In this document: piece by piece, positions 1 to 51,155 of the stretch
How positions within the stretch are numbered: position 1 is the first letter of the stretch
Layout: every line of letters begins with the position of its first letter
Program-made: the position numbers and the translations under genes
The notes under the pieces: model-generated
Told to the model about the DNA's origin: nothing
The model's input: the letters and a program-made list of their open reading frames with translations, nothing else
Database searches by the model: none
Source: Kiritimatiellia bacterium
Lineage (GTDB): Bacteria > Verrucomicrobiota > Kiritimatiellia > SLAD01
Length of the DNA: 51,155 nt
Direction: 5' to 3'
NCBI GenBank assembly: GCA_007134735.1
Contig: SLKG01000084.1
Location: 1-51,155, forward strand

Positions 1-126
1 ACTATTTACTTCTTACTTCTTACTTCTTACTTCTTACTTCTTACTTCTTACTTCTTACTTCTTACTTCTTACTTCTTACTTCTTACTTCTTACCTCTTAC
101 TTCTTACTTCTTACTTCTTACTACCT
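1..126. repeat. Heptanucleotide tandem repeat (ACTTCTT)n
   Basis: Eighteen consecutive 7-bp units of ACTTCTT fill the left edge of the window. The first (1-7) and last (120-126) copies are degenerate and the copy at 92-98 has one T-to-C change; the others are identical. The array lies just past the recD2 stop codon on its downstream side. It is purely pyrimidine/adenine on this strand and not a multiple of three, so it is unlikely to be coding. Its near-perfect copies suggest recent slippage expansion. Confidence 0.95.
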
Positions 127-175
127 TTGCAACTTCTTTCCTCTTTTCCACCCATCCATCCGCCTGCTCTCTCTT

Positions 176-2419
176 CTACGGCGCAGCCAACCGGCGACTC
201 AACAGGGTAACCCGTTGCTTGGATTCGGTGCGCTTCACCGCCATGCCGACCGCCTTGGGCATGCCGATCAGCACCACCAACCGCTTGCCCCGCGTGATGG
301 CTGTATACAGCAGATTGCGCTGCAACAGCATGAAATGCTGGGTGTGCACCGGCACCACCACGCAAGGATACTCACTGCCCTGACTCTTGTGCACGGTGAT
401 GGCGTAGGACAGCGCCACTTCGTCCAGTTCCTGAAAGTCGTACGTGACCACGCCCCGTCCCTCAAATCGAACACGGATTTCCCGTTCGGCCCGGTCCAAC
501 TCGACGATGCGGCCGATATCGCCGTTGAAGACATCCTTCTGATAGTCGTTGATCATCTGCATGACCTTGTCGCCCACCCGGAACCGGTATCCGAACCGTT
601 CGATATCCTCGCCGACCGGATTCAACGCCTGCTGCAGTACCTGGTTCAACGTCCGCGCCCCCAATACGCCTTTCTGCATCGGCGTGATCACCTGGATATG
701 TTCCAGCGGGTCAAACCCGAACCGGCGCGGCAAGGTTTCCTTCACGAGTTTCACCAGCCGGGCCGAGGCTTCCTCCGGGTCGTCGCCGCGGATGAAATAA
801 AAGTCCGTAGCCGCCTTCTTCTGCTCATCGCCCACCGGATACTGCGGCATCTGCCCCTGGTTGACCCGGTGCGCGTTGGTGACAATCGCGCTCGACGCCG
901 CCTGCCGAAACACCTCGGTCAACCGGCATACGGGAAACACGTTGGAGTCAATTAGATCGCGCAGTACCGTACCCGGGCCCACCGACGGCAGCTGGTCGAC
1001 GTCGCCCACCCAGATCACCGCAGCATGGCGCGGAATGGCGCACGCCAATTGATACGCGAGCACAACGTCAATCATACTGGTTTCATCCACCACAAACACA
1101 TCACCGGCCAGTTTCCGGTGCAGGTCATGCTTGAACCGGCCGTTGGACGGATCGTATTCAAGCAGGCGATGGATGGTTTTTGCCGTCATGCCCGTCATTT
1201 CGCTCATGCGTTTGGCGGCGCGTCCGGTCGGCGCGCACAATACGACTTTCAGCTTCTTAGCCCGAAAGATTTTCAGGATGGAATTCACGAGCGTTGTTTT
1301 GCCGACGCCGGGGCCGCCCGTGATAATCATGACCTTGTGGGATACAGCCTCGCGAATCGCGCCCTGCTGCGCCGGGGCCAGTTCCAGGCGTACCTGTTGC
1401 TGGACCCATGCAATGGCCTTGTCGACCTGGATGGGCGGACACGGATGCTCGCCCTTCATCAGATCGCCCAGACAAACGGCCAGTTGGGTCTCGGCCTGGT
1501 ACAACGGTTTCAGGTAAATCAGCGGTTCCTGGTCCGGCCCCGCATCCTGTACGAGGCGCCCCTCTTCAAGACCGTGTTGAATGGCGTCATCGACGATCTG
1601 CGACGGTATCTCCAGAATCTTAACCGCCTCATCCGCCAGCGCCGAACGCGGATAGGCGCAATGCCCGTCATTCGTCAGTTCCTGCAGCACATATTCCGCG
1701 CCCGCACGGGCCCGCAATGCGGAATCCTGCGCGATCCCGATACGTTGCGCAATCTGGTCGGCCGTCTTGAAACCGATCCCCCAGATATCGCGCGCCAGGC
1801 AATAGGGATCCGACATCACCCGTTCGATCGCCTTCTCCCCGTAGGTCCGGTAAATCCGAAGCGCCCGCGCCGTGCTCACGCCATGACTCAACAGAAACGT
1901 CATGATCTCCCGCACGTACTTGTGTTCGTTCCACGCGCTCTTGATTTGAGCCCGGCGCATCGGACCGATCCCTTCCACCTTCTGAAGCAACTTGGAGCGG
2001 TTGTCGATGATGTCGAACACGTCCTTGCCGAACGCCTTCACCAGTTTTGAGGCGTATACGGGGCCGATTCCCTTGATCAGCCCGGACCCGAGATATTTCT
2101 CGATCCCCTCCAGGGTATCCGGATGCGTCGTGCGCAGTTCATTCGCCTTGAACTGCCGGCCGTGCTGGGGATCGATCACCCAGCGTCCTTCCGCCTCCAC
2201 CCATTCCCCGGGCGTCACGTTGACCAGCGTGCCCACGACCGCGACCAGATCCCGGTGTCCCCGCGCTTTCACCTTGAGCACGGCAAACCCCGTTTCCTCG
2301 CTGTGAAAGGTAACGCGCTCGATCTGTCCGGTCAGGCGATTCTGTGCCTCTCCCCCGGACACGGGAAACGGGGCGCGTTTCTTTCGCGCCCCGGAATCGG
2401 ATTGTGCGGGCTTGATCAT
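176..2419 (-). CDS. recD2: RecD2-type ATP-dependent 5'-3' DNA helicase
   Basis: A 747-residue SF1B helicase of the RecD/TraA type, the RecBC-independent form that unwinds DNA 5' to 3' and is linked to repair. The first 350 residues hold the OB-like start (RLTGQIERVTFHSEETGFAV) and helix-hairpin-helix segments (GLIKGIGP, VEGIGPMRRAQI, DIWGIGFKTAD) typical of RecD2. The motor follows: Walker A GGPGVGKTT at about 368-376, Walker B VVDETSMID, motif GDVDQLPSVGPG, and the C-terminal motifs YAITVHKSQGSEYP and LLYTAITRGKR. Length and domain order are complete for the family. The start ATG at 2419 is the natural one and the protein begins shortly before the OB region. It is transcribed away from the topoisomerase VI genes. 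Confidence 0.96.
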   Translation of the reverse strand: MIKPAQSDSGARKKRAPFPVSGGEAQNRLTGQIERVTFHSEETGFAVLKVKARGHRDLVAVVGTLVNVTPGEWVEAEGRWVIDPQHGRQFKANELRTTHPDTLEGIEKYLGSGLIKGIGPVYASKLVKAFGKDVFDIIDNRSKLLQKVEGIGPMRRAQIKSAWNEHKYVREIMTFLLSHGVSTARALRIYRTYGEKAIERVMSDPYCLARDIWGIGFKTADQIAQRIGIAQDSALRARAGAEYVLQELTNDGHCAYPRSALADEAVKILEIPSQIVDDAIQHGLEEGRLVQDAGPDQEPLIYLKPLYQAETQLAVCLGDLMKGEHPCPPIQVDKAIAWVQQQVRLELAPAQQGAIREAVSHKVMIITGGPGVGKTTLVNSILKIFRAKKLKVVLCAPTGRAAKRMSEMTGMTAKTIHRLLEYDPSNGRFKHDLHRKLAGDVFVVDETSMIDVVLAYQLACAIPRHAAVIWVGDVDQLPSVGPGTVLRDLIDSNVFPVCRLTEVFRQAASSAIVTNAHRVNQGQMPQYPVGDEQKKAATDFYFIRGDDPEEASARLVKLVKETLPRRFGFDPLEHIQVITPMQKGVLGARTLNQVLQQALNPVGEDIERFGYRFRVGDKVMQMINDYQKDVFNGDIGRIVELDRAEREIRVRFEGRGVVTYDFQELDEVALSYAITVHKSQGSEYPCVVVPVHTQHFMLLQRNLLYTAITRGKRLVVLIGMPKAVGMAVKRTESKQRVTLLSRRLAAP

Positions 2420-2857
2420 GGCCGCATGGTGTATCCCAATGATTTCCTTCCCATAAACATGTGCGCCATCCCGTTGCCATACTGCACAAGCAGAAGAGTT
2501 ATTTCAATAACACTGATGTTCCAGGGACGGCGAGCGGATCCATGTTTCCATTCCACTTTCCTCCCGCCCGCAACGGCTCATCAGGAGAATCGCCCTCCAG
2601 GATAAACGTCGGACCTTCCAAGACACGCACCTATCCGCATTTGGGGGGCGAGGCTCCCGCCGAGCCGCGGCAGGACGCATCGCAACGGATCCGAGACTAA
2701 AGGATTCATGGAGACGCCCGCAATTTTGGGTGTTCCCAACCGCTTTAAATATGGTATCGACATTGAAGTGAAAAGCCGACGTTTCATCCCGACACCCGTA
2801 CCGGCCGCGCGGCTGCTGACGTCCGCCGGTTGCGTATAATGCCGTTACAACCCGGCA
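2420..2857. other. Divergent intergenic region recD2 / topoisomerase VI
   Basis: This 438-bp gap separates two divergent genes and should hold both promoters. A TATAAT box is visible at 2835-2840 on the plus strand, but no good -35 lies 16-18 bp upstream. Around 2644-2672 there is a GC-rich palindromic patch (GGCGAGGCTCCCGCCGAGCC) resembling the dispersed palindromes seen elsewhere in the window. A 43-codon open frame at 2708-2839 has AAAGGA too close to its ATG and no recognisable product. I see no other gene here. Confidence 0.6.
2835..2840 (+). promoter_or_regulatory. Candidate -10 box for topoisomerase VI operon
   Basis: A perfect TATAAT lies 39 bp before the preferred ATG at 2879. Transcription would begin near 2847, leaving a leader of about 30 nt for that start but only about 11 nt for the upstream ATG at 2858. 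No convincing -35 hexamer is present at the usual spacing, so this is a moderate call. Confidence 0.4.
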
Positions 2858-2878
2858 ATGGAGAGCGCATTTTTCATC

Positions 2879-4558
2879 ATGGCCAAAAAAAGAAAAACAA
2901 CAACCGCCGAAACCGCCGAGAGCATGGCGAAACGCCAGCGCGAAATCTCGGTGTCGGAATTCTTTCTCAAGAATCGTCACCTGCTCGGATTCGACAGTCC
3001 GAGGAAGGCACTGCTTACAACCGTGAAGGAAGCCGTGGACAACTCGCTTGATGCGTGCGAGGAGGCGGGAATTCTGCCCGAAATCAGCGTGGATCTCCGG
3101 CAGATCAGCGAGAAACGATTCCGCGTCAGCATTACGGACAACGGCCCGGGCGTCGTGCGCGCGCAAATTCCGAAAATCTTTGCGAAACTGTTGTACGGAT
3201 CCAAGTTTCACCGGCTAAAAATGTCGCGCGGACAGCAGGGCATCGGCATCAGCGCCGCGGGCATGTACGGGCAATTGACCACGGGCCAGTCCACGCGCAT
3301 TGACTCGAAAACCAAGGGGCAGAAACACGCGCATCGCATCGCCGTGCAGATTGACACCAAGGCGAACAAACCGGTCATCCTGGCGGATGACGAGGAAGAG
3401 TGGCGGCCCACCTTTTACCCGAACGGCAAGGTCAAACCCGTCACCTACACACACGGCACCTGTGTGACGATTGAAATGGAGGCGGCCTATATTCGCGGCC
3501 GCCTCTCCGTGGACGAATATCTCAAGCAATGCGCCATCGTGAACCCCCACCTGCAACTGCATTATCGTGTGAACCTCGCGAAAAACGGGAAGGCCGATGA
3601 GGCCGACACGAGCCAACCCGCGGACGAACCCTGGCAGACCTTCGAGCGCGCCGTCCGGGTACTGCCGGAACCCAGCGGGGAAATTAAACCGCATCCGCAC
3701 GGCGTGGAGCTGGGATTGCTGGTCCAGATGCTGAAAGACACGCACGCGCGCACGTTGAAGTCGGCATTGACCCAGGATTTTTCGCGGGTAAGTGATCGCG
3801 CCGCCCAGCAAATCTGTGCGCAGGCCGGGCTCAATCCGCGCGCAAATCCCACGCGGATCGCGCACCAGGAAAGCGAGTCGCTGTTCCGGGCCATCAACGA
3901 AATCAAACTTCTGCGACCGCCGACCGATTGCCTATCGCCCATCAGCGAGGAACAGATCATGGCGGGACTCAAAAAAGAGATTCAGGCCGACTTCTATACG
4001 GCCGTGACGCGCCCGCCCACGGTGTACCGCGGCAACCCTTTCCAGGTCGAAGTAGGCCTGGCCTACGCAAAACCGGGCGAAAACAAGGATCTCGGCGCGG
4101 AGGAACCGATCCGCGTCATGCGGTTTGCCAACCGGGTTCCCCTGTTGTACATGGGGGGCGGCTGTGCCATCACGCGCGCGGTAGGCCAGGTGAATTGGAA
4201 GGCCTACGGATTAACCCAGCCCCGCGGTTCGCTGCCGGTGGGGCCGATGGTGATTATGGCGCATATGGCCAGCGTCTGGGTCCCGTTCACCAGCGAGAGC
4301 AAGGAAGCCGTCGCGCATTATCCGGAAATTATCAGGGAACTGACGTTTGCCCTGCAGGAATGCGGGCGGCGCCTGTCCGTTTACTTAAACCGGCGTAAAC
4401 GAGCGGCGGAGGCGGAGCGAAAACGCAGTTATATCGAGCTGTACATTCCGCACCTGGCGCTGGGCCTGAAAGACATCATGGATTTAAGCAACCGGGAAGA
4501 GCAAAAAATCGTCACCAAGCTGCGCAAGATGCTGGAGAAAACGCACCTGGACGTGTAA
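2879..4558 (+). CDS. top6B: DNA topoisomerase VI subunit B (GHKL ATPase)
   Basis: This is the ATPase subunit of the type IIB topoisomerase, which with subunit A passes one duplex through another. The GHKL signatures are clear: the N-box EAVDNSLDACEEAG near residue 55, the DNGPGV loop near 88, and the GQQGIGISAAGMYG lid region near 120. The helix-two-turn-helix and transducer regions follow to a normal length of 559 residues. I prefer ATG 2879 (MAKKRKTT): a GGAGAG lies about 13 nt upstream and the leader length fits the TATAAT. ATG 2858 would add MESAFFI. Subunit A follows after 177 bp. Topoisomerase VI is mainly archaeal and plant, and sporadic in bacteria, so transfer is likely in the lineage. 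Confidence 0.95.
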   Translation: MAKKRKTTTAETAESMAKRQREISVSEFFLKNRHLLGFDSPRKALLTTVKEAVDNSLDACEEAGILPEISVDLRQISEKRFRVSITDNGPGVVRAQIPKIFAKLLYGSKFHRLKMSRGQQGIGISAAGMYGQLTTGQSTRIDSKTKGQKHAHRIAVQIDTKANKPVILADDEEEWRPTFYPNGKVKPVTYTHGTCVTIEMEAAYIRGRLSVDEYLKQCAIVNPHLQLHYRVNLAKNGKADEADTSQPADEPWQTFERAVRVLPEPSGEIKPHPHGVELGLLVQMLKDTHARTLKSALTQDFSRVSDRAAQQICAQAGLNPRANPTRIAHQESESLFRAINEIKLLRPPTDCLSPISEEQIMAGLKKEIQADFYTAVTRPPTVYRGNPFQVEVGLAYAKPGENKDLGAEEPIRVMRFANRVPLLYMGGGCAITRAVGQVNWKAYGLTQPRGSLPVGPMVIMAHMASVWVPFTSESKEAVAHYPEIIRELTFALQECGRRLSVYLNRRKRAAEAERKRSYIELYIPHLALGLKDIMDLSNREEQKIVTKLRKMLEKTHLDV

Positions 4559-4735
4559 CGGCAAGAAAGAAAGAACGCAGAGACGCAAAGAACGCGAAGA
4601 CGCAAAGCTTGGAATTAACAGTATCCCAAATGATTTTTCATATGTTCGCGCGCGCGCGGCCCCTTTGGGAAAACATTATTTTCTTTGCGCCTCATCTTCT
4701 CTTTGCGCCTTTGCGTTTAAGAAAGGAATAATCCC
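4559..4735. repeat. Short inverted-repeat spacer (CGCAAAG family) between top6B and top6A
   Basis: The 177-bp spacer starts with several CGCAAAG/ACGCAGAG words (4575-4608). It ends with the opposite orientation, CTTTGCGCCTCATC and CTTTGCGCCTTTGCG (4684-4719). About 70 bp lie between, including an alternating CG run GCGCGCGCGCG near 4647. The words are the same as those in the large arrays at 5870-7086. No gene is present. The last 20 bp supply AAGGAA as the ribosome site of subunit A. It looks like a miniature, gene-less version of the downstream element. Confidence 0.8.
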
Positions 4736-5866
4736 ATGGCCAGAAAATCACCCAAAGCCCCCGAAATCATCTCCAAGAAGGGCGCGTCACGCAAAATCGT
4801 AAGCGTCGCGGAAACGATTCATCAGGATATCGTGAAGAAAGCCCGGAAGCCTTCCATGAAATTCCCGATCCGTTCGCTCACGAACGTCAAATATGACGTC
4901 AAGCGCGGTCATTTCGAAATCCTGGGCAAACACATAACCCGCACCCTGTCGTACAACACGGTCAAGGGCTTCGCCCAATCCATGCGCCTGTTGGCCACGA
5001 CCAAGAACGATCTATTGGACCGGGACGACATCGCCGGCAAACGGGAAGTGTATTACAACAGCAAGAGTTGGGGGGAATGCCGCTTCGAGCAACAACCGGA
5101 AAGCGACACGCTGCTCGATGACATCGAAGCCATGCTCGCCATCAACCGCGAGCAGTTGGGTTATATTCCCGAAGAACGCGGCGGCGAGGTGTGCGGTCCC
5201 ATCGTGGTCATCGACCGGGATCCCGCGACCGGCAAGGACATCCGGATCGACGGCACAAAACTGGGAACGGGCGCCTGGAGCGTACCGTCCCGCGTGGAAC
5301 ACCTGCGCTTTGAGTCCAAGGCCAAATTTCTCCTGGCGGTGGAAACCTCTTCTCTTTTTCAGCGCCTGGTGCATCACCGGTATTATGAAAAAGCAAAGTG
5401 CATTCTCGTCTCCATGAGCGGTGTGCCCACCCGGGCCTGCCGCCGTTTCATCCGGCGCGTGGCGGACGATCTCAACATGCCCGTACTGGCGTTCACCGAC
5501 GGCGACCCGTACGGATACTGCAACATCTACCGGACGCTTAAGGCCGGCTCCGGGCAGGCCGCGCACATCAACCGGTATTTCTGTGTGCCGACGGCACAAT
5601 TTCTGGGCGTCACGCCGCAGGACATCATTGATTACAAACTCGAAGACACGACGCACCCGCTTGAAGACGTGGATATTAAACGCGCGCGCGACGCGCTAAA
5701 GAACGATCCCTTTATCAAGCATCACAAGGAATGGCAGAACGCCCTGGAGCAAATGCTGAAAATGGGGGTGCGCATCGAACAGCAGGCCTTCGCCAAGTAC
5801 GGGCTGAACTTCGTGCTGGATACCTACCTGCCGGAGAAACTGAAAAAGAAGAACTTCCTTCCGTGA
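4736..5866 (+). CDS. top6A: DNA topoisomerase VI subunit A (Spo11-like)
   Basis: This is the DNA-cleaving subunit of topoisomerase VI, 376 residues. The catalytic tyrosine lies in KREVYYNSKSWGE (Y106/Y107) within the 5Y-CAP winged-helix domain. The Toprim domain follows: the acidic residue in LLAVETSSLFQRL, then the metal-binding AFTDGDPYGYCNIYRTLK, and AHINRYFCVP toward the end. AAGGAA sits 8 nt ahead of the ATG. It is the natural partner of the upstream GHKL subunit, forming an A2B2 enzyme. The N-terminal basic stretch (about 40 residues) is ordinary for the family. The gene abuts the CGCAAAG repeat arrays on both sides. Confidence 0.95.
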   Translation: MARKSPKAPEIISKKGASRKIVSVAETIHQDIVKKARKPSMKFPIRSLTNVKYDVKRGHFEILGKHITRTLSYNTVKGFAQSMRLLATTKNDLLDRDDIAGKREVYYNSKSWGECRFEQQPESDTLLDDIEAMLAINREQLGYIPEERGGEVCGPIVVIDRDPATGKDIRIDGTKLGTGAWSVPSRVEHLRFESKAKFLLAVETSSLFQRLVHHRYYEKAKCILVSMSGVPTRACRRFIRRVADDLNMPVLAFTDGDPYGYCNIYRTLKAGSGQAAHINRYFCVPTAQFLGVTPQDIIDYKLEDTTHPLEDVDIKRARDALKNDPFIKHHKEWQNALEQMLKMGVRIEQQAFAKYGLNFVLDTYLPEKLKKKNFLP

Positions 5867-5869
5867 AGA

Positions 5870-6345
5870 AAAAGCAAAGGCGGAAGAGAAGAGAGCGCAA
5901 AGGCGCAGAGGGAAGAGAAGGCGCAAAGAGGGAGATGGAGTAAAGGAAAGAGAAGGCAAAGGCGGAAGAGAAGAGAACGCAAAGGCGCAGAGGGAAGAGA
6001 AGGCGCAAAGAGGGAGATGGAGTAAAGAGAAGAGAACGCAAAGGCGCAGAGGAAGAATAAGGCGCAAAGGGGGAGATGGAGTAAAGGAAAGAGAAGGCAA
6101 AGGCGGAAGAGAAGAGAACGCAAAGGCGCAGAGGAAGAATAAGGCGCAAAGGGGGAATGGGTAAGGGAAGAGAAGGCAAAGGCGAAAGAGAAGAGAACGC
6201 AAAGGCGCAAAGGAAGAATAAGGCGCAAAGAGGGAATGGGTAAGCGAAGAGAAGGCAAAGGCGGAAGAGAAGAGAACGCAAAGGCGCAAAGGAAGAATAA
6301 GGCGCAAAGAGGGAATGGGTAAGGGAAGAGAAGGCGCAAAGAGGG
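5870..6345 (+). repeat. Left repeat array of the GxxExxY element (about 79-bp and 59-bp units)
   Basis: The array reads GCGCAAAGAGGGAGATGG, AACGCAAAGGCGCAGAGG, GAAGAGAAGG in about six units. GGCAAAGGCGG marks occur near 5873, 5955, 6096, 6175 and 6254, so most units are 79-82 bp; the unit near 6020-6080 lacks a roughly 20-bp insert and is about 60 bp. Purine-rich on this strand. It begins four bases after the top6A stop and ends at the GxxExxY stop. The same unit appears reverse-complemented at 6728-7086. Confidence 0.93.
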
Positions 6346-6346
6346 T

Positions 6347-6727
6347 TTATAATCCGTTGACTGCCCGGTGTATGCCCTTGGCCACGGTTTCTTCCCCAAA
6401 ATTGATCAACAGTCCCAGCTTCTTTCCGGTTATACGAAGATATGTAAGCAATTGCGCCTTATGTACCGGATGAATCTCATCAACAGCCTTGGATTCCACA
6501 ATGACCAAATCGCCAACAAGCACATCAAGAATCAGCGGTCTCGCCAATTTGACGTTCTTGTACATGACCGGGTAGTGCAATTGGCGGCCTACCGGAACTT
6601 TCTGCAGCTTCAGTTCGTGGCACATTGCCTCCTCATAAATGTCTTCCAGCAATCCCGGTCCGCCAAGCTCGCGATGTGCCTCTATGGCCGCCCCAATAAT
6701 GATCTTGCTCAACTTATTTTCATTCAT
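6347..6727 (-). CDS. GxxExxY protein, PD-(D/E)XK nuclease-like
   Basis: A 126-residue protein of the GxxExxY family (PDDEXK_3 superfamily); the cellular function is unknown. The name motif is present as G25-L-L-E28-D-I-Y31. A PD-(D/E)XK-like core follows: D68 and D73 in LILDVLVGD, then E78-S-K80 in VIVESKAV, and QLLTYLR, where Q92 fits the usual helix after the core. All putative catalytic residues are intact. The start ATG (6727) lies one base inside the right repeat array, so the ribosome site GGGAAG is made of repeat sequence. The gene is alone between inverted arrays, between convergent top6A and lpxC. Catalytic activity is inferred from motifs only. Confidence 0.9.
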   Translation of the reverse strand: MNENKLSKIIIGAAIEAHRELGGPGLLEDIYEEAMCHELKLQKVPVGRQLHYPVMYKNVKLARPLILDVLVGDLVIVESKAVDEIHPVHKAQLLTYLRITGKKLGLLINFGEETVAKGIHRAVNGL

Positions 6728-7086
6728 CTTTGCGCCTTTTCTTCCCTTGGCGCCTTTGCGTTCTCTTCCCGTTACCCCATCTCCCCCTTTGCGCCTTCTC
6801 TTCCCTCTGCGCCTTTGCGTTCTCTTCCCGTTACCCCATCTTCCCCTTTGCGCCTTCTCTTCCCTCTGCGTCTTTGCGTTCTCTTCCCGTTACCCCAGCT
6901 CCCTCTTTGCGCCTTCTCTTCCCTCTGCGCCTTTGCGTTCTCTTCCCCTTACCCCATCTCCCTCTTTGCGCCTTATCTTCCCTTGGCGTCTTTGCGTTCT
7001 CTTCCCGTGACCCCATCTTCCTCTTTGCGCCTTCTCTTCCCTTGGCGCCTTTGCGTTTTCTTCCTCTGCGCCTTTGCGTTCTCTTC
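6728..7086 (-). repeat. Right repeat array of the GxxExxY element (59-bp period)
   Basis: Six copies of CTTTGCGCCTTCTCTTCCC... start at 6728, 6787, 6846, 6905, 6964 and 7023, an exact 59-bp period. The last copy is altered by an extra TCTGCGCCTTTGCG segment. Copies differ by only a few substitutions, such as CTGCGCC/CTGCGTC/TTGGCGCC. The unit is the reverse complement of that in the left array, so the two arrays could pair or recombine. It ends about 10 bp from the lpxC stop. Confidence 0.95.
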
Positions 7087-7096
7087 AGTGGTCGGC

Positions 7097-8173
7097 TTAG
7101 ATCCCCACCCGCTCCAGCGCGTCCATCTGGTACAACCGCCGGACCATTTCGACATCCAGGGTATGCCCGGCCTTGTAGGAGGTGACGTGACCCACGAACC
7201 GTCCGCGGTCGATAAGCGCCAGCGCGGCCACGAGATCCAGCACCGCCCGATGCCAGACCGCCTCGAGGGATTTTCCGTCGTGTACCAGGCGGGGTTCGTT
7301 TAAATAGCGTTTGCGGCCGGCAATCAGTACGTTTTTCTCCGTGTAGCCCAGATTGCGCAGATCCGCGAATATCTTGCCGAGGGTATGACAATACAGTTTC
7401 TTCGAGGCGGAAGAGTTGGTCCGCGCTTCCGCTCCGTACCGAAAATTCTTGCGGGTAAGGGGAAATCGAATCCGCTGTTTCCCGATGGCGGTCTTAAAAT
7501 CCACGGCGCAATCGATCGTCAACATCGGCCGTTCGGGATCGCACGGCGCCAGCGAAAGAAAACTCCCGCCGTCTCCGCCGACCGTTACCGGCTCTTTCAC
7601 GGTCACATATTCCACCGGGTCCGATACTTCACGCGTACCGGCGCCCTCCAACGCCTGCACGAGGTCCAGACTGCCGCTGTCGAACAGGGGCGGATCGCCG
7701 GAATCCATCTCGATGATCAGGTTATCGATATCCGTGCCGAGCTTGAGGGCAATGATGTGTTCCACCATGCGGATATAATTTTCCGGCGGACCACTGCGCA
7801 GAACGATATTGCTGACGACGCCCCCGGTTCTCCACACATTATGCACGGATACCCGCACCGGAAGACGCCCGGCCAGGTCAACCCGGTTGAACCACCACCC
7901 CTCCTCCTCCGAGGGCCGCAACGTCACGGTGCGTTGTTCCCCGCACAAAAACGTGCCCGGTCCCTTCAGGGTTTTGGGCTCGATGATCGTGTTCTGTTTG
8001 CGCGGCGCCACGGGGCGCGCATCATCCAGGAGATCCCAATCCACCGGAATCGCCGCAAACCGGTCCCACGCGCGCCGGACCTCCCCGACATCCCCGGAAA
8101 TCACCAGGTCCCGGGCCGGATCTGTTGTGTGAATTGACATGACCCGCGCACTGTAGAGGAATCGTTTGGTCAT
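7097..8173 (-). CDS. lpxC: Divergent UDP-3-O-acyl-N-acetylglucosamine deacetylase (LpxC)
   Basis: LpxC commits UDP-GlcNAc to lipid A by removing the acetyl group with a zinc-activated water. The N-terminal half matches the family (TLKGPGTFLCGEQRTVTLRP, then FNRVDL), as does the first zinc/catalytic motif MVEHIIAL (E138, H139). IDNLIIEMDSGDPPLFDSGS matches the family's ID-VEVDGPE-PILDGS segment, and the catalytic SYKAGH (H337) is near the end. Two oddities: about 60 extra N-terminal residues, and the second zinc motif reads H-R-A-V-L-D where LpxC normally has HKxLD, so the histidine (H308) is five rather than four residues before the aspartate. Start ATG 8173 (358 aa) or ATG 8140 (MSIHTTDP). 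Divergent from ygeW. Confidence 0.82.
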   Translation of the reverse strand: MTKRFLYSARVMSIHTTDPARDLVISGDVGEVRRAWDRFAAIPVDWDLLDDARPVAPRKQNTIIEPKTLKGPGTFLCGEQRTVTLRPSEEEGWWFNRVDLAGRLPVRVSVHNVWRTGGVVSNIVLRSGPPENYIRMVEHIIALKLGTDIDNLIIEMDSGDPPLFDSGSLDLVQALEGAGTREVSDPVEYVTVKEPVTVGGDGGSFLSLAPCDPERPMLTIDCAVDFKTAIGKQRIRFPLTRKNFRYGAEARTNSSASKKLYCHTLGKIFADLRNLGYTEKNVLIAGRKRYLNEPRLVHDGKSLEAVWHRAVLDLVAALALIDRGRFVGHVTSYKAGHTLDVEMVRRLYQMDALERVGI

Positions 8174-8296
8174 GACAACAGGAAGATGGCCATCGGCACG
8201 GAAGAGGAGGGAATGAGCCGTTGGAGCGCCGAAATCATGAAGGGATTCACCGGCCTCGCCCCGCGGTGTGCCGGAGGCCCACGGACGCGCACGCGA

Positions 8297-8325
8297 TTGA
8301 CCCCCACCGTCCTCCCGTGTAATAC
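8297..8325 (+). promoter_or_regulatory. Sigma-70 promoter of ygeW
   Basis: TTGACC (8297-8302) and TAATAC (8320-8325) are separated by exactly 17 bp, close to the housekeeping consensus. The start point would be near 8332, giving a leader of about 125 nt before ygeW. The promoter lies in the 282-bp divergent gap shared with lpxC. Confidence 0.65.
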
Positions 8326-8455
8326 TGTGCCTACGTATGAAGACGCCCCGCGAACAATCCCGCCAAGAGAACGGGCGGCCTGTACCGAGGACGAAGCACG
8401 GCCCACACGGACTGCGTAACCGCGCAACAAGGCCGATCCAGTAAAGGAGCACATC

Positions 8456-9646
8456 ATGTCTCACATCAAAGAACTCATCCGGAACATCGAAGACCTTGCG
8501 GCGAATCTTTTTGGGAAGGATTTTCTGCTGACCTGGGACAAGTCCGAACCGGAATTGAAACAGGTACTCACGGTTGCCGAAGCCCTCGAAACCCTCTACC
8601 GGGCCAACCGATCTGCCCGCTGTTTCGAGTCGGGTCTCGCGATATCCAATTTCCGGGATCAATCCACGCGCACCCGGTTCTCCTTCGCGTCGGCCGCCAA
8701 CCTGCTGGGCCTGACCGTGCAGGACCTCGACGAAGCCAAATCGCAAATCGCGCATGGTGAAACCGTACGCGAAACCGCCAACATGATCTCCTTCCTCACG
8801 GAAGTCATCGGCATCCGGGATGACATGTACCTCGGCGCCGGACATACCTATATGCTGGAAGTGGCCGAAGCGCTCGATGACGGATTCCAGCAGGGCGTGC
8901 TCGCCCAGCGGCCCGCCATTGTGAACCTGCAATGCGACGTGGATCACCCGACGCAGTCCATGGCCGACCTGCTCTGGCTCCAGGAATATTTCGGCGGCCT
9001 CGAAAATCTGAAGGGGAAGAAGATCGCCATGACCTGGGCCTATTCCCCCAGCTACGGAAAGCCCCTGTCCGTCCCGCAGGGCATTATCGGCCTCATGACA
9101 CGATTCGGCATGGACGTCGTGCTGGCCCACCCGGAAAAATATGACCTGATTCCCGACGTGGTCGAGGTGGCGAAGAAGAACGCGGCGGATTCCGGCGGCC
9201 GGTTCACGCATGTTCACTCCATGGACGAGGCGTTTCAGGACGCGGACATCGTGTACCCGAAATCATGGGCCCCCTACGAGGTCATGGGCGAACGCACCGA
9301 ACTGCTGAAGGCGGGGGACCGAGCCGGCTTGGCCGAATTGGAACAACAGGCGCTGGCCCGAAACGCGGAGCACAAGGACTGGACCTGCACGGAAGACAGG
9401 ATGAAGCAGACCCGGGACGGCAAGGCCCTGTACATGCACTGTCTGCCGGCCGATATCTCGGGTGTTTCCTGCCAGGAAGGCGAAGTGGAGGCCTCCGTGT
9501 TCGAGCGCTACCGAATCGACACGTACAAGGAAGCGAGCAAGAAACCGTTCATCATTGCCGCCATGATCCTCACCAGCCGGATGCAGAATCCCGCGGCCCT
9601 CCTGAAAGGCCTTCTCAAACGCGACACCATCCGGAAGATGGAGTAA
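8456..9646 (+). CDS. ygeW: Knotted carbamoyltransferase YgeW
   Basis: A 396-residue member of the aspartate/ornithine carbamoyltransferase superfamily, the same length as E. coli YgeW. The carbamoyl-phosphate loop is STRTRFSF, followed by the HGET segment, the DVDHPTQSMADLLWL motif and the HCLPAD motif near residue 330. The long insert ALARNAEHKDWTCTEDRMK is typical of the knotted subgroup. Its substrate is not settled; in E. coli it sits in a purine-degradation cluster beside a molybdenum hydroxylase. Here a xanthine-dehydrogenase-like operon and an AllH-like gene lie 16-20 kb away. AAAGGAG is well placed before the ATG. It is monocistronic behind the promoter at 8297. Confidence 0.9.
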   Translation: MSHIKELIRNIEDLAANLFGKDFLLTWDKSEPELKQVLTVAEALETLYRANRSARCFESGLAISNFRDQSTRTRFSFASAANLLGLTVQDLDEAKSQIAHGETVRETANMISFLTEVIGIRDDMYLGAGHTYMLEVAEALDDGFQQGVLAQRPAIVNLQCDVDHPTQSMADLLWLQEYFGGLENLKGKKIAMTWAYSPSYGKPLSVPQGIIGLMTRFGMDVVLAHPEKYDLIPDVVEVAKKNAADSGGRFTHVHSMDEAFQDADIVYPKSWAPYEVMGERTELLKAGDRAGLAELEQQALARNAEHKDWTCTEDRMKQTRDGKALYMHCLPADISGVSCQEGEVEASVFERYRIDTYKEASKKPFIIAAMILTSRMQNPAALLKGLLKRDTIRKME

Positions 9647-9733
9647 GAAAGGACGGGAGAACATCGTTTCGCCTCGCACCCGGGCTTCGCAAGCGAAGCC
9701 CCTACAGGGGAGGAAGGAGCATTCAGAGCTCAT

Positions 9734-9819
9734 GGAAATTCAATGTCCAACAGCCAAAAAGGAATATCCAATCTTCAAATTTGATCCTTGGTTATTCCTT
9801 GTTGGATATTGGATGTTCC
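9734..9819 (+). repeat. 86-bp interspersed palindromic repeat, copy 1
   Basis: The unit starts GGAAATTCAATGTCCAACA and contains the arms GGAATATCCAAT and TTGGATATTGGATGTTCC, so it can fold into a long imperfect hairpin. A second copy of the same length and orientation lies at 11001-11086. The two bracket a 1.27-kb accessory module. Confidence 0.9.
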
Positions 9820-9875
9820 GTTGCCCGAAAGATCCGGGAAAAACCCAGAGGCCCAATGTCACGTCGGCGGCTCCC

Positions 9876-9948
9876 CTGAACACTGAATATCCATCACGGC
9901 ATACTGAACACTGCCCACTGAATACTGCCTACTGACTACTGAACACTT
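9876..9948 (+). repeat. ACTGAA-type repeat, left arm
   Basis: A cluster of words such as AACACTGAATA, ATACTGAACACTGCCCACTG and AATACTGCCTACTGACTACTG. The reverse complement of the same words appears at 10449-10513, so the release-factor-like gene lies between inverted arms. Confidence 0.85.
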
Positions 9949-9966
9949 TCTCCCCCCCCCTCCCCC

Positions 9967-10380
9967 ATGCCATCCTCGAGCGTCACACCCCAAAAACAGG
10001 CCGGGCTTCAGCGCCGCATGGAAGCGCTGGGAATCCGCGAGGCCGATATCGAGGAACGCTTCATCAAGGGCTCCGGCCGCGGCGGGCAAAAAATCAACAA
10101 GACCTCCTCTTGCGTGTATTTGCGGCACTTGAATTCCGGGATCGAGGTCAAATGCCAGCAGGAGCGGTCACAGGCGCTGAACCGGTTCCTGGCCCGGCGC
10201 GAATTGTGCGACCGTCTCGAAGCGCAAATCAAAGGGGAACAAAGCCGGCGCGAGCAGGAACGCGAAAAAATCCGGCGTCAGAAACGCCGCCGTTCCCGCC
10301 GCCAAAAGGCGCGTATGCTCGAGGAAAAACGGAAACAGTCGGAGAAAAAGGCCCTGCGGAAACCGCCGGAGGAGGAGTAG
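9967..10380 (+). CDS. Release-factor-like peptidyl-tRNA hydrolase (GGQ domain only)
   Basis: A 137-residue protein with the catalytic domain of class I release factors but no codon-recognition domain, as in ArfB/YaeJ and related ribosome-rescue proteins. The GGQ loop is SGRGGQKINKTSSCVYLRH (GGQ at about 38-40), followed by SGIEVKCQQERSQALNR. The C-terminal 60 residues are almost all Arg, Lys, Gln and Glu, as in the ArfB tail that enters the empty mRNA channel, though longer and more helical. No Shine-Dalgarno site precedes ATG 9967, only a poly-C run; ATG 10015-10018 region (MEALGIRE) is an alternative. It lies between inverted ACTGAA-type arrays, suggesting an accessory location. Confidence 0.85.
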   Translation: MPSSSVTPQKQAGLQRRMEALGIREADIEERFIKGSGRGGQKINKTSSCVYLRHLNSGIEVKCQQERSQALNRFLARRELCDRLEAQIKGEQSRREQEREKIRRQKRRRSRRQKARMLEEKRKQSEKKALRKPPEEE

Positions 10381-10448
10381 CGGGGCGGGTTGGGATTCCG
10401 CGTCGCCGCGTAGCGGCAAGCGGCCACTTGGCGGCGGAGCCGCCGACG

Positions 10449-10513
10449 TGGCAGTAGGCAGTGTTCAGTATTCAGTGTTCAGTGTTCAGTAGGCAGTATT
10501 CAGTAATCAGTGG
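10449..10513 (-). repeat. ACTGAA-type repeat, right arm (inverted)
   Basis: Words CAGTAGGCAGTGTTCAGTATT and TTCAGTAATCAGTGG are the reverse complement of those at 9876-9948. The last codons of the PIN remnant frame (10500-10850) lie inside this array, so the repeat has reached or truncated that gene's end. (Longest quoted word here is broken by the array's own period; see positions for the full stretch.). Confidence 0.82.
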
Positions 10514-10850
10514 TCATCCGGTTGTCACGGAATCGGGCGAGGAAATCCGCCGGCGTGAACACGTGAAAGGGCGCCGCCTTGATGAGCGCGCGGTTGCCGT
10601 GCAGATGCTTCCTGTCCAATATCACCAGCGCATCGGCCTTCGCGCGCGCGGCGTCAGCGACGATCTGCGCGTCGCCGGGGTGGCCCGCGATCCGGGTCCA
10701 TCGAGCGACCTCCGAAGGCGTCCCCGACGCGGTGACCGCGATGCCGCTCCGATCAATGAGAAGACCCAGAAAGGGTAGCAGGTCGGGCGCTTTCCAGATG
10801 ATAGCTCTCCCGGATTTCCTGCGGGATCGTAACCACACCGCGTTGTCCAA
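10500..10850 (-). pseudogene. PIN-domain toxin remnant (C-terminal half)
   Basis: The downstream two-thirds of this frame reads as the C-terminal half of a VapC-like PIN ribonuclease: LLPFLGLLIDRSGIAVTASG, then GHPGDAQIVADAARAKADAL, VILDRKHL and PFHVFTPADFLARF. The N-terminal half with the first catalytic aspartate (normally D-T-N near residue 5) is absent. The first 25 residues are instead the antitoxin coding sequence read in another frame. The toxin should therefore be inactive. It ends in repeat sequence. The call is a deletion-derived remnant; a short functional protein cannot be excluded. Confidence 0.75.
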
Positions 10851-10878
10851 TCGTAACGGTCCTGGAATTCGCCTTCAT
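10753..10878 (-). pseudogene. AbrB/MazE-like antitoxin N-terminus, truncated
   Basis: ATG 10878 has an excellent ribosome site (AGGAAGGA, 7 nt upstream) and encodes 41 residues. The first 29 are a SpoVT-AbrB swapped-hairpin start (RTVTIGQRGVVTIPQEIRES, then YHLE). Instead of the expected LEPGD continuation the frame passes into PIN-coding DNA read out of frame and stops. The antitoxin 3' part and the toxin 5' part have been lost together by one deletion. The promoter and start may still be active, giving a short DNA-binding fragment. Confidence 0.72.
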
Positions 10879-11000
10879 CGCCCATCCTTCCTTTCTGATT
10901 TATCAACAATGCGTGATATCAGCTTTGACAGAGCAGTCCTCCCTTCAGGAGATCGAGACAAAGATTAAGACAAGGATGGGGACAAAGATTCGGGGCTCAG

Positions 11001-11086
11001 GGAAATTCAGTGTCCAACAACCAACAAGGAATATCCAATCATCAAATGTGATCCTTGGTTGTTCCTGGTTGGATATTGGATATTCC
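11001..11086 (+). repeat. 86-bp interspersed palindromic repeat, copy 2
   Basis: Same length and orientation as 9734-9819, with roughly a dozen substitutions. Arms GGAATATCCAATCATC and TTGGATATTGGATATTCC would form the hairpin. It marks the right boundary of the release-factor/TA-remnant module. Confidence 0.9.
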
Positions 11087-11160
11087 TCCCGGCCTCCCGA
11101 TGTTGCCCATTCTTTTACCCGCGTTTCACGAATATCCCAATTCCCCTATCCTCTTTATCT

Positions 11161-11176
11161 TGGCATGAAAACTGCT
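11161..11176 (+). promoter_or_regulatory. Sigma-54 (-24/-12) promoter candidate for the PEP-CTERM gene
   Basis: TGGCATGAAAACTGCT matches the RpoN consensus TGGCACGN4TTGCW at all but two positions, with the exact 16-bp spacing and both GG and GC dinucleotides. The start point would be near 11187, 140 nt before the ATG. In bacteria with exosortase systems, PEP-CTERM genes are known to be controlled by the RpoN-dependent PrsK/PrsR pair, which makes this site plausible. No regulator is in the window. Confidence 0.55.
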
Positions 11177-11326
11177 GTGTATATGTGGAAAAAATAGTGA
11201 AAAAAGATTGCCTGATTGGGTATAGTTATACATACTTGAAGTAATGCAGAGCGTGATGTGCGTTTCCGTAAGGTGTGCATATGTACAAACCGGTGGACAT
11301 AACTGGTTGAGCGAAAGGAGCAGAAG

Positions 11327-11977
11327 ATGAGAAGGTTGTTGGCAGTCTTAGTGGTGTTGGGTTTCACGGCGGGTATGGCGAGTGCGGATATTATTGTGCA
11401 ATACACCTTTGGGGAAATTGGGGCGATGACCAATACCCCGGCGGTTGTGCATGATGATCTGTTGAGCGCCTCGTCATTTGAGGTTTCTGCGGGAAGCTTT
11501 TCCTACGGCACAGCCACGGGCACGACCGGCGGGCCGGATGCGCCGGCCATTTGGACAGGTGGATGGTCGGAGGATGAAAACATGGGTCAATATTGGGGAT
11601 TCTCCGTAACGTTGCAGGAAAACTGGATACTGGACGTGGACAGCGTATCCTGGACGTACCGCATGACCACGGCAGGACCCCAGCAAGTTCGAGTTGACGT
11701 GTGGGATGGAGAAGACTGGTTGACATTGGGAACATCGGCCGTGATAAGGGACGCGAGTTGGCAGCCCACATTGACGATCGATAACAACCCATTGGCTAGT
11801 CTTACGGGAACAGACGGAACCGTTGATTTTCGTCTTTATGGTTATGAGTCGGGCGGTGGCAACTGGGCCATTGACAACGTGACGGTGGAAGGATCCATGA
11901 TTCCGGAACCCGGCACGATGGCCATGCTCGGCCTGGGCATCGGCGCGCTTGCGCTGCTTCGCCGAAGAATGAAATAA
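11327..11977 (+). CDS. PEP-CTERM exosortase-substrate protein
   Basis: A 216-residue exported protein of unknown role. It begins with a Sec signal (MRRLLAVLVVLGFTAGMASA) and ends with the PEP-CTERM sorting tail: IPEPGTMAML, a hydrophobic segment (LGLGIGALALL) and a basic end RRRMK. Exosortase (EpsH family) would cut at the PEP motif, so the product is probably surface-bound or released into extracellular matrix. The middle is beta-rich (WILDVDSVSWTYRM, WAIDNVTVEGS), like many such jelly-roll substrates. AAAGGAG lies 9 nt upstream. It stands alone between a sigma-54-like promoter and a strong terminator. No exosortase gene is in the window. Confidence 0.92.
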   Translation: MRRLLAVLVVLGFTAGMASADIIVQYTFGEIGAMTNTPAVVHDDLLSASSFEVSAGSFSYGTATGTTGGPDAPAIWTGGWSEDENMGQYWGFSVTLQENWILDVDSVSWTYRMTTAGPQQVRVDVWDGEDWLTLGTSAVIRDASWQPTLTIDNNPLASLTGTDGTVDFRLYGYESGGGNWAIDNVTVEGSMIPEPGTMAMLGLGIGALALLRRRMK

Positions 11978-12000
11978 GCGTCCGCTCACCTCGATTAAAG

Positions 12001-12030
12001 AAAACCGCCCCGCTTAAGCGGGGCGGTTTT
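12001..12030. terminator. Bidirectional rho-independent terminator
   Basis: A perfect 30-nt palindrome: AAAACCGCCCCGCTT followed directly by its reverse complement. The GC-rich stem ends in TTTT on both strands, so it can serve both the PEP-CTERM gene (stop 11977, plus) and the TMTC-like gene (stop 12039, minus). Confidence 0.95.
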
Positions 12031-12038
12031 CTATGCCC

Positions 12039-14228
12039 CTACTCCACCCACGCCCGGCCTTCGCGGAAGAGATCGATACGTCCAGCCACGCGCTCGGCCA
12101 AATCCGTCAGCCCCTGCTCCTCCGCCATGCGCAAGGCCCGTTCGGCCGTTTGGGTAGCATCTTCAAATCGGTGGTTGGCCGCATAGGCGACCGCCAGCGT
12201 GCTCAAAATCCCCGGCACGTTCTCACCGGTCAAATCAGCCGCCCGCCGGGCATACGTCAATGCCCGCTGCGGATCACGCGCGGATTCATCCGGGGTGGCC
12301 GCCAGCATGAAGGCGAAATTATTCAGCAGCTCCGGAGAGTCCGGCGCCCTGGCGAGGGCTTCCTCCATACGATAGAGCGCCTCCTTTGTACGCCCGGTCT
12401 TATTCAAAGCGGCAGCCAGCGCGCTCATATATTCCACCCGATGCGGCACACGATCCAATGCCGACCGAAAAGCCTTGACCGCATCATCCGGGCGATCCAA
12501 CAAGAGAAGGGCGTTGCCCATGAAGAATAACGCACGGTCATGGCCAGGACTGAGACGGATCGCCTGGTCCAGATGTGGCAAGGCCTCTTCAGGTCGGCCG
12601 GTTTTGATCAACAGAACCCCCAGATTGTATTGTGTCGGGGCATGATTGGGCATCCGGATAAGTGCAAATTGAAAGAGCGGGATGGCTTCCTGATAACGAC
12701 CGCGCCGGGCGTAATGCTCCCCCAACATGATCGCCAGATCCCACTCATTGTCCAGATACCGTATGGCCAGGCGGAAATGCGTCTCGGCCTGTTCGAATAG
12801 GCCTTTCTGGGCAAGGGCCAAAGCCATACCGGCATGGGCGGGGGCGGAAGTCGGGCGAATTTGCAACGCCGTTTCAAGCAGCGCAATTTCTTCATCCACC
12901 CGATCCCCCTGTTCCTTCACATAAGCCGCCCAGTTCAAGTATATGACGTAGTTATTCCGGGTAAGCTGAACAGTTCTCTGAAAGAGCGTCTCGGAATTCT
13001 CCCAGAAGGACAGATAGAATCGGGCGGACGAAAACAATGCGGTCAACACCACCACCGAAATTGCCGCCATGACAACCGTATCCCGGCGCATTGGTCGACA
13101 TGCTCTTACCGCAACCCAAGTACAGAGCATGAACAGGCCTATGCTGGGCAGATAGGTAAATCGATCCGCATATGCCGCAAGCCCAAATCGAACCCCCCGA
13201 ATGACGGGAAAAAGGGCTACCATAAACCATAGCCATCCCACTATTAGATAGGGATGGCGAAATCGGAGAAGGATGAATGTAACCGTTATGGCGAGCAGAC
13301 CGCCCAATGCCAGCATGGTTGCGGCAACATTCACGACATCATATTCCGGATACACGATGGCCAGTTCCGTCGGCCAAAACAACTTTCCGAGATATACCCA
13401 GTAATTGGTCGGGATCAGACCCAGGCGCAACACAATCGGCCTATCGACATGACCACCGTAACCCGCGCTATGAGTGGTCAGATTGATTCCCACAAATATT
13501 ATCGCAAGCAAAATGAGCGGCCATTTCTCAAGAATCAACAATCGCCATTTCCCCCACTCTCGGCGGTCGAACGGGTCTCCGGCTCGCTTCAATGGCCAGT
13601 AATCCAGCAGCAGAAGAAGCGGCGGGAGGATGACCAGGATGGCTTTCGAGAGCAAGCCGAGCAGCATAAACAAGGGCACCAACCACTTCCGCCCCCGTAT
13701 GGGACTTTCCACATAGCGCACATAGGCCAGCATGGCGAGCATCCAGAAAAAGCCGCTCAACACATCTTTACGGGCCGCGATCCACACCACGGATTCAACA
13801 CGAAGGGGATGAATGGCAAATAATGCCGCGGCAAAAGCGCTGCTCCAGCGTGCGCCGGTCATGCGATACAAAACCCAAAAGAGCAACAGAACATTGGCGG
13901 TGTGGAGCAGGATATTGGTCAAGTGATAGCCAAACGGGGTATGCCCATAAATATCCGCATCCGCCATGTAGGAAATCCAGAGCATGGGCAACCACCAATC
14001 CTCGTGCACCGTGGTAAACGCCCATTTGATATTGGCAAATGAAAGGCCTGTATTGACCCGCGCATTTTCCATTACATAGACATCGTCATCCAATTTGATA
14101 TAGTCGAATCCGGTCGCCGGGCCGAACAGCGCCAGCGTCAATACGGCCAGTCCGAGGAAAATAAATCCAACGTGAATTCTCCCACCATACATGCCCCGTT
14201 TGTTTTCGTTCTTGTCTGCTGCGATCAT
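12039..14228 (-). CDS. TMTC-like multi-pass membrane protein with C-terminal TPR repeats
   Basis: A 729-residue integral membrane protein. The N-terminal 400 residues have around ten hydrophobic segments and the loop motif FDYIKLDDDVYVMENARV, then HTPFGYHLTNILLHTANVLL and ALFAIHPLRVESVVWIAARK. This pattern is seen in TMTC/DUF1736 proteins and other GT-C-type mannosyl transferases, with the acidic DDD as presumed active site. From about residue 430 on, at least seven TPR units follow (for example QAETHFRLAIRYL, EALPHLDQAIRLSPGHDRA). The likely role is transfer of a lipid-linked sugar to exported proteins, but neither donor nor acceptor can be read from the sequence. It shares the terminator at 12001. 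A degraded paralogue precedes it. Confidence 0.78.
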   Translation of the reverse strand: MIAADKNENKRGMYGGRIHVGFIFLGLAVLTLALFGPATGFDYIKLDDDVYVMENARVNTGLSFANIKWAFTTVHEDWWLPMLWISYMADADIYGHTPFGYHLTNILLHTANVLLLFWVLYRMTGARWSSAFAAALFAIHPLRVESVVWIAARKDVLSGFFWMLAMLAYVRYVESPIRGRKWLVPLFMLLGLLSKAILVILPPLLLLLDYWPLKRAGDPFDRREWGKWRLLILEKWPLILLAIIFVGINLTTHSAGYGGHVDRPIVLRLGLIPTNYWVYLGKLFWPTELAIVYPEYDVVNVAATMLALGGLLAITVTFILLRFRHPYLIVGWLWFMVALFPVIRGVRFGLAAYADRFTYLPSIGLFMLCTWVAVRACRPMRRDTVVMAAISVVVLTALFSSARFYLSFWENSETLFQRTVQLTRNNYVIYLNWAAYVKEQGDRVDEEIALLETALQIRPTSAPAHAGMALALAQKGLFEQAETHFRLAIRYLDNEWDLAIMLGEHYARRGRYQEAIPLFQFALIRMPNHAPTQYNLGVLLIKTGRPEEALPHLDQAIRLSPGHDRALFFMGNALLLLDRPDDAVKAFRSALDRVPHRVEYMSALAAALNKTGRTKEALYRMEEALARAPDSPELLNNFAFMLAATPDESARDPQRALTYARRAADLTGENVPGILSTLAVAYAANHRFEDATQTAERALRMAEEQGLTDLAERVAGRIDLFREGRAWVE

Positions 14229-14233
14229 GGCGC

Positions 14234-14503
14234 TTAATTGTGTGGAGGCGGTTTATGATTGGATCGGGGTTCGGCGAGGTGTTGACAGGCCCAAATGGCG
14301 GCCTCCCGATATTCCTCCCTTCCGGGCTGCAGGCGCGATGCTTCCGTGAAGTGACGGAAGGCGGATACATACACGCCGTCATCAAAGCGAATGAATCCGA
14401 AACGTATGGCGGGAAGAAACATGGTCAGCGCTAAAAGAGCCAAACCCGCAGAGATCTTCCACTCGCGGGAAAGAAATGGGTACTGCATTTTATCCATCAC
14501 CAC
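14234..14503 (-). pseudogene. Remnant of a second TMTC-like gene (internal deletion)
   Basis: The 89-residue frame starts like the neighbouring protein: a hydrophobic segment (SAGLALLALTMFLPAIRF) and GFIRFDDGVYV, the counterpart of FDYIKLDDDVYV. It then jumps to a TPR-like end (AFRHFTEASRLQPGREEYRE). This is best explained by an in-frame deletion of about 600 codons from a tandem paralogue. It ends five bases before the intact gene and may be co-transcribed. No ribosome site is obvious. It cannot have the parent activity. Confidence 0.7.
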
Positions 14504-14713
14504 TCAGGAAAGTACGCTGTTTCAACAAGGATGACAATGGCAATGTCCGCCCTTCCGTCCACACGATAGTTTCAATCACGCAACCCATGGCCGCTGTCTC
14601 GGATTATAAACCTTGTACAAGGGTTCCTAACCTCCAGGATGTCGGTTGACGGGCGTGTGGCATCGAGTTTGTATTGATTTCATGCTGGGAGCAAGACAGT
14701 CTATAGGGCACCG

Positions 14714-15946
14714 ATGAATGAATACCCGCCAGACATGATATCTGCAGACGGTTCCTCTGCCGCTCCGTCCACCTTCAAGAGTCGGCCGTACGACTTGGCC
14801 GTGGATACGATCCCCAAGGCCGATCTCGATGAGTTGACGGCCTGGATGCAGGAGTATCCGCGCCTGACGATGTGGGAGGAAACAACCCGGTTCGAACGGG
14901 AATGGGCGGAATGGCTGGGCGTGAAGCATGCCGTGATGGTGAATTCGGGCTCGTCGGCCGACCTGCTCATGTATGCGGCCCTCGACACGTCGGGCCGGTC
15001 GGGAAATCGCAAGGTGGTGGTTCCCGCTTCGGGATGGTCCACCACGATCGCGCCCGCGCTTCAATTCGGCTGGCAGGCCGTTATGTGCGAGTCCTCGCCA
15101 GAAACCTTCGGCATCGATCCCGATGCGTTGACCCGGCTGATTGATAAAGAGCGCCCTGATACAGTCGTCGTGGTGCACGTACTGGGTGTTCCGAATCGCA
15201 TGGAACCAATCCTGGAATTGAAGAAGCAGTACGGTTTCAACCTGCTGGAAGATTGTTGCGCAGCGCACGGAAGCCGGCACCAGGGACGGAAGGTCGGCAC
15301 ATTCGGAGATCTGTCGTCCTTCTCCTTCTATTACGGACATCACATGTCCACGGTGGAGGGCGGCATGGTCTGCACCGATGACGAGGAGCTGTATCATCAC
15401 CTCCTGATGTTGCGTAGTCACGGCTGGCTGAAGGATCTACCGGTGGAGAAGACGGCTCGGCTGCTGGAAGAGAGCGGCATGGATGCGTTCCACACGCCTT
15501 TCCTGTTCGCCATACCGGGCTTCAATGTTCGCGCCACTGATATCAACGCGAAGCTGGGCCGGATTCAGTTGCGGCGGTTGGATGAGGTCGTGGCGCGGCG
15601 CTGTAAAAACCACGCGGCCTATCAACAAGGCCTGGACGGTGTGATCGGCTATGCCCGCCCGTGCGAGGGGGACGAGGTAAGCAGTATCTCCTTCTGCGCC
15701 GTCGCGGACTCCTCCGCGCAACGCAAAACCATCGTGGAAGCCCTGGTCCGGGAACAAATCGACACGCGTCTCTTCACGGCGGGGAACCTGGGCCGTCACC
15801 CGTTCTGGACCCGGAAATACGGAGTCTTCCGCGCCCCGACAGCCGACGCCCTGTACGAGGGCGGTTTCTTCCTGCCGAATAATCAAGCCCTGTCGGTAGA
15901 TGATGTGCAGAAGATCTGCGACGTCGTCCAAAGCGCGGCCGGATAA
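14714..15946 (+). CDS. DegT-family sugar 3-dehydratase type PLP enzyme (Lys replaced by His)
   Basis: A 410-residue DegT/DnrJ/EryC1 fold enzyme. The substrate loop and PLP site are recognisable (MVNSGSSADLLMYAAL, LLEDCCAAHGSRHQG), but the Schiff-base motif reads FSFYYGHHMSTVEGG. The usual lysine is a histidine (H209), as in ColD and RfbH/DdhC, which remove the 3-hydroxyl from 4-keto-6-deoxy nucleotide sugars rather than transaminate. A 3-deoxy sugar product is therefore likely; I cannot tell whether the carrier is GDP or CDP. It is convergent with the GT2 gene, whose operon carries a split transketolase. No good ribosome site is seen before ATG 14714; ATG 14735 (MISADG) is possible. Confidence 0.85.
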   Translation: MNEYPPDMISADGSSAAPSTFKSRPYDLAVDTIPKADLDELTAWMQEYPRLTMWEETTRFEREWAEWLGVKHAVMVNSGSSADLLMYAALDTSGRSGNRKVVVPASGWSTTIAPALQFGWQAVMCESSPETFGIDPDALTRLIDKERPDTVVVVHVLGVPNRMEPILELKKQYGFNLLEDCCAAHGSRHQGRKVGTFGDLSSFSFYYGHHMSTVEGGMVCTDDEELYHHLLMLRSHGWLKDLPVEKTARLLEESGMDAFHTPFLFAIPGFNVRATDINAKLGRIQLRRLDEVVARRCKNHAAYQQGLDGVIGYARPCEGDEVSSISFCAVADSSAQRKTIVEALVREQIDTRLFTAGNLGRHPFWTRKYGVFRAPTADALYEGGFFLPNNQALSVDDVQKICDVVQSAAG

Positions 15947-15973
15947 TCTCGCCTTTAAGACGATCCAGACGGC

Positions 15974-16741
15974 CTATCTTGAGCGATAGCGGCCCGGCGG
16001 AATGAAGACTTCCAGAAGAAACTGGGCCAGGGTCGCCGCGCCCCAGCGGAAGACCTTGAGCTTGGCTTTGCCGCCGATGCGGGGGGGCTCGTCGCCCGCG
16101 ATTTCCGCGACCTTGTAGCCGGCGCGGGACGCGCGCGCGCTCATCAGCGGTTCGTTCCCCATGGTGGCGAAGAAAATCTTTCCCGTCCACTTGGTGAGCC
16201 GCTCGTCCGGATCGTCCAGGCGTAAATCGCGCATGAGGGATGTGCGCAATCCCCGGTACATGACCATCACGTCGGTATAGCGGCCCCGGTGAAGCCGGTT
16301 GACCAGCCGCGTGAACATCCAGTTGCCGAACGCCGTGACCACATCGTCATCGTCGCTTTTGGCCCCGTCAAGATAGCGCGAGACGATGACCATGTCGTAG
16401 CCTTCCTTGAGCTTCTCCACGAGTTCGGGCAGCTTCTCGGCCAGGGAGTTGCCGTCCGGCGAAAAGGCGATCAGGTAATCGCTTTTCACATGCGGCAGAA
16501 CCTCCAGATACGCGTTCCGGAGGCCGGTCCGGTTCTGCGTATAAACCTCGAAACCCTGCTCCCGACACCATGCGGGCGTGCCGTCCGTCGAGCCGGCATC
16601 CACGACAAGAATCTGGGTGAACAGCGAGCGGTCAACCTGAGGAAGTATGGTCTTGCACCCCTCAATCTCGTTGAGGGTGAAAATCAGCAGGGTGAAGGTC
16701 GGCTCGGCGGCGGTTGTCTGAGGGTCTTTCACGGAATACAA
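15974..16741 (-). CDS. Family 2 glycosyltransferase
   Basis: A 255-residue GT2 (GT-A fold) enzyme: TLLIFTLNEIEGCKTILPQ at the start, then ILVVDAGSTDGT and the DXD-like FSPDGN, with YDMVIVSRYLDGAK. A conserved C-terminal aspartate sits in DDPDERLTKWTGK. It resembles polyprenol-phosphate or nucleotide-sugar transferases, without C-terminal membrane helices. It is the last gene of the operon tktN-tktC-radical SAM-GT2, 4 nt after the radical SAM stop, so it probably attaches the sugar made by these enzymes. Confidence 0.88.
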   Translation of the reverse strand: MYSVKDPQTTAAEPTFTLLIFTLNEIEGCKTILPQVDRSLFTQILVVDAGSTDGTPAWCREQGFEVYTQNRTGLRNAYLEVLPHVKSDYLIAFSPDGNSLAEKLPELVEKLKEGYDMVIVSRYLDGAKSDDDDVVTAFGNWMFTRLVNRLHRGRYTDVMVMYRGLRTSLMRDLRLDDPDERLTKWTGKIFFATMGNEPLMSARASRAGYKVAEIAGDEPPRIGGKAKLKVFRWGAATLAQFLLEVFIPPGRYRSR

Positions 16742-16745
16742 ATTA

Positions 16746-18227
16746 TCAATCTCCCAGGATTCGCCTCTTCAGGCGCACGGATGTCATGCCGCGAATATGA
16801 TCGAGGGCTTCCTTTCCGAATTTCTGTTCAATCATGTGAAGGTAACGGGGATTGGTGAAGTAGGCGTGAAAGGCCCAGTCGCGAAAGGCCAGCACCTCGG
16901 CGGCCGTGAGATGTTCCGTAGGCAGAGGCAGAAAATCATAGCCCTGCTGAGCGTAACCGACCCAGGTTTCGGGCAGGGGCGTGCCCTTCTCTAGGGCTTC
17001 CTTGTACAGGTCGGACCCCGGCGGCGCCATGGTGCAGAAGAAACTGGGAAAGGCGCAGTTGAGCTCCATGGCGAAGTTCAGGGTGTCCTGCATGGTTTCC
17101 CCGTTATCGCCGGGAAGCCCGAACATGTAATTGGCGCAGAGATCTATCCCTGCTTCGTGAATCTTGCCGACGACACGGCGAATGACCTCCTTGGTATACC
17201 CGCCCTTATGGGCCCGCTTCAACACGCGCGGATCCGCATGCTCAATGCCCAGCTTGAACCAGTTGAATCCCGCCCGCTTTAGAAAACGCAGTTCGTCGAG
17301 GCTGATCTTGTCCACCCGGTCCACCCGCGCAAAGGCGCAAATATTCAATTGGTACTCCCGTTCAACCAAGGCCTCCGCGATGGGCATGTAATGGCGGGGA
17401 TTGAAGATATAGATCTCGTCCACGAGGTTGATATGGCGGACTCCATACCGGCGGGCGAGCGTGTCGAATTGTTCCATCGCCCACTCGGGCGACCAGTACC
17501 GTATGCGGCGTTCTCCGAAGGTCGCGTGGATCGCACAAAAAGAGCAACGGTAGGGACAGCCCAGGCTTGTGAAGAGGGCGGCATAATGTTTGCGGGTCGA
17601 GAGATCCCCGAGGGTCATCCAGTTGAAGGCCCGGTAATGACCGCTGTTGAGGGGCAATAGATCCCACGCGATCTGATCCAGTTCTCCGGCAAGGTCCTCG
17701 ATATTCGGAGCCCGGGGATTGTTTCGCAATCCGCCGTTTTCACGCCACCATAGACCCGGGATATTCCGGTATTCATCGCCCCGCAGGATTCCCAGCAGGG
17801 TATGAAATCCCTCCCCTTCGGCCAGCATATCGCAGGCCTCCTCGCGCATGGTGCGCTCGGGCAGACAGGACGGATGCCATCCGGTCAGTATCAGCGGGTG
17901 ATCTCCGGCGCGTTGCTTGATGGCACGGCAGAGTTGTCCCACCCCGTCCATGATTGGCGTACAGGTGTTGGCCTGCTGGCTGTATACCACCACGGTGGTG
18001 AATTTGGCGTTCCGGCTGACGGCCGCGGAGGCGGTTTCCTCGATATCGAGGTTGAGTGCGTTGGCGTCCAGTATGTCGACATGATAGCCGTGCTTTCGAA
18101 GAAATCCGGCCGTCAGCGCGGCCCAGAACGGCGGTTCCACGGCGGAATAGTCACGACTAAGATCCTGGTACACCTGTCTTTTCGTCCCGCCGACGTTGAT
18201 AAGCAACATATCCAGTGAGGCGCTCAT
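16746..18227 (-). CDS. B12-binding radical SAM protein
   Basis: A 493-residue protein with an N-terminal cobalamin-binding-like Rossmann domain (MLLINVGG, PPFWAALTAGFLRKHGYHVD, LILTGWHPSCLPERTM) and a radical SAM domain from about residue 190. The 4Fe-4S motif is CPYRCSFC (CX3CX2C), followed by INLVDEIYIFN and the GIEHADPRVLKRAHKG and NYMFGLPGDNGET segments. Members methylate or rearrange unactivated carbons. I choose ATG 18227 because it overlaps the tktC stop as ATGA, signalling translational coupling. In context it may modify a sugar or its lipid carrier; the substrate is unknown. Confidence 0.88.
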   Translation of the reverse strand: MSASLDMLLINVGGTKRQVYQDLSRDYSAVEPPFWAALTAGFLRKHGYHVDILDANALNLDIEETASAAVSRNAKFTTVVVYSQQANTCTPIMDGVGQLCRAIKQRAGDHPLILTGWHPSCLPERTMREEACDMLAEGEGFHTLLGILRGDEYRNIPGLWWRENGGLRNNPRAPNIEDLAGELDQIAWDLLPLNSGHYRAFNWMTLGDLSTRKHYAALFTSLGCPYRCSFCAIHATFGERRIRYWSPEWAMEQFDTLARRYGVRHINLVDEIYIFNPRHYMPIAEALVEREYQLNICAFARVDRVDKISLDELRFLKRAGFNWFKLGIEHADPRVLKRAHKGGYTKEVIRRVVGKIHEAGIDLCANYMFGLPGDNGETMQDTLNFAMELNCAFPSFFCTMAPPGSDLYKEALEKGTPLPETWVGYAQQGYDFLPLPTEHLTAAEVLAFRDWAFHAYFTNPRYLHMIEQKFGKEALDHIRGMTSVRLKRRILGD

Positions 18228-19156
18228 GAAGGCTCTTTCCCGGCCGACCATTCGGCCCGACATGTTTTTGCAATGGCCGGCGCATCAAAGCCGGCTGACC
18301 GCCGCAGATCCTCGCGGCGGGGATTGCCGAGGACGAAATCCTCGTTCGGTCCAAGGCGTAAGAGGCGTTTGCGGATTCCGGCCGCGTACAGCCAATCCTG
18401 GACACCTGAAAACAGTGCCCCATGCCGATAGGCTTCTTCAACAACAATCCAGGTATCCGCGCGCGTGTGAAGTGTTTCAAGGGCCTGCGTGTCAAGCGGA
18501 GCCAAGGTATGAAACTGGCAGAGGATGGGGCAGATGTTTTCCCCGGCCAACTCCGAAAGGGCGTCCAGCGCCAGCGGCGCCGTTTCGCCGGTCGTCAGCA
18601 CGGCGAGACGGTCGCCGTCCTTCAGCATGCGCGCGCGACCGAGCACCACGGGCGCTTCGGCTTCATAGGTCGGCTCGCCGTACTTCCCGATGCGTATATA
18701 GGATGGTCCCGGCAATTGAAGCATCTGCCCCAGGAGGGCGCGCACTTCGCCGGGATCACCGGGCGCCACCACGGTCATGCCCGGTACCAGGCGCATGAGG
18801 GCGTAATCATCCAGGGCGTGGTGGGATACCCCGCACTCGCTGTAGCACAACCCGCCGCCCGCGCCCACGATGACAACCGGCAGGCGGCCATAGCCCACTG
18901 AAAAACGGATTTGCTCGAAGGGACGACCGGTCATGAAGCTGGCAATCGAATAGATGACCGGGCGGAACCCCTCCCGAGCCAGTCCGGCGGCGGCGTTGAC
19001 CAGTTGGGCTTCGGCCACGCCCACATTGATATAGCGCGGCCCGAAACGGGCGATGAAGTCGTCAAAAACGCCGTATCCCAGATCACCGGTCAGAAAGATC
19101 ACGCGAGGATCCCTTTCGGCGGCTTCGGTCAGGGCTTCGGCAAAGGCGCGGCGCAT
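18224..19156 (-). CDS. Transketolase-like enzyme, C-terminal subunit
   Basis: A 310-residue pyrimidine-binding plus C-terminal half of a split transketolase. It shows IFLTGDLGYGVFDDFIARF, then the glutamate-containing NVGVAEAQLVNAAAGLA, which activates TPP, and the region GYGRLPVVIVGAGGGLCYSE. The C-terminal domain ends VVEEAYRHGALFSGV. The start ATG 19156 is 4 nt after the partner's stop with GGAGA upstream; longer frames overlap the partner and are rejected. Split transketolases of this kind occur in sugar gene clusters, where they can move a two-carbon ketol unit to a nucleotide sugar. The acceptor here is unknown. Coupled by ATGA to the radical SAM gene. Confidence 0.88.
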   Translation of the reverse strand: MRRAFAEALTEAAERDPRVIFLTGDLGYGVFDDFIARFGPRYINVGVAEAQLVNAAAGLAREGFRPVIYSIASFMTGRPFEQIRFSVGYGRLPVVIVGAGGGLCYSECGVSHHALDDYALMRLVPGMTVVAPGDPGEVRALLGQMLQLPGPSYIRIGKYGEPTYEAEAPVVLGRARMLKDGDRLAVLTTGETAPLALDALSELAGENICPILCQFHTLAPLDTQALETLHTRADTWIVVEEAYRHGALFSGVQDWLYAAGIRKRLLRLGPNEDFVLGNPRREDLRRSAGFDAPAIAKTCRAEWSAGKEPS

Positions 19157-19160
19157 GGGT

Positions 19161-19991
19161 TCAAGTCTCCAAATGAATCGGGGTTTCCGCCAATTCGGCG
19201 AGGGCGCGATCCAACTCTTCGCGCGATATTTTCCGGTAATGCCAGAGCACATCGTTTTCCATGAATGAGACACCCACGCATGTTTTCGCCACGATGGCCG
19301 TCGGGCGGCCCGGCTGAAAGGGCGCCCGGTCCAGGGCATCCACGATTTCCGGGATGCGGTGCCCGTCAATCACGGCGGCGGACCAGCCAAAGGCTTCGAA
19401 TTTGGCCGCCAGTGATGTATGGCCCATGATCTCGTCCGTACGACCGACCGCCTGCATCCCGTTGTAGTCCACGAGGGCCACCAGGCGATCCATGTGATGA
19501 GCGGCGGCAAACATGGCGGCCTCCCACACACTGCCCTCGTTGCATTCGCCATCGCCCATCACAACAAACGCCCTGGCGGAAGACTCCTTGAGGCGCAGTC
19601 CGTACAAGATGCCGGCGGCAACGCCCAAACCATGACCGAGGCTCCCCGATGACATTTCCAGCAGGGGAAGGGCATGTTCACACGGATGATTCGGAAGGGG
19701 GCCGTAAGGCACGTTGTAATCCCTCAACGCGGCGCGCGGGACATAGCCGCGATCGGCCAGGACCGCGTATAGCGAAGTGCATCCGTGGCCTTTTGAAAAT
19801 ATTATGCGATCGCGATGCGGATCATCGGCGCGGGACGGATCCGCGCGCAAGGCATGATAATAAAGCACCACCAGAATATCTACGGAGGTGAGCGAAGAGC
19901 TTAGATGCCCTTCCTTTCCCTCAAAGGCCATCTGGAGACACGTTGCGCGGATGGCGCGTGCTTTTGATTCGAGCCTGGATACGTTCGCCAT
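19161..19991 (-). CDS. Transketolase-like enzyme, N-terminal (TPP) subunit
   Basis: The 276-residue diphosphate-binding half of a split transketolase. The TPP signature is GDGECNEGSVWEAAMFA at about 145-161, with the DYN (VDYNGMQAVG) metal ligand downstream. GKEGHLSSSLTSVDIL and FSKGHGCTSLYAVLA hold the usual substrate-site histidines. ATG 19991 is preferred over GTG 19994. It is the first gene of a four-gene operon on this strand. The pair is shorter than housekeeping transketolase (about 590 versus 660 residues in total), supporting a specialised role. Confidence 0.9.
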   Translation of the reverse strand: MANVSRLESKARAIRATCLQMAFEGKEGHLSSSLTSVDILVVLYYHALRADPSRADDPHRDRIIFSKGHGCTSLYAVLADRGYVPRAALRDYNVPYGPLPNHPCEHALPLLEMSSGSLGHGLGVAAGILYGLRLKESSARAFVVMGDGECNEGSVWEAAMFAAAHHMDRLVALVDYNGMQAVGRTDEIMGHTSLAAKFEAFGWSAAVIDGHRIPEIVDALDRAPFQPGRPTAIVAKTCVGVSFMENDVLWHYRKISREELDRALAELAETPIHLET

Positions 19992-19994
19992 CAC

Positions 19995-20406
19995 TTTACG
20001 CCTGTTATTTCACCAAAGCCGCCATGACAACGAAGATAAGGATTGCAGTCGTACTGGTCGCACTGGCCATAGTCTCATAAAGATTCACTATGGGTTAGAG
20101 AACCTCAATGTCAAACTGAAAGGAGATCGGCAAGTAAGCGCATCAAGCACCGAATGCGGCTTCCGGTGAGTTTGAGCGGCGGGGAAGGCCGGCAGGATGT
20201 GGTCAGGTCGTGTGGAATGAAGTCGTGCCATCCCGTGCCCTTGCCGATCCCCGCGATCGATGCCGCGATGAAAAAATGCGTGATTATTTCGCTCATTCGG
20301 AGTATGCTCCGACTATGGAAAAGAAATGCCGCCCCGCGATGGCGGACGATATTCAGATAATCTACACGATCGGGATTTCGCGCAATTATCCGGGCAAGGC
20401 CACGGC
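19995..20406. other. Divergent intergenic region between the two sugar operons
   Basis: These 412 bp should contain promoters for the transketolase operon (minus) and the Nudix-led operon (plus). I see no credible gene; the open frames here lack family features and ribosome sites. No consensus promoter stands out. A stretch at 20262-20330 is AT-richer (ATGAAAAAATGCGTGATTAT) and is the likeliest promoter area for the plus strand. Confidence 0.5.
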
Positions 20407-20904
20407 ATGAATTCTTCACCGCTTATAAACGGACCGGGTTTTGACATGTATTCCGGCACCCCGCGCGCCGATGCGACGGTGCGGGCGGGAACCGCCGTGA
20501 TCGTGGTGGATAACCAAGGTCGACTGTTGCTTGAAAAACGCACCGATTCCGGCTTGTGGGGGTTGCCTGGCGGCAGAATCGAGCCGGGTGAATCGCTGAT
20601 CGAAGCGGCCGTGCGCGAAGTACGGGAGGAAACCGGGTTGCAGGTTGAGATATCGGGCCTGGTTGGCGTGTATTCCCGATGTGAGGAGGGGCGGGTCGTC
20701 ACCTATCCCGACAACGGCGATGTCGTACAAATCATCGACGTGGTCCTGGAAGGGCGAAACCCTCACGGCACACTCACCCACAGTCACGAGAGCGAGCAAC
20801 TGGAATATTTTTCGCCGGATGATCTGCCGTGGGATCTGTTGTGCCCCCCCACGCGCAAACCCTTGAGGGATTTCATCCATGCCCGGCGCGGGGTGATCGA
20901 CTAG
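20407..20904 (+). CDS. Nudix hydrolase
   Basis: A 165-residue Nudix protein. The box is complete: GGRIEPGESLIEAAVREVRE followed by ETGL, matching GX5EX7REUXEEXGU. The strand before it (AVIVVDNQGRLLLEKRTDSGLWGLP) is standard. Nudix enzymes cleave nucleoside diphosphates linked to other groups; GDP-sugar or nucleotide-sugar turnover fits the neighbours, though the substrate cannot be read. ATG 20407 gives a short N-terminal lead; an upstream frame to 20326 adds unlike sequence. First gene of the plus-strand sugar operon. Confidence 0.9.
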   Translation: MNSSPLINGPGFDMYSGTPRADATVRAGTAVIVVDNQGRLLLEKRTDSGLWGLPGGRIEPGESLIEAAVREVREETGLQVEISGLVGVYSRCEEGRVVTYPDNGDVVQIIDVVLEGRNPHGTLTHSHESEQLEYFSPDDLPWDLLCPPTRKPLRDFIHARRGVID

Positions 20905-20998
20905 CGCGGTGTCCCGGAAATTTCTTCGTGCCGCTTACGGCCTGAACGGTCCGGGCATATTGACACACATTCGGGCATCTACTATCCTTTCGCACACC

Positions 20999-21946
20999 AT
21001 GGCTGAACGCCATCATACCATTCTGGTTACCGGGGCTGCCGGTTATGTGGGAGCCGTCCTGGTGCCGGCCCTTCTCCGGCAGAACCATTCGGTCATCGCC
21101 CTTGACAACTTTATGTACGGTCAGACCGCCCTGCTCGATTGCTGTCATGATCCGAATCTTCGCGTCATCCGGGCCGACGCCCGGGACACCTCTCTCATCC
21201 GCGAATGCCTCCGCGAAGCGGACGCCATCATCCCGCTGGCCTGCCTGGTCGGAGCGCCGCTCTGTGAACAAAGGCCCCTCGAAGCGCGTTCCATCAATTA
21301 CGATGCCGTCAAAATGCTCCTCGAATTAAGTTCCGCCGACCAGGCCATTATCTTCCCGACCACCAACAGCGGATACGGCATCGGAGAAAAGGATATCCAC
21401 TGCACGGAAGAGACCCCGCTCCGCCCCATCTCCCTGTACGGCAAACTCAAGGCGGACATGGAAAAGGAACTGCTCGATTCCGGCCGGGCCATTACCCTGC
21501 GGCTTGCCACGGCCTTCGGCATCAGTCCCCGAATGCGCCTGGATCTACTCGTCAACGACTTCACCTATCGCGCCATAAACGATCGATTCATCGTGCTCTT
21601 CGAAGCGCACTATAAACGCAACTTCATTCATGTCCGTGATGTGGCCCGGGCCTTCGTGCACGCGCTGGACCACTTTGATGACATGAGAAACGAGGCGTAT
21701 AATGTGGGGTTGAGCGACGCCAATCTCTCGAAACGCGAATTGTGCGAAGAGATCAGAAAACAGGTTCCCGAATTTCATGTCGCGGAATCGGAGATCGGAG
21801 AGGATCCCGACAAGCGGAATTACATCATCAGCAATGAGAAAATCGAACAGACCGGCTATCGGGCCGAAATCTCTTTGGCCGAGGGGATCACGGAATTGAT
21901 CAAGGGGTACCGGATCGTTCGCCGAAACCAGTTTTCGAATCTATGA
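20999..21946 (+). CDS. NAD-dependent sugar epimerase/dehydratase (extended SDR)
   Basis: A 315-residue extended SDR. The dinucleotide motif is GAAGYVGAVLVPALL at the N-terminus, the Ser/Thr region is FPTTNSGYGIGE, and the catalytic pair is YGKLK in RPISLYGKLKADME. A substrate loop RNFIHVRDVARAFVHAL and AYNVGLSDANLSKREL follow. It is likely a nucleotide-sugar epimerase or 4,6-dehydratase; the exact reaction is uncertain. I choose ATG 20999 (MAERHHTILVTG), since the 30-residue upstream extension is not conserved-looking. Its stop overlaps the next start as ATGA. Confidence 0.88.
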   Translation: MAERHHTILVTGAAGYVGAVLVPALLRQNHSVIALDNFMYGQTALLDCCHDPNLRVIRADARDTSLIRECLREADAIIPLACLVGAPLCEQRPLEARSINYDAVKMLLELSSADQAIIFPTTNSGYGIGEKDIHCTEETPLRPISLYGKLKADMEKELLDSGRAITLRLATAFGISPRMRLDLLVNDFTYRAINDRFIVLFEAHYKRNFIHVRDVARAFVHALDHFDDMRNEAYNVGLSDANLSKRELCEEIRKQVPEFHVAESEIGEDPDKRNYIISNEKIEQTGYRAEISLAEGITELIKGYRIVRRNQFSNL

Positions 21947-22893
21947 CCAGATCCTATCAGCGCATTCTCGTTACCGGCGCGCGCGGGTTCCTCGGACACC
22001 ACATCGTCTCCGCGTTGCGCAAGGCGGGATATACACAGATCATCGAGGTCGGACGGAAAGAGTACGACCTGCTTGAACCGGGTGCGGCCGAACAGATGAT
22101 CGAGGACACCACCCCCGATGCCGTTATCCATCTTGCCGCCAGGGTCGGCGGGATCATCGCCAACAGGAATTATCCCGCTGATTTCTATTACGATAACATC
22201 ACCATCAATACACAGACGTTTCAGGCCGCTTACAAGGCGAAAGTAAAGAAACTCCTCACCTTTATGGGGGCTTGCTCCTATCCCGCCACCGCCCGGACAC
22301 CGATTGGGGAACAACAAATGTGGGACGGAATACCTGCGTTCGAAAGCGCACCCTACTCCCTCGCCAAGCGCATGCTGCTCGTCCAGTCTGAAGCGTATCG
22401 GCGCCAGCACGGATTCCATTCCATCGTGCTTATACCCGGCAATGTGTACGGCGAACAGGACAACTTCAACCGGGATGACGCGCATGTCATACCGGCCATG
22501 ATCCTGCGCTTTATCGAGGCGCGCGACAACCGGGAACCGGCCGTCACGTGTTACGGCTCCGGGCGGCCCACCCGCGATTTCGTCTACGCGGGCGATGTAG
22601 CCGGCGTGGTGCCCTGGTTCCTGGAGCATTACGACTCGTCGGAACCCGTCAATATATCCACCGGTACGCGCACCCGCATACGGGAACTGGCCGAACAGAC
22701 GGCTCGCACGGTCGGATACCGGGGCGAAATCCGGTGGGACACCCGCATGCCGGACGGCCATATGGACAAGATTCTCGACGTATCCCGCCTGAAGGAACTC
22801 GGCCTGTCCTGTAACACTCCACTGGAGGAGGGACTCCGAAAAACCGTAACGTGGTATGAACAGGCCCGAACAGAAGGGACCGTCCGGCTGTGA
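21943..22893 (+). CDS. GDP-L-fucose synthase-like epimerase/reductase
   Basis: A 316-residue extended SDR of the GDP-fucose synthase (Fcl/WcaG) type. It has GARGFLGHHIVSALR, then HLAARVGGIIANRNYPADFY (the Fcl hallmark region with VGGI) and FMGACSYPATARTPIGE, which is equivalent to Fcl SSCIYP. The catalytic YSLAKRML follows, then GNVYGEQDNFN. Fcl enzymes turn a GDP-4-keto-6-deoxy-hexose into the reduced epimer. With the heptose-type kinase and nucleotidyltransferase downstream, the substrate may be a GDP-heptose instead. Start and stop both overlap neighbours by four bases. Confidence 0.9.
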   Translation: MTRSYQRILVTGARGFLGHHIVSALRKAGYTQIIEVGRKEYDLLEPGAAEQMIEDTTPDAVIHLAARVGGIIANRNYPADFYYDNITINTQTFQAAYKAKVKKLLTFMGACSYPATARTPIGEQQMWDGIPAFESAPYSLAKRMLLVQSEAYRRQHGFHSIVLIPGNVYGEQDNFNRDDAHVIPAMILRFIEARDNREPAVTCYGSGRPTRDFVYAGDVAGVVPWFLEHYDSSEPVNISTGTRTRIRELAEQTARTVGYRGEIRWDTRMPDGHMDKILDVSRLKELGLSCNTPLEEGLRKTVTWYEQARTEGTVRL

Positions 22894-23711
22894 GCGCACA
22901 ACCCACTTGTCTTGTTCTCGGAGGTCACGGCTTCGTCGGCTCTGCCTTGGTCGCGGAAGCGACCCGCCGCGGTTTCAAGACAATTGTTGCCGGCCGCGAG
23001 GAATACCCGGCCGTGAAGGGAACGTCCTGCGATGTATTGATCAACGCGAATGGCAATTCCCGGAAGTATTGGGCGCGGCAATATCCGGTTTCGGATTTCG
23101 AACACTCGGTTCTTTCGGTAATGCGTTCCCTGCACGACTTTCACTACAATCGCTATGTCCTTCTTTCCAGCGTGGACGTCTACACCCATGTCTCCGACCC
23201 CTCAGCCAACAAGGAAACAGCGCCGATTGAAGTCGAGCGGCTCTCTCGCTATGGACTTCACAAGGCCATGGCCGAGGAACTGGTCCGACACTATGCCCGG
23301 CGCCGGCTTATTCTGCGAATGGGAGGGCTGGTGGGACCCGGGCTTTGGAAAAACCCCATCTACGATCTGCTAACCGGCGCGGGGCTTCGCGTGCACCCCG
23401 ACTCCGAGTATCAATACCTGAACACCGCCGATTGCGCCCGCATGATATTTGAGTTGATGGAGCGCGCAGCGGACCAGGACTGCTTCAACGTCGCCGGAGA
23501 CGGCGTTATGTCCTTACGGGATGTCGCCAATATGATTAATCCGGATGCGCTTGAGCAACAGGCCAACGCACCGGTCGAGCGATATCACGTCGACATCGAA
23601 CGCTTGAAACACGTGGTCGCCGTACCCGCAACAAGGGATACCGTCGGCCGGTTCCTGGAAGACGTACAGGCCGGACGGGTCGCCGTTAAAACGTCAGGGG
23701 CTCGTTCATGA
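22890..23711 (+). CDS. Short SDR sugar-nucleotide reductase/epimerase
   Basis: A 273-residue NAD(P)-binding SDR: LVLGGHGFVGSALVAEATRR (GXXGXXG), catalytic serine region VLLSSVDVYTHV, and YGLHKAMAEELV as the YX3K pair. It is shorter than its two neighbours because the C-terminal substrate domain is reduced. The start is GTG 22890, overlapping the previous stop as GTGA, and the stop overlaps the next ATG, so it is embedded in a tightly coupled operon. It probably does a late reduction or epimerisation of the nucleotide sugar; specificity is unknown. Confidence 0.82.
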   Translation: MSAQPTCLVLGGHGFVGSALVAEATRRGFKTIVAGREEYPAVKGTSCDVLINANGNSRKYWARQYPVSDFEHSVLSVMRSLHDFHYNRYVLLSSVDVYTHVSDPSANKETAPIEVERLSRYGLHKAMAEELVRHYARRRLILRMGGLVGPGLWKNPIYDLLTGAGLRVHPDSEYQYLNTADCARMIFELMERAADQDCFNVAGDGVMSLRDVANMINPDALEQQANAPVERYHVDIERLKHVVAVPATRDTVGRFLEDVQAGRVAVKTSGARS

Positions 23712-24694
23712 TCATTTCCCGAACACCTTTTCGCGTCAGTTTCTTCGGAGGCGGAACGGATTTCCCCGAATATTACACCGAACACGGGGGCGCCACCCTG
23801 CTGTCAACCATCGATCGGTACTGCTATATTTCCGTTCATGAATTGAGCCCCTTCTTCACGTATCGTTTTCGCGCCAGTTACGCGCGCACGGAACTCGTTC
23901 AGCAACCCGAAGAGTTTCAGCATCCGTTAATCCGGGAATGTCTCCGATACTTGGGCATTCGTGACGGGCTGGAAATCGCGCACGTATCGGATCTGCCCGG
24001 GCGCACCGGCCTCGGGACCTCCTCCGCATTCACCGTCGGGCTGCTCCACGCCCTGCATGCGTTTCGCGATGATAAAATCCAGGCGGAAGAACTTGCCCGC
24101 GAAGCAATCGTCGTTGAACGTGAACGGGTGGGCGACGCCGGCGGTCATCAGGATCAATATGCCGCCGCATACGGGGGGTTCATCCGTCTCGATTGCTCCG
24201 GATCAAAAGGGGTTGAGGTGCGACGACCCCGGATTACGGCTGATCGACTTCGGGAACTGGAACAACGCCTGCTGATGTTCTACATCGGAAGCGAATTGTC
24301 CGCCCAAACCATACTGCAAAACCAACGGAAACGGACGACACAAAACATGACCACGCTGGATGCGATGCGGAATCTTGTCGACAAGGCCGAGCGCATTCTG
24401 GAAAGCACCGATGATCTGGGCGGCTGGGGCGATCTGCTTCACGAGTCATGGACACAAAAGAAGAGCCTGGCTTCGGGCATCTCGAATTCCATGGTGGACG
24501 ATGCCTACGCCGCCGCCCGAAAGGCAGGCGCACACGGAGGTAAACTGCTGGGCGCGGGAGGACGGGGTTTCCTGCTCTTCTATATAGAACCAGACCAACA
24601 GGACACCGTTCGCGCGGCACTCCATACCCTTCTGGAGGTTCCCTTCAGGTTTGGTCATGAGGGAAGTCGCATCATTTTCAGGACGACGGATTGA
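23708..24694 (+). CDS. hddA: D-glycero-D-manno-heptose 7-phosphate kinase-like GHMP kinase
   Basis: A 328-residue GHMP kinase. MIISRTPFRVSFFGGGTDFP is the hallmark start of HddA-type sugar kinases, and DLPGRTGLGTSSAFTVGLL is the ATP-binding motif 2. The C-terminal motif 3 is KLLGAGGRGFLLFY. HddA phosphorylates C1 of heptose 7-phosphate on the way to GDP-D-glycero-D-manno-heptose. The next gene is the matching nucleotidyltransferase. Other known members act on fucose or related sugars, so the heptose assignment is probable, not proven. GmhA and GmhB partners are not in the window. Confidence 0.85.
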   Translation: MIISRTPFRVSFFGGGTDFPEYYTEHGGATLLSTIDRYCYISVHELSPFFTYRFRASYARTELVQQPEEFQHPLIRECLRYLGIRDGLEIAHVSDLPGRTGLGTSSAFTVGLLHALHAFRDDKIQAEELAREAIVVERERVGDAGGHQDQYAAAYGGFIRLDCSGSKGVEVRRPRITADRLRELEQRLLMFYIGSELSAQTILQNQRKRTTQNMTTLDAMRNLVDKAERILESTDDLGGWGDLLHESWTQKKSLASGISNSMVDDAYAAARKAGAHGGKLLGAGGRGFLLFYIEPDQQDTVRAALHTLLEVPFRFGHEGSRIIFRTTD

Positions 24695-24719
24695 ATCCGC
24701 GCAAACCGGTCATTCATTC

Positions 24720-25475
24720 ATGCAAGCCATCATACTTCTAGGCGGACGAGGTTCCCGATTGCAGTCCCTCTATCCGAACCAACCCAAGGCCCTGGTTCCC
24801 GTTAACGGAAAACCGTTCATAGAGCGGCAAATTGAATGGCTTCGGCGCGGGGGCATAACCGACATTCATCTGGCGGCGGGATTCATGGGCGAACAGATTG
24901 AGGACTGGGCGGCTCGCCGAAACAACATCACGGTTGCGCGCGAACCCGAACCGAGGGGTACCGGCGGCGCCCTGAAATACTCGGAATCCCGCATCCGGAC
25001 CGATCCCTTTCTGGTGGTCAACGGCGACACGATCCTGCCCAATTTGGATTTCTGGAACTGGCCCCCCTCGCCACAAGCCTTTTCCGCGGCCGCCGGGTCC
25101 GAAAAACCCGTCGGAACCCTAACCGCACATGATTCCGCGCAGACCCGATGTGAATGGGAAGTTGTCATCGCGGTCGTGGAAAGCGAGAACGCCGATCGGT
25201 ACGGCACTGTAGACTTCGATCCGAATGGACGCGTTACATCGTTTCGCGAAAAGACGGACACGGCCACCGGCTGGATCAACGGCGGGGTGTATGTGATGAA
25301 AAAGAAGGTTGTTCAGACCCTTCCGCCGGAGCAACACAGCAATCTGGAAACAGACATTTTTCCGGCTTTGATCGCGGGAAATCGCTTGTATGCCCGGGTG
25401 ACCAAGCCCCCCCTGTTCGACATGGGGACGCCGGATGGCTTGAAGAGACTTGGGGAATATTTCGCGGGCATTTGA
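24720..25475 (+). CDS. hddC: Sugar-1-phosphate nucleotidyltransferase (HddC-like)
   Basis: A 251-residue nucleotidyltransferase: AIILLGGRGSRLQSLYPNQP with the GGXGXRL signature, then KALVPVNGKPFIERQIEWL, EPRGTGGAL and FLVVNGDTILP (the metal-binding aspartate). Size and motifs fit HddC, which makes GDP-heptose from heptose 1-phosphate; RfbA/ManC-type activities are alternatives. ATG 24720 is chosen because the motif must lie at the N-terminus; no ribosome site is seen, and an upstream start at 24657 would overlap the kinase gene, so coupling is possible. Last gene of the plus operon; convergent with the DUF2877 gene 22 bp on. Confidence 0.85.
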   Translation: MQAIILLGGRGSRLQSLYPNQPKALVPVNGKPFIERQIEWLRRGGITDIHLAAGFMGEQIEDWAARRNNITVAREPEPRGTGGALKYSESRIRTDPFLVVNGDTILPNLDFWNWPPSPQAFSAAAGSEKPVGTLTAHDSAQTRCEWEVVIAVVESENADRYGTVDFDPNGRVTSFREKTDTATGWINGGVYVMKKKVVQTLPPEQHSNLETDIFPALIAGNRLYARVTKPPLFDMGTPDGLKRLGEYFAGI

Positions 25476-25497
25476 ACAGGGGTGCGAGAATGCTTAT

Positions 25498-26433
25498 CTA
25501 TCCGCCAATCCCTTCCGACGGCTCCAGTCCCATGATAAAGCCCACGACCGTGTCTGCGCCGGATGTTTCTCCGATGTCCAGCAGGGGCGTAAACGCCGAA
25601 CGGATTCGCGGGGCATCGCCGTTCAGGAACGCCTCCACGAAACATTTGAATCGGTCGAAGAAAAGTCCGTTTGCCGCCGCTGTCAGAAAATGATTCACAA
25701 TCAGGTTCTCCCCTCTCGCAATTTCCAGGATCGTCCCGCGAGTCTCCTTGAACCGCTCTCTCCGTATCCGATCGGCCAATGCCAGCGCCCACAGAAATCC
25801 GCACAATATATCGTCGCCTGTCGGCGTCAGACCGGGCCCCAACCCTTTCAGCGTGCGCGCACCCGCCTCCACATCGCCCGACACCAGGGATCCGGCACCT
25901 TTTTCCAATTCGGCATACAGCGCACGATTGAAATCCATCCCGCTACGCTCGGCAGGTAGGGCGCGGGCGCCGCACGCGCCAGATTCCCCCGATCCAGTCC
26001 GGCTCACTCCTTGCTCCGGCGGGTCCGGCGGCCCCGCCCTACCATTCCCAAATCCACCACGGGCAGGTAGGGCGGTCGCGCTGCGACCGCCGGGTTTCCG
26101 CTCCAGCAGGAAGACCGGGCTCCCGGAAGGAAACAACGGAAGAATGTTCGCCACCCCCTTACGAATCGTTTCCGATGAAGGCCATTCCCAAACATCGGGA
26201 TAGGGATCGAACTCAGGCTGATCGCCCAACCGGACGGTTTCCTCCCCCACGATCAATTCCCCTTCGTTTAAGACGACGAGGGCCGGCGCAGGTTCAGGCA
26301 GTCGCTTTACGATCACGTGGCCGGGGCCGCCGCCGATTTCCGGAAGTACCAGCGACAGGATCCGCCCCTCTTCATCCGCGTAATTGAGTACACGATTGAA
26401 AGCGGAGTGAAGGCTTAATGAGGTGTTCTTCAT
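25498..26433 (-). CDS. AllH/DUF2877 family protein with repeat-derived insertion
   Basis: A 311-residue protein whose C-terminal half is typical DUF2877: LKGLGPGLTPTGDDILCGFL and later VNHFLTAAANGLFF, GADTVVGFIMGL. In E. coli the DUF2877 protein AllH (YlbF) is a subunit of the oxamate carbamoyltransferase of allantoin breakdown. It follows the molybdenum hydroxylase operon here, in keeping with purine catabolism. Residues about 111-163 (Gly/Pro/Arg/Ala rich, e.g. GGRSATALPARGGFGNGRAG) are encoded by the dispersed GGTAGGGCG palindromes at 25955-26091. The reading frame survives. ATG 26433 (MKNTSLSLH) is preferred; the 39 residues upstream are repeat-like. Confidence 0.8.
   Translation of the reverse strand: MKNTSLSLHSAFNRVLNYADEEGRILSLVLPEIGGGPGHVIVKRLPEPAPALVVLNEGELIVGEETVRLGDQPEFDPYPDVWEWPSSETIRKGVANILPLFPSGSPVFLLERKPGGRSATALPARGGFGNGRAGPPDPPEQGVSRTGSGESGACGARALPAERSGMDFNRALYAELEKGAGSLVSGDVEAGARTLKGLGPGLTPTGDDILCGFLWALALADRIRRERFKETRGTILEIARGENLIVNHFLTAAANGLFFDRFKCFVEAFLNGDAPRIRSAFTPLLDIGETSGADTVVGFIMGLEPSEGIGG
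25955..26091. repeat. GGTAGGGCG palindromic repeats inside a coding sequence
   Basis: GGTAGGGCG at 25955-25963 is followed by its inverse CGCCCTACC at 26035-26043, and by another GGTAGGGCG at 26066-26074 leading into a hairpin (GGCGGTCGCG/CTGCGACCGCC). The same 9-mer pair occurs in non-coding DNA at 45838-45883, so this is a dispersed family. Here it lies within the DUF2877 gene, in frame. Confidence 0.85.
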
Positions 26434-26622
26434 GACCCAAACGCCGGGAGGGGCGGCGGCCCCGCCGCCCGGAACGGTTCGTGGCGTATCAGCAACTTGC
26501 ATTGCTCGATCCTGCTCCCTGCTGGAGCAGGGAGTTACAAAGATTCGCAAGCCTCGTCTTCCCGTCTGCGTAGCGCCCTGCTCCAGCAGGGCGCATCCGC
26601 ACGGGCAACCCGCGGCCCTTTT
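26434..26622. repeat. Three GC hairpins between the molybdenum subunit and DUF2877 genes
   Basis: The 189-bp gap holds GGGCGGCGG/CCGCCGCCC (26451-26470), CTCCCTGCTGGAGCAGGGAG (about 26517-26536) and GCGCCCTGCTCCAGCAGGGC (about 26575-26596). The last two share the CCCTGCT core and look like copies of one palindrome. They may attenuate or punctuate the transcript between the two genes. Confidence 0.7.
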
Positions 26623-29046
26623 CTACCGCGTCTTCCCGGTGCTGAACTCGTATGTATCCGGATCGCCCATGAAGCACAAGCCCATGGTCTCGCCCTTGAC
26701 CTCGTCATAATCAATGCCGTTCATCGCAAGGCAGATCTTTTCCGCGGTAAGCGGCATGGACTTAAGCCGCAATCCGAGCGCATTGTAAATGGCGTTGGCC
26801 ACGATCGGCGCACAGGGAATCATGGTGTGTTCCCCGACACCACGCGCCCCATACGGCCCGTCCGGCTGAGGCACCTCAAGTATGATCGGCACAATTTCTT
26901 TCGGTGTATCCATGGCGGTCGGGATCTTGTAATCCGTAAAGTTCGCGTTCAGCAGTTTGCCGTTCTTGTCGTACCGAATATCCTCGTACAACGCCGTGGC
27001 CAGGCCCTGCACGACCCCGCCCACCACCTGGCCCCTGATCAGGTCGGGATTGATGGCCCGGCCGACATCGACGGCCAGTACCACTTTCAATACGTCCACC
27101 TTTCCGGTATCCCGATCGATCTCGATGTCCACGGCCGCGGCGCCGACCGTGTAATGCACGTTGGGTTTACCGCCCTGGCTGGTTTCGGGATCGCTCAGGG
27201 CCGACGTGAATTCCGGCATGAACATGCCGCTGGCCAGGATGGGCCCGCCGCGAAATTGACCGTTCGGCAACATGATTCCGTTGATGACGAAATCGCGCAA
27301 GGGCAACCGGAAATTCTTCCGGGTCCGGCATCGCACTTCCTCGTTCTCGAGATACAGGTCCTCCTTCTTCAACCCGTGTGCGCGATGCACGGTGGTGAAG
27401 ATCTTGTCGCGCGCCTCTTCCGCCGCCATCTTTACGGCGTTGCCGCAGCCCCAGGTAACGTGCGAACCCACGGTCTGCCATTCGTACGCGTTACGATCCG
27501 TGTCGGGCGTTTCCACGCGGATCCGTTCCACCGGCACGGTAAGTACTTCCGAGGCGACCTGCGCCATGACGGTCAGCAATCCCTGGCCGATGTCCATGCC
27601 GGAAATGAGAACGTTCAGACTTCCATCCTCGTTGAATTTGAGAAACGCCGACGAGGCCGCGTTCGGCGGCATGGCCGGCGCCTTCCAAAACGTGGCAAAA
27701 CCTTTACCCGTAACCTTGTTCGGACCGGAGGGCCGGGTCTTTTTCCCCCATTTGATTTCCCGGGCCGTCCGGTCGATCGCTTCCCGCAAACCGCTCGGAT
27801 TCATTTTGCCGCCATAGGCCAGCGTATCGCCCTCCTGAATGGCGTTGATCCGCCGGAATTTTACGGGATCCATGCCCATCATCTCCGCCAGGCGATCCAC
27901 ATGGGATTCGAGCCCGAACAGGAATTCCGAGTAGCCGAACCCGCGATAGGGACCACCCGGCGGCAGGTTGGTATACGTGCAGATGGAATCAATGCGGATA
28001 TTCGGGATCGGATACGGCCCGGTTGCCGACAATCCCGCGGCATTGACCACGTTCGCTCCGTACTCGACATAGGCGCCGGCGTCCCAGTGCAGTTTGTGAT
28101 CGATCGCCGTCATGCGGCCGTCTTTTGTCGCCCCCAGCTTGATGCGGGCCAACACGCCCTGCCGCTGGTAGGTGTTGTAGAATTCCTGTCCCCGCGTACA
28201 CCGCAATTTCACGGGATGCCCTTTCACGGCAAGCCCGAGCACGGCGCCCATGATCTCCATGGACACACCCGCCTTGCCGCCGAATCCGCCGCCGACGTTC
28301 GGCGAGATGACGCGGATGTCCTGGTGCGACAGGCCCAACGGCGCCAGCGCGTTGGCGAACACGTTGCGCTGGGTAAACGGCGACTGCGAAGACGACCACA
28401 AGGTCAGACGCCCGCTGTGATCATAGAGACTCACGATGGCGTGCGTCTCAATCGCACAGTGCGCGTACCGGGGCACGGTATAGGTGTCTTCCAGAATGAA
28501 ATCCGCCTGGGCAAACCCCTTCCGGATGTCCCCCCTGCGCGTTTTGCGCCAGTGCGCGATGTTGGTTCCCGCGCGCGGGAAGAACCACGGGCAGCGCGCA
28601 TAATGGCCCAGATCGGGATGTACCAACGGCGCGTCGTCGCTCAGCGCCTCCTTTAAATCCAGGACAAAGGGCCGTTTGCGATACCGCACCTTGACTCGTT
28701 CCGCCGCGCGTTTCGCCGTCGCCGGATCGCGGGCGATCACCGCCGCCACCTGCTCGCCCACAAAGCGAACACGGTCTTTGGCGAAAATGTACCGGTCCTG
28801 CATGTACAGTCCGAAGGTATAGGGAAAATCCTTCGCGGTCACCACCTTGACCACGCCGGGAACCCGTTCGGCTTCCCGGGTGTCGATGGAAAGTATTTCG
28901 GCATGCGCATGCGGGCTTTCCACGATCTCCGCATGCAACAGGTTCGGTCCAAAGTCCAGGTCGTCCACGTACTGCGCGGCCCCAACCACGCGTTCTTCCC
29001 CGTCTATGCGGGGAACCGGTTTTCCAATGACCTTTAAATCGCTCAT
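26623..29046 (-). CDS. Xanthine dehydrogenase-family molybdopterin-binding subunit
   Basis: The 807-residue large subunit of a molybdenum hydroxylase. It starts KVIGKPVPRIDGEERVVGAA, and the Moco-binding segments are visible: SPNVGGGFGGKAGVSMEI, NLPPGGPYRGFGYSE, SGMDIGQGLLTVMAQ, and the catalytic glutamate in GARGVGEHTMIPCAP. ATG 29046 overlaps the FeS subunit stop as ATGA. The enzyme hydroxylates a heteroaromatic or aldehyde; xanthine or hypoxanthine is suggested by ygeW, the AllH-like gene and hpt nearby, but the substrate is not certain. Third gene in the operon FAD, FeS, Mo. Confidence 0.92.
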   Translation of the reverse strand: MSDLKVIGKPVPRIDGEERVVGAAQYVDDLDFGPNLLHAEIVESPHAHAEILSIDTREAERVPGVVKVVTAKDFPYTFGLYMQDRYIFAKDRVRFVGEQVAAVIARDPATAKRAAERVKVRYRKRPFVLDLKEALSDDAPLVHPDLGHYARCPWFFPRAGTNIAHWRKTRRGDIRKGFAQADFILEDTYTVPRYAHCAIETHAIVSLYDHSGRLTLWSSSQSPFTQRNVFANALAPLGLSHQDIRVISPNVGGGFGGKAGVSMEIMGAVLGLAVKGHPVKLRCTRGQEFYNTYQRQGVLARIKLGATKDGRMTAIDHKLHWDAGAYVEYGANVVNAAGLSATGPYPIPNIRIDSICTYTNLPPGGPYRGFGYSEFLFGLESHVDRLAEMMGMDPVKFRRINAIQEGDTLAYGGKMNPSGLREAIDRTAREIKWGKKTRPSGPNKVTGKGFATFWKAPAMPPNAASSAFLKFNEDGSLNVLISGMDIGQGLLTVMAQVASEVLTVPVERIRVETPDTDRNAYEWQTVGSHVTWGCGNAVKMAAEEARDKIFTTVHRAHGLKKEDLYLENEEVRCRTRKNFRLPLRDFVINGIMLPNGQFRGGPILASGMFMPEFTSALSDPETSQGGKPNVHYTVGAAAVDIEIDRDTGKVDVLKVVLAVDVGRAINPDLIRGQVVGGVVQGLATALYEDIRYDKNGKLLNANFTDYKIPTAMDTPKEIVPIILEVPQPDGPYGARGVGEHTMIPCAPIVANAIYNALGLRLKSMPLTAEKICLAMNGIDYDEVKGETMGLCFMGDPDTYEFSTGKTR

Positions 29047-29555
29047 GACTTCACTCCTTTCCGGCCCGATCGCGGACGTCGTTTCCTTCCGGCTTTTTTT
29101 CGCCGGGAGCGCGCGGCTGTTCGAACGGCTTCCACAATCTGCTGGTACCCGGTGCACCGGCAGAGGTTTCCGGCAACGGCTTCACGGATTTCCTCCTCCG
29201 TCGGGTCCGCGTTGCGACGTAACAATTCCTCGGCCGCCAGGGTAACGCCCGGCGCGCAGAAGCCGCACTGAAACGCATTGTTTCGGATCAACTCCCGTTG
29301 CACATCATTGGGCCCCTCCATGGACAACGCTTCCACGGTGGTGATCTCCCGGCCGTCGGCTTCGACGGCCAGCACCAGGCAACTGCGCACCACGTCCCCG
29401 TCAAGCAGAACCGTGCAGGCGCCGCAGTCGCCCTTTCCACATCCGTATTTCGGACTCTTGACGCCGAGACGATCGCGGATGACGTCGATGAGCAAATCGC
29501 TCGGTTCAACCGCTATCGTTTGCGCGATTCCATTCAGCTTTACCGTAATGTTCAT
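29043..29555 (-). CDS. Molybdenum hydroxylase 2Fe-2S subunit
   Basis: A 170-residue iron-sulfur subunit with both clusters: the plant-ferredoxin type in GCGKGDCGACTVLLDG plus a later cysteine (VRSCLVLA), and the all-helical type in CGFCAPGV and CRCTGYQ. It passes electrons from the Mo centre to FAD. The last 25 residues are strongly basic (RSRRKKAGRKRRPRSGRKG), beyond the usual end. It sits 13 nt after the FAD gene and overlaps the Mo gene by four bases. Confidence 0.95.
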   Translation of the reverse strand: MNITVKLNGIAQTIAVEPSDLLIDVIRDRLGVKSPKYGCGKGDCGACTVLLDGDVVRSCLVLAVEADGREITTVEALSMEGPNDVQRELIRNNAFQCGFCAPGVTLAAEELLRRNADPTEEEIREAVAGNLCRCTGYQQIVEAVRTAARSRRKKAGRKRRPRSGRKGVKS

Positions 29556-29568
29556 GGCGGAGTTCTCC

Positions 29569-30456
29569 TTAAATCAATTCCGAGCCATACGGAGGCCCCT
29601 TGCCGGCTTTCCGGGAAACCGCTCCTTCCAAGGCCCGGCGCATCATGACGCGTATCATGTGAGCCCGGTACTCCCGGGTGGAACGGATATCGGTGATGGG
29701 CGCGATTTCCTTCGCGGTCAGATCCACCACCTTATCCATGAGCCCGGCATCGAGCGATCGGCCCTTCAACAAACGCTCGATTCGTTTGCCCTGTATCGGC
29801 TTGGGCGCCACGGACCCGAACGCCACCCGCCATTCCTTGCCGGGCATCAGGAGCACGGTCACGCTGGCCTGGGCGAGATCTTCGCCCCGATAGCGACGCA
29901 TCTTGACAAAACAACCGGCATGACGCCCCGGATCGGGAATGCGAATGCCGATCACCAATTCCCGCGGTTTGAGCACGGTCGTCCGCGGTCCGGTAAACCA
30001 TTTATCGATCGGAACACGGCGCGCCCCCCGTGGACCCTTGACCAGGATCTGTGCGCGATAGGCCAGGAGGATCGGCCCGGTGTCGCAACAGGGAACCGCC
30101 GAACAGATGTTGCCGACCAGCGTACCCCGGTTGCGCACCCCGCGCGAGGCCACCCAACCGGCCATTTCGGCCATGACCGGAAGTTTGCGCCGGATCAACG
30201 AAGACTCCAGGACATCCGTAAACGTGGCGAGCGATCCGAGGACCGTGGCCGATTTTTCGCGCCGGATGTCTTTCAACCCCTTGATCCCCTTGATGTCCAC
30301 CACCACATCGGGCCGTTCGGCGCCGTCCACCATGAGCCCGATCAGGTCCGTGCCGCCCGCCAGTACACGGGCACGTGGACCGTGCCGGGAAAGAAGCTTG
30401 AGGGCCTGCCCTACGGTAGCGGGTTTTTCATAAACGAAGGGATGCGCGATAGACAT
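29569..30456 (-). CDS. Molybdenum hydroxylase FAD-binding subunit
   Basis: A 295-residue FAD subunit (CoxM/XdhB type). Flavin contacts are ARVLAGGTDLIGLM near the start and GVRNRGTLVGNICSAVPCCD in the middle; the C-terminal CO-dehydrogenase flavoprotein domain follows. It is the first gene of the FAD-FeS-Mo operon, and its start is followed upstream by a 320-bp gap that should hold the promoter. CC in AVPCCD replaces the more usual AxPxxD, a minor variation. Confidence 0.93.
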   Translation of the reverse strand: MSIAHPFVYEKPATVGQALKLLSRHGPRARVLAGGTDLIGLMVDGAERPDVVVDIKGIKGLKDIRREKSATVLGSLATFTDVLESSLIRRKLPVMAEMAGWVASRGVRNRGTLVGNICSAVPCCDTGPILLAYRAQILVKGPRGARRVPIDKWFTGPRTTVLKPRELVIGIRIPDPGRHAGCFVKMRRYRGEDLAQASVTVLLMPGKEWRVAFGSVAPKPIQGKRIERLLKGRSLDAGLMDKVVDLTAKEIAPITDIRSTREYRAHMIRVMMRRALEGAVSRKAGKGPPYGSELI

Positions 30457-30776
30457 GACAGGCTCCTGGGTTGAGGGGGAAGTCCGCCTGAAATAAGACT
30501 TTCATAACCGCTAATAATAGAAAATGGAACGGTGTCAACGCAAGACAGAACTGGAGAAAGTGAAAGGCAAAACGCGGGTTGGAGCTACTGCCTGTCCGGC
30601 GGAACGCCCTCGTCGCGGGGTCCGTCCCGGCGAGGGCGCCGGGGCTCCATTGTGAGAAAACAGCGCGGGACATGGAGCCGCGACGCCCCCGTCGCGGGGT
30701 CCGTCCCGGAGGGGGCCTTGTCCGAGAATCCCCCCCCAGTCCCTACACTTCGTCCGTCCACCCGTCCATTCTTCGG
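30457..30776. other. Intergenic region with GC-rich direct repeats
   Basis: No gene is visible in these 320 bp. A 20-bp direct repeat, CGTCGCGGGGTCCGTCCCGG, occurs at 30611-30630 and 30690-30709; each copy is flanked by complementary arms (CGCCCTCG/CGAGGGCG and GCCCCC/GGGGGC), making two related hairpins. The AT-rich part at 30480-30540 is the likelier promoter region of the molybdenum hydroxylase operon. Confidence 0.75.
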
Positions 30777-31520
30777 CTATACCCGCGCCACGCGCCGCAG
30801 GCGCGACGCGGCCGGTTCATCCAGTATGACCGTGACATCCGGATGACCCTGTAATACCGAGGCGGGCACCATTTCCGTGACCGGACCTTCCACCGCGTCG
30901 GCCACAATCTGGGCCTTTCGTTCACCCAACGCCAAGAACAGAATCGACCGGCTGTCCATGATCGTGCCCAACCCCATGGTGATCGCATGGGGCGGAGTGG
31001 TCTCGCTGTTTTCGAAGGCAAACGCGTTATCCCGCCGCGTGGATTCGGTCAACCGGGCCAGATGTGTACGGGACCGGAAATCGGACGACGGCTCATTGAA
31101 ACCGATATGGCCGTTGGTCCCAACTCCGAGAATCTGAAGATCCACGCCGCCCGCCTTTCGAATGCTCTCCTCAAACACTTCGCAAAAGGCGGGCACATCC
31201 TCCGCCCTTCCATCGGGAATATGAATATTCTGTCCGGGTACATTGATATGACGGAAAAGATTCTTTTCCATGTACGCATGATAGGAAGCGGGATGACCGG
31301 GCGGAAGGTCCCGGTACTCATCCAGGTTGAACGTGGTTACGCGGCTGAAATCCAACCCCTCCTCACGGTGCATGCGGATTAATTCCCCATACAGTTCCAG
31401 CGGGGTATGGCCGGTCGCCAACCCGAGTACCGCGTTGGGTTTACGGCGTACGACTTCCGCCACGATCCGCGCGCCTGCGCGCGCCGCCCCCTCCGCATCA
31501 GCGTGTACGATGATCTTCAT
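30777..31520 (-). CDS. nagB: Glucosamine-6-phosphate deaminase
   Basis: NagB turns glucosamine 6-phosphate into fructose 6-phosphate and ammonia. At 247 residues it is the standard size. Signatures: GLATGHTPLELYGELI, FNLDEYRDLPPGHPASYH (catalytic Asp), and GVGTNGHIGFNEPSSDF (catalytic His). It overlaps the PIG-L gene by 23 bp, so the two are translated together. A cytoplasmic enzyme of amino-sugar catabolism. Confidence 0.96.
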   Translation of the reverse strand: MKIIVHADAEGAARAGARIVAEVVRRKPNAVLGLATGHTPLELYGELIRMHREEGLDFSRVTTFNLDEYRDLPPGHPASYHAYMEKNLFRHINVPGQNIHIPDGRAEDVPAFCEVFEESIRKAGGVDLQILGVGTNGHIGFNEPSSDFRSRTHLARLTESTRRDNAFAFENSETTPPHAITMGLGTIMDSRSILFLALGERKAQIVADAVEGPVTEMVPASVLQGHPDVTVILDEPAASRLRRVARV

Positions 31521-32385
31521 GATCCGGCCCGATGCTTCCCATGCCCTCTTTCAGATTCTGCCGGACATCCTGTCGGAATCGTTCGATGATGCCATCCACG
31601 TATTCCAGGATATCGGGACCGTCCTGCCAGATCAACGGAGTGAGATCCATGGCAAAAATAAGCGAAGACGTGCGATCGATTTCATAGGGCTGGTGAAACG
31701 TCGCATTGGCCCGCCGCCGCCCGACAACCGCCCGGTCATATCGTTTGCCACTGGTGATCTGCGATTGATACACACTCAACAATTCATTCGCCAATTGATC
31801 ATAGCCGCTTACATCCAACACCACCTTCTCTTCGTCCGGCATCCAATCCAGGTCACGCCACGCTTCGCATCCGTACACCACATCCGGTTGCCGTTCGGCC
31901 GGAAGCGCGCGCAACACGTTCAGCACGGCCAGGGAAACGCCCACATGCGTCTGATGTTTGTCGGCCAAATTGTGGGTGTATACGACCCTCGGCCGGGTGG
32001 CTTCCAGCACCAGGCGCAAATCCTCCTCCAGGCGAACGGAGTCCGGGGCCTTGACCTCACTGCTCGGATAATCGAGATGGATCATGATGCCGTATTGGCC
32101 CCGCTCCGCCGCCTGCTCCTGCTCGCTCCGGCGCAACGCGACCACGTCATCCACCCGGTATTCCCCGTACGGACCCGCCCGCAGGGAACCCGCTCCGCTT
32201 GTACAGGTGACGCCTCCAAACCATTTGTCCGTCTGTTTGTAACACGACCAGATGCCGTGATACGCCATGATTTCCAAATCGTCCGGATGCGCACCCACCC
32301 CCAGGTGGGTAATCCGGGCGGCGGCCTCCTTCGGGGAAACCTGGTCCGGAACATATATCGCCGCTTTGGCTCGATGAAAATTCAC
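31498..32385 (-). CDS. PIG-L/LmbE family N-deacetylase
   Basis: A 295-residue zinc deacetylase with the metal-binding GAHPDDLEI motif (about residues 31-39) and the later THNLADKHQTHVGV histidines. Family members remove acetyl from GlcNAc-containing small molecules. The overlap with nagB suggests it makes a glucosamine derivative that NagB then uses. The start is GTG 32385, overlapping the hpt stop as GTGA. Family members also act in bacillithiol and antibiotic synthesis, but nothing here points that way. Confidence 0.9.
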   Translation of the reverse strand: MNFHRAKAAIYVPDQVSPKEAAARITHLGVGAHPDDLEIMAYHGIWSCYKQTDKWFGGVTCTSGAGSLRAGPYGEYRVDDVVALRRSEQEQAAERGQYGIMIHLDYPSSEVKAPDSVRLEEDLRLVLEATRPRVVYTHNLADKHQTHVGVSLAVLNVLRALPAERQPDVVYGCEAWRDLDWMPDEEKVVLDVSGYDQLANELLSVYQSQITSGKRYDRAVVGRRRANATFHQPYEIDRTSSLIFAMDLTPLIWQDGPDILEYVDGIIERFRQDVRQNLKEGMGSIGPDHEDHRTR

Positions 32386-32939
32386 GGGACATCCTCCTTC
32401 TGTAAAAGCGTAATGTAGGCAATGTACGGCAGCTCCCGGTAGTAGCTGTCATAATCAAGACCGTACCCGATCACAAACCGGTCATCCACGGTAAACCCCA
32501 GATAGTCGGCATCGAACGGAACAATGCGGCGGCTGGGTTTATCCAGCATGACACAGGTCTTTACCGAGCGCGCCCCCTTCTCCCGGATGTGCTCGCAGGC
32601 ATAGGTCAGCGTCCGACCGGTATCCAGAATATCGTCCACCAACACCACGTCCGCCCCGGTCACGTCCACCGAGATATCCTTCGTGATTCGAACCGTGCCG
32701 GAGGATTCCGTGCCCGACCCGTAGCTTTCGAGGGTCATGAAATCGATACGGGGATGAATATCGTGCTCGTAGAGATCGCGCACCAGGTCGGCCAGAAACA
32801 TGAAACTCCCCCGGAGAATACCGATCATGACAAAATTCTCGCTTCGGCAATCCCCGGCCATCTGCAATACCAGCTCGTCCACCCGTTTCCGTATCTGGAC
32901 TTTGCTGAAAAGGATCTCTTCTACTCGATGTGGCTCCAT
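32382..32939 (-). CDS. hpt: Hypoxanthine phosphoribosyltransferase
   Basis: A 185-residue purine salvage enzyme, adding phosphoribose to hypoxanthine or guanine. The PRPP motif VVLVDDILDTGRTLTYA is perfect, FVMIGILRGSFMFLADLVRD is the usual upstream loop, and DYLGFTVDDRFVIGYGLDYD is the C-terminal purine contact. First gene of the overlapping set hpt, PIG-L, nagB; such a combination with amino-sugar genes is unusual. Confidence 0.95.
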   Translation of the reverse strand: MEPHRVEEILFSKVQIRKRVDELVLQMAGDCRSENFVMIGILRGSFMFLADLVRDLYEHDIHPRIDFMTLESYGSGTESSGTVRITKDISVDVTGADVVLVDDILDTGRTLTYACEHIREKGARSVKTCVMLDKPSRRIVPFDADYLGFTVDDRFVIGYGLDYDSYYRELPYIAYITLLQKEDVP

Positions 32940-33062
32940 ATATCCGGTCCTTGTTCGATCGGCCCGATTCGAACGGCCGGAAATAACCAGGTCGGCTATT
33001 TACTTTCGTCCGAATACAGGGCATTGTATACCCGATTGAGCGTCCATGGAAAGGATGTAATT

Positions 33063-33596
33063 ATGCTTATGCCCTCTCGCACAACTAGCCGGATTTTATG
33101 GGGCGCGTTACTGGTTTCCTCGATGGCGTTTTCTGGCTGCCGTTTGCAGTCCGGGGATTCGGTCGTGCGGCGCGTCGGAATGAATGTCAGCGGGGTATAT
33201 GCCGGCCCGAATGGGCGGTCCCTGGTTGCCCGGAACAGCGGGAACTCCATTCAGACCATGAACGTGATTCAAAACGGGGACCGCCTGGAAGGCGTCGATA
33301 ATAACGGCATGGTCTTCCGCGGGCGCATAGGAAGCGTTTCGGGAGATCCCCAAACACGCGCCTCCGCCACTTTCAATCTAAAGGGACAAACCACAACCGG
33401 CGTGGAGGGTGTCATGTCGGGCACGTTTGTTGTGGAGGGAACCACCTCGACCATGAGCGGAACCTGGGCGGAACCCAACCAGTATTCGACCTTCAGAGGA
33501 ACCGCCGCCGTCGACCCGCCACCCGATCCCGACCCGGATCCCGATCCAACGCCTGATCCGAACAACAACAACAACGACAACAACGGGAACGGCTGA
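33063..33596 (+). CDS. Small lipoprotein with Asp-Pro and Asn-rich tail
   Basis: A 177-residue exported protein I do not recognise. The signal ends in a lipobox (LVSSMAFSGC), so it is lipidated at that cysteine. The middle (VSGVYAGPNGRSL to GTFVVEGTTSTMSGTW) is beta-rich, resembling small META/lipocalin-like stress lipoproteins but too diverged to name. The tail is DPPPDPDPDPDPTPDP then NNNNNDNNGNG. GGAAAGGA sits 7 nt before ATG 33063, which fixes the start; the longer upstream frame is antisense to hpt. The stop codon lies in a terminator loop. Confidence 0.8.
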   Translation: MLMPSRTTSRILWGALLVSSMAFSGCRLQSGDSVVRRVGMNVSGVYAGPNGRSLVARNSGNSIQTMNVIQNGDRLEGVDNNGMVFRGRIGSVSGDPQTRASATFNLKGQTTTGVEGVMSGTFVVEGTTSTMSGTWAEPNQYSTFRGTAAVDPPPDPDPDPDPTPDPNNNNNDNNGNG

Positions 33597-33621
33597 GGTT
33601 CCCGTTCCGTGAACCGTTTTT
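33582..33621. terminator. Terminator overlapping the lipoprotein stop
   Basis: AACGGGAAC (33582-33590) pairs with GTTCCCGTT (33598-33606), with the TGA stop in the 7-nt loop, and a T-run follows at 33616-33621. It lies between convergent genes and could act for the plus gene. Confidence 0.6.
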
Positions 33622-34291
33622 AATCCATCGGCGGGAGGATGCCCTCCTCCACCAGTTGACGGTCCATTTCTTCGGTCAGGGGAATCGGCAGGGGTGGAAG
33701 TCCCTGGCGGATCACTTCCATTTGATATTCCCGGAGATGCCGCTGTAATTCCTCCCCTGTATATACAGGTTCGGGCGGTTCGCGGACACGTCGTTCCGAC
33801 TGCAGCGCACGCTGACGACGGCGCTCCTCGTACGTGGCTCTTCGTTCACGCACTTCCCGCAACCGGGCATCCTGGTCCTGGGGTTGTACCAGTTCCACCT
33901 CTCCGGCCTTGAGCTTCACCACGGCCATCTCCGTTCCCATTCGAAGAACGGCCTCTTCCTCTTCATAATTCGCGGTGACCAGCTCCAATCCATCCCGGGT
34001 TTCCCCCACACTCAGAAAAAAGCTGTCCTTCTTTTGATCGTCGACAATACCCACCCGGATACTGCCGTCTTCCATCTCCAGGAGCGCGGATATGCGAATG
34101 TGGCGGGTAAAGGATTCATGGGCCGGGACCGCCCGCACCGGTGGATCTCGGGGCTCGGGTGGCGGGTCGCCAAACGGTTTCCGGTCAAGAATAACACGAT
34201 AATGATCGAACGGGGGCACCGCCGCGCCGGCAACCGTGAAACCGCCTGCGGCTATCACGCATAACAGGATTATGCCCATCGTCGTTTTCAT
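33620..34291 (-). CDS. Secreted protein of unknown function
   Basis: A 223-residue protein with a signal peptide (MGIILLCVIAAGGFTVAGA) followed by FDHYRVILDRKPFGDPPPEP, a start similar to periplasmic parts of secretion or pilus-assembly proteins. Then a predicted beta domain and a charged coiled coil (REVRERRATYEERRRQRALQ). I cannot name a family. ATG 34291 is preferred because it places the signal at the N-terminus. It follows the zinc-ribbon gene, 78 bp downstream. Confidence 0.65.
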   Translation of the reverse strand: MKTTMGIILLCVIAAGGFTVAGAAVPPFDHYRVILDRKPFGDPPPEPRDPPVRAVPAHESFTRHIRISALLEMEDGSIRVGIVDDQKKDSFFLSVGETRDGLELVTANYEEEEAVLRMGTEMAVVKLKAGEVELVQPQDQDARLREVRERRATYEERRRQRALQSERRVREPPEPVYTGEELQRHLREYQMEVIRQGLPPLPIPLTEEMDRQLVEEGILPPMD

Positions 34292-34368
34292 AGTATGTCC
34301 GAACGAATACCTCTCCGCGCCCGACATCAGCATAATCCATCCGTACGGACGCATCAAGATCCCGGGCC

Positions 34369-34833
34369 TTATGAATGCGGGTCATTCGGCGGGGAGGCGG
34401 ACTCCGAAACGGCATCCTGCAACAGGGCGCCCATGCGATCCAGGGCCGACTGGATCGCGGCGATTTCGTTACCCAGCTTTTCAAAACGAACCAGGTTGTC
34501 CGAACGCAAACGCTCCAAGTAAGCCCGCCGATTGCGCATCTCATCCAACGCATTCATCAATTGGGTCACCCGTTCCCGGGAGGATACCAGGTCCTCATCC
34601 AGATGCTTGTATTCCCCGCCGGCCGCATGACCCGCATCCCCCGCCTCGACCCGTTCGACTTCGCCGGCGCTCCCGGAAGCCGGCACTTGAATCCGTTCGT
34701 CGCAATCCGGACAGGTGATCATTAATCCGGCGCCGCGCCGGTCTATCACCAGTCCCTTTGCGCAATACGGACATTCAAATATAATATCCCCGGCTCGGGG
34801 ATCCGACGATTCGTGCGCATCCTGCATCACCAT
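34369..34833 (-). CDS. Zinc-ribbon and coiled-coil protein
   Basis: A 154-residue cytoplasmic protein. A two-pair zinc ribbon (FECPYCAKG and ITCPDCDERIQVP) near the N-terminus is followed by a helical coiled coil (LDEDLVSSRERVTQLMNALD, then NRRAYLERLRSD). Such MJ0042-like ribbons are common in PVC and myxobacterial proteins of unknown role. No catalytic motif is seen. Co-oriented with the secreted gene after it. Confidence 0.75.
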   Translation of the reverse strand: MVMQDAHESSDPRAGDIIFECPYCAKGLVIDRRGAGLMITCPDCDERIQVPASGSAGEVERVEAGDAGHAAGGEYKHLDEDLVSSRERVTQLMNALDEMRNRRAYLERLRSDNLVRFEKLGNEIAAIQSALDRMGALLQDAVSESASPPNDPHS

Positions 34834-35102
34834 GGCTCACTCCAATACATGTGCCCCTCTTACCATACATCAGAACCGGCAAAAGCAAGAAATCCAATAT
34901 CACTTTAGGTCAACCGCCCCTCGTGCGTCGAGTCATTTCCGGCCCGCCGGAAGTCTCTTTCCTGCTGGACTTTCCGTCAGCTTCCGCGTAAAAATATCCC
35001 GCAACAAAGTATGTCGGGGCGGGGGCCCGATACCGATACCCCGGTATCACGCGGCCATGGCTCGGCAGCCCGGTCGCATCAATAAACCGAACGGTTACGA
35101 AC

Positions 35103-35456
35103 ATGGCAACACCGGTTCTGGACATCTATACGGAAAATAAGGAAGGCGTGACCATCATTACACTGGATGGACCGGTGGATTCGGCTACGTTTGACCAGTA
35201 TAAGCAAACGCTTGATCCCTTGTGCAAGGCACCGAGAATCAAGGTTGTTCTCGATTGCACCAAGCTGACCTACATCAACAGCAAGGGAATCGGGTTGCTG
35301 GCATCATATCATCGCAATTCCCTGATCAATTTCGGTTCGATTCATCTGTGCGGTCTGAACAAGAAGATCGTAAAAACGATGGATTTGCTCGGATTGGGTA
35401 AACGTCTGAAAATCTTCGATAGCAGTGACGAGGCCCTGGCCGCCATGCCGAAGTAA
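35103..35456 (+). CDS. STAS-domain anti-sigma factor antagonist
   Basis: A 117-residue single STAS protein like SpoIIAA/RsbV. ITLDGPVDSATFDQYKQTLD is the early strand-helix, and KLTYINSKGIGLLASYH carries the serine normally phosphorylated by an anti-sigma kinase. Its partners are not in the window. It should sit in a partner-switching pathway controlling a sigma factor or a signalling enzyme. No strong ribosome site precedes the ATG. Confidence 0.92.
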   Translation: MATPVLDIYTENKEGVTIITLDGPVDSATFDQYKQTLDPLCKAPRIKVVLDCTKLTYINSKGIGLLASYHRNSLINFGSIHLCGLNKKIVKTMDLLGLGKRLKIFDSSDEALAAMPK

Positions 35457-35497
35457 TCCCCCCCTCCCCGCTCCGGAAAGGCGTATCGTCTTTCCCG

Positions 35498-36520
35498 TTA
35501 CGCTTCTTCGGCGCGCTCAAACGGTGTCACCACGCGCGCTTCGGGAAATTCGTCTCGAACCGCGGCCTCGTGCTTTGCTTCAAACAGAAGTTTTACATTG
35601 GGACCCGCATCCATGGTGGCATAGATCGCGGCGCCGGCACCCCGTAATGCCCATATCCGTTGAAGGGTTTCCACCGTTTCAGGCAACCAGTACAGTACCG
35701 GAGGACGGGCTCCGAGCATGGTGGCGTGCATGGCCAAGGCATTCGATTCCGATACCCGGCCCAGGCGTTCGAAATCCTGATCCGATATCGCGGCCCGAAT
35801 GTCCCGGAGATCCGCCGCCGCCTGAACCGGCCATGCGGTATAGAGCGTTGACGTTCTCTTGGTTTGCCGCATGGCCGGCCGGGAACCGACCGGTTTTTCC
35901 CGGTCGGAAAGGGTCAACAGGGCAATTCGAAATTCCGGCCAATGCACGTTTAAAGGCTCGGCATGACTGTCCATCCCGTCGGTCCGTGTTCCCGCATGCC
36001 ACTCCACGAATCCGTCAAAAACCGAACGGCACGCACTGCCGCTTCCGAGCCGGGCCAGTATGGACAGCGAAACGCCGTCAAGCGCCCAGCCGAATAGTTG
36101 ATCAAGCGCCAGGATCAGCGCGGCGAAACCCGACGCGGAGGAGGCCAGTCCCGCCGCTACCGGAATGTCGCCGCGGGTTCGAACCTCGAATCCCGCCGAT
36201 GATTCGGGCCTGAATAAATCGAGATAGGACGAGGTTCGCCGCGCAAATTCCGAATCGGGCGCCAATTCGCGGTCATGCAGATACAACCGGTCGACATCCC
36301 CGCGCAAACAAATCTCGGTGGTGGTTCCCAGGCCGTCCAACGAAACCGAGAGGCTGGACGTCATCGGTAAATTCAATTCCTCGTCCCGCTTGCCCCAGTA
36401 CTTGCACAGCGCAATGTTGGCCGGCGCAAACGCGCGGCCCGCCCCGGACGAGACCACCGGCCGGCTGGCCAGTATGGCCTTCACTACTTCTTGTTTAGTC
36501 AATGCGCAACCCCGCTTCAT
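35498..36520 (-). CDS. mvaD: Diphosphomevalonate decarboxylase
   Basis: The last enzyme of the classic mevalonate route, making IPP with loss of CO2 and phosphate. 340 residues, GHMP fold: APANIALCKYWGKRDEELNL is the family signature, SSLSVSLDGLGTTT follows, and the ATP loop is IPVAAGLASSASGFAALILA with SGSACRSVFDGFVEW after it. ATG 36520 lies 26 bp inside the preceding kinase gene; TTG 36505-36503 (TKQEVVKA) is another possibility. It ends the operon; the STAS gene is convergent. Confidence 0.94.
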   Translation of the reverse strand: MKRGCALTKQEVVKAILASRPVVSSGAGRAFAPANIALCKYWGKRDEELNLPMTSSLSVSLDGLGTTTEICLRGDVDRLYLHDRELAPDSEFARRTSSYLDLFRPESSAGFEVRTRGDIPVAAGLASSASGFAALILALDQLFGWALDGVSLSILARLGSGSACRSVFDGFVEWHAGTRTDGMDSHAEPLNVHWPEFRIALLTLSDREKPVGSRPAMRQTKRTSTLYTAWPVQAAADLRDIRAAISDQDFERLGRVSESNALAMHATMLGARPPVLYWLPETVETLQRIWALRGAGAAIYATMDAGPNVKLLFEAKHEAAVRDEFPEARVVTPFERAEEA

Positions 36521-37418
36521 TCATGTTCGTGTTCATTGTTTGATACGGATAATCGGGATTGGTGAACCGGCCCAACCCTACCACGCAGTCCCCCAAACCG
36601 GCGCCGGAGATCTTGGCCCCCTGTATGCCGGGTTGCTCCCGAAGCGTGTACACCATCCGGGAAAGGGTCCGGTCCGCAACCCCCAGCGCTTCCATGAACC
36701 CCTGTTGAATGTTCATCAAGCGCCCCATCGCCGCCCAGTCTTCGCGGCGGACGGCGTCCACCGCCTCGCGCGCGGCGGCATCAATCAGGTCGAACAAACC
36801 GTCAAACAGCGCCGGATGCCGGGCGCGTGAAGATTCCACCTGCTCAATAACCTGCACCGTCGGTTTCTTGTAACCCGAATACACCACGGTGATGGGATGT
36901 GTCCGCCTGAGTGGCTCAATCGTCACCGGCTCCATGCGATACGCCACCATGCCCCCAAAAGCGCTGGCGGCCACGTCGGCGCCCGAACCCCGTCCCTGTA
37001 CGGCCCGTACCACGGCCAGGCTCTTCTGAAACAAGGTGTCCGGGTCCGCGGGTTCCCCCATCCATGCGGATAGCACCGCTTGAGTCCCGAGGGTAACCGC
37101 GGCTGATGAACCGTATCCGACGTCATCCGAAAAATCGCTTTCGATATGAAGATCAAAACCAGACGGCAATCGGTCGCGGAAATGCGCCACACCGGTCAGC
37201 ACAAAGCGAAAAGGCGATACGATATGGATCCGCGAAACCTCCGTTTCGCATTCTCCCAGATCGGAGAATATACGAATCCGGGTATCCGTGCGCGGTTTCA
37301 GGATCACACGCATGGAATCGGTCACCGCGCACGCGAGAGCCTGCTTGCCGTGCAACACGGCGTGTTCTCCCATCAGCATCAGATTTCCCGGCACGGTGGC
37401 CCGTATGCTTGTGTTCAT
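36495..37418 (-). CDS. GHMP kinase, probable phosphomevalonate kinase
   Basis: A 307-residue GHMP kinase: VPGNLMLMGEHAVLHGKQAL at the start, ATP loop DVGYGSSAAVTLGTQAVL, then GRGSGADVAASAFGGMVAYR, and C-terminal KISGAGLGDCVVG. The SGADVAAS segment is like phosphomevalonate kinases, while GEHAVLHG is like mevalonate kinase. As the next gene upstream is the better mevalonate kinase and the operon otherwise lacks the second phosphorylation, phosphomevalonate kinase is the likely role. Its ATG overlaps the preceding stop as ATGA and AAGGGA lies upstream. Confidence 0.82.
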   Translation of the reverse strand: MNTSIRATVPGNLMLMGEHAVLHGKQALACAVTDSMRVILKPRTDTRIRIFSDLGECETEVSRIHIVSPFRFVLTGVAHFRDRLPSGFDLHIESDFSDDVGYGSSAAVTLGTQAVLSAWMGEPADPDTLFQKSLAVVRAVQGRGSGADVAASAFGGMVAYRMEPVTIEPLRRTHPITVVYSGYKKPTVQVIEQVESSRARHPALFDGLFDLIDAAAREAVDAVRREDWAAMGRLMNIQQGFMEALGVADRTLSRMVYTLREQPGIQGAKISGAGLGDCVVGLGRFTNPDYPYQTMNTNMNEAGLRID

Positions 37419-38449
37419 TCGTTTCCCTTGCTTGATCCGCCCTCGTCCAACACTTGCCAACCCCGGGGCTCCGGCTCCACACTCATCAAATCGTATTCAA
37501 AGCGGCGGCACAAGGCTTCAGGAGCCTCGTCGCATAACGCCCACACCATTCCGCCGGCCTCGCCGGAAATGGATCCCGCGCCGCAGATTTTGGCCGCCGC
37601 CCCCTCCCCTTCCAATTCGCGTATAAAGGATTGAACCCGGTGCGGCACCACCCCGATGCGACAGAGCAATCGATGATTTTCCCGGACCGCCCTTCTCATT
37701 CGCCCGGTATCCGCGTTCTTCATCGCTTCTTCCAATTCCAGGACAACCCGCTCAAATTCGTCCCACACGGAATGATCGTTCCATCGACGCGCCACGTCCA
37801 TCACACATTCCCCCGTCGTGGATTCGGGCGCGCCGGTATGGACTAGATATAGTTTCATCGGAACCGTTTCAACCGGGTCCGCGCGCCCTTCGCGGAACCG
37901 GACCAGGCCGCCGTGCACCGAAATGTACGGATCCACCCCGCTGGGCCGGCCGTGTTGAAGCTTCTCGATATCCCAGGCCCGATGAAACACATCATCCGCC
38001 GCGGCGTTCACACCGGCTTGACGCAAACACGCCCCCAGGACACTCACGATTACCGCGGCGGACGCCCCCATCCCGCAACCCATCGGCAAGTCGGAGCGCA
38101 ACGCGATCCGGCATCCGGAGGCACATGGCGATCCCCGTTCCTCCATCACACGCGCTACGGTGTAGTAGAGCAGTTCCACGGGATGATCGAGAACGCGGCG
38201 AATGGGCCGTTCTCCCTCCAGGAACTCGGCATAGTTCCGGTCGGCCTTCTGCCTGAAAGCGGGTAATTCCGCCATGGGAATACATGCATCGCGACGGAAC
38301 GGAGGGAAATCAACGTGCACGATCCCGTCTTCGCGCGGCGTCAGCGTTGTTTCTGCATACCGGTTGACCGCGGTCACAAGGGCGGGCCGGCCATGCACCA
38401 CGGCATGTTCGCCCGACAAAATCAATTTCCCCGGCGCGCGCGTTTTCAT
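37415..38449 (-). CDS. mvk: Mevalonate kinase
   Basis: A 344-residue GHMP kinase phosphorylating mevalonate at C5. APGKLILSGEHAVVHGRPAL is the classic N-terminal motif, DLPMGCGMGASAAVIVSVLG the ATP loop, GRPSGVDPYISVHGGLVRF carries the catalytic aspartate, and KICGAGSISGEAGGMVWAL is motif 3. ATG 38449 is the only start that puts the first motif near the N-terminus; longer frames upstream are unlike the family. A gap of 79 bp separates it from the IPP isomerase gene. Confidence 0.93.
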   Translation of the reverse strand: MKTRAPGKLILSGEHAVVHGRPALVTAVNRYAETTLTPREDGIVHVDFPPFRRDACIPMAELPAFRQKADRNYAEFLEGERPIRRVLDHPVELLYYTVARVMEERGSPCASGCRIALRSDLPMGCGMGASAAVIVSVLGACLRQAGVNAAADDVFHRAWDIEKLQHGRPSGVDPYISVHGGLVRFREGRADPVETVPMKLYLVHTGAPESTTGECVMDVARRWNDHSVWDEFERVVLELEEAMKNADTGRMRRAVRENHRLLCRIGVVPHRVQSFIRELEGEGAAAKICGAGSISGEAGGMVWALCDEAPEALCRRFEYDLMSVEPEPRGWQVLDEGGSSKGNE

Positions 38450-38528
38450 GTCATGCCGCTTCCCATCGTTTCCATGCCTGCATGCGTCATCGTTCCTCAT
38501 GCCGTTTTCGCCCCTCCCACGCACGGAA

Positions 38529-39596
38529 TCAGGAAAGGATCAGCGATGTATTTCCGGCCAGGGCCGCCGCGTCCTGGACGCCCAGCAGAAACATGGCCGT
38601 GCAAAACTCGCGCTCCAGCCGACGGATTACCCGTTCGACGGATTCGGGAGACTCCATCGCGGGTTTCAGAAACGGCGACGCAATCCCGCACAACGATGCG
38701 CCCAGGATCATGGCCTTGACCATATCCAGGCCGGTCCGTATCCCGCCCGAAGCGATCAGGGTGACTCGATCCCGGTATGGGCCCAGTCGCTGAAGCGCCA
38801 GCGGGGTGGGAATGCCCCAGTCCTGAAAAACGATGCCCAGGGACTCCTCCGCGGCCTCGTCCGGCGGCGCGGATCGCGTGGTGTCACGGGGCGCCGGACG
38901 ACTGCGGTGATGCTCTATGCGGCTCCAGGACGTTCCTCCCGTGCCGGCAACGTCCACATAACGTACACCCGCCCGAATCAGCAACTCGACATCCGGAACC
39001 GAAAGGCCGGCCCCGACCTCCTTCACCACCACCGGACAATCCAGGGCGCCCGCCATGTCGGCCATACGATCGGCCAGACCTGAAAACCGGGTGTTCCCCT
39101 CGGGCTGAACCGCCTCCTGAAGCGGATTCAAATGCAGGTAGAGCGCATCCGCGCCCACGGTCTTGACCGCTTCCCGGCATTCCCGGATACCGAAACCGTA
39201 ATTCAGTTGAATCGCGCCGAGATTGGCAAACAGAAGGGCATGGGGAGCATATGGGCGAATTTCAAAACTGGCGCGGGCCGATGCGTTGTCAAACATCACC
39301 CGTTGCGACCCGACGCCCATGGCCACGCCCGTCTTCTCCGCCGCCTGCGCGAGGTTGCGGTTGATGGTGCGAACCAATTCGTGGTCGCCGCCCGTCATGG
39401 ATGAAATTAACAGGGGAAAGGATAGCTTCCGCCCCATGAACTCAACGGAGGGATCCACTTCCTCCAGCGAAACTTCGGGCAGCGCACGATGGCACAGGCG
39501 GATGCCGTCAAAGAAATGCTTATTTCGATCCACATCCCGATCACATTCAATGATGCGGATATGTTCGATTTTCCGGTCGTTGACGGAATCGCTCAT
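38529..39596 (-). CDS. fni: Type 2 (FMN) isopentenyl-diphosphate isomerase
   Basis: Interconverts IPP and DMAPP using reduced FMN and NADPH. 355 residues, TIM barrel: RKIEHIRIIECDRDVD, FPLLISSMTGGDHELVRTIN (FMN contacts), HLNPLQEAVQPEGNTRFSGL (catalytic Gln/Asn), VVVKEVGAGLSV, DVAGTGGTSWSRIE and LIASGGIRTGLDMVKAMILG. Known family length and order. Start ATG 39596 overlaps the HMG-CoA reductase stop as ATGA. Confidence 0.95.
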   Translation of the reverse strand: MSDSVNDRKIEHIRIIECDRDVDRNKHFFDGIRLCHRALPEVSLEEVDPSVEFMGRKLSFPLLISSMTGGDHELVRTINRNLAQAAEKTGVAMGVGSQRVMFDNASARASFEIRPYAPHALLFANLGAIQLNYGFGIRECREAVKTVGADALYLHLNPLQEAVQPEGNTRFSGLADRMADMAGALDCPVVVKEVGAGLSVPDVELLIRAGVRYVDVAGTGGTSWSRIEHHRSRPAPRDTTRSAPPDEAAEESLGIVFQDWGIPTPLALQRLGPYRDRVTLIASGGIRTGLDMVKAMILGASLCGIASPFLKPAMESPESVERVIRRLEREFCTAMFLLGVQDAAALAGNTSLILS

Positions 39597-40630
39597 GCAC
39601 GCTCCATTTTCATATGCGTTTGCATCAGCTCGCCGGGACGGGTCTGCGCGGCCAGCAACGAGAGTTCCCCGCACCACACCGCGGCGGCGGCCACGGCGGC
39701 CAACCGCCGGGCATTTGCTCCCGGGGCCCGTTCCTCAAGACAACCCAGCTGTTCCAAATTCTCCCGGACAAATGGAAGATCCTTTCCACTGCCTACCGTC
39801 CCCACAATGATGTTGGGCAGCGTCACGGAGAAATACAGGTCGTCGCCACGGCGTTCCGCATGAGTGATGCCTTGCGATCCTTCAACGATATTCGCGGCAT
39901 CCTGTCCCGTCGCCAGGTACAATGCCAGCAGCATATTGGCAAAATGCGCATTTGCCGCACGCACCCCCCCCGCCAGAATGCCGCCCAACAGGTTCTTGCG
40001 GGTGTTTAAATCAACCAATCGGTCGGGCGGGGTTTTGAGATGCCGCCGGCATATCTTTTCGGGAATCACCGCTTCGGCAATCACATACTTGCCGCGGCCC
40101 AGGATTCCGTTCACGGCCGAAACCTTCTTGTCCGTGCAGTAGTTGCCCGATACGGAAACATAGGAGAGCCGGGGATATTCGCGGACGATCCAATTCATCA
40201 GTTGATCCGCGGCCGCCGTCACCATGTTGTGACCGGCCGCATCACCCGTTTCCATTTCGAAGCGGATATAGAACAGGTTGCCGACCCATTGCACATGCAT
40301 ATCCACGAGCCGGGCATAACGGCTGGTGGACCGAACCACGCCTTCGAGTTCATCCCGGCGCCCGCGCAACCGGTTCCAGACATCACGCGTAGTCTGCGCA
40401 TCCGGGCCCTCAAAGACAACCGAGCGGGTCATCCGGTCATCCATAACCGTGGTTTGAACCCCCCCGGACAGGACCGATACCCGCGCCCCCCGGTTCACGG
40501 ACGGCCATAAGGGAGTCTCCAATGTGGCCAGGGGCACCCGGATCTCGCCTTCCACTTCACCCAGCAAACGGACCGGCCCGATCGACCGCATGGGAATCTG
40601 CGCATAACGAAGATCTTCATCCGTGCTCAT
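39593..40630 (-). CDS. hmgA: Hydroxymethylglutaryl-CoA reductase
   Basis: Makes mevalonate from HMG-CoA. 345 residues. ATLETPLWPSVNRGARV contains the catalytic glutamate region, METGDAAGHNMVTAAADQL is the dinucleotide/HMG-CoA site, VSGNYCTDKKVSAVNG carries the catalytic lysine, and VEGSQGITHAE the next conserved block. GTVGSGKDLP stands where most have GTVGGGT. The short length resembles the compact bacterial and archaeal forms. ATG 40630 or the upstream 40645. First gene of a five-gene mevalonate operon; HMG-CoA synthase is not in the window. Confidence 0.92.
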   Translation of the reverse strand: MSTDEDLRYAQIPMRSIGPVRLLGEVEGEIRVPLATLETPLWPSVNRGARVSVLSGGVQTTVMDDRMTRSVVFEGPDAQTTRDVWNRLRGRRDELEGVVRSTSRYARLVDMHVQWVGNLFYIRFEMETGDAAGHNMVTAAADQLMNWIVREYPRLSYVSVSGNYCTDKKVSAVNGILGRGKYVIAEAVIPEKICRRHLKTPPDRLVDLNTRKNLLGGILAGGVRAANAHFANMLLALYLATGQDAANIVEGSQGITHAERRGDDLYFSVTLPNIIVGTVGSGKDLPFVRENLEQLGCLEERAPGANARRLAAVAAAAVWCGELSLLAAQTRPGELMQTHMKMERA

Positions 40631-40770
40631 GGCCACTAAAATCAATCATGGCGAAGTTTGTGGCAAGTACATTTATTCCCGCAACCCGTCCGCCCCCCCC
40701 TGGGGGGACGCCACCTGGTAACGGTTCGCCGCTCATCCGAAGACCATCGGTAATGGGGGACCTTATGCAA

Positions 40771-40801
40771 CGCGCCGGAAGCCCTGCGGACTTCCGGCGC
40801 G
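40771..40801. repeat. GC hairpin
   Basis: CGCGCCGGAAG (40771-40781) pairs with CTTCCGGCGCG (40791-40801), an 11-bp perfect stem with a 9-nt loop. There is no T-run on either side, so terminator function is uncertain. It lies just past the stop of the 255-residue coiled-coil protein on the minus strand. Confidence 0.6.
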
Positions 40802-40829
40802 CGTGTGGAGTACAATCAGCCGGTATACG

Positions 40830-41597
40830 TTATTCGTATTGCGGAGCCTCAAATTGAGGCGCAGGCGGCTGTTGTGGTTGTTGCTGTTGTTGCAGCGCCT
40901 GAAAACGCTGGATCAGTTCATCTTGTTCTTCCAGCATTTCCTGGGTGCGCGGTTCGATCTGCGTCATCGCATCCAACATGGCCTCTTCGGCTTCCTCGCG
41001 GGCCTGGACGACCTCCGGATCCATGCTGGCCTGCTGTTCCACCGGCTGCAGCTGTTGAACCAACTGCTGGAAACGGGAGAATTTCGCCTCGAATTCCTGG
41101 CTTTCCTCCGGCGAAAGCATATGCGGGTCTTCGACCGCGCGAAGATCGTCAATCAACTCCTCGGTTTCCTCGATCTCATCCGCCATATCCGGAGCCACTT
41201 CCTTCATCTTACTCTGGAGCCGGCTCTCGAAGTCCGCCATGGCGTCCATCACAGCCTGTACCTCCATGGCCTGCTGCTGAATCTGCGCCAGCTGTTGCGA
41301 GATGGCTTCAAGCTCGCCGCGAATCTGCATCATTTCCATAGCCGGATCGGGTTCCGCGGGCGCCCGGGGTTCGGGTTCCTCAAATACCGGGGGAGCCGGT
41401 TCTTCCACCGGTTCCGGTTGCTCGAATACCGGAGGCGCGGGCTCTTCCGCCGGTTCCGGTTGTTCAAATACCGGAGGCGCGGGCTCCTCCGCCGGTTCCG
41501 GCGCACCCCACATTTCGGCGTGGGCCAATCCGCCCGCCACGGAAACGGCCGCCACCGCGACCAGCGCTCTTATGCCTCGTACGTGTTCCATCATCAT
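40830..41597 (-). CDS. Exported coiled-coil protein with 14-residue Pro/Glu repeats
   Basis: A 255-residue protein of unknown family. A signal peptide (IRALVAVAAVSVAGGLAHA) is followed by three tandem copies of about EPAEEPAPPVFEQP (14 residues, 42 bp), then a long acidic coiled coil rich in Met, Gln and Glu (for example LEAISQQLAQIQQQAMEVQA), and a Gln/Pro tail ending QQQQQPQQPPAPQFEAPQ. The first part probably spans the peptidoglycan or acts as a stalk. AAAGGAG precedes the ATGATGATG start, of which 41597 is first. It follows the small lipoprotein gene after 37 bp. Confidence 0.8.
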   Translation of the reverse strand: MMMEHVRGIRALVAVAAVSVAGGLAHAEMWGAPEPAEEPAPPVFEQPEPAEEPAPPVFEQPEPVEEPAPPVFEEPEPRAPAEPDPAMEMMQIRGELEAISQQLAQIQQQAMEVQAVMDAMADFESRLQSKMKEVAPDMADEIEETEELIDDLRAVEDPHMLSPEESQEFEAKFSRFQQLVQQLQPVEQQASMDPEVVQAREEAEEAMLDAMTQIEPRTQEMLEEQDELIQRFQALQQQQQPQQPPAPQFEAPQYE

Positions 41598-41634
41598 GAA
41601 TAGATCTCCTTTTTCTCTTTTGATGGGTTTTGTA

Positions 41635-41928
41635 CTACTCTGTTTCTTCTTCAGACCATATCGGATCAGGCGCGTCAGGCACATCGATCTCCAGGCCTTC
41701 GTGTTCTTGATAGGGGGTCGGTTCCGGATCGGGTGGAATCGTGGGTTCCGGATCCATTGGGAAATATTGAGGTTCTTCCTCCTGCTCTTCATCCGGGGGC
41801 GGGACTAACGGTTCCGGCGCATCGGGCGCACAGGCGAATAACAGCCCCCCGCCCACGGCCACCGCCGCACAATACGCACAACCCCTTAGTATAAGGCGTA
41901 TTACATATAACTTTCGGTTATTGGCCAT
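41635..41928 (-). CDS. Small Pro/Glu-rich lipoprotein
   Basis: A 97-residue lipoprotein: basic start MANNRKLYVIRLILRG, hydrophobic segment with GGGLLFAC as the lipobox, then a nearly all Pro, Glu and Asp sequence (PEPLVPPPDEEQEEEPQYFP). GAGGAGG lies ahead of the ATG. It has the same composition as the next gene on this strand and both are probably envelope proteins made together. Function unknown. Confidence 0.8.
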   Translation of the reverse strand: MANNRKLYVIRLILRGCAYCAAVAVGGGLLFACAPDAPEPLVPPPDEEQEEEPQYFPMDPEPTIPPDPEPTPYQEHEGLEIDVPDAPDPIWSEEETE

Positions 41929-42138
41929 GAGTTTCCTCCTCGTGTCGATTACAACTTACCCCTCTGTTTATATTCGACAGACCTTCTGCACTCATGTTCA
42001 CCCTAAACCCAAATTAATCCTGTGTACACCCCCTATTGTTGATGAATACCGATTCACCAGAAGAAACTTCCATGTTCAACGCCTTGCTTTCACTTATCGT
42101 TTCTCATATGATTGAGGGTTACGAAAGGAGTCACGCAT

Positions 42139-43332
42139 ATGACGATCGCCAAACGCATTGAGAATCTCGGAACCGAAACCGCCTTCGCCGTATCCGCCGA
42201 CGCAAAAGCTTGGGCCGACCAGGGACACGATGTGTATCCCTTTCATCTCGGGGATATGAACATCCGCACGCCGCTCAATATCATTGAAGCCGCCCACCAG
42301 GCGATGCGCGATGGGAAGACCGGTTATTGCCCCGCGGCGGGCATACCGGAGCTGCGCGAGGCCATAGCCGCGGATCTCGGCCGGAACCGCGGCATTCACT
42401 TCGACATGGAAAACGTCTCCATTCAGCCGGGAGGAAAACCGGTAATCGGGAAATTCATACAGGCGCTCATGAACGAGGGCGACGCCGTTTTCTACCCAAA
42501 TCCGGGATACCCCATCTACGAGTCGCAGATTCAATTCTACGGCGGAGAGGCTATTCCCTACGGCTATACCATGACCGACCAGGGTTTTCAGATGCAACGC
42601 GACAAGATCGAATCGGCCATCACCGAACGTACGCGCTGTTTCATTTATAATAACGGACAAAATCCGCTGGGCGCTGAGTCCAGCGACGAAGAAATGGAGT
42701 GGTTGGCGGATCTGTGTATCCGGCACAATCTGTGGGTCCTGTCGGACGAACCTTATTTCCATACCCGTTATTCGGGTAAGAGCAAAAGCATTACCAGTCT
42801 GCCGGGCATGCAGGAACGAACGGTTATTCTGATGTCGTTCTCCAAGCGATATGCCATGACGGGCTGGCGGCTGGGCGGCGCGCTGGGACCGAAGGAAGTC
42901 ATTGAGGTGATCAATAAGCTGAACGTCAATCAGGAGTCCTGCTCAAACCATTTTGTACAGCATGCCGGCGTAGAGGCGCTTCGCGGAGATCAGTCGGGTG
43001 CGCTTGAAATCAATCGCATCCTTAAGGAACGGCGTGATGTGCTGGTGGAGGCATTGCGCGATATCGAAGGCGTCTCGGTGTATAAACCCGAAGTCACCTT
43101 CTACCTCTTCCCGGACGTCACCGATGTCTACCAGCGTCTGGGCTATACGGATCCCCAGAAATTCCGGATGGATACCCTGAAAGAAACAGGGGTATCCTTC
43201 TGCTCCCGCAGCCATTTTGGAAAACCACTTCCCGGTGAAGAGCGGGAATACGTTCGGTTTGCCTATTCCGGTATCGATGTGGATCGCATCCGTGACGGGC
43301 TCGGGAAATTGAAGGCATACTGGGAGCGGTAA
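42139..43332 (+). CDS. Class I/II PLP aminotransferase
   Basis: A 397-residue fold-type I aminotransferase of the aspartate aminotransferase/alanine-type group. GYCPAAGIPELREAIAADLG, then SIQPGGKPVIGKFIQALM, FYPNPGYPIYESQIQFYGG, YNNGQNPLGAESSDEE and the Schiff-base lysine in SFSKRYAMTGWRLGGALGP. An arginine near the C-terminus (YVRFAYSG) binds the substrate carboxylate. The natural amino acid cannot be read. ATG 42139 has AAAGGAG 10 nt upstream. It stands alone and is convergent with tsf. Confidence 0.93.
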   Translation: MTIAKRIENLGTETAFAVSADAKAWADQGHDVYPFHLGDMNIRTPLNIIEAAHQAMRDGKTGYCPAAGIPELREAIAADLGRNRGIHFDMENVSIQPGGKPVIGKFIQALMNEGDAVFYPNPGYPIYESQIQFYGGEAIPYGYTMTDQGFQMQRDKIESAITERTRCFIYNNGQNPLGAESSDEEMEWLADLCIRHNLWVLSDEPYFHTRYSGKSKSITSLPGMQERTVILMSFSKRYAMTGWRLGGALGPKEVIEVINKLNVNQESCSNHFVQHAGVEALRGDQSGALEINRILKERRDVLVEALRDIEGVSVYKPEVTFYLFPDVTDVYQRLGYTDPQKFRMDTLKETGVSFCSRSHFGKPLPGEEREYVRFAYSGIDVDRIRDGLGKLKAYWER

Positions 43333-43407
43333 AGCGACGGCGGCCGGGCACGGAAACCGAGCGCCCACCCGCGTGCAATCGCTTTCGTCTCCCGCCGGGT
43401 AGCCGTC

Positions 43408-44247
43408 TTACGCCCCGATCTGGTACCGTGCATACCGGCGGATGCTCAGCGCATCATCCAGTTCCCCGCCTTTTTCTTCCAACACCTGGGTGACGGACTG
43501 ATCGGGATTCTTGACAAACGCCTGTTCCACCAGGCAGATCTGCCCCAGGTATTTCTCGAGCTTTCCGGTTACAATCTTTTCAATGATGTTTTCCGGCTTG
43601 CCTTCGACCTGCTTGGCGAAAATTTCACGTTCGGACCGGATCAACTCTTCAGGCACCTCGTCGCGCTTCAGGCAGAGAGGATTGCACGCCGCGATGTGCA
43701 GGGTGATGTCTTTTACGAGTTCCTTGAACGTGGCGTTCTGCGTCGTTTCCTCTTTTTCGCAGCCGACCTCGATCAGAACGCCCATCTTGCCGCCCAAATG
43801 GATATAACTGGCGATCAGGCCGGTACCCTGAACTTCATATTTGATATTGCGGCGGACAATAATGTTTTCCCCGATTTCGGCAACTTTCGCAACGACCTCG
43901 TCCTTGACGGCGTCGGCCAGTTCGTCGTCGCCCACGTCTCGCGCTTTAACCAGGAGGTCCTTGACAAACGCCTGGAACACCTCGTTGCGGGCCACGAAAT
44001 CAGTTTCACAATTGACCTCGAGCATCACGCCGAGTTTGCCACCGTCGCTCACCTCGGCGGCCACCAAGCCTTCCTTGGCCGTGCGGGTGGATTTCTTTCC
44101 CGCAATGGCAAGCCCGCGTTCACGGAGCAGCCGGACGGCCGCATCCTTGTCGCCGCCGGCCTCGACAAGCGCCTTTTTGCATTCCATCATGCTCACATTC
44201 GTGGCGTCTCTGAGTTCTTTTACCTGTGCTGCGCTGATTTCCGCCAT
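43408..44247 (-). CDS. tsf: Translation elongation factor Ts
   Basis: EF-Ts recycles EF-Tu by releasing GDP. 279 residues: AAQVKELRDATNVSMMECKK at the start (UBA-like), then EVNCETDFVARNEVFQAF with the TDFV contact to EF-Tu, and the second core GVLIEVGCEKEETTQN. AGGAGAT precedes ATG 44247. It follows rpsB by 52 bp as in most bacteria. The longer Arg/Pro-rich open frame running upstream is a shadow of the rpsB extension. Confidence 0.97.
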   Translation of the reverse strand: MAEISAAQVKELRDATNVSMMECKKALVEAGGDKDAAVRLLRERGLAIAGKKSTRTAKEGLVAAEVSDGGKLGVMLEVNCETDFVARNEVFQAFVKDLLVKARDVGDDELADAVKDEVVAKVAEIGENIIVRRNIKYEVQGTGLIASYIHLGGKMGVLIEVGCEKEETTQNATFKELVKDITLHIAACNPLCLKRDEVPEELIRSEREIFAKQVEGKPENIIEKIVTGKLEKYLGQICLVEQAFVKNPDQSVTQVLEEKGGELDDALSIRRYARYQIGA

Positions 44248-44299
44248 ATTCCTATCTCCTTTTGAATTCAATCTGTCCCCAGAAGACGTCGCTCCTTGC

Positions 44300-45478
44300 T
44301 CACTCCGCCTTCTTCTTCTCGTCCGATGAATCGCCGGGAGCCGGCACAGAGGCCGATTCGGCCTTATCCGGCTTCTCGGGGGACGGCTTTTCCGCCTCCG
44401 GGACCTCGGACGCCTCGGTTTTTTGAGATTCGGTTTCAACCCGGGGAGCCGGTTCACCCTGCGGGACAGCGGCTTCCGACGCGGGTTCATCCGGTGCCGG
44501 TCCGGCTGGTGTTTCCGCCGGTTTATCGGCCGCCGCCTTGCGCTCGGCCGCAGCCTGCTCGCGCACCTTCCGGGCTTCCTCGGCCTTCCGCTGATCCTCT
44601 TTGGCCCGGATCTCGGCGAGTCGCGCCTGTTCCTGCTTCCTGGCTTCGGCCTCCTTGGCTTTACGTTCTTTTTCCCGGGCCTTGCGTTCCGCTTCGGCCG
44701 CTTTCGCCTTGGCCGCCGCTTCCGCTTCTTCGATCTGGCGTCGCCGCGCCTCCTCGGCGGCAATACGGGCATACTCGTTGGACGCCTGCTGAACCGTGTC
44801 GGCAACCGTCTTCACAATCAGGCGGATCGCCCGGATCGCATCGTCATTTCCGGGAATGGGATAATCGATGGGGTCCGGATCACAATTGGTATCCACCAGC
44901 GCCACAACAGGAATGCCCAGCCGGTTGGCCTCGGCCACCGCGATTTTTTCGCGATTGATATCCACCACGAACATCGCGCCCGGCGCCTGGTCCATATCCG
45001 CAATGCCGCATAGATTCCGGTACAATTTCTGATACTCCCGGCGCAGTTTTGCCGCTTCCTTCTTGGAAGTGGGCTGAGCCTGCGTATCCTCCTTGAGAAG
45101 CTTTTCGAGTTCGCGCATCCGCGACACACTGTTCCGGACCGTGGTCAAATTGGTCAGGGTCCCCCCCAGCCAGCGATGGGTCACGTAGAATTGGTTCAGC
45201 CGATCGGCCGCCTCGCGCAACGGCTCCTGGGCCTGCTTCTTGGTGCCCACAAACAGCACCTTTTTCCCGCGCACGATGGTATCGTACAGAAACTGCTGAG
45301 CCTGCTTGAGATGCTCAAGGCTCTGTACGAGATCAATGATGTAAATCCCATTGCGCTCATCAAAGATGAAGCGCTTCATTTTGGGATTCCAGCGTTTGGT
45401 TTGATGTCCGAAGTGCAAACCCGCTTCCAGCAGGTCCGGCACACCTATGTCCGAATGGACTTCACCTATGGCAGCCAC
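44300..45478 (-). CDS. rpsB: 30S ribosomal protein S2 with long C-terminal extension
   Basis: Residues 1-235 are a normal S2: [57 protein letters not shown], and the C-terminal [20 protein letters not shown]. From about residue 236 a 155-residue extension follows: first an uninterrupted Ala/Glu/Lys/Arg helix (for example [20 protein letters not shown]), then a Pro/Glu/Ser-rich disordered end ([20 protein letters not shown]). S2 usually stops near 230-260. The start is GTG 45478 with GGAGGT 5 nt upstream; an ATG at 45483 is out of frame and stops after five codons. First of the rpsB-tsf operon. Confidence 0.95.
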
Positions 45479-46076
45479 GTCATACCTCCATATATATTCC
45501 CATCAGCCGTTTGAGCGTCGGGAAAATCCGCTTTGGTCCCTCCGAGGCAGGAAAGGACGCTCGCTTCCGTTCCGCCGGGGGCGGAACCCGATTAAGAGCG
45601 GCGAATATAACACGCCGCCCACCCCGCGCAAGCGGAAAAACACGAAAATTCTCCGTCCCTACCCCCCCCACGACTCTTCGTGTAGGAAGCGCGCTTGCGC
45701 GCGATGTCCTGAAGGGATGTCCTGAAGGGACAGACACTTTACAACCCCGCTCAGCCCTACATGCTAGAGGGGCACGCTTCCGAGACTGTCTCAAAACCCG
45801 GCTCACCGGGACCCGCCGGAGGACGGGCAGGCAGGTTCGCCCTACCAGCCTTCGGTATTTCCTAAGCTTTCACAGGTAGGGCGAGGCGTCTCGCCGAGCC
45901 GAAAACCGCCCCCAAAGTGTCTGTCCCTAACGCGTGTCCATCGGAACGTAAGGTCACTATGGACACAACTCTGATTCTGTGGTTTATTATGAGGTAATAC
46001 GTTTTAGCTCCTGCGCCTCTGGCAAGGTGGGCGGCGTGGGGTGAGTCATGGCTAAATTTATCAAAGGTTTATGATT
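45479..46076. other. Divergent intergenic region rpsB / GH13, repeat-rich
   Basis: No gene lies in these roughly 600 bp. The rpsB leader occupies the left part; around 45684-45705 is AAGCGCGCTTGCGCGCGATG, a GC hairpin. A tandem TGTCCTGAAGGGA pair (about 45705-45730) leads into a 203-bp MITE-like element (45726-45928). The right 150 bp are AT-richer and should hold the promoter of the GH13 gene; no consensus is clear. Confidence 0.7.
45726..45928. mobile_element. MITE-like element with 15-bp perfect terminal inverted repeats
   Basis: AGGGACAGACACTTT (45726-45740) and its exact reverse complement AAAGTGTCTGTCCCT (45914-45928) bound a 203-bp stretch without a gene. Inside are the GGTAGGGCG/CGCCCTACC palindromes (45838-45846 and 45875-45883, the latter running into GAGGCGTCTCGCCGAGCC). 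A one-sided form of the end, AGGGACAGAC, recurs three times after the GH13 gene. It could be a REP-type element moved by a transposase encoded elsewhere. Confidence 0.7.
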
Positions 46077-49000
46077 ATGAAGTCCCGTTTTCTGCCCATC
46101 CTGTGTTCCATTCTCCTCCTCCCGCTCATGGCTGGGGCTTGGGAGGACGGCGAGATCAAGTTTCCCGGCACCATCAATGGCTGGGACCTCGACGCGTCCA
46201 GCGCCGCCAAATACACCGGACCCGACGGCTTCCACGATTGGTTTCGCTATACGGCTGTGGCCGGCGATACCACGGCCATGGGACTGAAACTCGTGGCCGC
46301 CAATTGGGATAATCAATGGGGCGGTTCATCGTTGACCAAAAACCAGGTCGGCGACATGTACTGGTATTCTGAGGGAACGCCGCCGGATAGCACGGTGACC
46401 GGCGGGATGACGAGCGGCTTTTATTATGTGTTCACGGCAAGAGATCCGGGCGTCGAGGCCGATACGCGAATTTCGGTCATGGAACTCTCCGGCGAGCCCG
46501 CCTTCATCACGGAAGTGAGCGGCGGGAACGGTACCTTTGAAACCAACGCAGAAGTCAACATCACGATTACGTTCAACGCCAATCCGCCCCCCGAACAGAA
46601 GGCCTATGTTCGTTACACCACGGATGGTTGGACCACTTCCCGCATCGTGCCGGCCGAGCTGGTGGGTAATACGGCCACCGCAACCCTCTCCGAACTGGCC
46701 GCCGGCACAACCTACGAGTGGTACGCGCTCTCGTCCACGGCGACCTCCAACACCTTGGCAACCGGTTCCGGCCAGGACGTGGACTTCCTGTCCCTCTCCT
46801 GGGCCAACAACAACGGCCGGAATTACCATCTCTCCACCCCCGGCGATGCCGCGTGGGTCTGGCACAATAACAACCGCGTGGTATACGGCGGGAGCAACGT
46901 GCAGTTCTGGGTCAAGGTGGGCTACGCGAACAGCGACGGCAGCGGGAAATGGATCGACAACGCGGCCGTTTATTATACCACCGATGGATCCGAGCCCTCC
47001 GGCGATTTCGGCACGGGAAACGGTTCGACGATGGTGCGGACAATGGACTTCGACCACACGCAAGCGGATCCTGATCCGCGAGGCCACGCCATGTGGTGGT
47101 TCGGCACGGTGAGCAACCTGAACATCTTTGGCGAGGTCAAGTATCGGATCGGCGTCTGGCACGACAACGGTCCGGAACGATTCGCCGATTACCAGGCCGG
47201 GACCGATGAACAGACCTTCAGCTTTCGGATCTCGCAGGACGGCGAACCGGAACTTTATATCAATGGGGTGCCCGGGAATTACACAACCACCAAGTTCTTC
47301 ATCGACGAGGTCGCCGGCGATACGAAGCCCCTGCAGATCGTGTTCCGCCCCAATGCCGGCGACCCCCTGACCGACGTGGAAATCTTCAGCAATCTGAATC
47401 GGCGCGACTTCGCAACAAACACCTACCTCCGCGGTTCCGAACTGGTTGAGGAAGGCATCTGGCCGCCGGACGGGCACACCATCAATGTCGGAGACGACGA
47501 CCGCTACTACAAGGCCTACGCCATGGATGAGGTCACGGCCCATCTGGAATACAATCTCACGCTCCATGCGGAAAAAACCGGCGCCTATCGCCTGACCGCA
47601 CGATATCGAACCGAGGCCAACACGAACTGGGTGTGGTACACTCAGGATGGCCGGCGCGATCATGCGATTGTCGTCTCTCCCACCATCGCGCGCGATATTG
47701 TGATGTACGAAATCAATACGCTTAACGTGAACGCATCGGGTCCCTCATTCGCCCAGCGCAGTACGTTCGAGGACCTGCACGGCGGCGACGGCGCGGTCTT
47801 TAACAACCGCGTGAACCTCAATTATCTAAAGGATCTTGGCGTCAATTGGCTCTGGTTTCAGCCGGTCCATCCCAACCACGAGGACGGCAAGGAGATCAAT
47901 CCCGATACGGGACAGCCCTATGATTTGGGGAGTCCCTATGCGGTGAAGAATTTCTTTGAGATCATGCCCGAAATGAGCCGTGGCAACACGCGAGAAGACG
48001 CCATGGTTGCCTTTACAAACTTTGTGCACGACGCATCGGAGGCGGGCATCTTCATCATGGTGGACGCCGCGTTTAATCATACGGCTTGGGACGCGGAATT
48101 GGCGGAACTGGGCGTGGAACTCTTCGCCACAAACGCGACGCCCACCACCGAGATCCGCAGTGTCGAGGCGCGTTTCTATTCGCTCGAAGGGAACTATTGC
48201 GACCGCGCCTTCGACGCCAACAGCATTGCCGTGGCGCCCGATCGCGTGGATTTTGGAAAATGGAACGATGTGTACGACGTGTTCTTCGGCCGTTATGCCG
48301 CGCTGGTATGCACGGAAGCGAATCGGGGAGCCTACAATAACGAGGAAGACTGGTTTGACTACGAGAACAACTGGGATCAGATCACCCGCAATGTCTGGGT
48401 GTATTTCTCCGAATACATCCCCTACTGGCTCGAAAAAACCGGTCATCCCCGGGGCACGCCGCCCGAAGAATCGTTTCGCGGGATCGACGGCCTGCGCGCC
48501 GACTTTGGGCAGGGCCTGCCGCCGCAGGCGTGGGAATACATCATCAACAAGACCCGTAGCGTGAAATGGGACTTCGTGTTCATGTCCGAATCACTCGACG
48601 GCGGCCCGCCGACCTACCGGTCAAACCGGCATTTTGACATACTGAACGAAAATATCGTCTTCGCCCTGAAGGGTGCGACGACGGCGAACGCGTACCGCGA
48701 CATCTTCGAGCAGCGGCGGAATGCCTATGGTCAGGGCCTGGTCTTGCTGAACAATGTATCGCACGATGAGGAAAACTATGTGGATCCGTGGGAGGCCCTC
48801 ATCCGATACGCGGCAGCCAGCACGATCGACGGCGCACCGATGATTTTTTACGGCCAAGAACTGGGCATCTCGCGCACTTGGGGCTTCAGCCGGTATGAGC
48901 TGAACTTCGGAAAAATGATTCCGCACTTCAAGACGTACAACTCCATGGAGCCGGTATGGCAGGATAGCAGTTTCGGAAATCTGCAGTTGTATCCGGTCTA

Positions 49001-50147
49001 TGCGGCGATCAACCGCGCACGCCATCAAAGCCCTGCCTTGCGCAGCTCAAACCGATACTTCCTGAACCAAACGGACGGCAGCGTTCAGCAGAACATCCAT
49101 TCGGTGGCGAAATACGAGGCGCCAAATGCGTCGCCGGCCATCAGCGACGTGGTATTCGGCTTCGTGAATCTTGATCGCAGTAGCGGACAATCCGGCCACT
49201 TCAATGTGAATATCGAACAAAACGGTCAGAATCTGTTCGGCATTCAGCCTGGACGGCTTTACAACGTGAAAAATCTCGCCGCCTATACAAATATTGAAAC
49301 CAACCGGGCTGATACTTGGCTCTGGGTGGACGGAAACGGCGATCCTGAACCGCGCACGGGTCAGGATATCCTCGACCATGGCCTCTTCGTTAGTCTGAAT
49401 CAGGTGCCCACGACGGAACAGGGGTGGGAAGACAATCCTTATGAAGCGCAGTATCTCCAGGTCTTTGATGTGACGCCACCGGACGCGCCCGGCACCCCGG
49501 CCAACGCGACCACCATGGCCTATACCCTGACAAACGAAGTGGAATTTGTCTGGGACGCGTCTGACTTCGAAGGCGTGGCCTATTACCGGCTGGTAGTCGG
49601 CACGACGCCCGGCGGCAACGATGTCTTCGACGAAAACGTCGGGAATGTGGAATCTTTCATACTGACCGATCTGGATTGGAATCAGCCGATTTATGCACAG
49701 ATCATCCCGGTCAGCACGGTGGGAATCGAGGGTGATCCAAGCGATATCAGCGAGGCCGTCTACCCCTTGAATCCCTTGGGGGACTTTGATGGCGACGGAA
49801 TGCTGAACTGGGAGGAGGATTTAGCCGGCACCGACCCGCTCGATTCGAATTCCGTGTTCCGGGTGGACGAAATCGAAACCGATGCGGGCGTCACCCAGCG
49901 CCATGTGGCCTTTACCGCACAACCCGGACGTTCGTACCGGATCTATTACACCGACGACAACCTGACATCGACGCCCCTGATGTGGCATGCGTTCGAAGAT
50001 CCGGACTACGGCGAATTCACAAACGAGGGCAACGATCCCGTCAGTCACACGTTCATCGACGATGAAAGCCCCGACACCACCGGCGGCGCCCCGACCCAAA
50101 GCCGCCGATTCTACCGAATCGAAGTATTTCGAGAATCCCTTGAATAA
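46077..50147 (+). CDS. Very large secreted GH13 (alpha-amylase family) protein
   Basis: 1356 residues, exported (signal LPILCSILLLPLMAGAWE). The first 550 residues hold several beta domains: a starch-binding-like start (KFPGTINGWDLD), an Ig-like unit (AYVRYTTDGWTTSRIV) and another (VYYTTDGSEPSGDF). The GH13 barrel spans about 560-1000: region I IMVDAAFNHTAWD, region II GIDGLRADFGQGLP (nucleophile Asp), region III FVFMSESLDGG (acid/base Glu), region IV LLNNVSHDEEN (Asp). Region II lacks the usual histidine four after Asp. C-terminal: fibronectin-like domain, then a calcium-type GDFDGDGMLNWEEDLAGTDP unit. ATG 46077 suits AAAGG at 46063; 46071 is too close. Likely alpha-glucan or other polysaccharide cleavage at the surface. 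Confidence 0.9.
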   Translation: MKSRFLPILCSILLLPLMAGAWEDGEIKFPGTINGWDLDASSAAKYTGPDGFHDWFRYTAVAGDTTAMGLKLVAANWDNQWGGSSLTKNQVGDMYWYSEGTPPDSTVTGGMTSGFYYVFTARDPGVEADTRISVMELSGEPAFITEVSGGNGTFETNAEVNITITFNANPPPEQKAYVRYTTDGWTTSRIVPAELVGNTATATLSELAAGTTYEWYALSSTATSNTLATGSGQDVDFLSLSWANNNGRNYHLSTPGDAAWVWHNNNRVVYGGSNVQFWVKVGYANSDGSGKWIDNAAVYYTTDGSEPSGDFGTGNGSTMVRTMDFDHTQADPDPRGHAMWWFGTVSNLNIFGEVKYRIGVWHDNGPERFADYQAGTDEQTFSFRISQDGEPELYINGVPGNYTTTKFFIDEVAGDTKPLQIVFRPNAGDPLTDVEIFSNLNRRDFATNTYLRGSELVEEGIWPPDGHTINVGDDDRYYKAYAMDEVTAHLEYNLTLHAEKTGAYRLTARYRTEANTNWVWYTQDGRRDHAIVVSPTIARDIVMYEINTLNVNASGPSFAQRSTFEDLHGGDGAVFNNRVNLNYLKDLGVNWLWFQPVHPNHEDGKEINPDTGQPYDLGSPYAVKNFFEIMPEMSRGNTREDAMVAFTNFVHDASEAGIFIMVDAAFNHTAWDAELAELGVELFATNATPTTEIRSVEARFYSLEGNYCDRAFDANSIAVAPDRVDFGKWNDVYDVFFGRYAALVCTEANRGAYNNEEDWFDYENNWDQITRNVWVYFSEYIPYWLEKTGHPRGTPPEESFRGIDGLRADFGQGLPPQAWEYIINKTRSVKWDFVFMSESLDGGPPTYRSNRHFDILNENIVFALKGATTANAYRDIFEQRRNAYGQGLVLLNNVSHDEENYVDPWEALIRYAAASTIDGAPMIFYGQELGISRTWGFSRYELNFGKMIPHFKTYNSMEPVWQDSSFGNLQLYPVYAAINRARHQSPALRSSNRYFLNQTDGSVQQNIHSVAKYEAPNASPAISDVVFGFVNLDRSSGQSGHFNVNIEQNGQNLFGIQPGRLYNVKNLAAYTNIETNRADTWLWVDGNGDPEPRTGQDILDHGLFVSLNQVPTTEQGWEDNPYEAQYLQVFDVTPPDAPGTPANATTMAYTLTNEVEFVWDASDFEGVAYYRLVVGTTPGGNDVFDENVGNVESFILTDLDWNQPIYAQIIPVSTVGIEGDPSDISEAVYPLNPLGDFDGDGMLNWEEDLAGTDPLDSNSVFRVDEIETDAGVTQRHVAFTAQPGRSYRIYYTDDNLTSTPLMWHAFEDPDYGEFTNEGNDPVSHTFIDDESPDTTGGAPTQSRRFYRIEVFRESLE

Positions 50148-50400
50148 ATGCATGCCGGGGCTTCGCCTGCGAGCCCGCAAGCACACCAAGGGACAGACAT
50201 ATCAGCCGCCCGCCGTGGCCCTCGGGTCTGAACGACAACCAGGGACAGACTTATACACCGAAACCTGGACAGGGACAGACCATACAAGGTCCTCATATGG
50301 GCTTATCTGCTTCCTTTTCTTGTACCCAAAGAACATTGCGGTCAACCCCGACTTATGGGATAGTGACGCATTCAAATCACTGTGAATAAAGGGCGAACCC
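50148..50400. repeat. Intergenic AGGGACAGAC repeats
   Basis: Three direct copies of AGGGACAGAC at 50189-50198, 50241-50250 and 50271-50280 lie between the GH13 and SurA-like genes; the last two are exactly 30 bp apart. They match the outer end of the element at 45726. No gene or clear promoter is seen in the 253 bp. Confidence 0.85.
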
Positions 50401-51155
50401 ATGAAAATCAAAGTTGTAATAACCTGTAGTATGTATATCGGATTGCTTGCCCTTTTTGTGGAGAGCACGAACGCCCAACCGGTCCCCGTTGATGGGTACG
50501 CGGCCATTGTGAATAAGCGGGTGATCACGGTCAGCGATGTGCTCGCAGGACTTCAGACCCTGGAATCTCAATTACGCAACCGGTATCGCGGGGAACAGTT
50601 GGCCGAACATCTGGAGATCGCCTATCAACGCACGCTTGAAACACTGATCGAACGGGCACTCATTCTGGAAGAATTCGAACAGATGGAGGGGCGAATCCCT
50701 GAATCGCTTGTGGACGATCAAATCCGGGACATTATCTCGGAAAATTTCAACCATAACCGCGCCGCGTTCATCGAAGCCCTGGCCGAGGACGGCATAACGC
50801 TGAAGGAATTCCGCGAGCAGATGAGGGAGCGTCTCATGGTCATGTTTTTACAGCGGGAAGCCGTATTGAATTATGTCGCCGTATCTCCGGGTGCGGTTCG
50901 GCAGGCCTATCAGGCGCGGCGGGATGAATTCCACACACCCGAAAAGATTCATCTGCGCCTGATCGCCATCCAACGGGGCGAATCAGAGGAACCGAAAGAC
51001 AATAAGGCCTACCGCAAAGCAGAAGATATATTGGAAAAGCTCAGAGCAGGGCATGATTTTGCTGAATTGGCACGCACGCTCTCGGATGGCGCACATGCCG
51101 AACGGGGAGGCGACTGGGGTTGGGTTCAACCGGATATTCTGCGTCCGGAGCTCGC
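50401..51155 (+). CDS. SurA/PpiC-type peptidyl-prolyl isomerase, cut by window end
   Basis: The frame opens at ATG 50401 (AAAGGG 7 nt upstream) and is still open at the last base, 251 codons. It has a signal peptide (MYIGLLALFVESTNAQ), a SurA N-terminal helical chaperone domain (YAAIVNKRVITVSDVLAGLQ, RTLETLIERALILEEF, LVDDQIRDIISENF, EFREQMRERLMVMFL), then the start of a parvulin domain: IHLRLIAIQRG and AELARTLSDGAHAERGGDWG followed by WVQPD. It should help fold outer-membrane proteins in the periplasm. The C-terminal end is outside the window. Confidence 0.9.
   Translation, partial: MKIKVVITCSMYIGLLALFVESTNAQPVPVDGYAAIVNKRVITVSDVLAGLQTLESQLRNRYRGEQLAEHLEIAYQRTLETLIERALILEEFEQMEGRIPESLVDDQIRDIISENFNHNRAAFIEALAEDGITLKEFREQMRERLMVMFLQREAVLNYVAVSPGAVRQAYQARRDEFHTPEKIHLRLIAIQRGESEEPKDNKAYRKAEDILEKLRAGHDFAELARTLSDGAHAERGGDWGWVQPDILRPEL

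Follow-up and report, generated by a model that had tools for sequence, protein, structure and literature searches.

GxxExxY nuclease-family genes between inverted repeat arms: a probable REP-like element, with an expanded copy in a Kiritimatiellia bacterium

Several described bacterial systems place a single gene between inverted repeats, including the RAYT/REP/REPIN systems, or REPtrons (Nunvar 2010, PMC2817692; REPINs, PMC3116915), the TIRtrons or TIRYT, in which TIRs enclose a Y1 transposase gene (Di Nocera 2013, PMC3733652), and the intervening sequences (IVS) of 23S rRNA with an S23/four-helix-bundle ORF, which are ~430 bp long and carry terminal inverted repeats with a 28-bp stem (PMC4990558). 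Here we report the analysis of a locus of this general outline in a Kiritimatiellia bacterium, found within a stretch of 51,155 nucleotides (contig SLKG01000084.1; hereafter the window), where a gene of the common GxxExxY family, which has no known function, lies between two arrays of the same repeat unit. We consider it probable (at roughly 0.6) that this locus is one copy of a widespread element, in which a single GxxExxY nuclease gene is enclosed by inward-pointing arms and works much as RAYT does on REP sequences. The element class is apparently undescribed and is probably selfish. Behind this reading stand the architecture itself, its enrichment at GxxExxY genes, the gene-less arm pairs, presence and absence at one orthologous site, and the covariation of arms and proteins.

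In the window, the GxxExxY gene (6347-6727, minus strand; 126 aa, PF13366/TIGR04256, with Ser at residue 7) occupies a convergent gap with top6B, top6A and lpxC as neighbours. Its upstream, right arm (6728-7086, minus strand) is expanded to six units with spacings of 59, 59, 59, 59 and 59 bp (TRF, 59 x 5.7 at 6727-7064), and each unit contains the heptamers CGCAAAG-CGCAGAG...CGCAAAG reading toward the gene. The downstream, left arm (5867-6345, plus strand) consists of six inverted copies of the right-arm unit spaced 59-82 bp, with core spacings of 82, 59, 82, 79 and 79 bp, which in most cases equal 59 plus 20-23 bp; complementarity between the two arms reaches 85-93% over up to 158 nt. The original prediction, of six right-hand copies with an exact 59-bp period and an oppositely oriented left array with inserts of about 20 bp, thus described both arrays correctly. 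It also proposed that the ribosome site of the gene is itself repeat DNA, which is borne out by the leader AAGAAAAGGCGCAAAG-ATG, and that the arrays touch the gene and the stop codons of both neighbours, which holds for the gene start, 1 bp from the right array, and for top6A, immediately past whose stop the left array begins at 5867, but is slightly generous for lpxC, whose stop at 7097 lies ~10 bp from the array end at ~7086. A transcript of the window locus is predicted to fold into a single very long hairpin (-688 kcal/mol). Between top6B and top6A (4574-4717) lies a solo, gene-free, REPIN-like pair with heptamers of the same type as the arrays, composed of four CGC[AG][AG]AG units, a spacer and three CTTTGCG units, and part of it was also matched in the repeat search with the window unit. 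The locus is an expanded-arm version of the element, the usual form of which has a single ~30 bp arm per side; its arms have been amplified in tandem to arrays of 59-bp units, probably by slippage or repeated processing, with the gene kept intact.

Profile searches matched the window protein to PF13366 (E 7e-36) and TIGR04256 (E 7e-39), and its scores of 123.6 bits against a cut-off of 22 and 132.8 bits against a cut-off of 35, respectively, place it within the family. Across 24 homologues, D68 and K80 never vary and E78 and Q92 hardly do; all four are present in the window protein, which also carries the conserved Y96 as well as G25 and E28. Of the PD-(D/E)XK-like residues named earlier, D68, E78 and K80 stand, and D73 is not a conserved position. 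Q92xxxY96 forms a QxxxY motif, which is characteristic of RecB/Cas4-type nucleases. The structure predicted for the protein (pLDDT 84.6) places residue 7 within an N-terminal helix, and the nearest PDB folds in Foldseek were lambda exonuclease, LHK-Exo and Cas4 SSO0001, at weak E-values (>= 0.005) and with probabilities up to 1.0; a sequence search of the PDB gave no homologue. The modelled core fold carries the D, ExK and QxxxY residues, and the protein is a predicted PD-(D/E)XK nuclease of the RecB/Cas4/lambda-exonuclease type. Purifying selection on the GxxExxY protein is strong (dN 0.045, dS saturated). Assignment to a defence-system or phage family was rejected, as the window protein had no PADLOC or PHROG match, and so was a phage origin, with 0 GxxExxY matches in 50,697 phage records and none in three viral-contig scans.

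The association between GxxExxY genes and flanking inverted repeats was scored by the strongest inverted repeat that pairs the 300 bp on the left of the conserved domain with the 300 bp on its right, with a threshold of >= 16. This threshold was reached at 66 of 87 GxxExxY loci in a first set and at 53 of 60 in a second, independent set (119/147 pooled, or about four in five), as against none of 28 rbfA and none of 23 ParE control genes of the same phylum (0/51). When both flanks of the same 87 loci were moved 300 bp outward, a single locus (1/87) passed, and dinucleotide shuffles of the first-set flanks reached the threshold in 0.5% of cases. The contrast with other genes that the original prediction had put forward as its check is thus found in both sets. 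All four GxxExxY genes in the window's genome are flanked by inverted repeats, and the four sets differ in sequence type. Isolates and members of other phyla share the layout, namely Chthoniobacter flavus and a relative, Bacteroides finegoldii, Gemmatirosa and Bernardetia, and a decayed, frameshifted copy in a Spirochaetia genome still shows the gene between arms. About a dozen loci were examined outside the window's phylum, of which around half have clear arms, and three of eight GxxExxY loci in plasmid records have arms by score.

The element has a median length of 511 bp and a median arm of 31 bp. In the commonest class, the arm is made of three C-R-C-N-N-A-K heptamers pointing toward the gene and spaced 8-11 bp apart, about one helical turn, often preceded by a leader such as TTAAC; other arm classes are built of units such as RACAGGAT. 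Inward pairs of CRCNNAK heptamers on both sides were present at 39 of 97 GxxExxY loci and at none of the 80 loci drawn from three further gene families, a comparison that is partly circular, since the grammar was learned from discovery loci, as the alignment-based flank score was not. Of five arms tried, four hardly fold on themselves, and the arm from the window does so weakly (-5.1 kcal/mol).

Arms also occur in many copies without the gene. The complete genome G131 contains 61 copies of the half-site CCACTAAT-N2-4-CACTAAT and none of a reversed-pattern control, and most of these half-sites form +++ / --- inverted pairs, commonly 45-110 bp apart, in a REPIN-like arrangement. Heptamer positions in these copies carry close to 2 bits and linker positions mostly 0.2-1.2 bits, values that favour the heptamers, because copy extraction tolerated one mismatch per heptamer; the spacer sequence varies from copy to copy, and some pairs contain nested heptamers of other types. 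The window-type half-site is present 57 times in its own genome (control 1) versus 0-8 times in ten relatives; a number of contigs in the draft assembly terminate in such repeats, which leaves some contexts unseen. Arm pairs are commoner in genomes with the cognate gene at the site (p 0.002-0.005, uncorrected for relatedness). No clean case of an empty site for a gene-less arm pair was found, the flanking repeats being different.

Comparison of orthologous sites shows gain or loss of the element. Upstream of a hemL-like gene, named by eye from its sequence, a CACTAAT-type element is present in five genomes of one genus and a CGCTAAT type in one, with a nested pair of types in one genome and a remnant in another, consisting of the 3' end and the right arm, and the site is empty in three genomes, where only 31-42 bp of repeat-free sequence is found. 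At a second G131 site, the gene is absent from three relatives. Inspection of the hemL site by eye revealed no target-site duplication; boundaries there are inexact and the empty-site relatives are ~75% identical. Three further genomes (G167, G154 and G155; L209-L211) have no GxxExxY gene upstream of hemL and carry short CCTATAAG-type tandem repeats in the same place, making the site a hot spot at which repeats of several types occur. In Sphingomonas parapaucimobilis (L170), the fatty-acid operon has a GxxExxY gene between fabD and fabG, directly preceded by CGCGAAG-type repeats.

For loci in different host families, the more alike the proteins are, the more alike are their arms, with a mean cosine of 0.14 at <40% protein identity and of 0.39 at 60-80%, and none of 500 permutations gave a trend as strong. 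In the discovery set, residue 7 was the top column covarying with heptamer position 5, and the prediction that Thr7 goes with G5 and non-Thr7 with A5 was fixed before the test on 60 new loci, 25 of which had callable heptamers. Thr7 was accompanied by G5 in 21/21 discovery and 9/9 independent cases (30/30), while non-Thr7 was accompanied by A5 in only 10 of 15 independent cases, and column 7 ranked second best in the independent set. The protein tree implies no fewer than 16 changes at position 5, and phylogenetic simulation on this tree gave p of about 0.001 for the independent set alone; two to three independent branch pairs change the same way and 0 the opposite way, too few for a sign test. 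The window conforms to this pattern, with Ser7 and CGCAAAG (position 5 = A). A strong link between heptamer position 7 and residue 95 was set aside as uninformative, reflecting one deep split of the tree. As a pattern in sequences, the covariation supports recognition of the arms by the protein, and part of it could stem from arm and gene being inherited together as a single unit.

Other repeats were observed in these genomes. Genes for four-helix-bundle proteins (S23/23S-IVP, TIGR02436; L067-L096) have flanking inverted repeats in 18 of 29 cases versus 0 of 51 controls, with arms composed of exact 7-bp tandem units (AGGAGTC, GTGAATC, AATGCGG and others), and are possibly a second, independent element class. 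Since these genes are also framed, framing alone is no proof that a gene moves its frame. In the window, inverted ACTGAAT / ATTCAGT arrays (9866-9950 and 10459-10520) surround an RF-1-domain gene (9967-10380), and a TTACTTC heptamer repeated 16.7 times (6-122) adjoins a gene identified as recD2-like from its sequence. Genome G131 has a 150-bp MITE with the 21-bp perfect TIR TTAGGGAGTGTTTTCAAACCC beside a GxxExxY gene (L175:6703-6853; ~13 copies, up to 99% identity), and a 260-bp partly palindromic repeat (L359:4314-4576) with ~12 copies of 92-97% identity in this one genome.

In the mechanism that we favour, the GxxExxY protein would bind the arms, probably via its N-terminal helix, and would cut DNA at or beside them in the manner of a RecB/Cas4-like nuclease. 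PD-(D/E)XK enzymes alone are, to our knowledge, not known for strand transfer. Host repair might then copy or move both the element and the gene-less forms derived from it, as has been proposed for RAYT/REP (PMC2817692). More tentatively, at somewhat under even odds, we suggest that a large and so far unrecognised class of bacterial REP/REPIN-like elements is moved by GxxExxY proteins, each of which would recognise three helically phased CRCNNAK heptamers, and that protein residues would set which heptamer, with residue 7 setting base 5.

The main competing explanation is that the arms are moved by another enzyme, with GxxExxY as a passenger or addiction gene. The majority of arm pairs are gene-free, the four-helix-bundle genes (18/29) are likewise framed by inverted repeats, and the RF-1-domain gene of the window lies between inverted heptamer arrays, so that framed single genes are not limited to nucleases, all of which would suit such a passenger. 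We nevertheless regard this explanation as unlikely: the two-sided CRCNNAK grammar is confined to GxxExxY loci in the comparison given above, the four-helix arms follow a different 7-bp grammar, a protein residue covaries with one arm base, and seven RAYT-like transposase loci, a small sample mostly from other phyla, were without CRCNNAK arms. Less likely still is a role in host gene regulation, in which the inverted repeats would act through RNA or DNA structure as a terminator, mRNA stabiliser or source of dsRNA. The long hairpin in the convergent gap of the window would agree with this, as would the other short inverted or tandem repeats at several gene-free sites in relatives; however, elements also lie between co-directional genes (the hemL site and fabD-fabG in Sphingomonas), they are gained, lost and swapped at their sites, the element has no match in Rfam, and conserved heptamers with variable linkers and spacers are better explained by protein binding than by base-pairing alone.

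Chance placement of arrays beside a nuclease gene in a repeat-rich genome was the remaining alternative, and occurrence of the repeats elsewhere in the genome had been named as a sign of it. The window unit is indeed present on 19 other contigs of its genome, none of which was found to carry a GxxExxY gene, but this does not overturn the link, because a REP-like system should include solo copies; the family-wide controls, by flank score and by heptamer pairs alike, all speak against coincidence and leave it a negligible probability. The original prediction of a selfish or recombination-based element rather than a chance pairing is therefore supported in outline by the flank test, and its proposal that the nuclease recognises the repeats gains support from the protein-repeat covariation.

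If GxxExxY proteins do move such a class, many unassigned intergenic repeats of the CACAGAG, CGCAAAG, CACGAAG and ACAGGAT types across bacterial phyla would acquire an owner, and the link to a repeat grammar gives the GxxExxY family a testable function. Through the residue-base covariation, recognition can be tested directly on small synthetic DNAs. We know of no PD-(D/E)XK enzymes that run REP-like elements, and with this element the REP-plus-nuclease lifestyle would have been invented a second time, independently.

Comparison with known systems places the element closest to RAYT/REP. In both, two inverted repeats enclose one small DNA-processing gene, the repeats are also dispersed without the gene, often as inverted pairs, and are commoner where the cognate gene is present, and repeat and protein covary. 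Thus, of the features that define REPtrons, the locus has flanking inverted copies of a dispersed repeat and the covariation; in place of the HUH Y1 tyrosine transposase of RAYT it has a PD-(D/E)XK protein matching PF13366/TIGR04256 only, and its arms are three direct heptamers and not GTAG-tagged palindromes. TIRtrons similarly have one gene between TIRs, some of which are repeat families, but their gene encodes a tyrosine transposase, and the RAYT-like loci examined had no CRCNNAK arms. The 23S rRNA IVS is a one-ORF unit of similar build, and related four-helix genes elsewhere in these genomes are flanked by inverted repeats; its protein is unrelated, however, the IVS is excised from RNA by RNase III, and the four-helix arms seen here are exact tandem units. 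Insertion sequences and MITEs of DDE transposases share TIRs and gene-less miniature derivatives, whereas the GxxExxY element has no transposase domain, the nuclease family being its sole match, no recognised target duplication, and variable spacers in its gene-less copies. The open full-text literature that we searched, which is limited in coverage, mentions GxxExxY only twice and in passing, without a functional study or a link to repeats. Because the locus did not qualify as a member of the known classes, and in view of this limited literature search, we judge the element to be new in kind. Its protein shares the predicted fold and the D-ExK and QxxxY motifs with Cas4, RecB and lambda exonuclease, and differs from them as a stand-alone protein of ~125 aa framed by arms.
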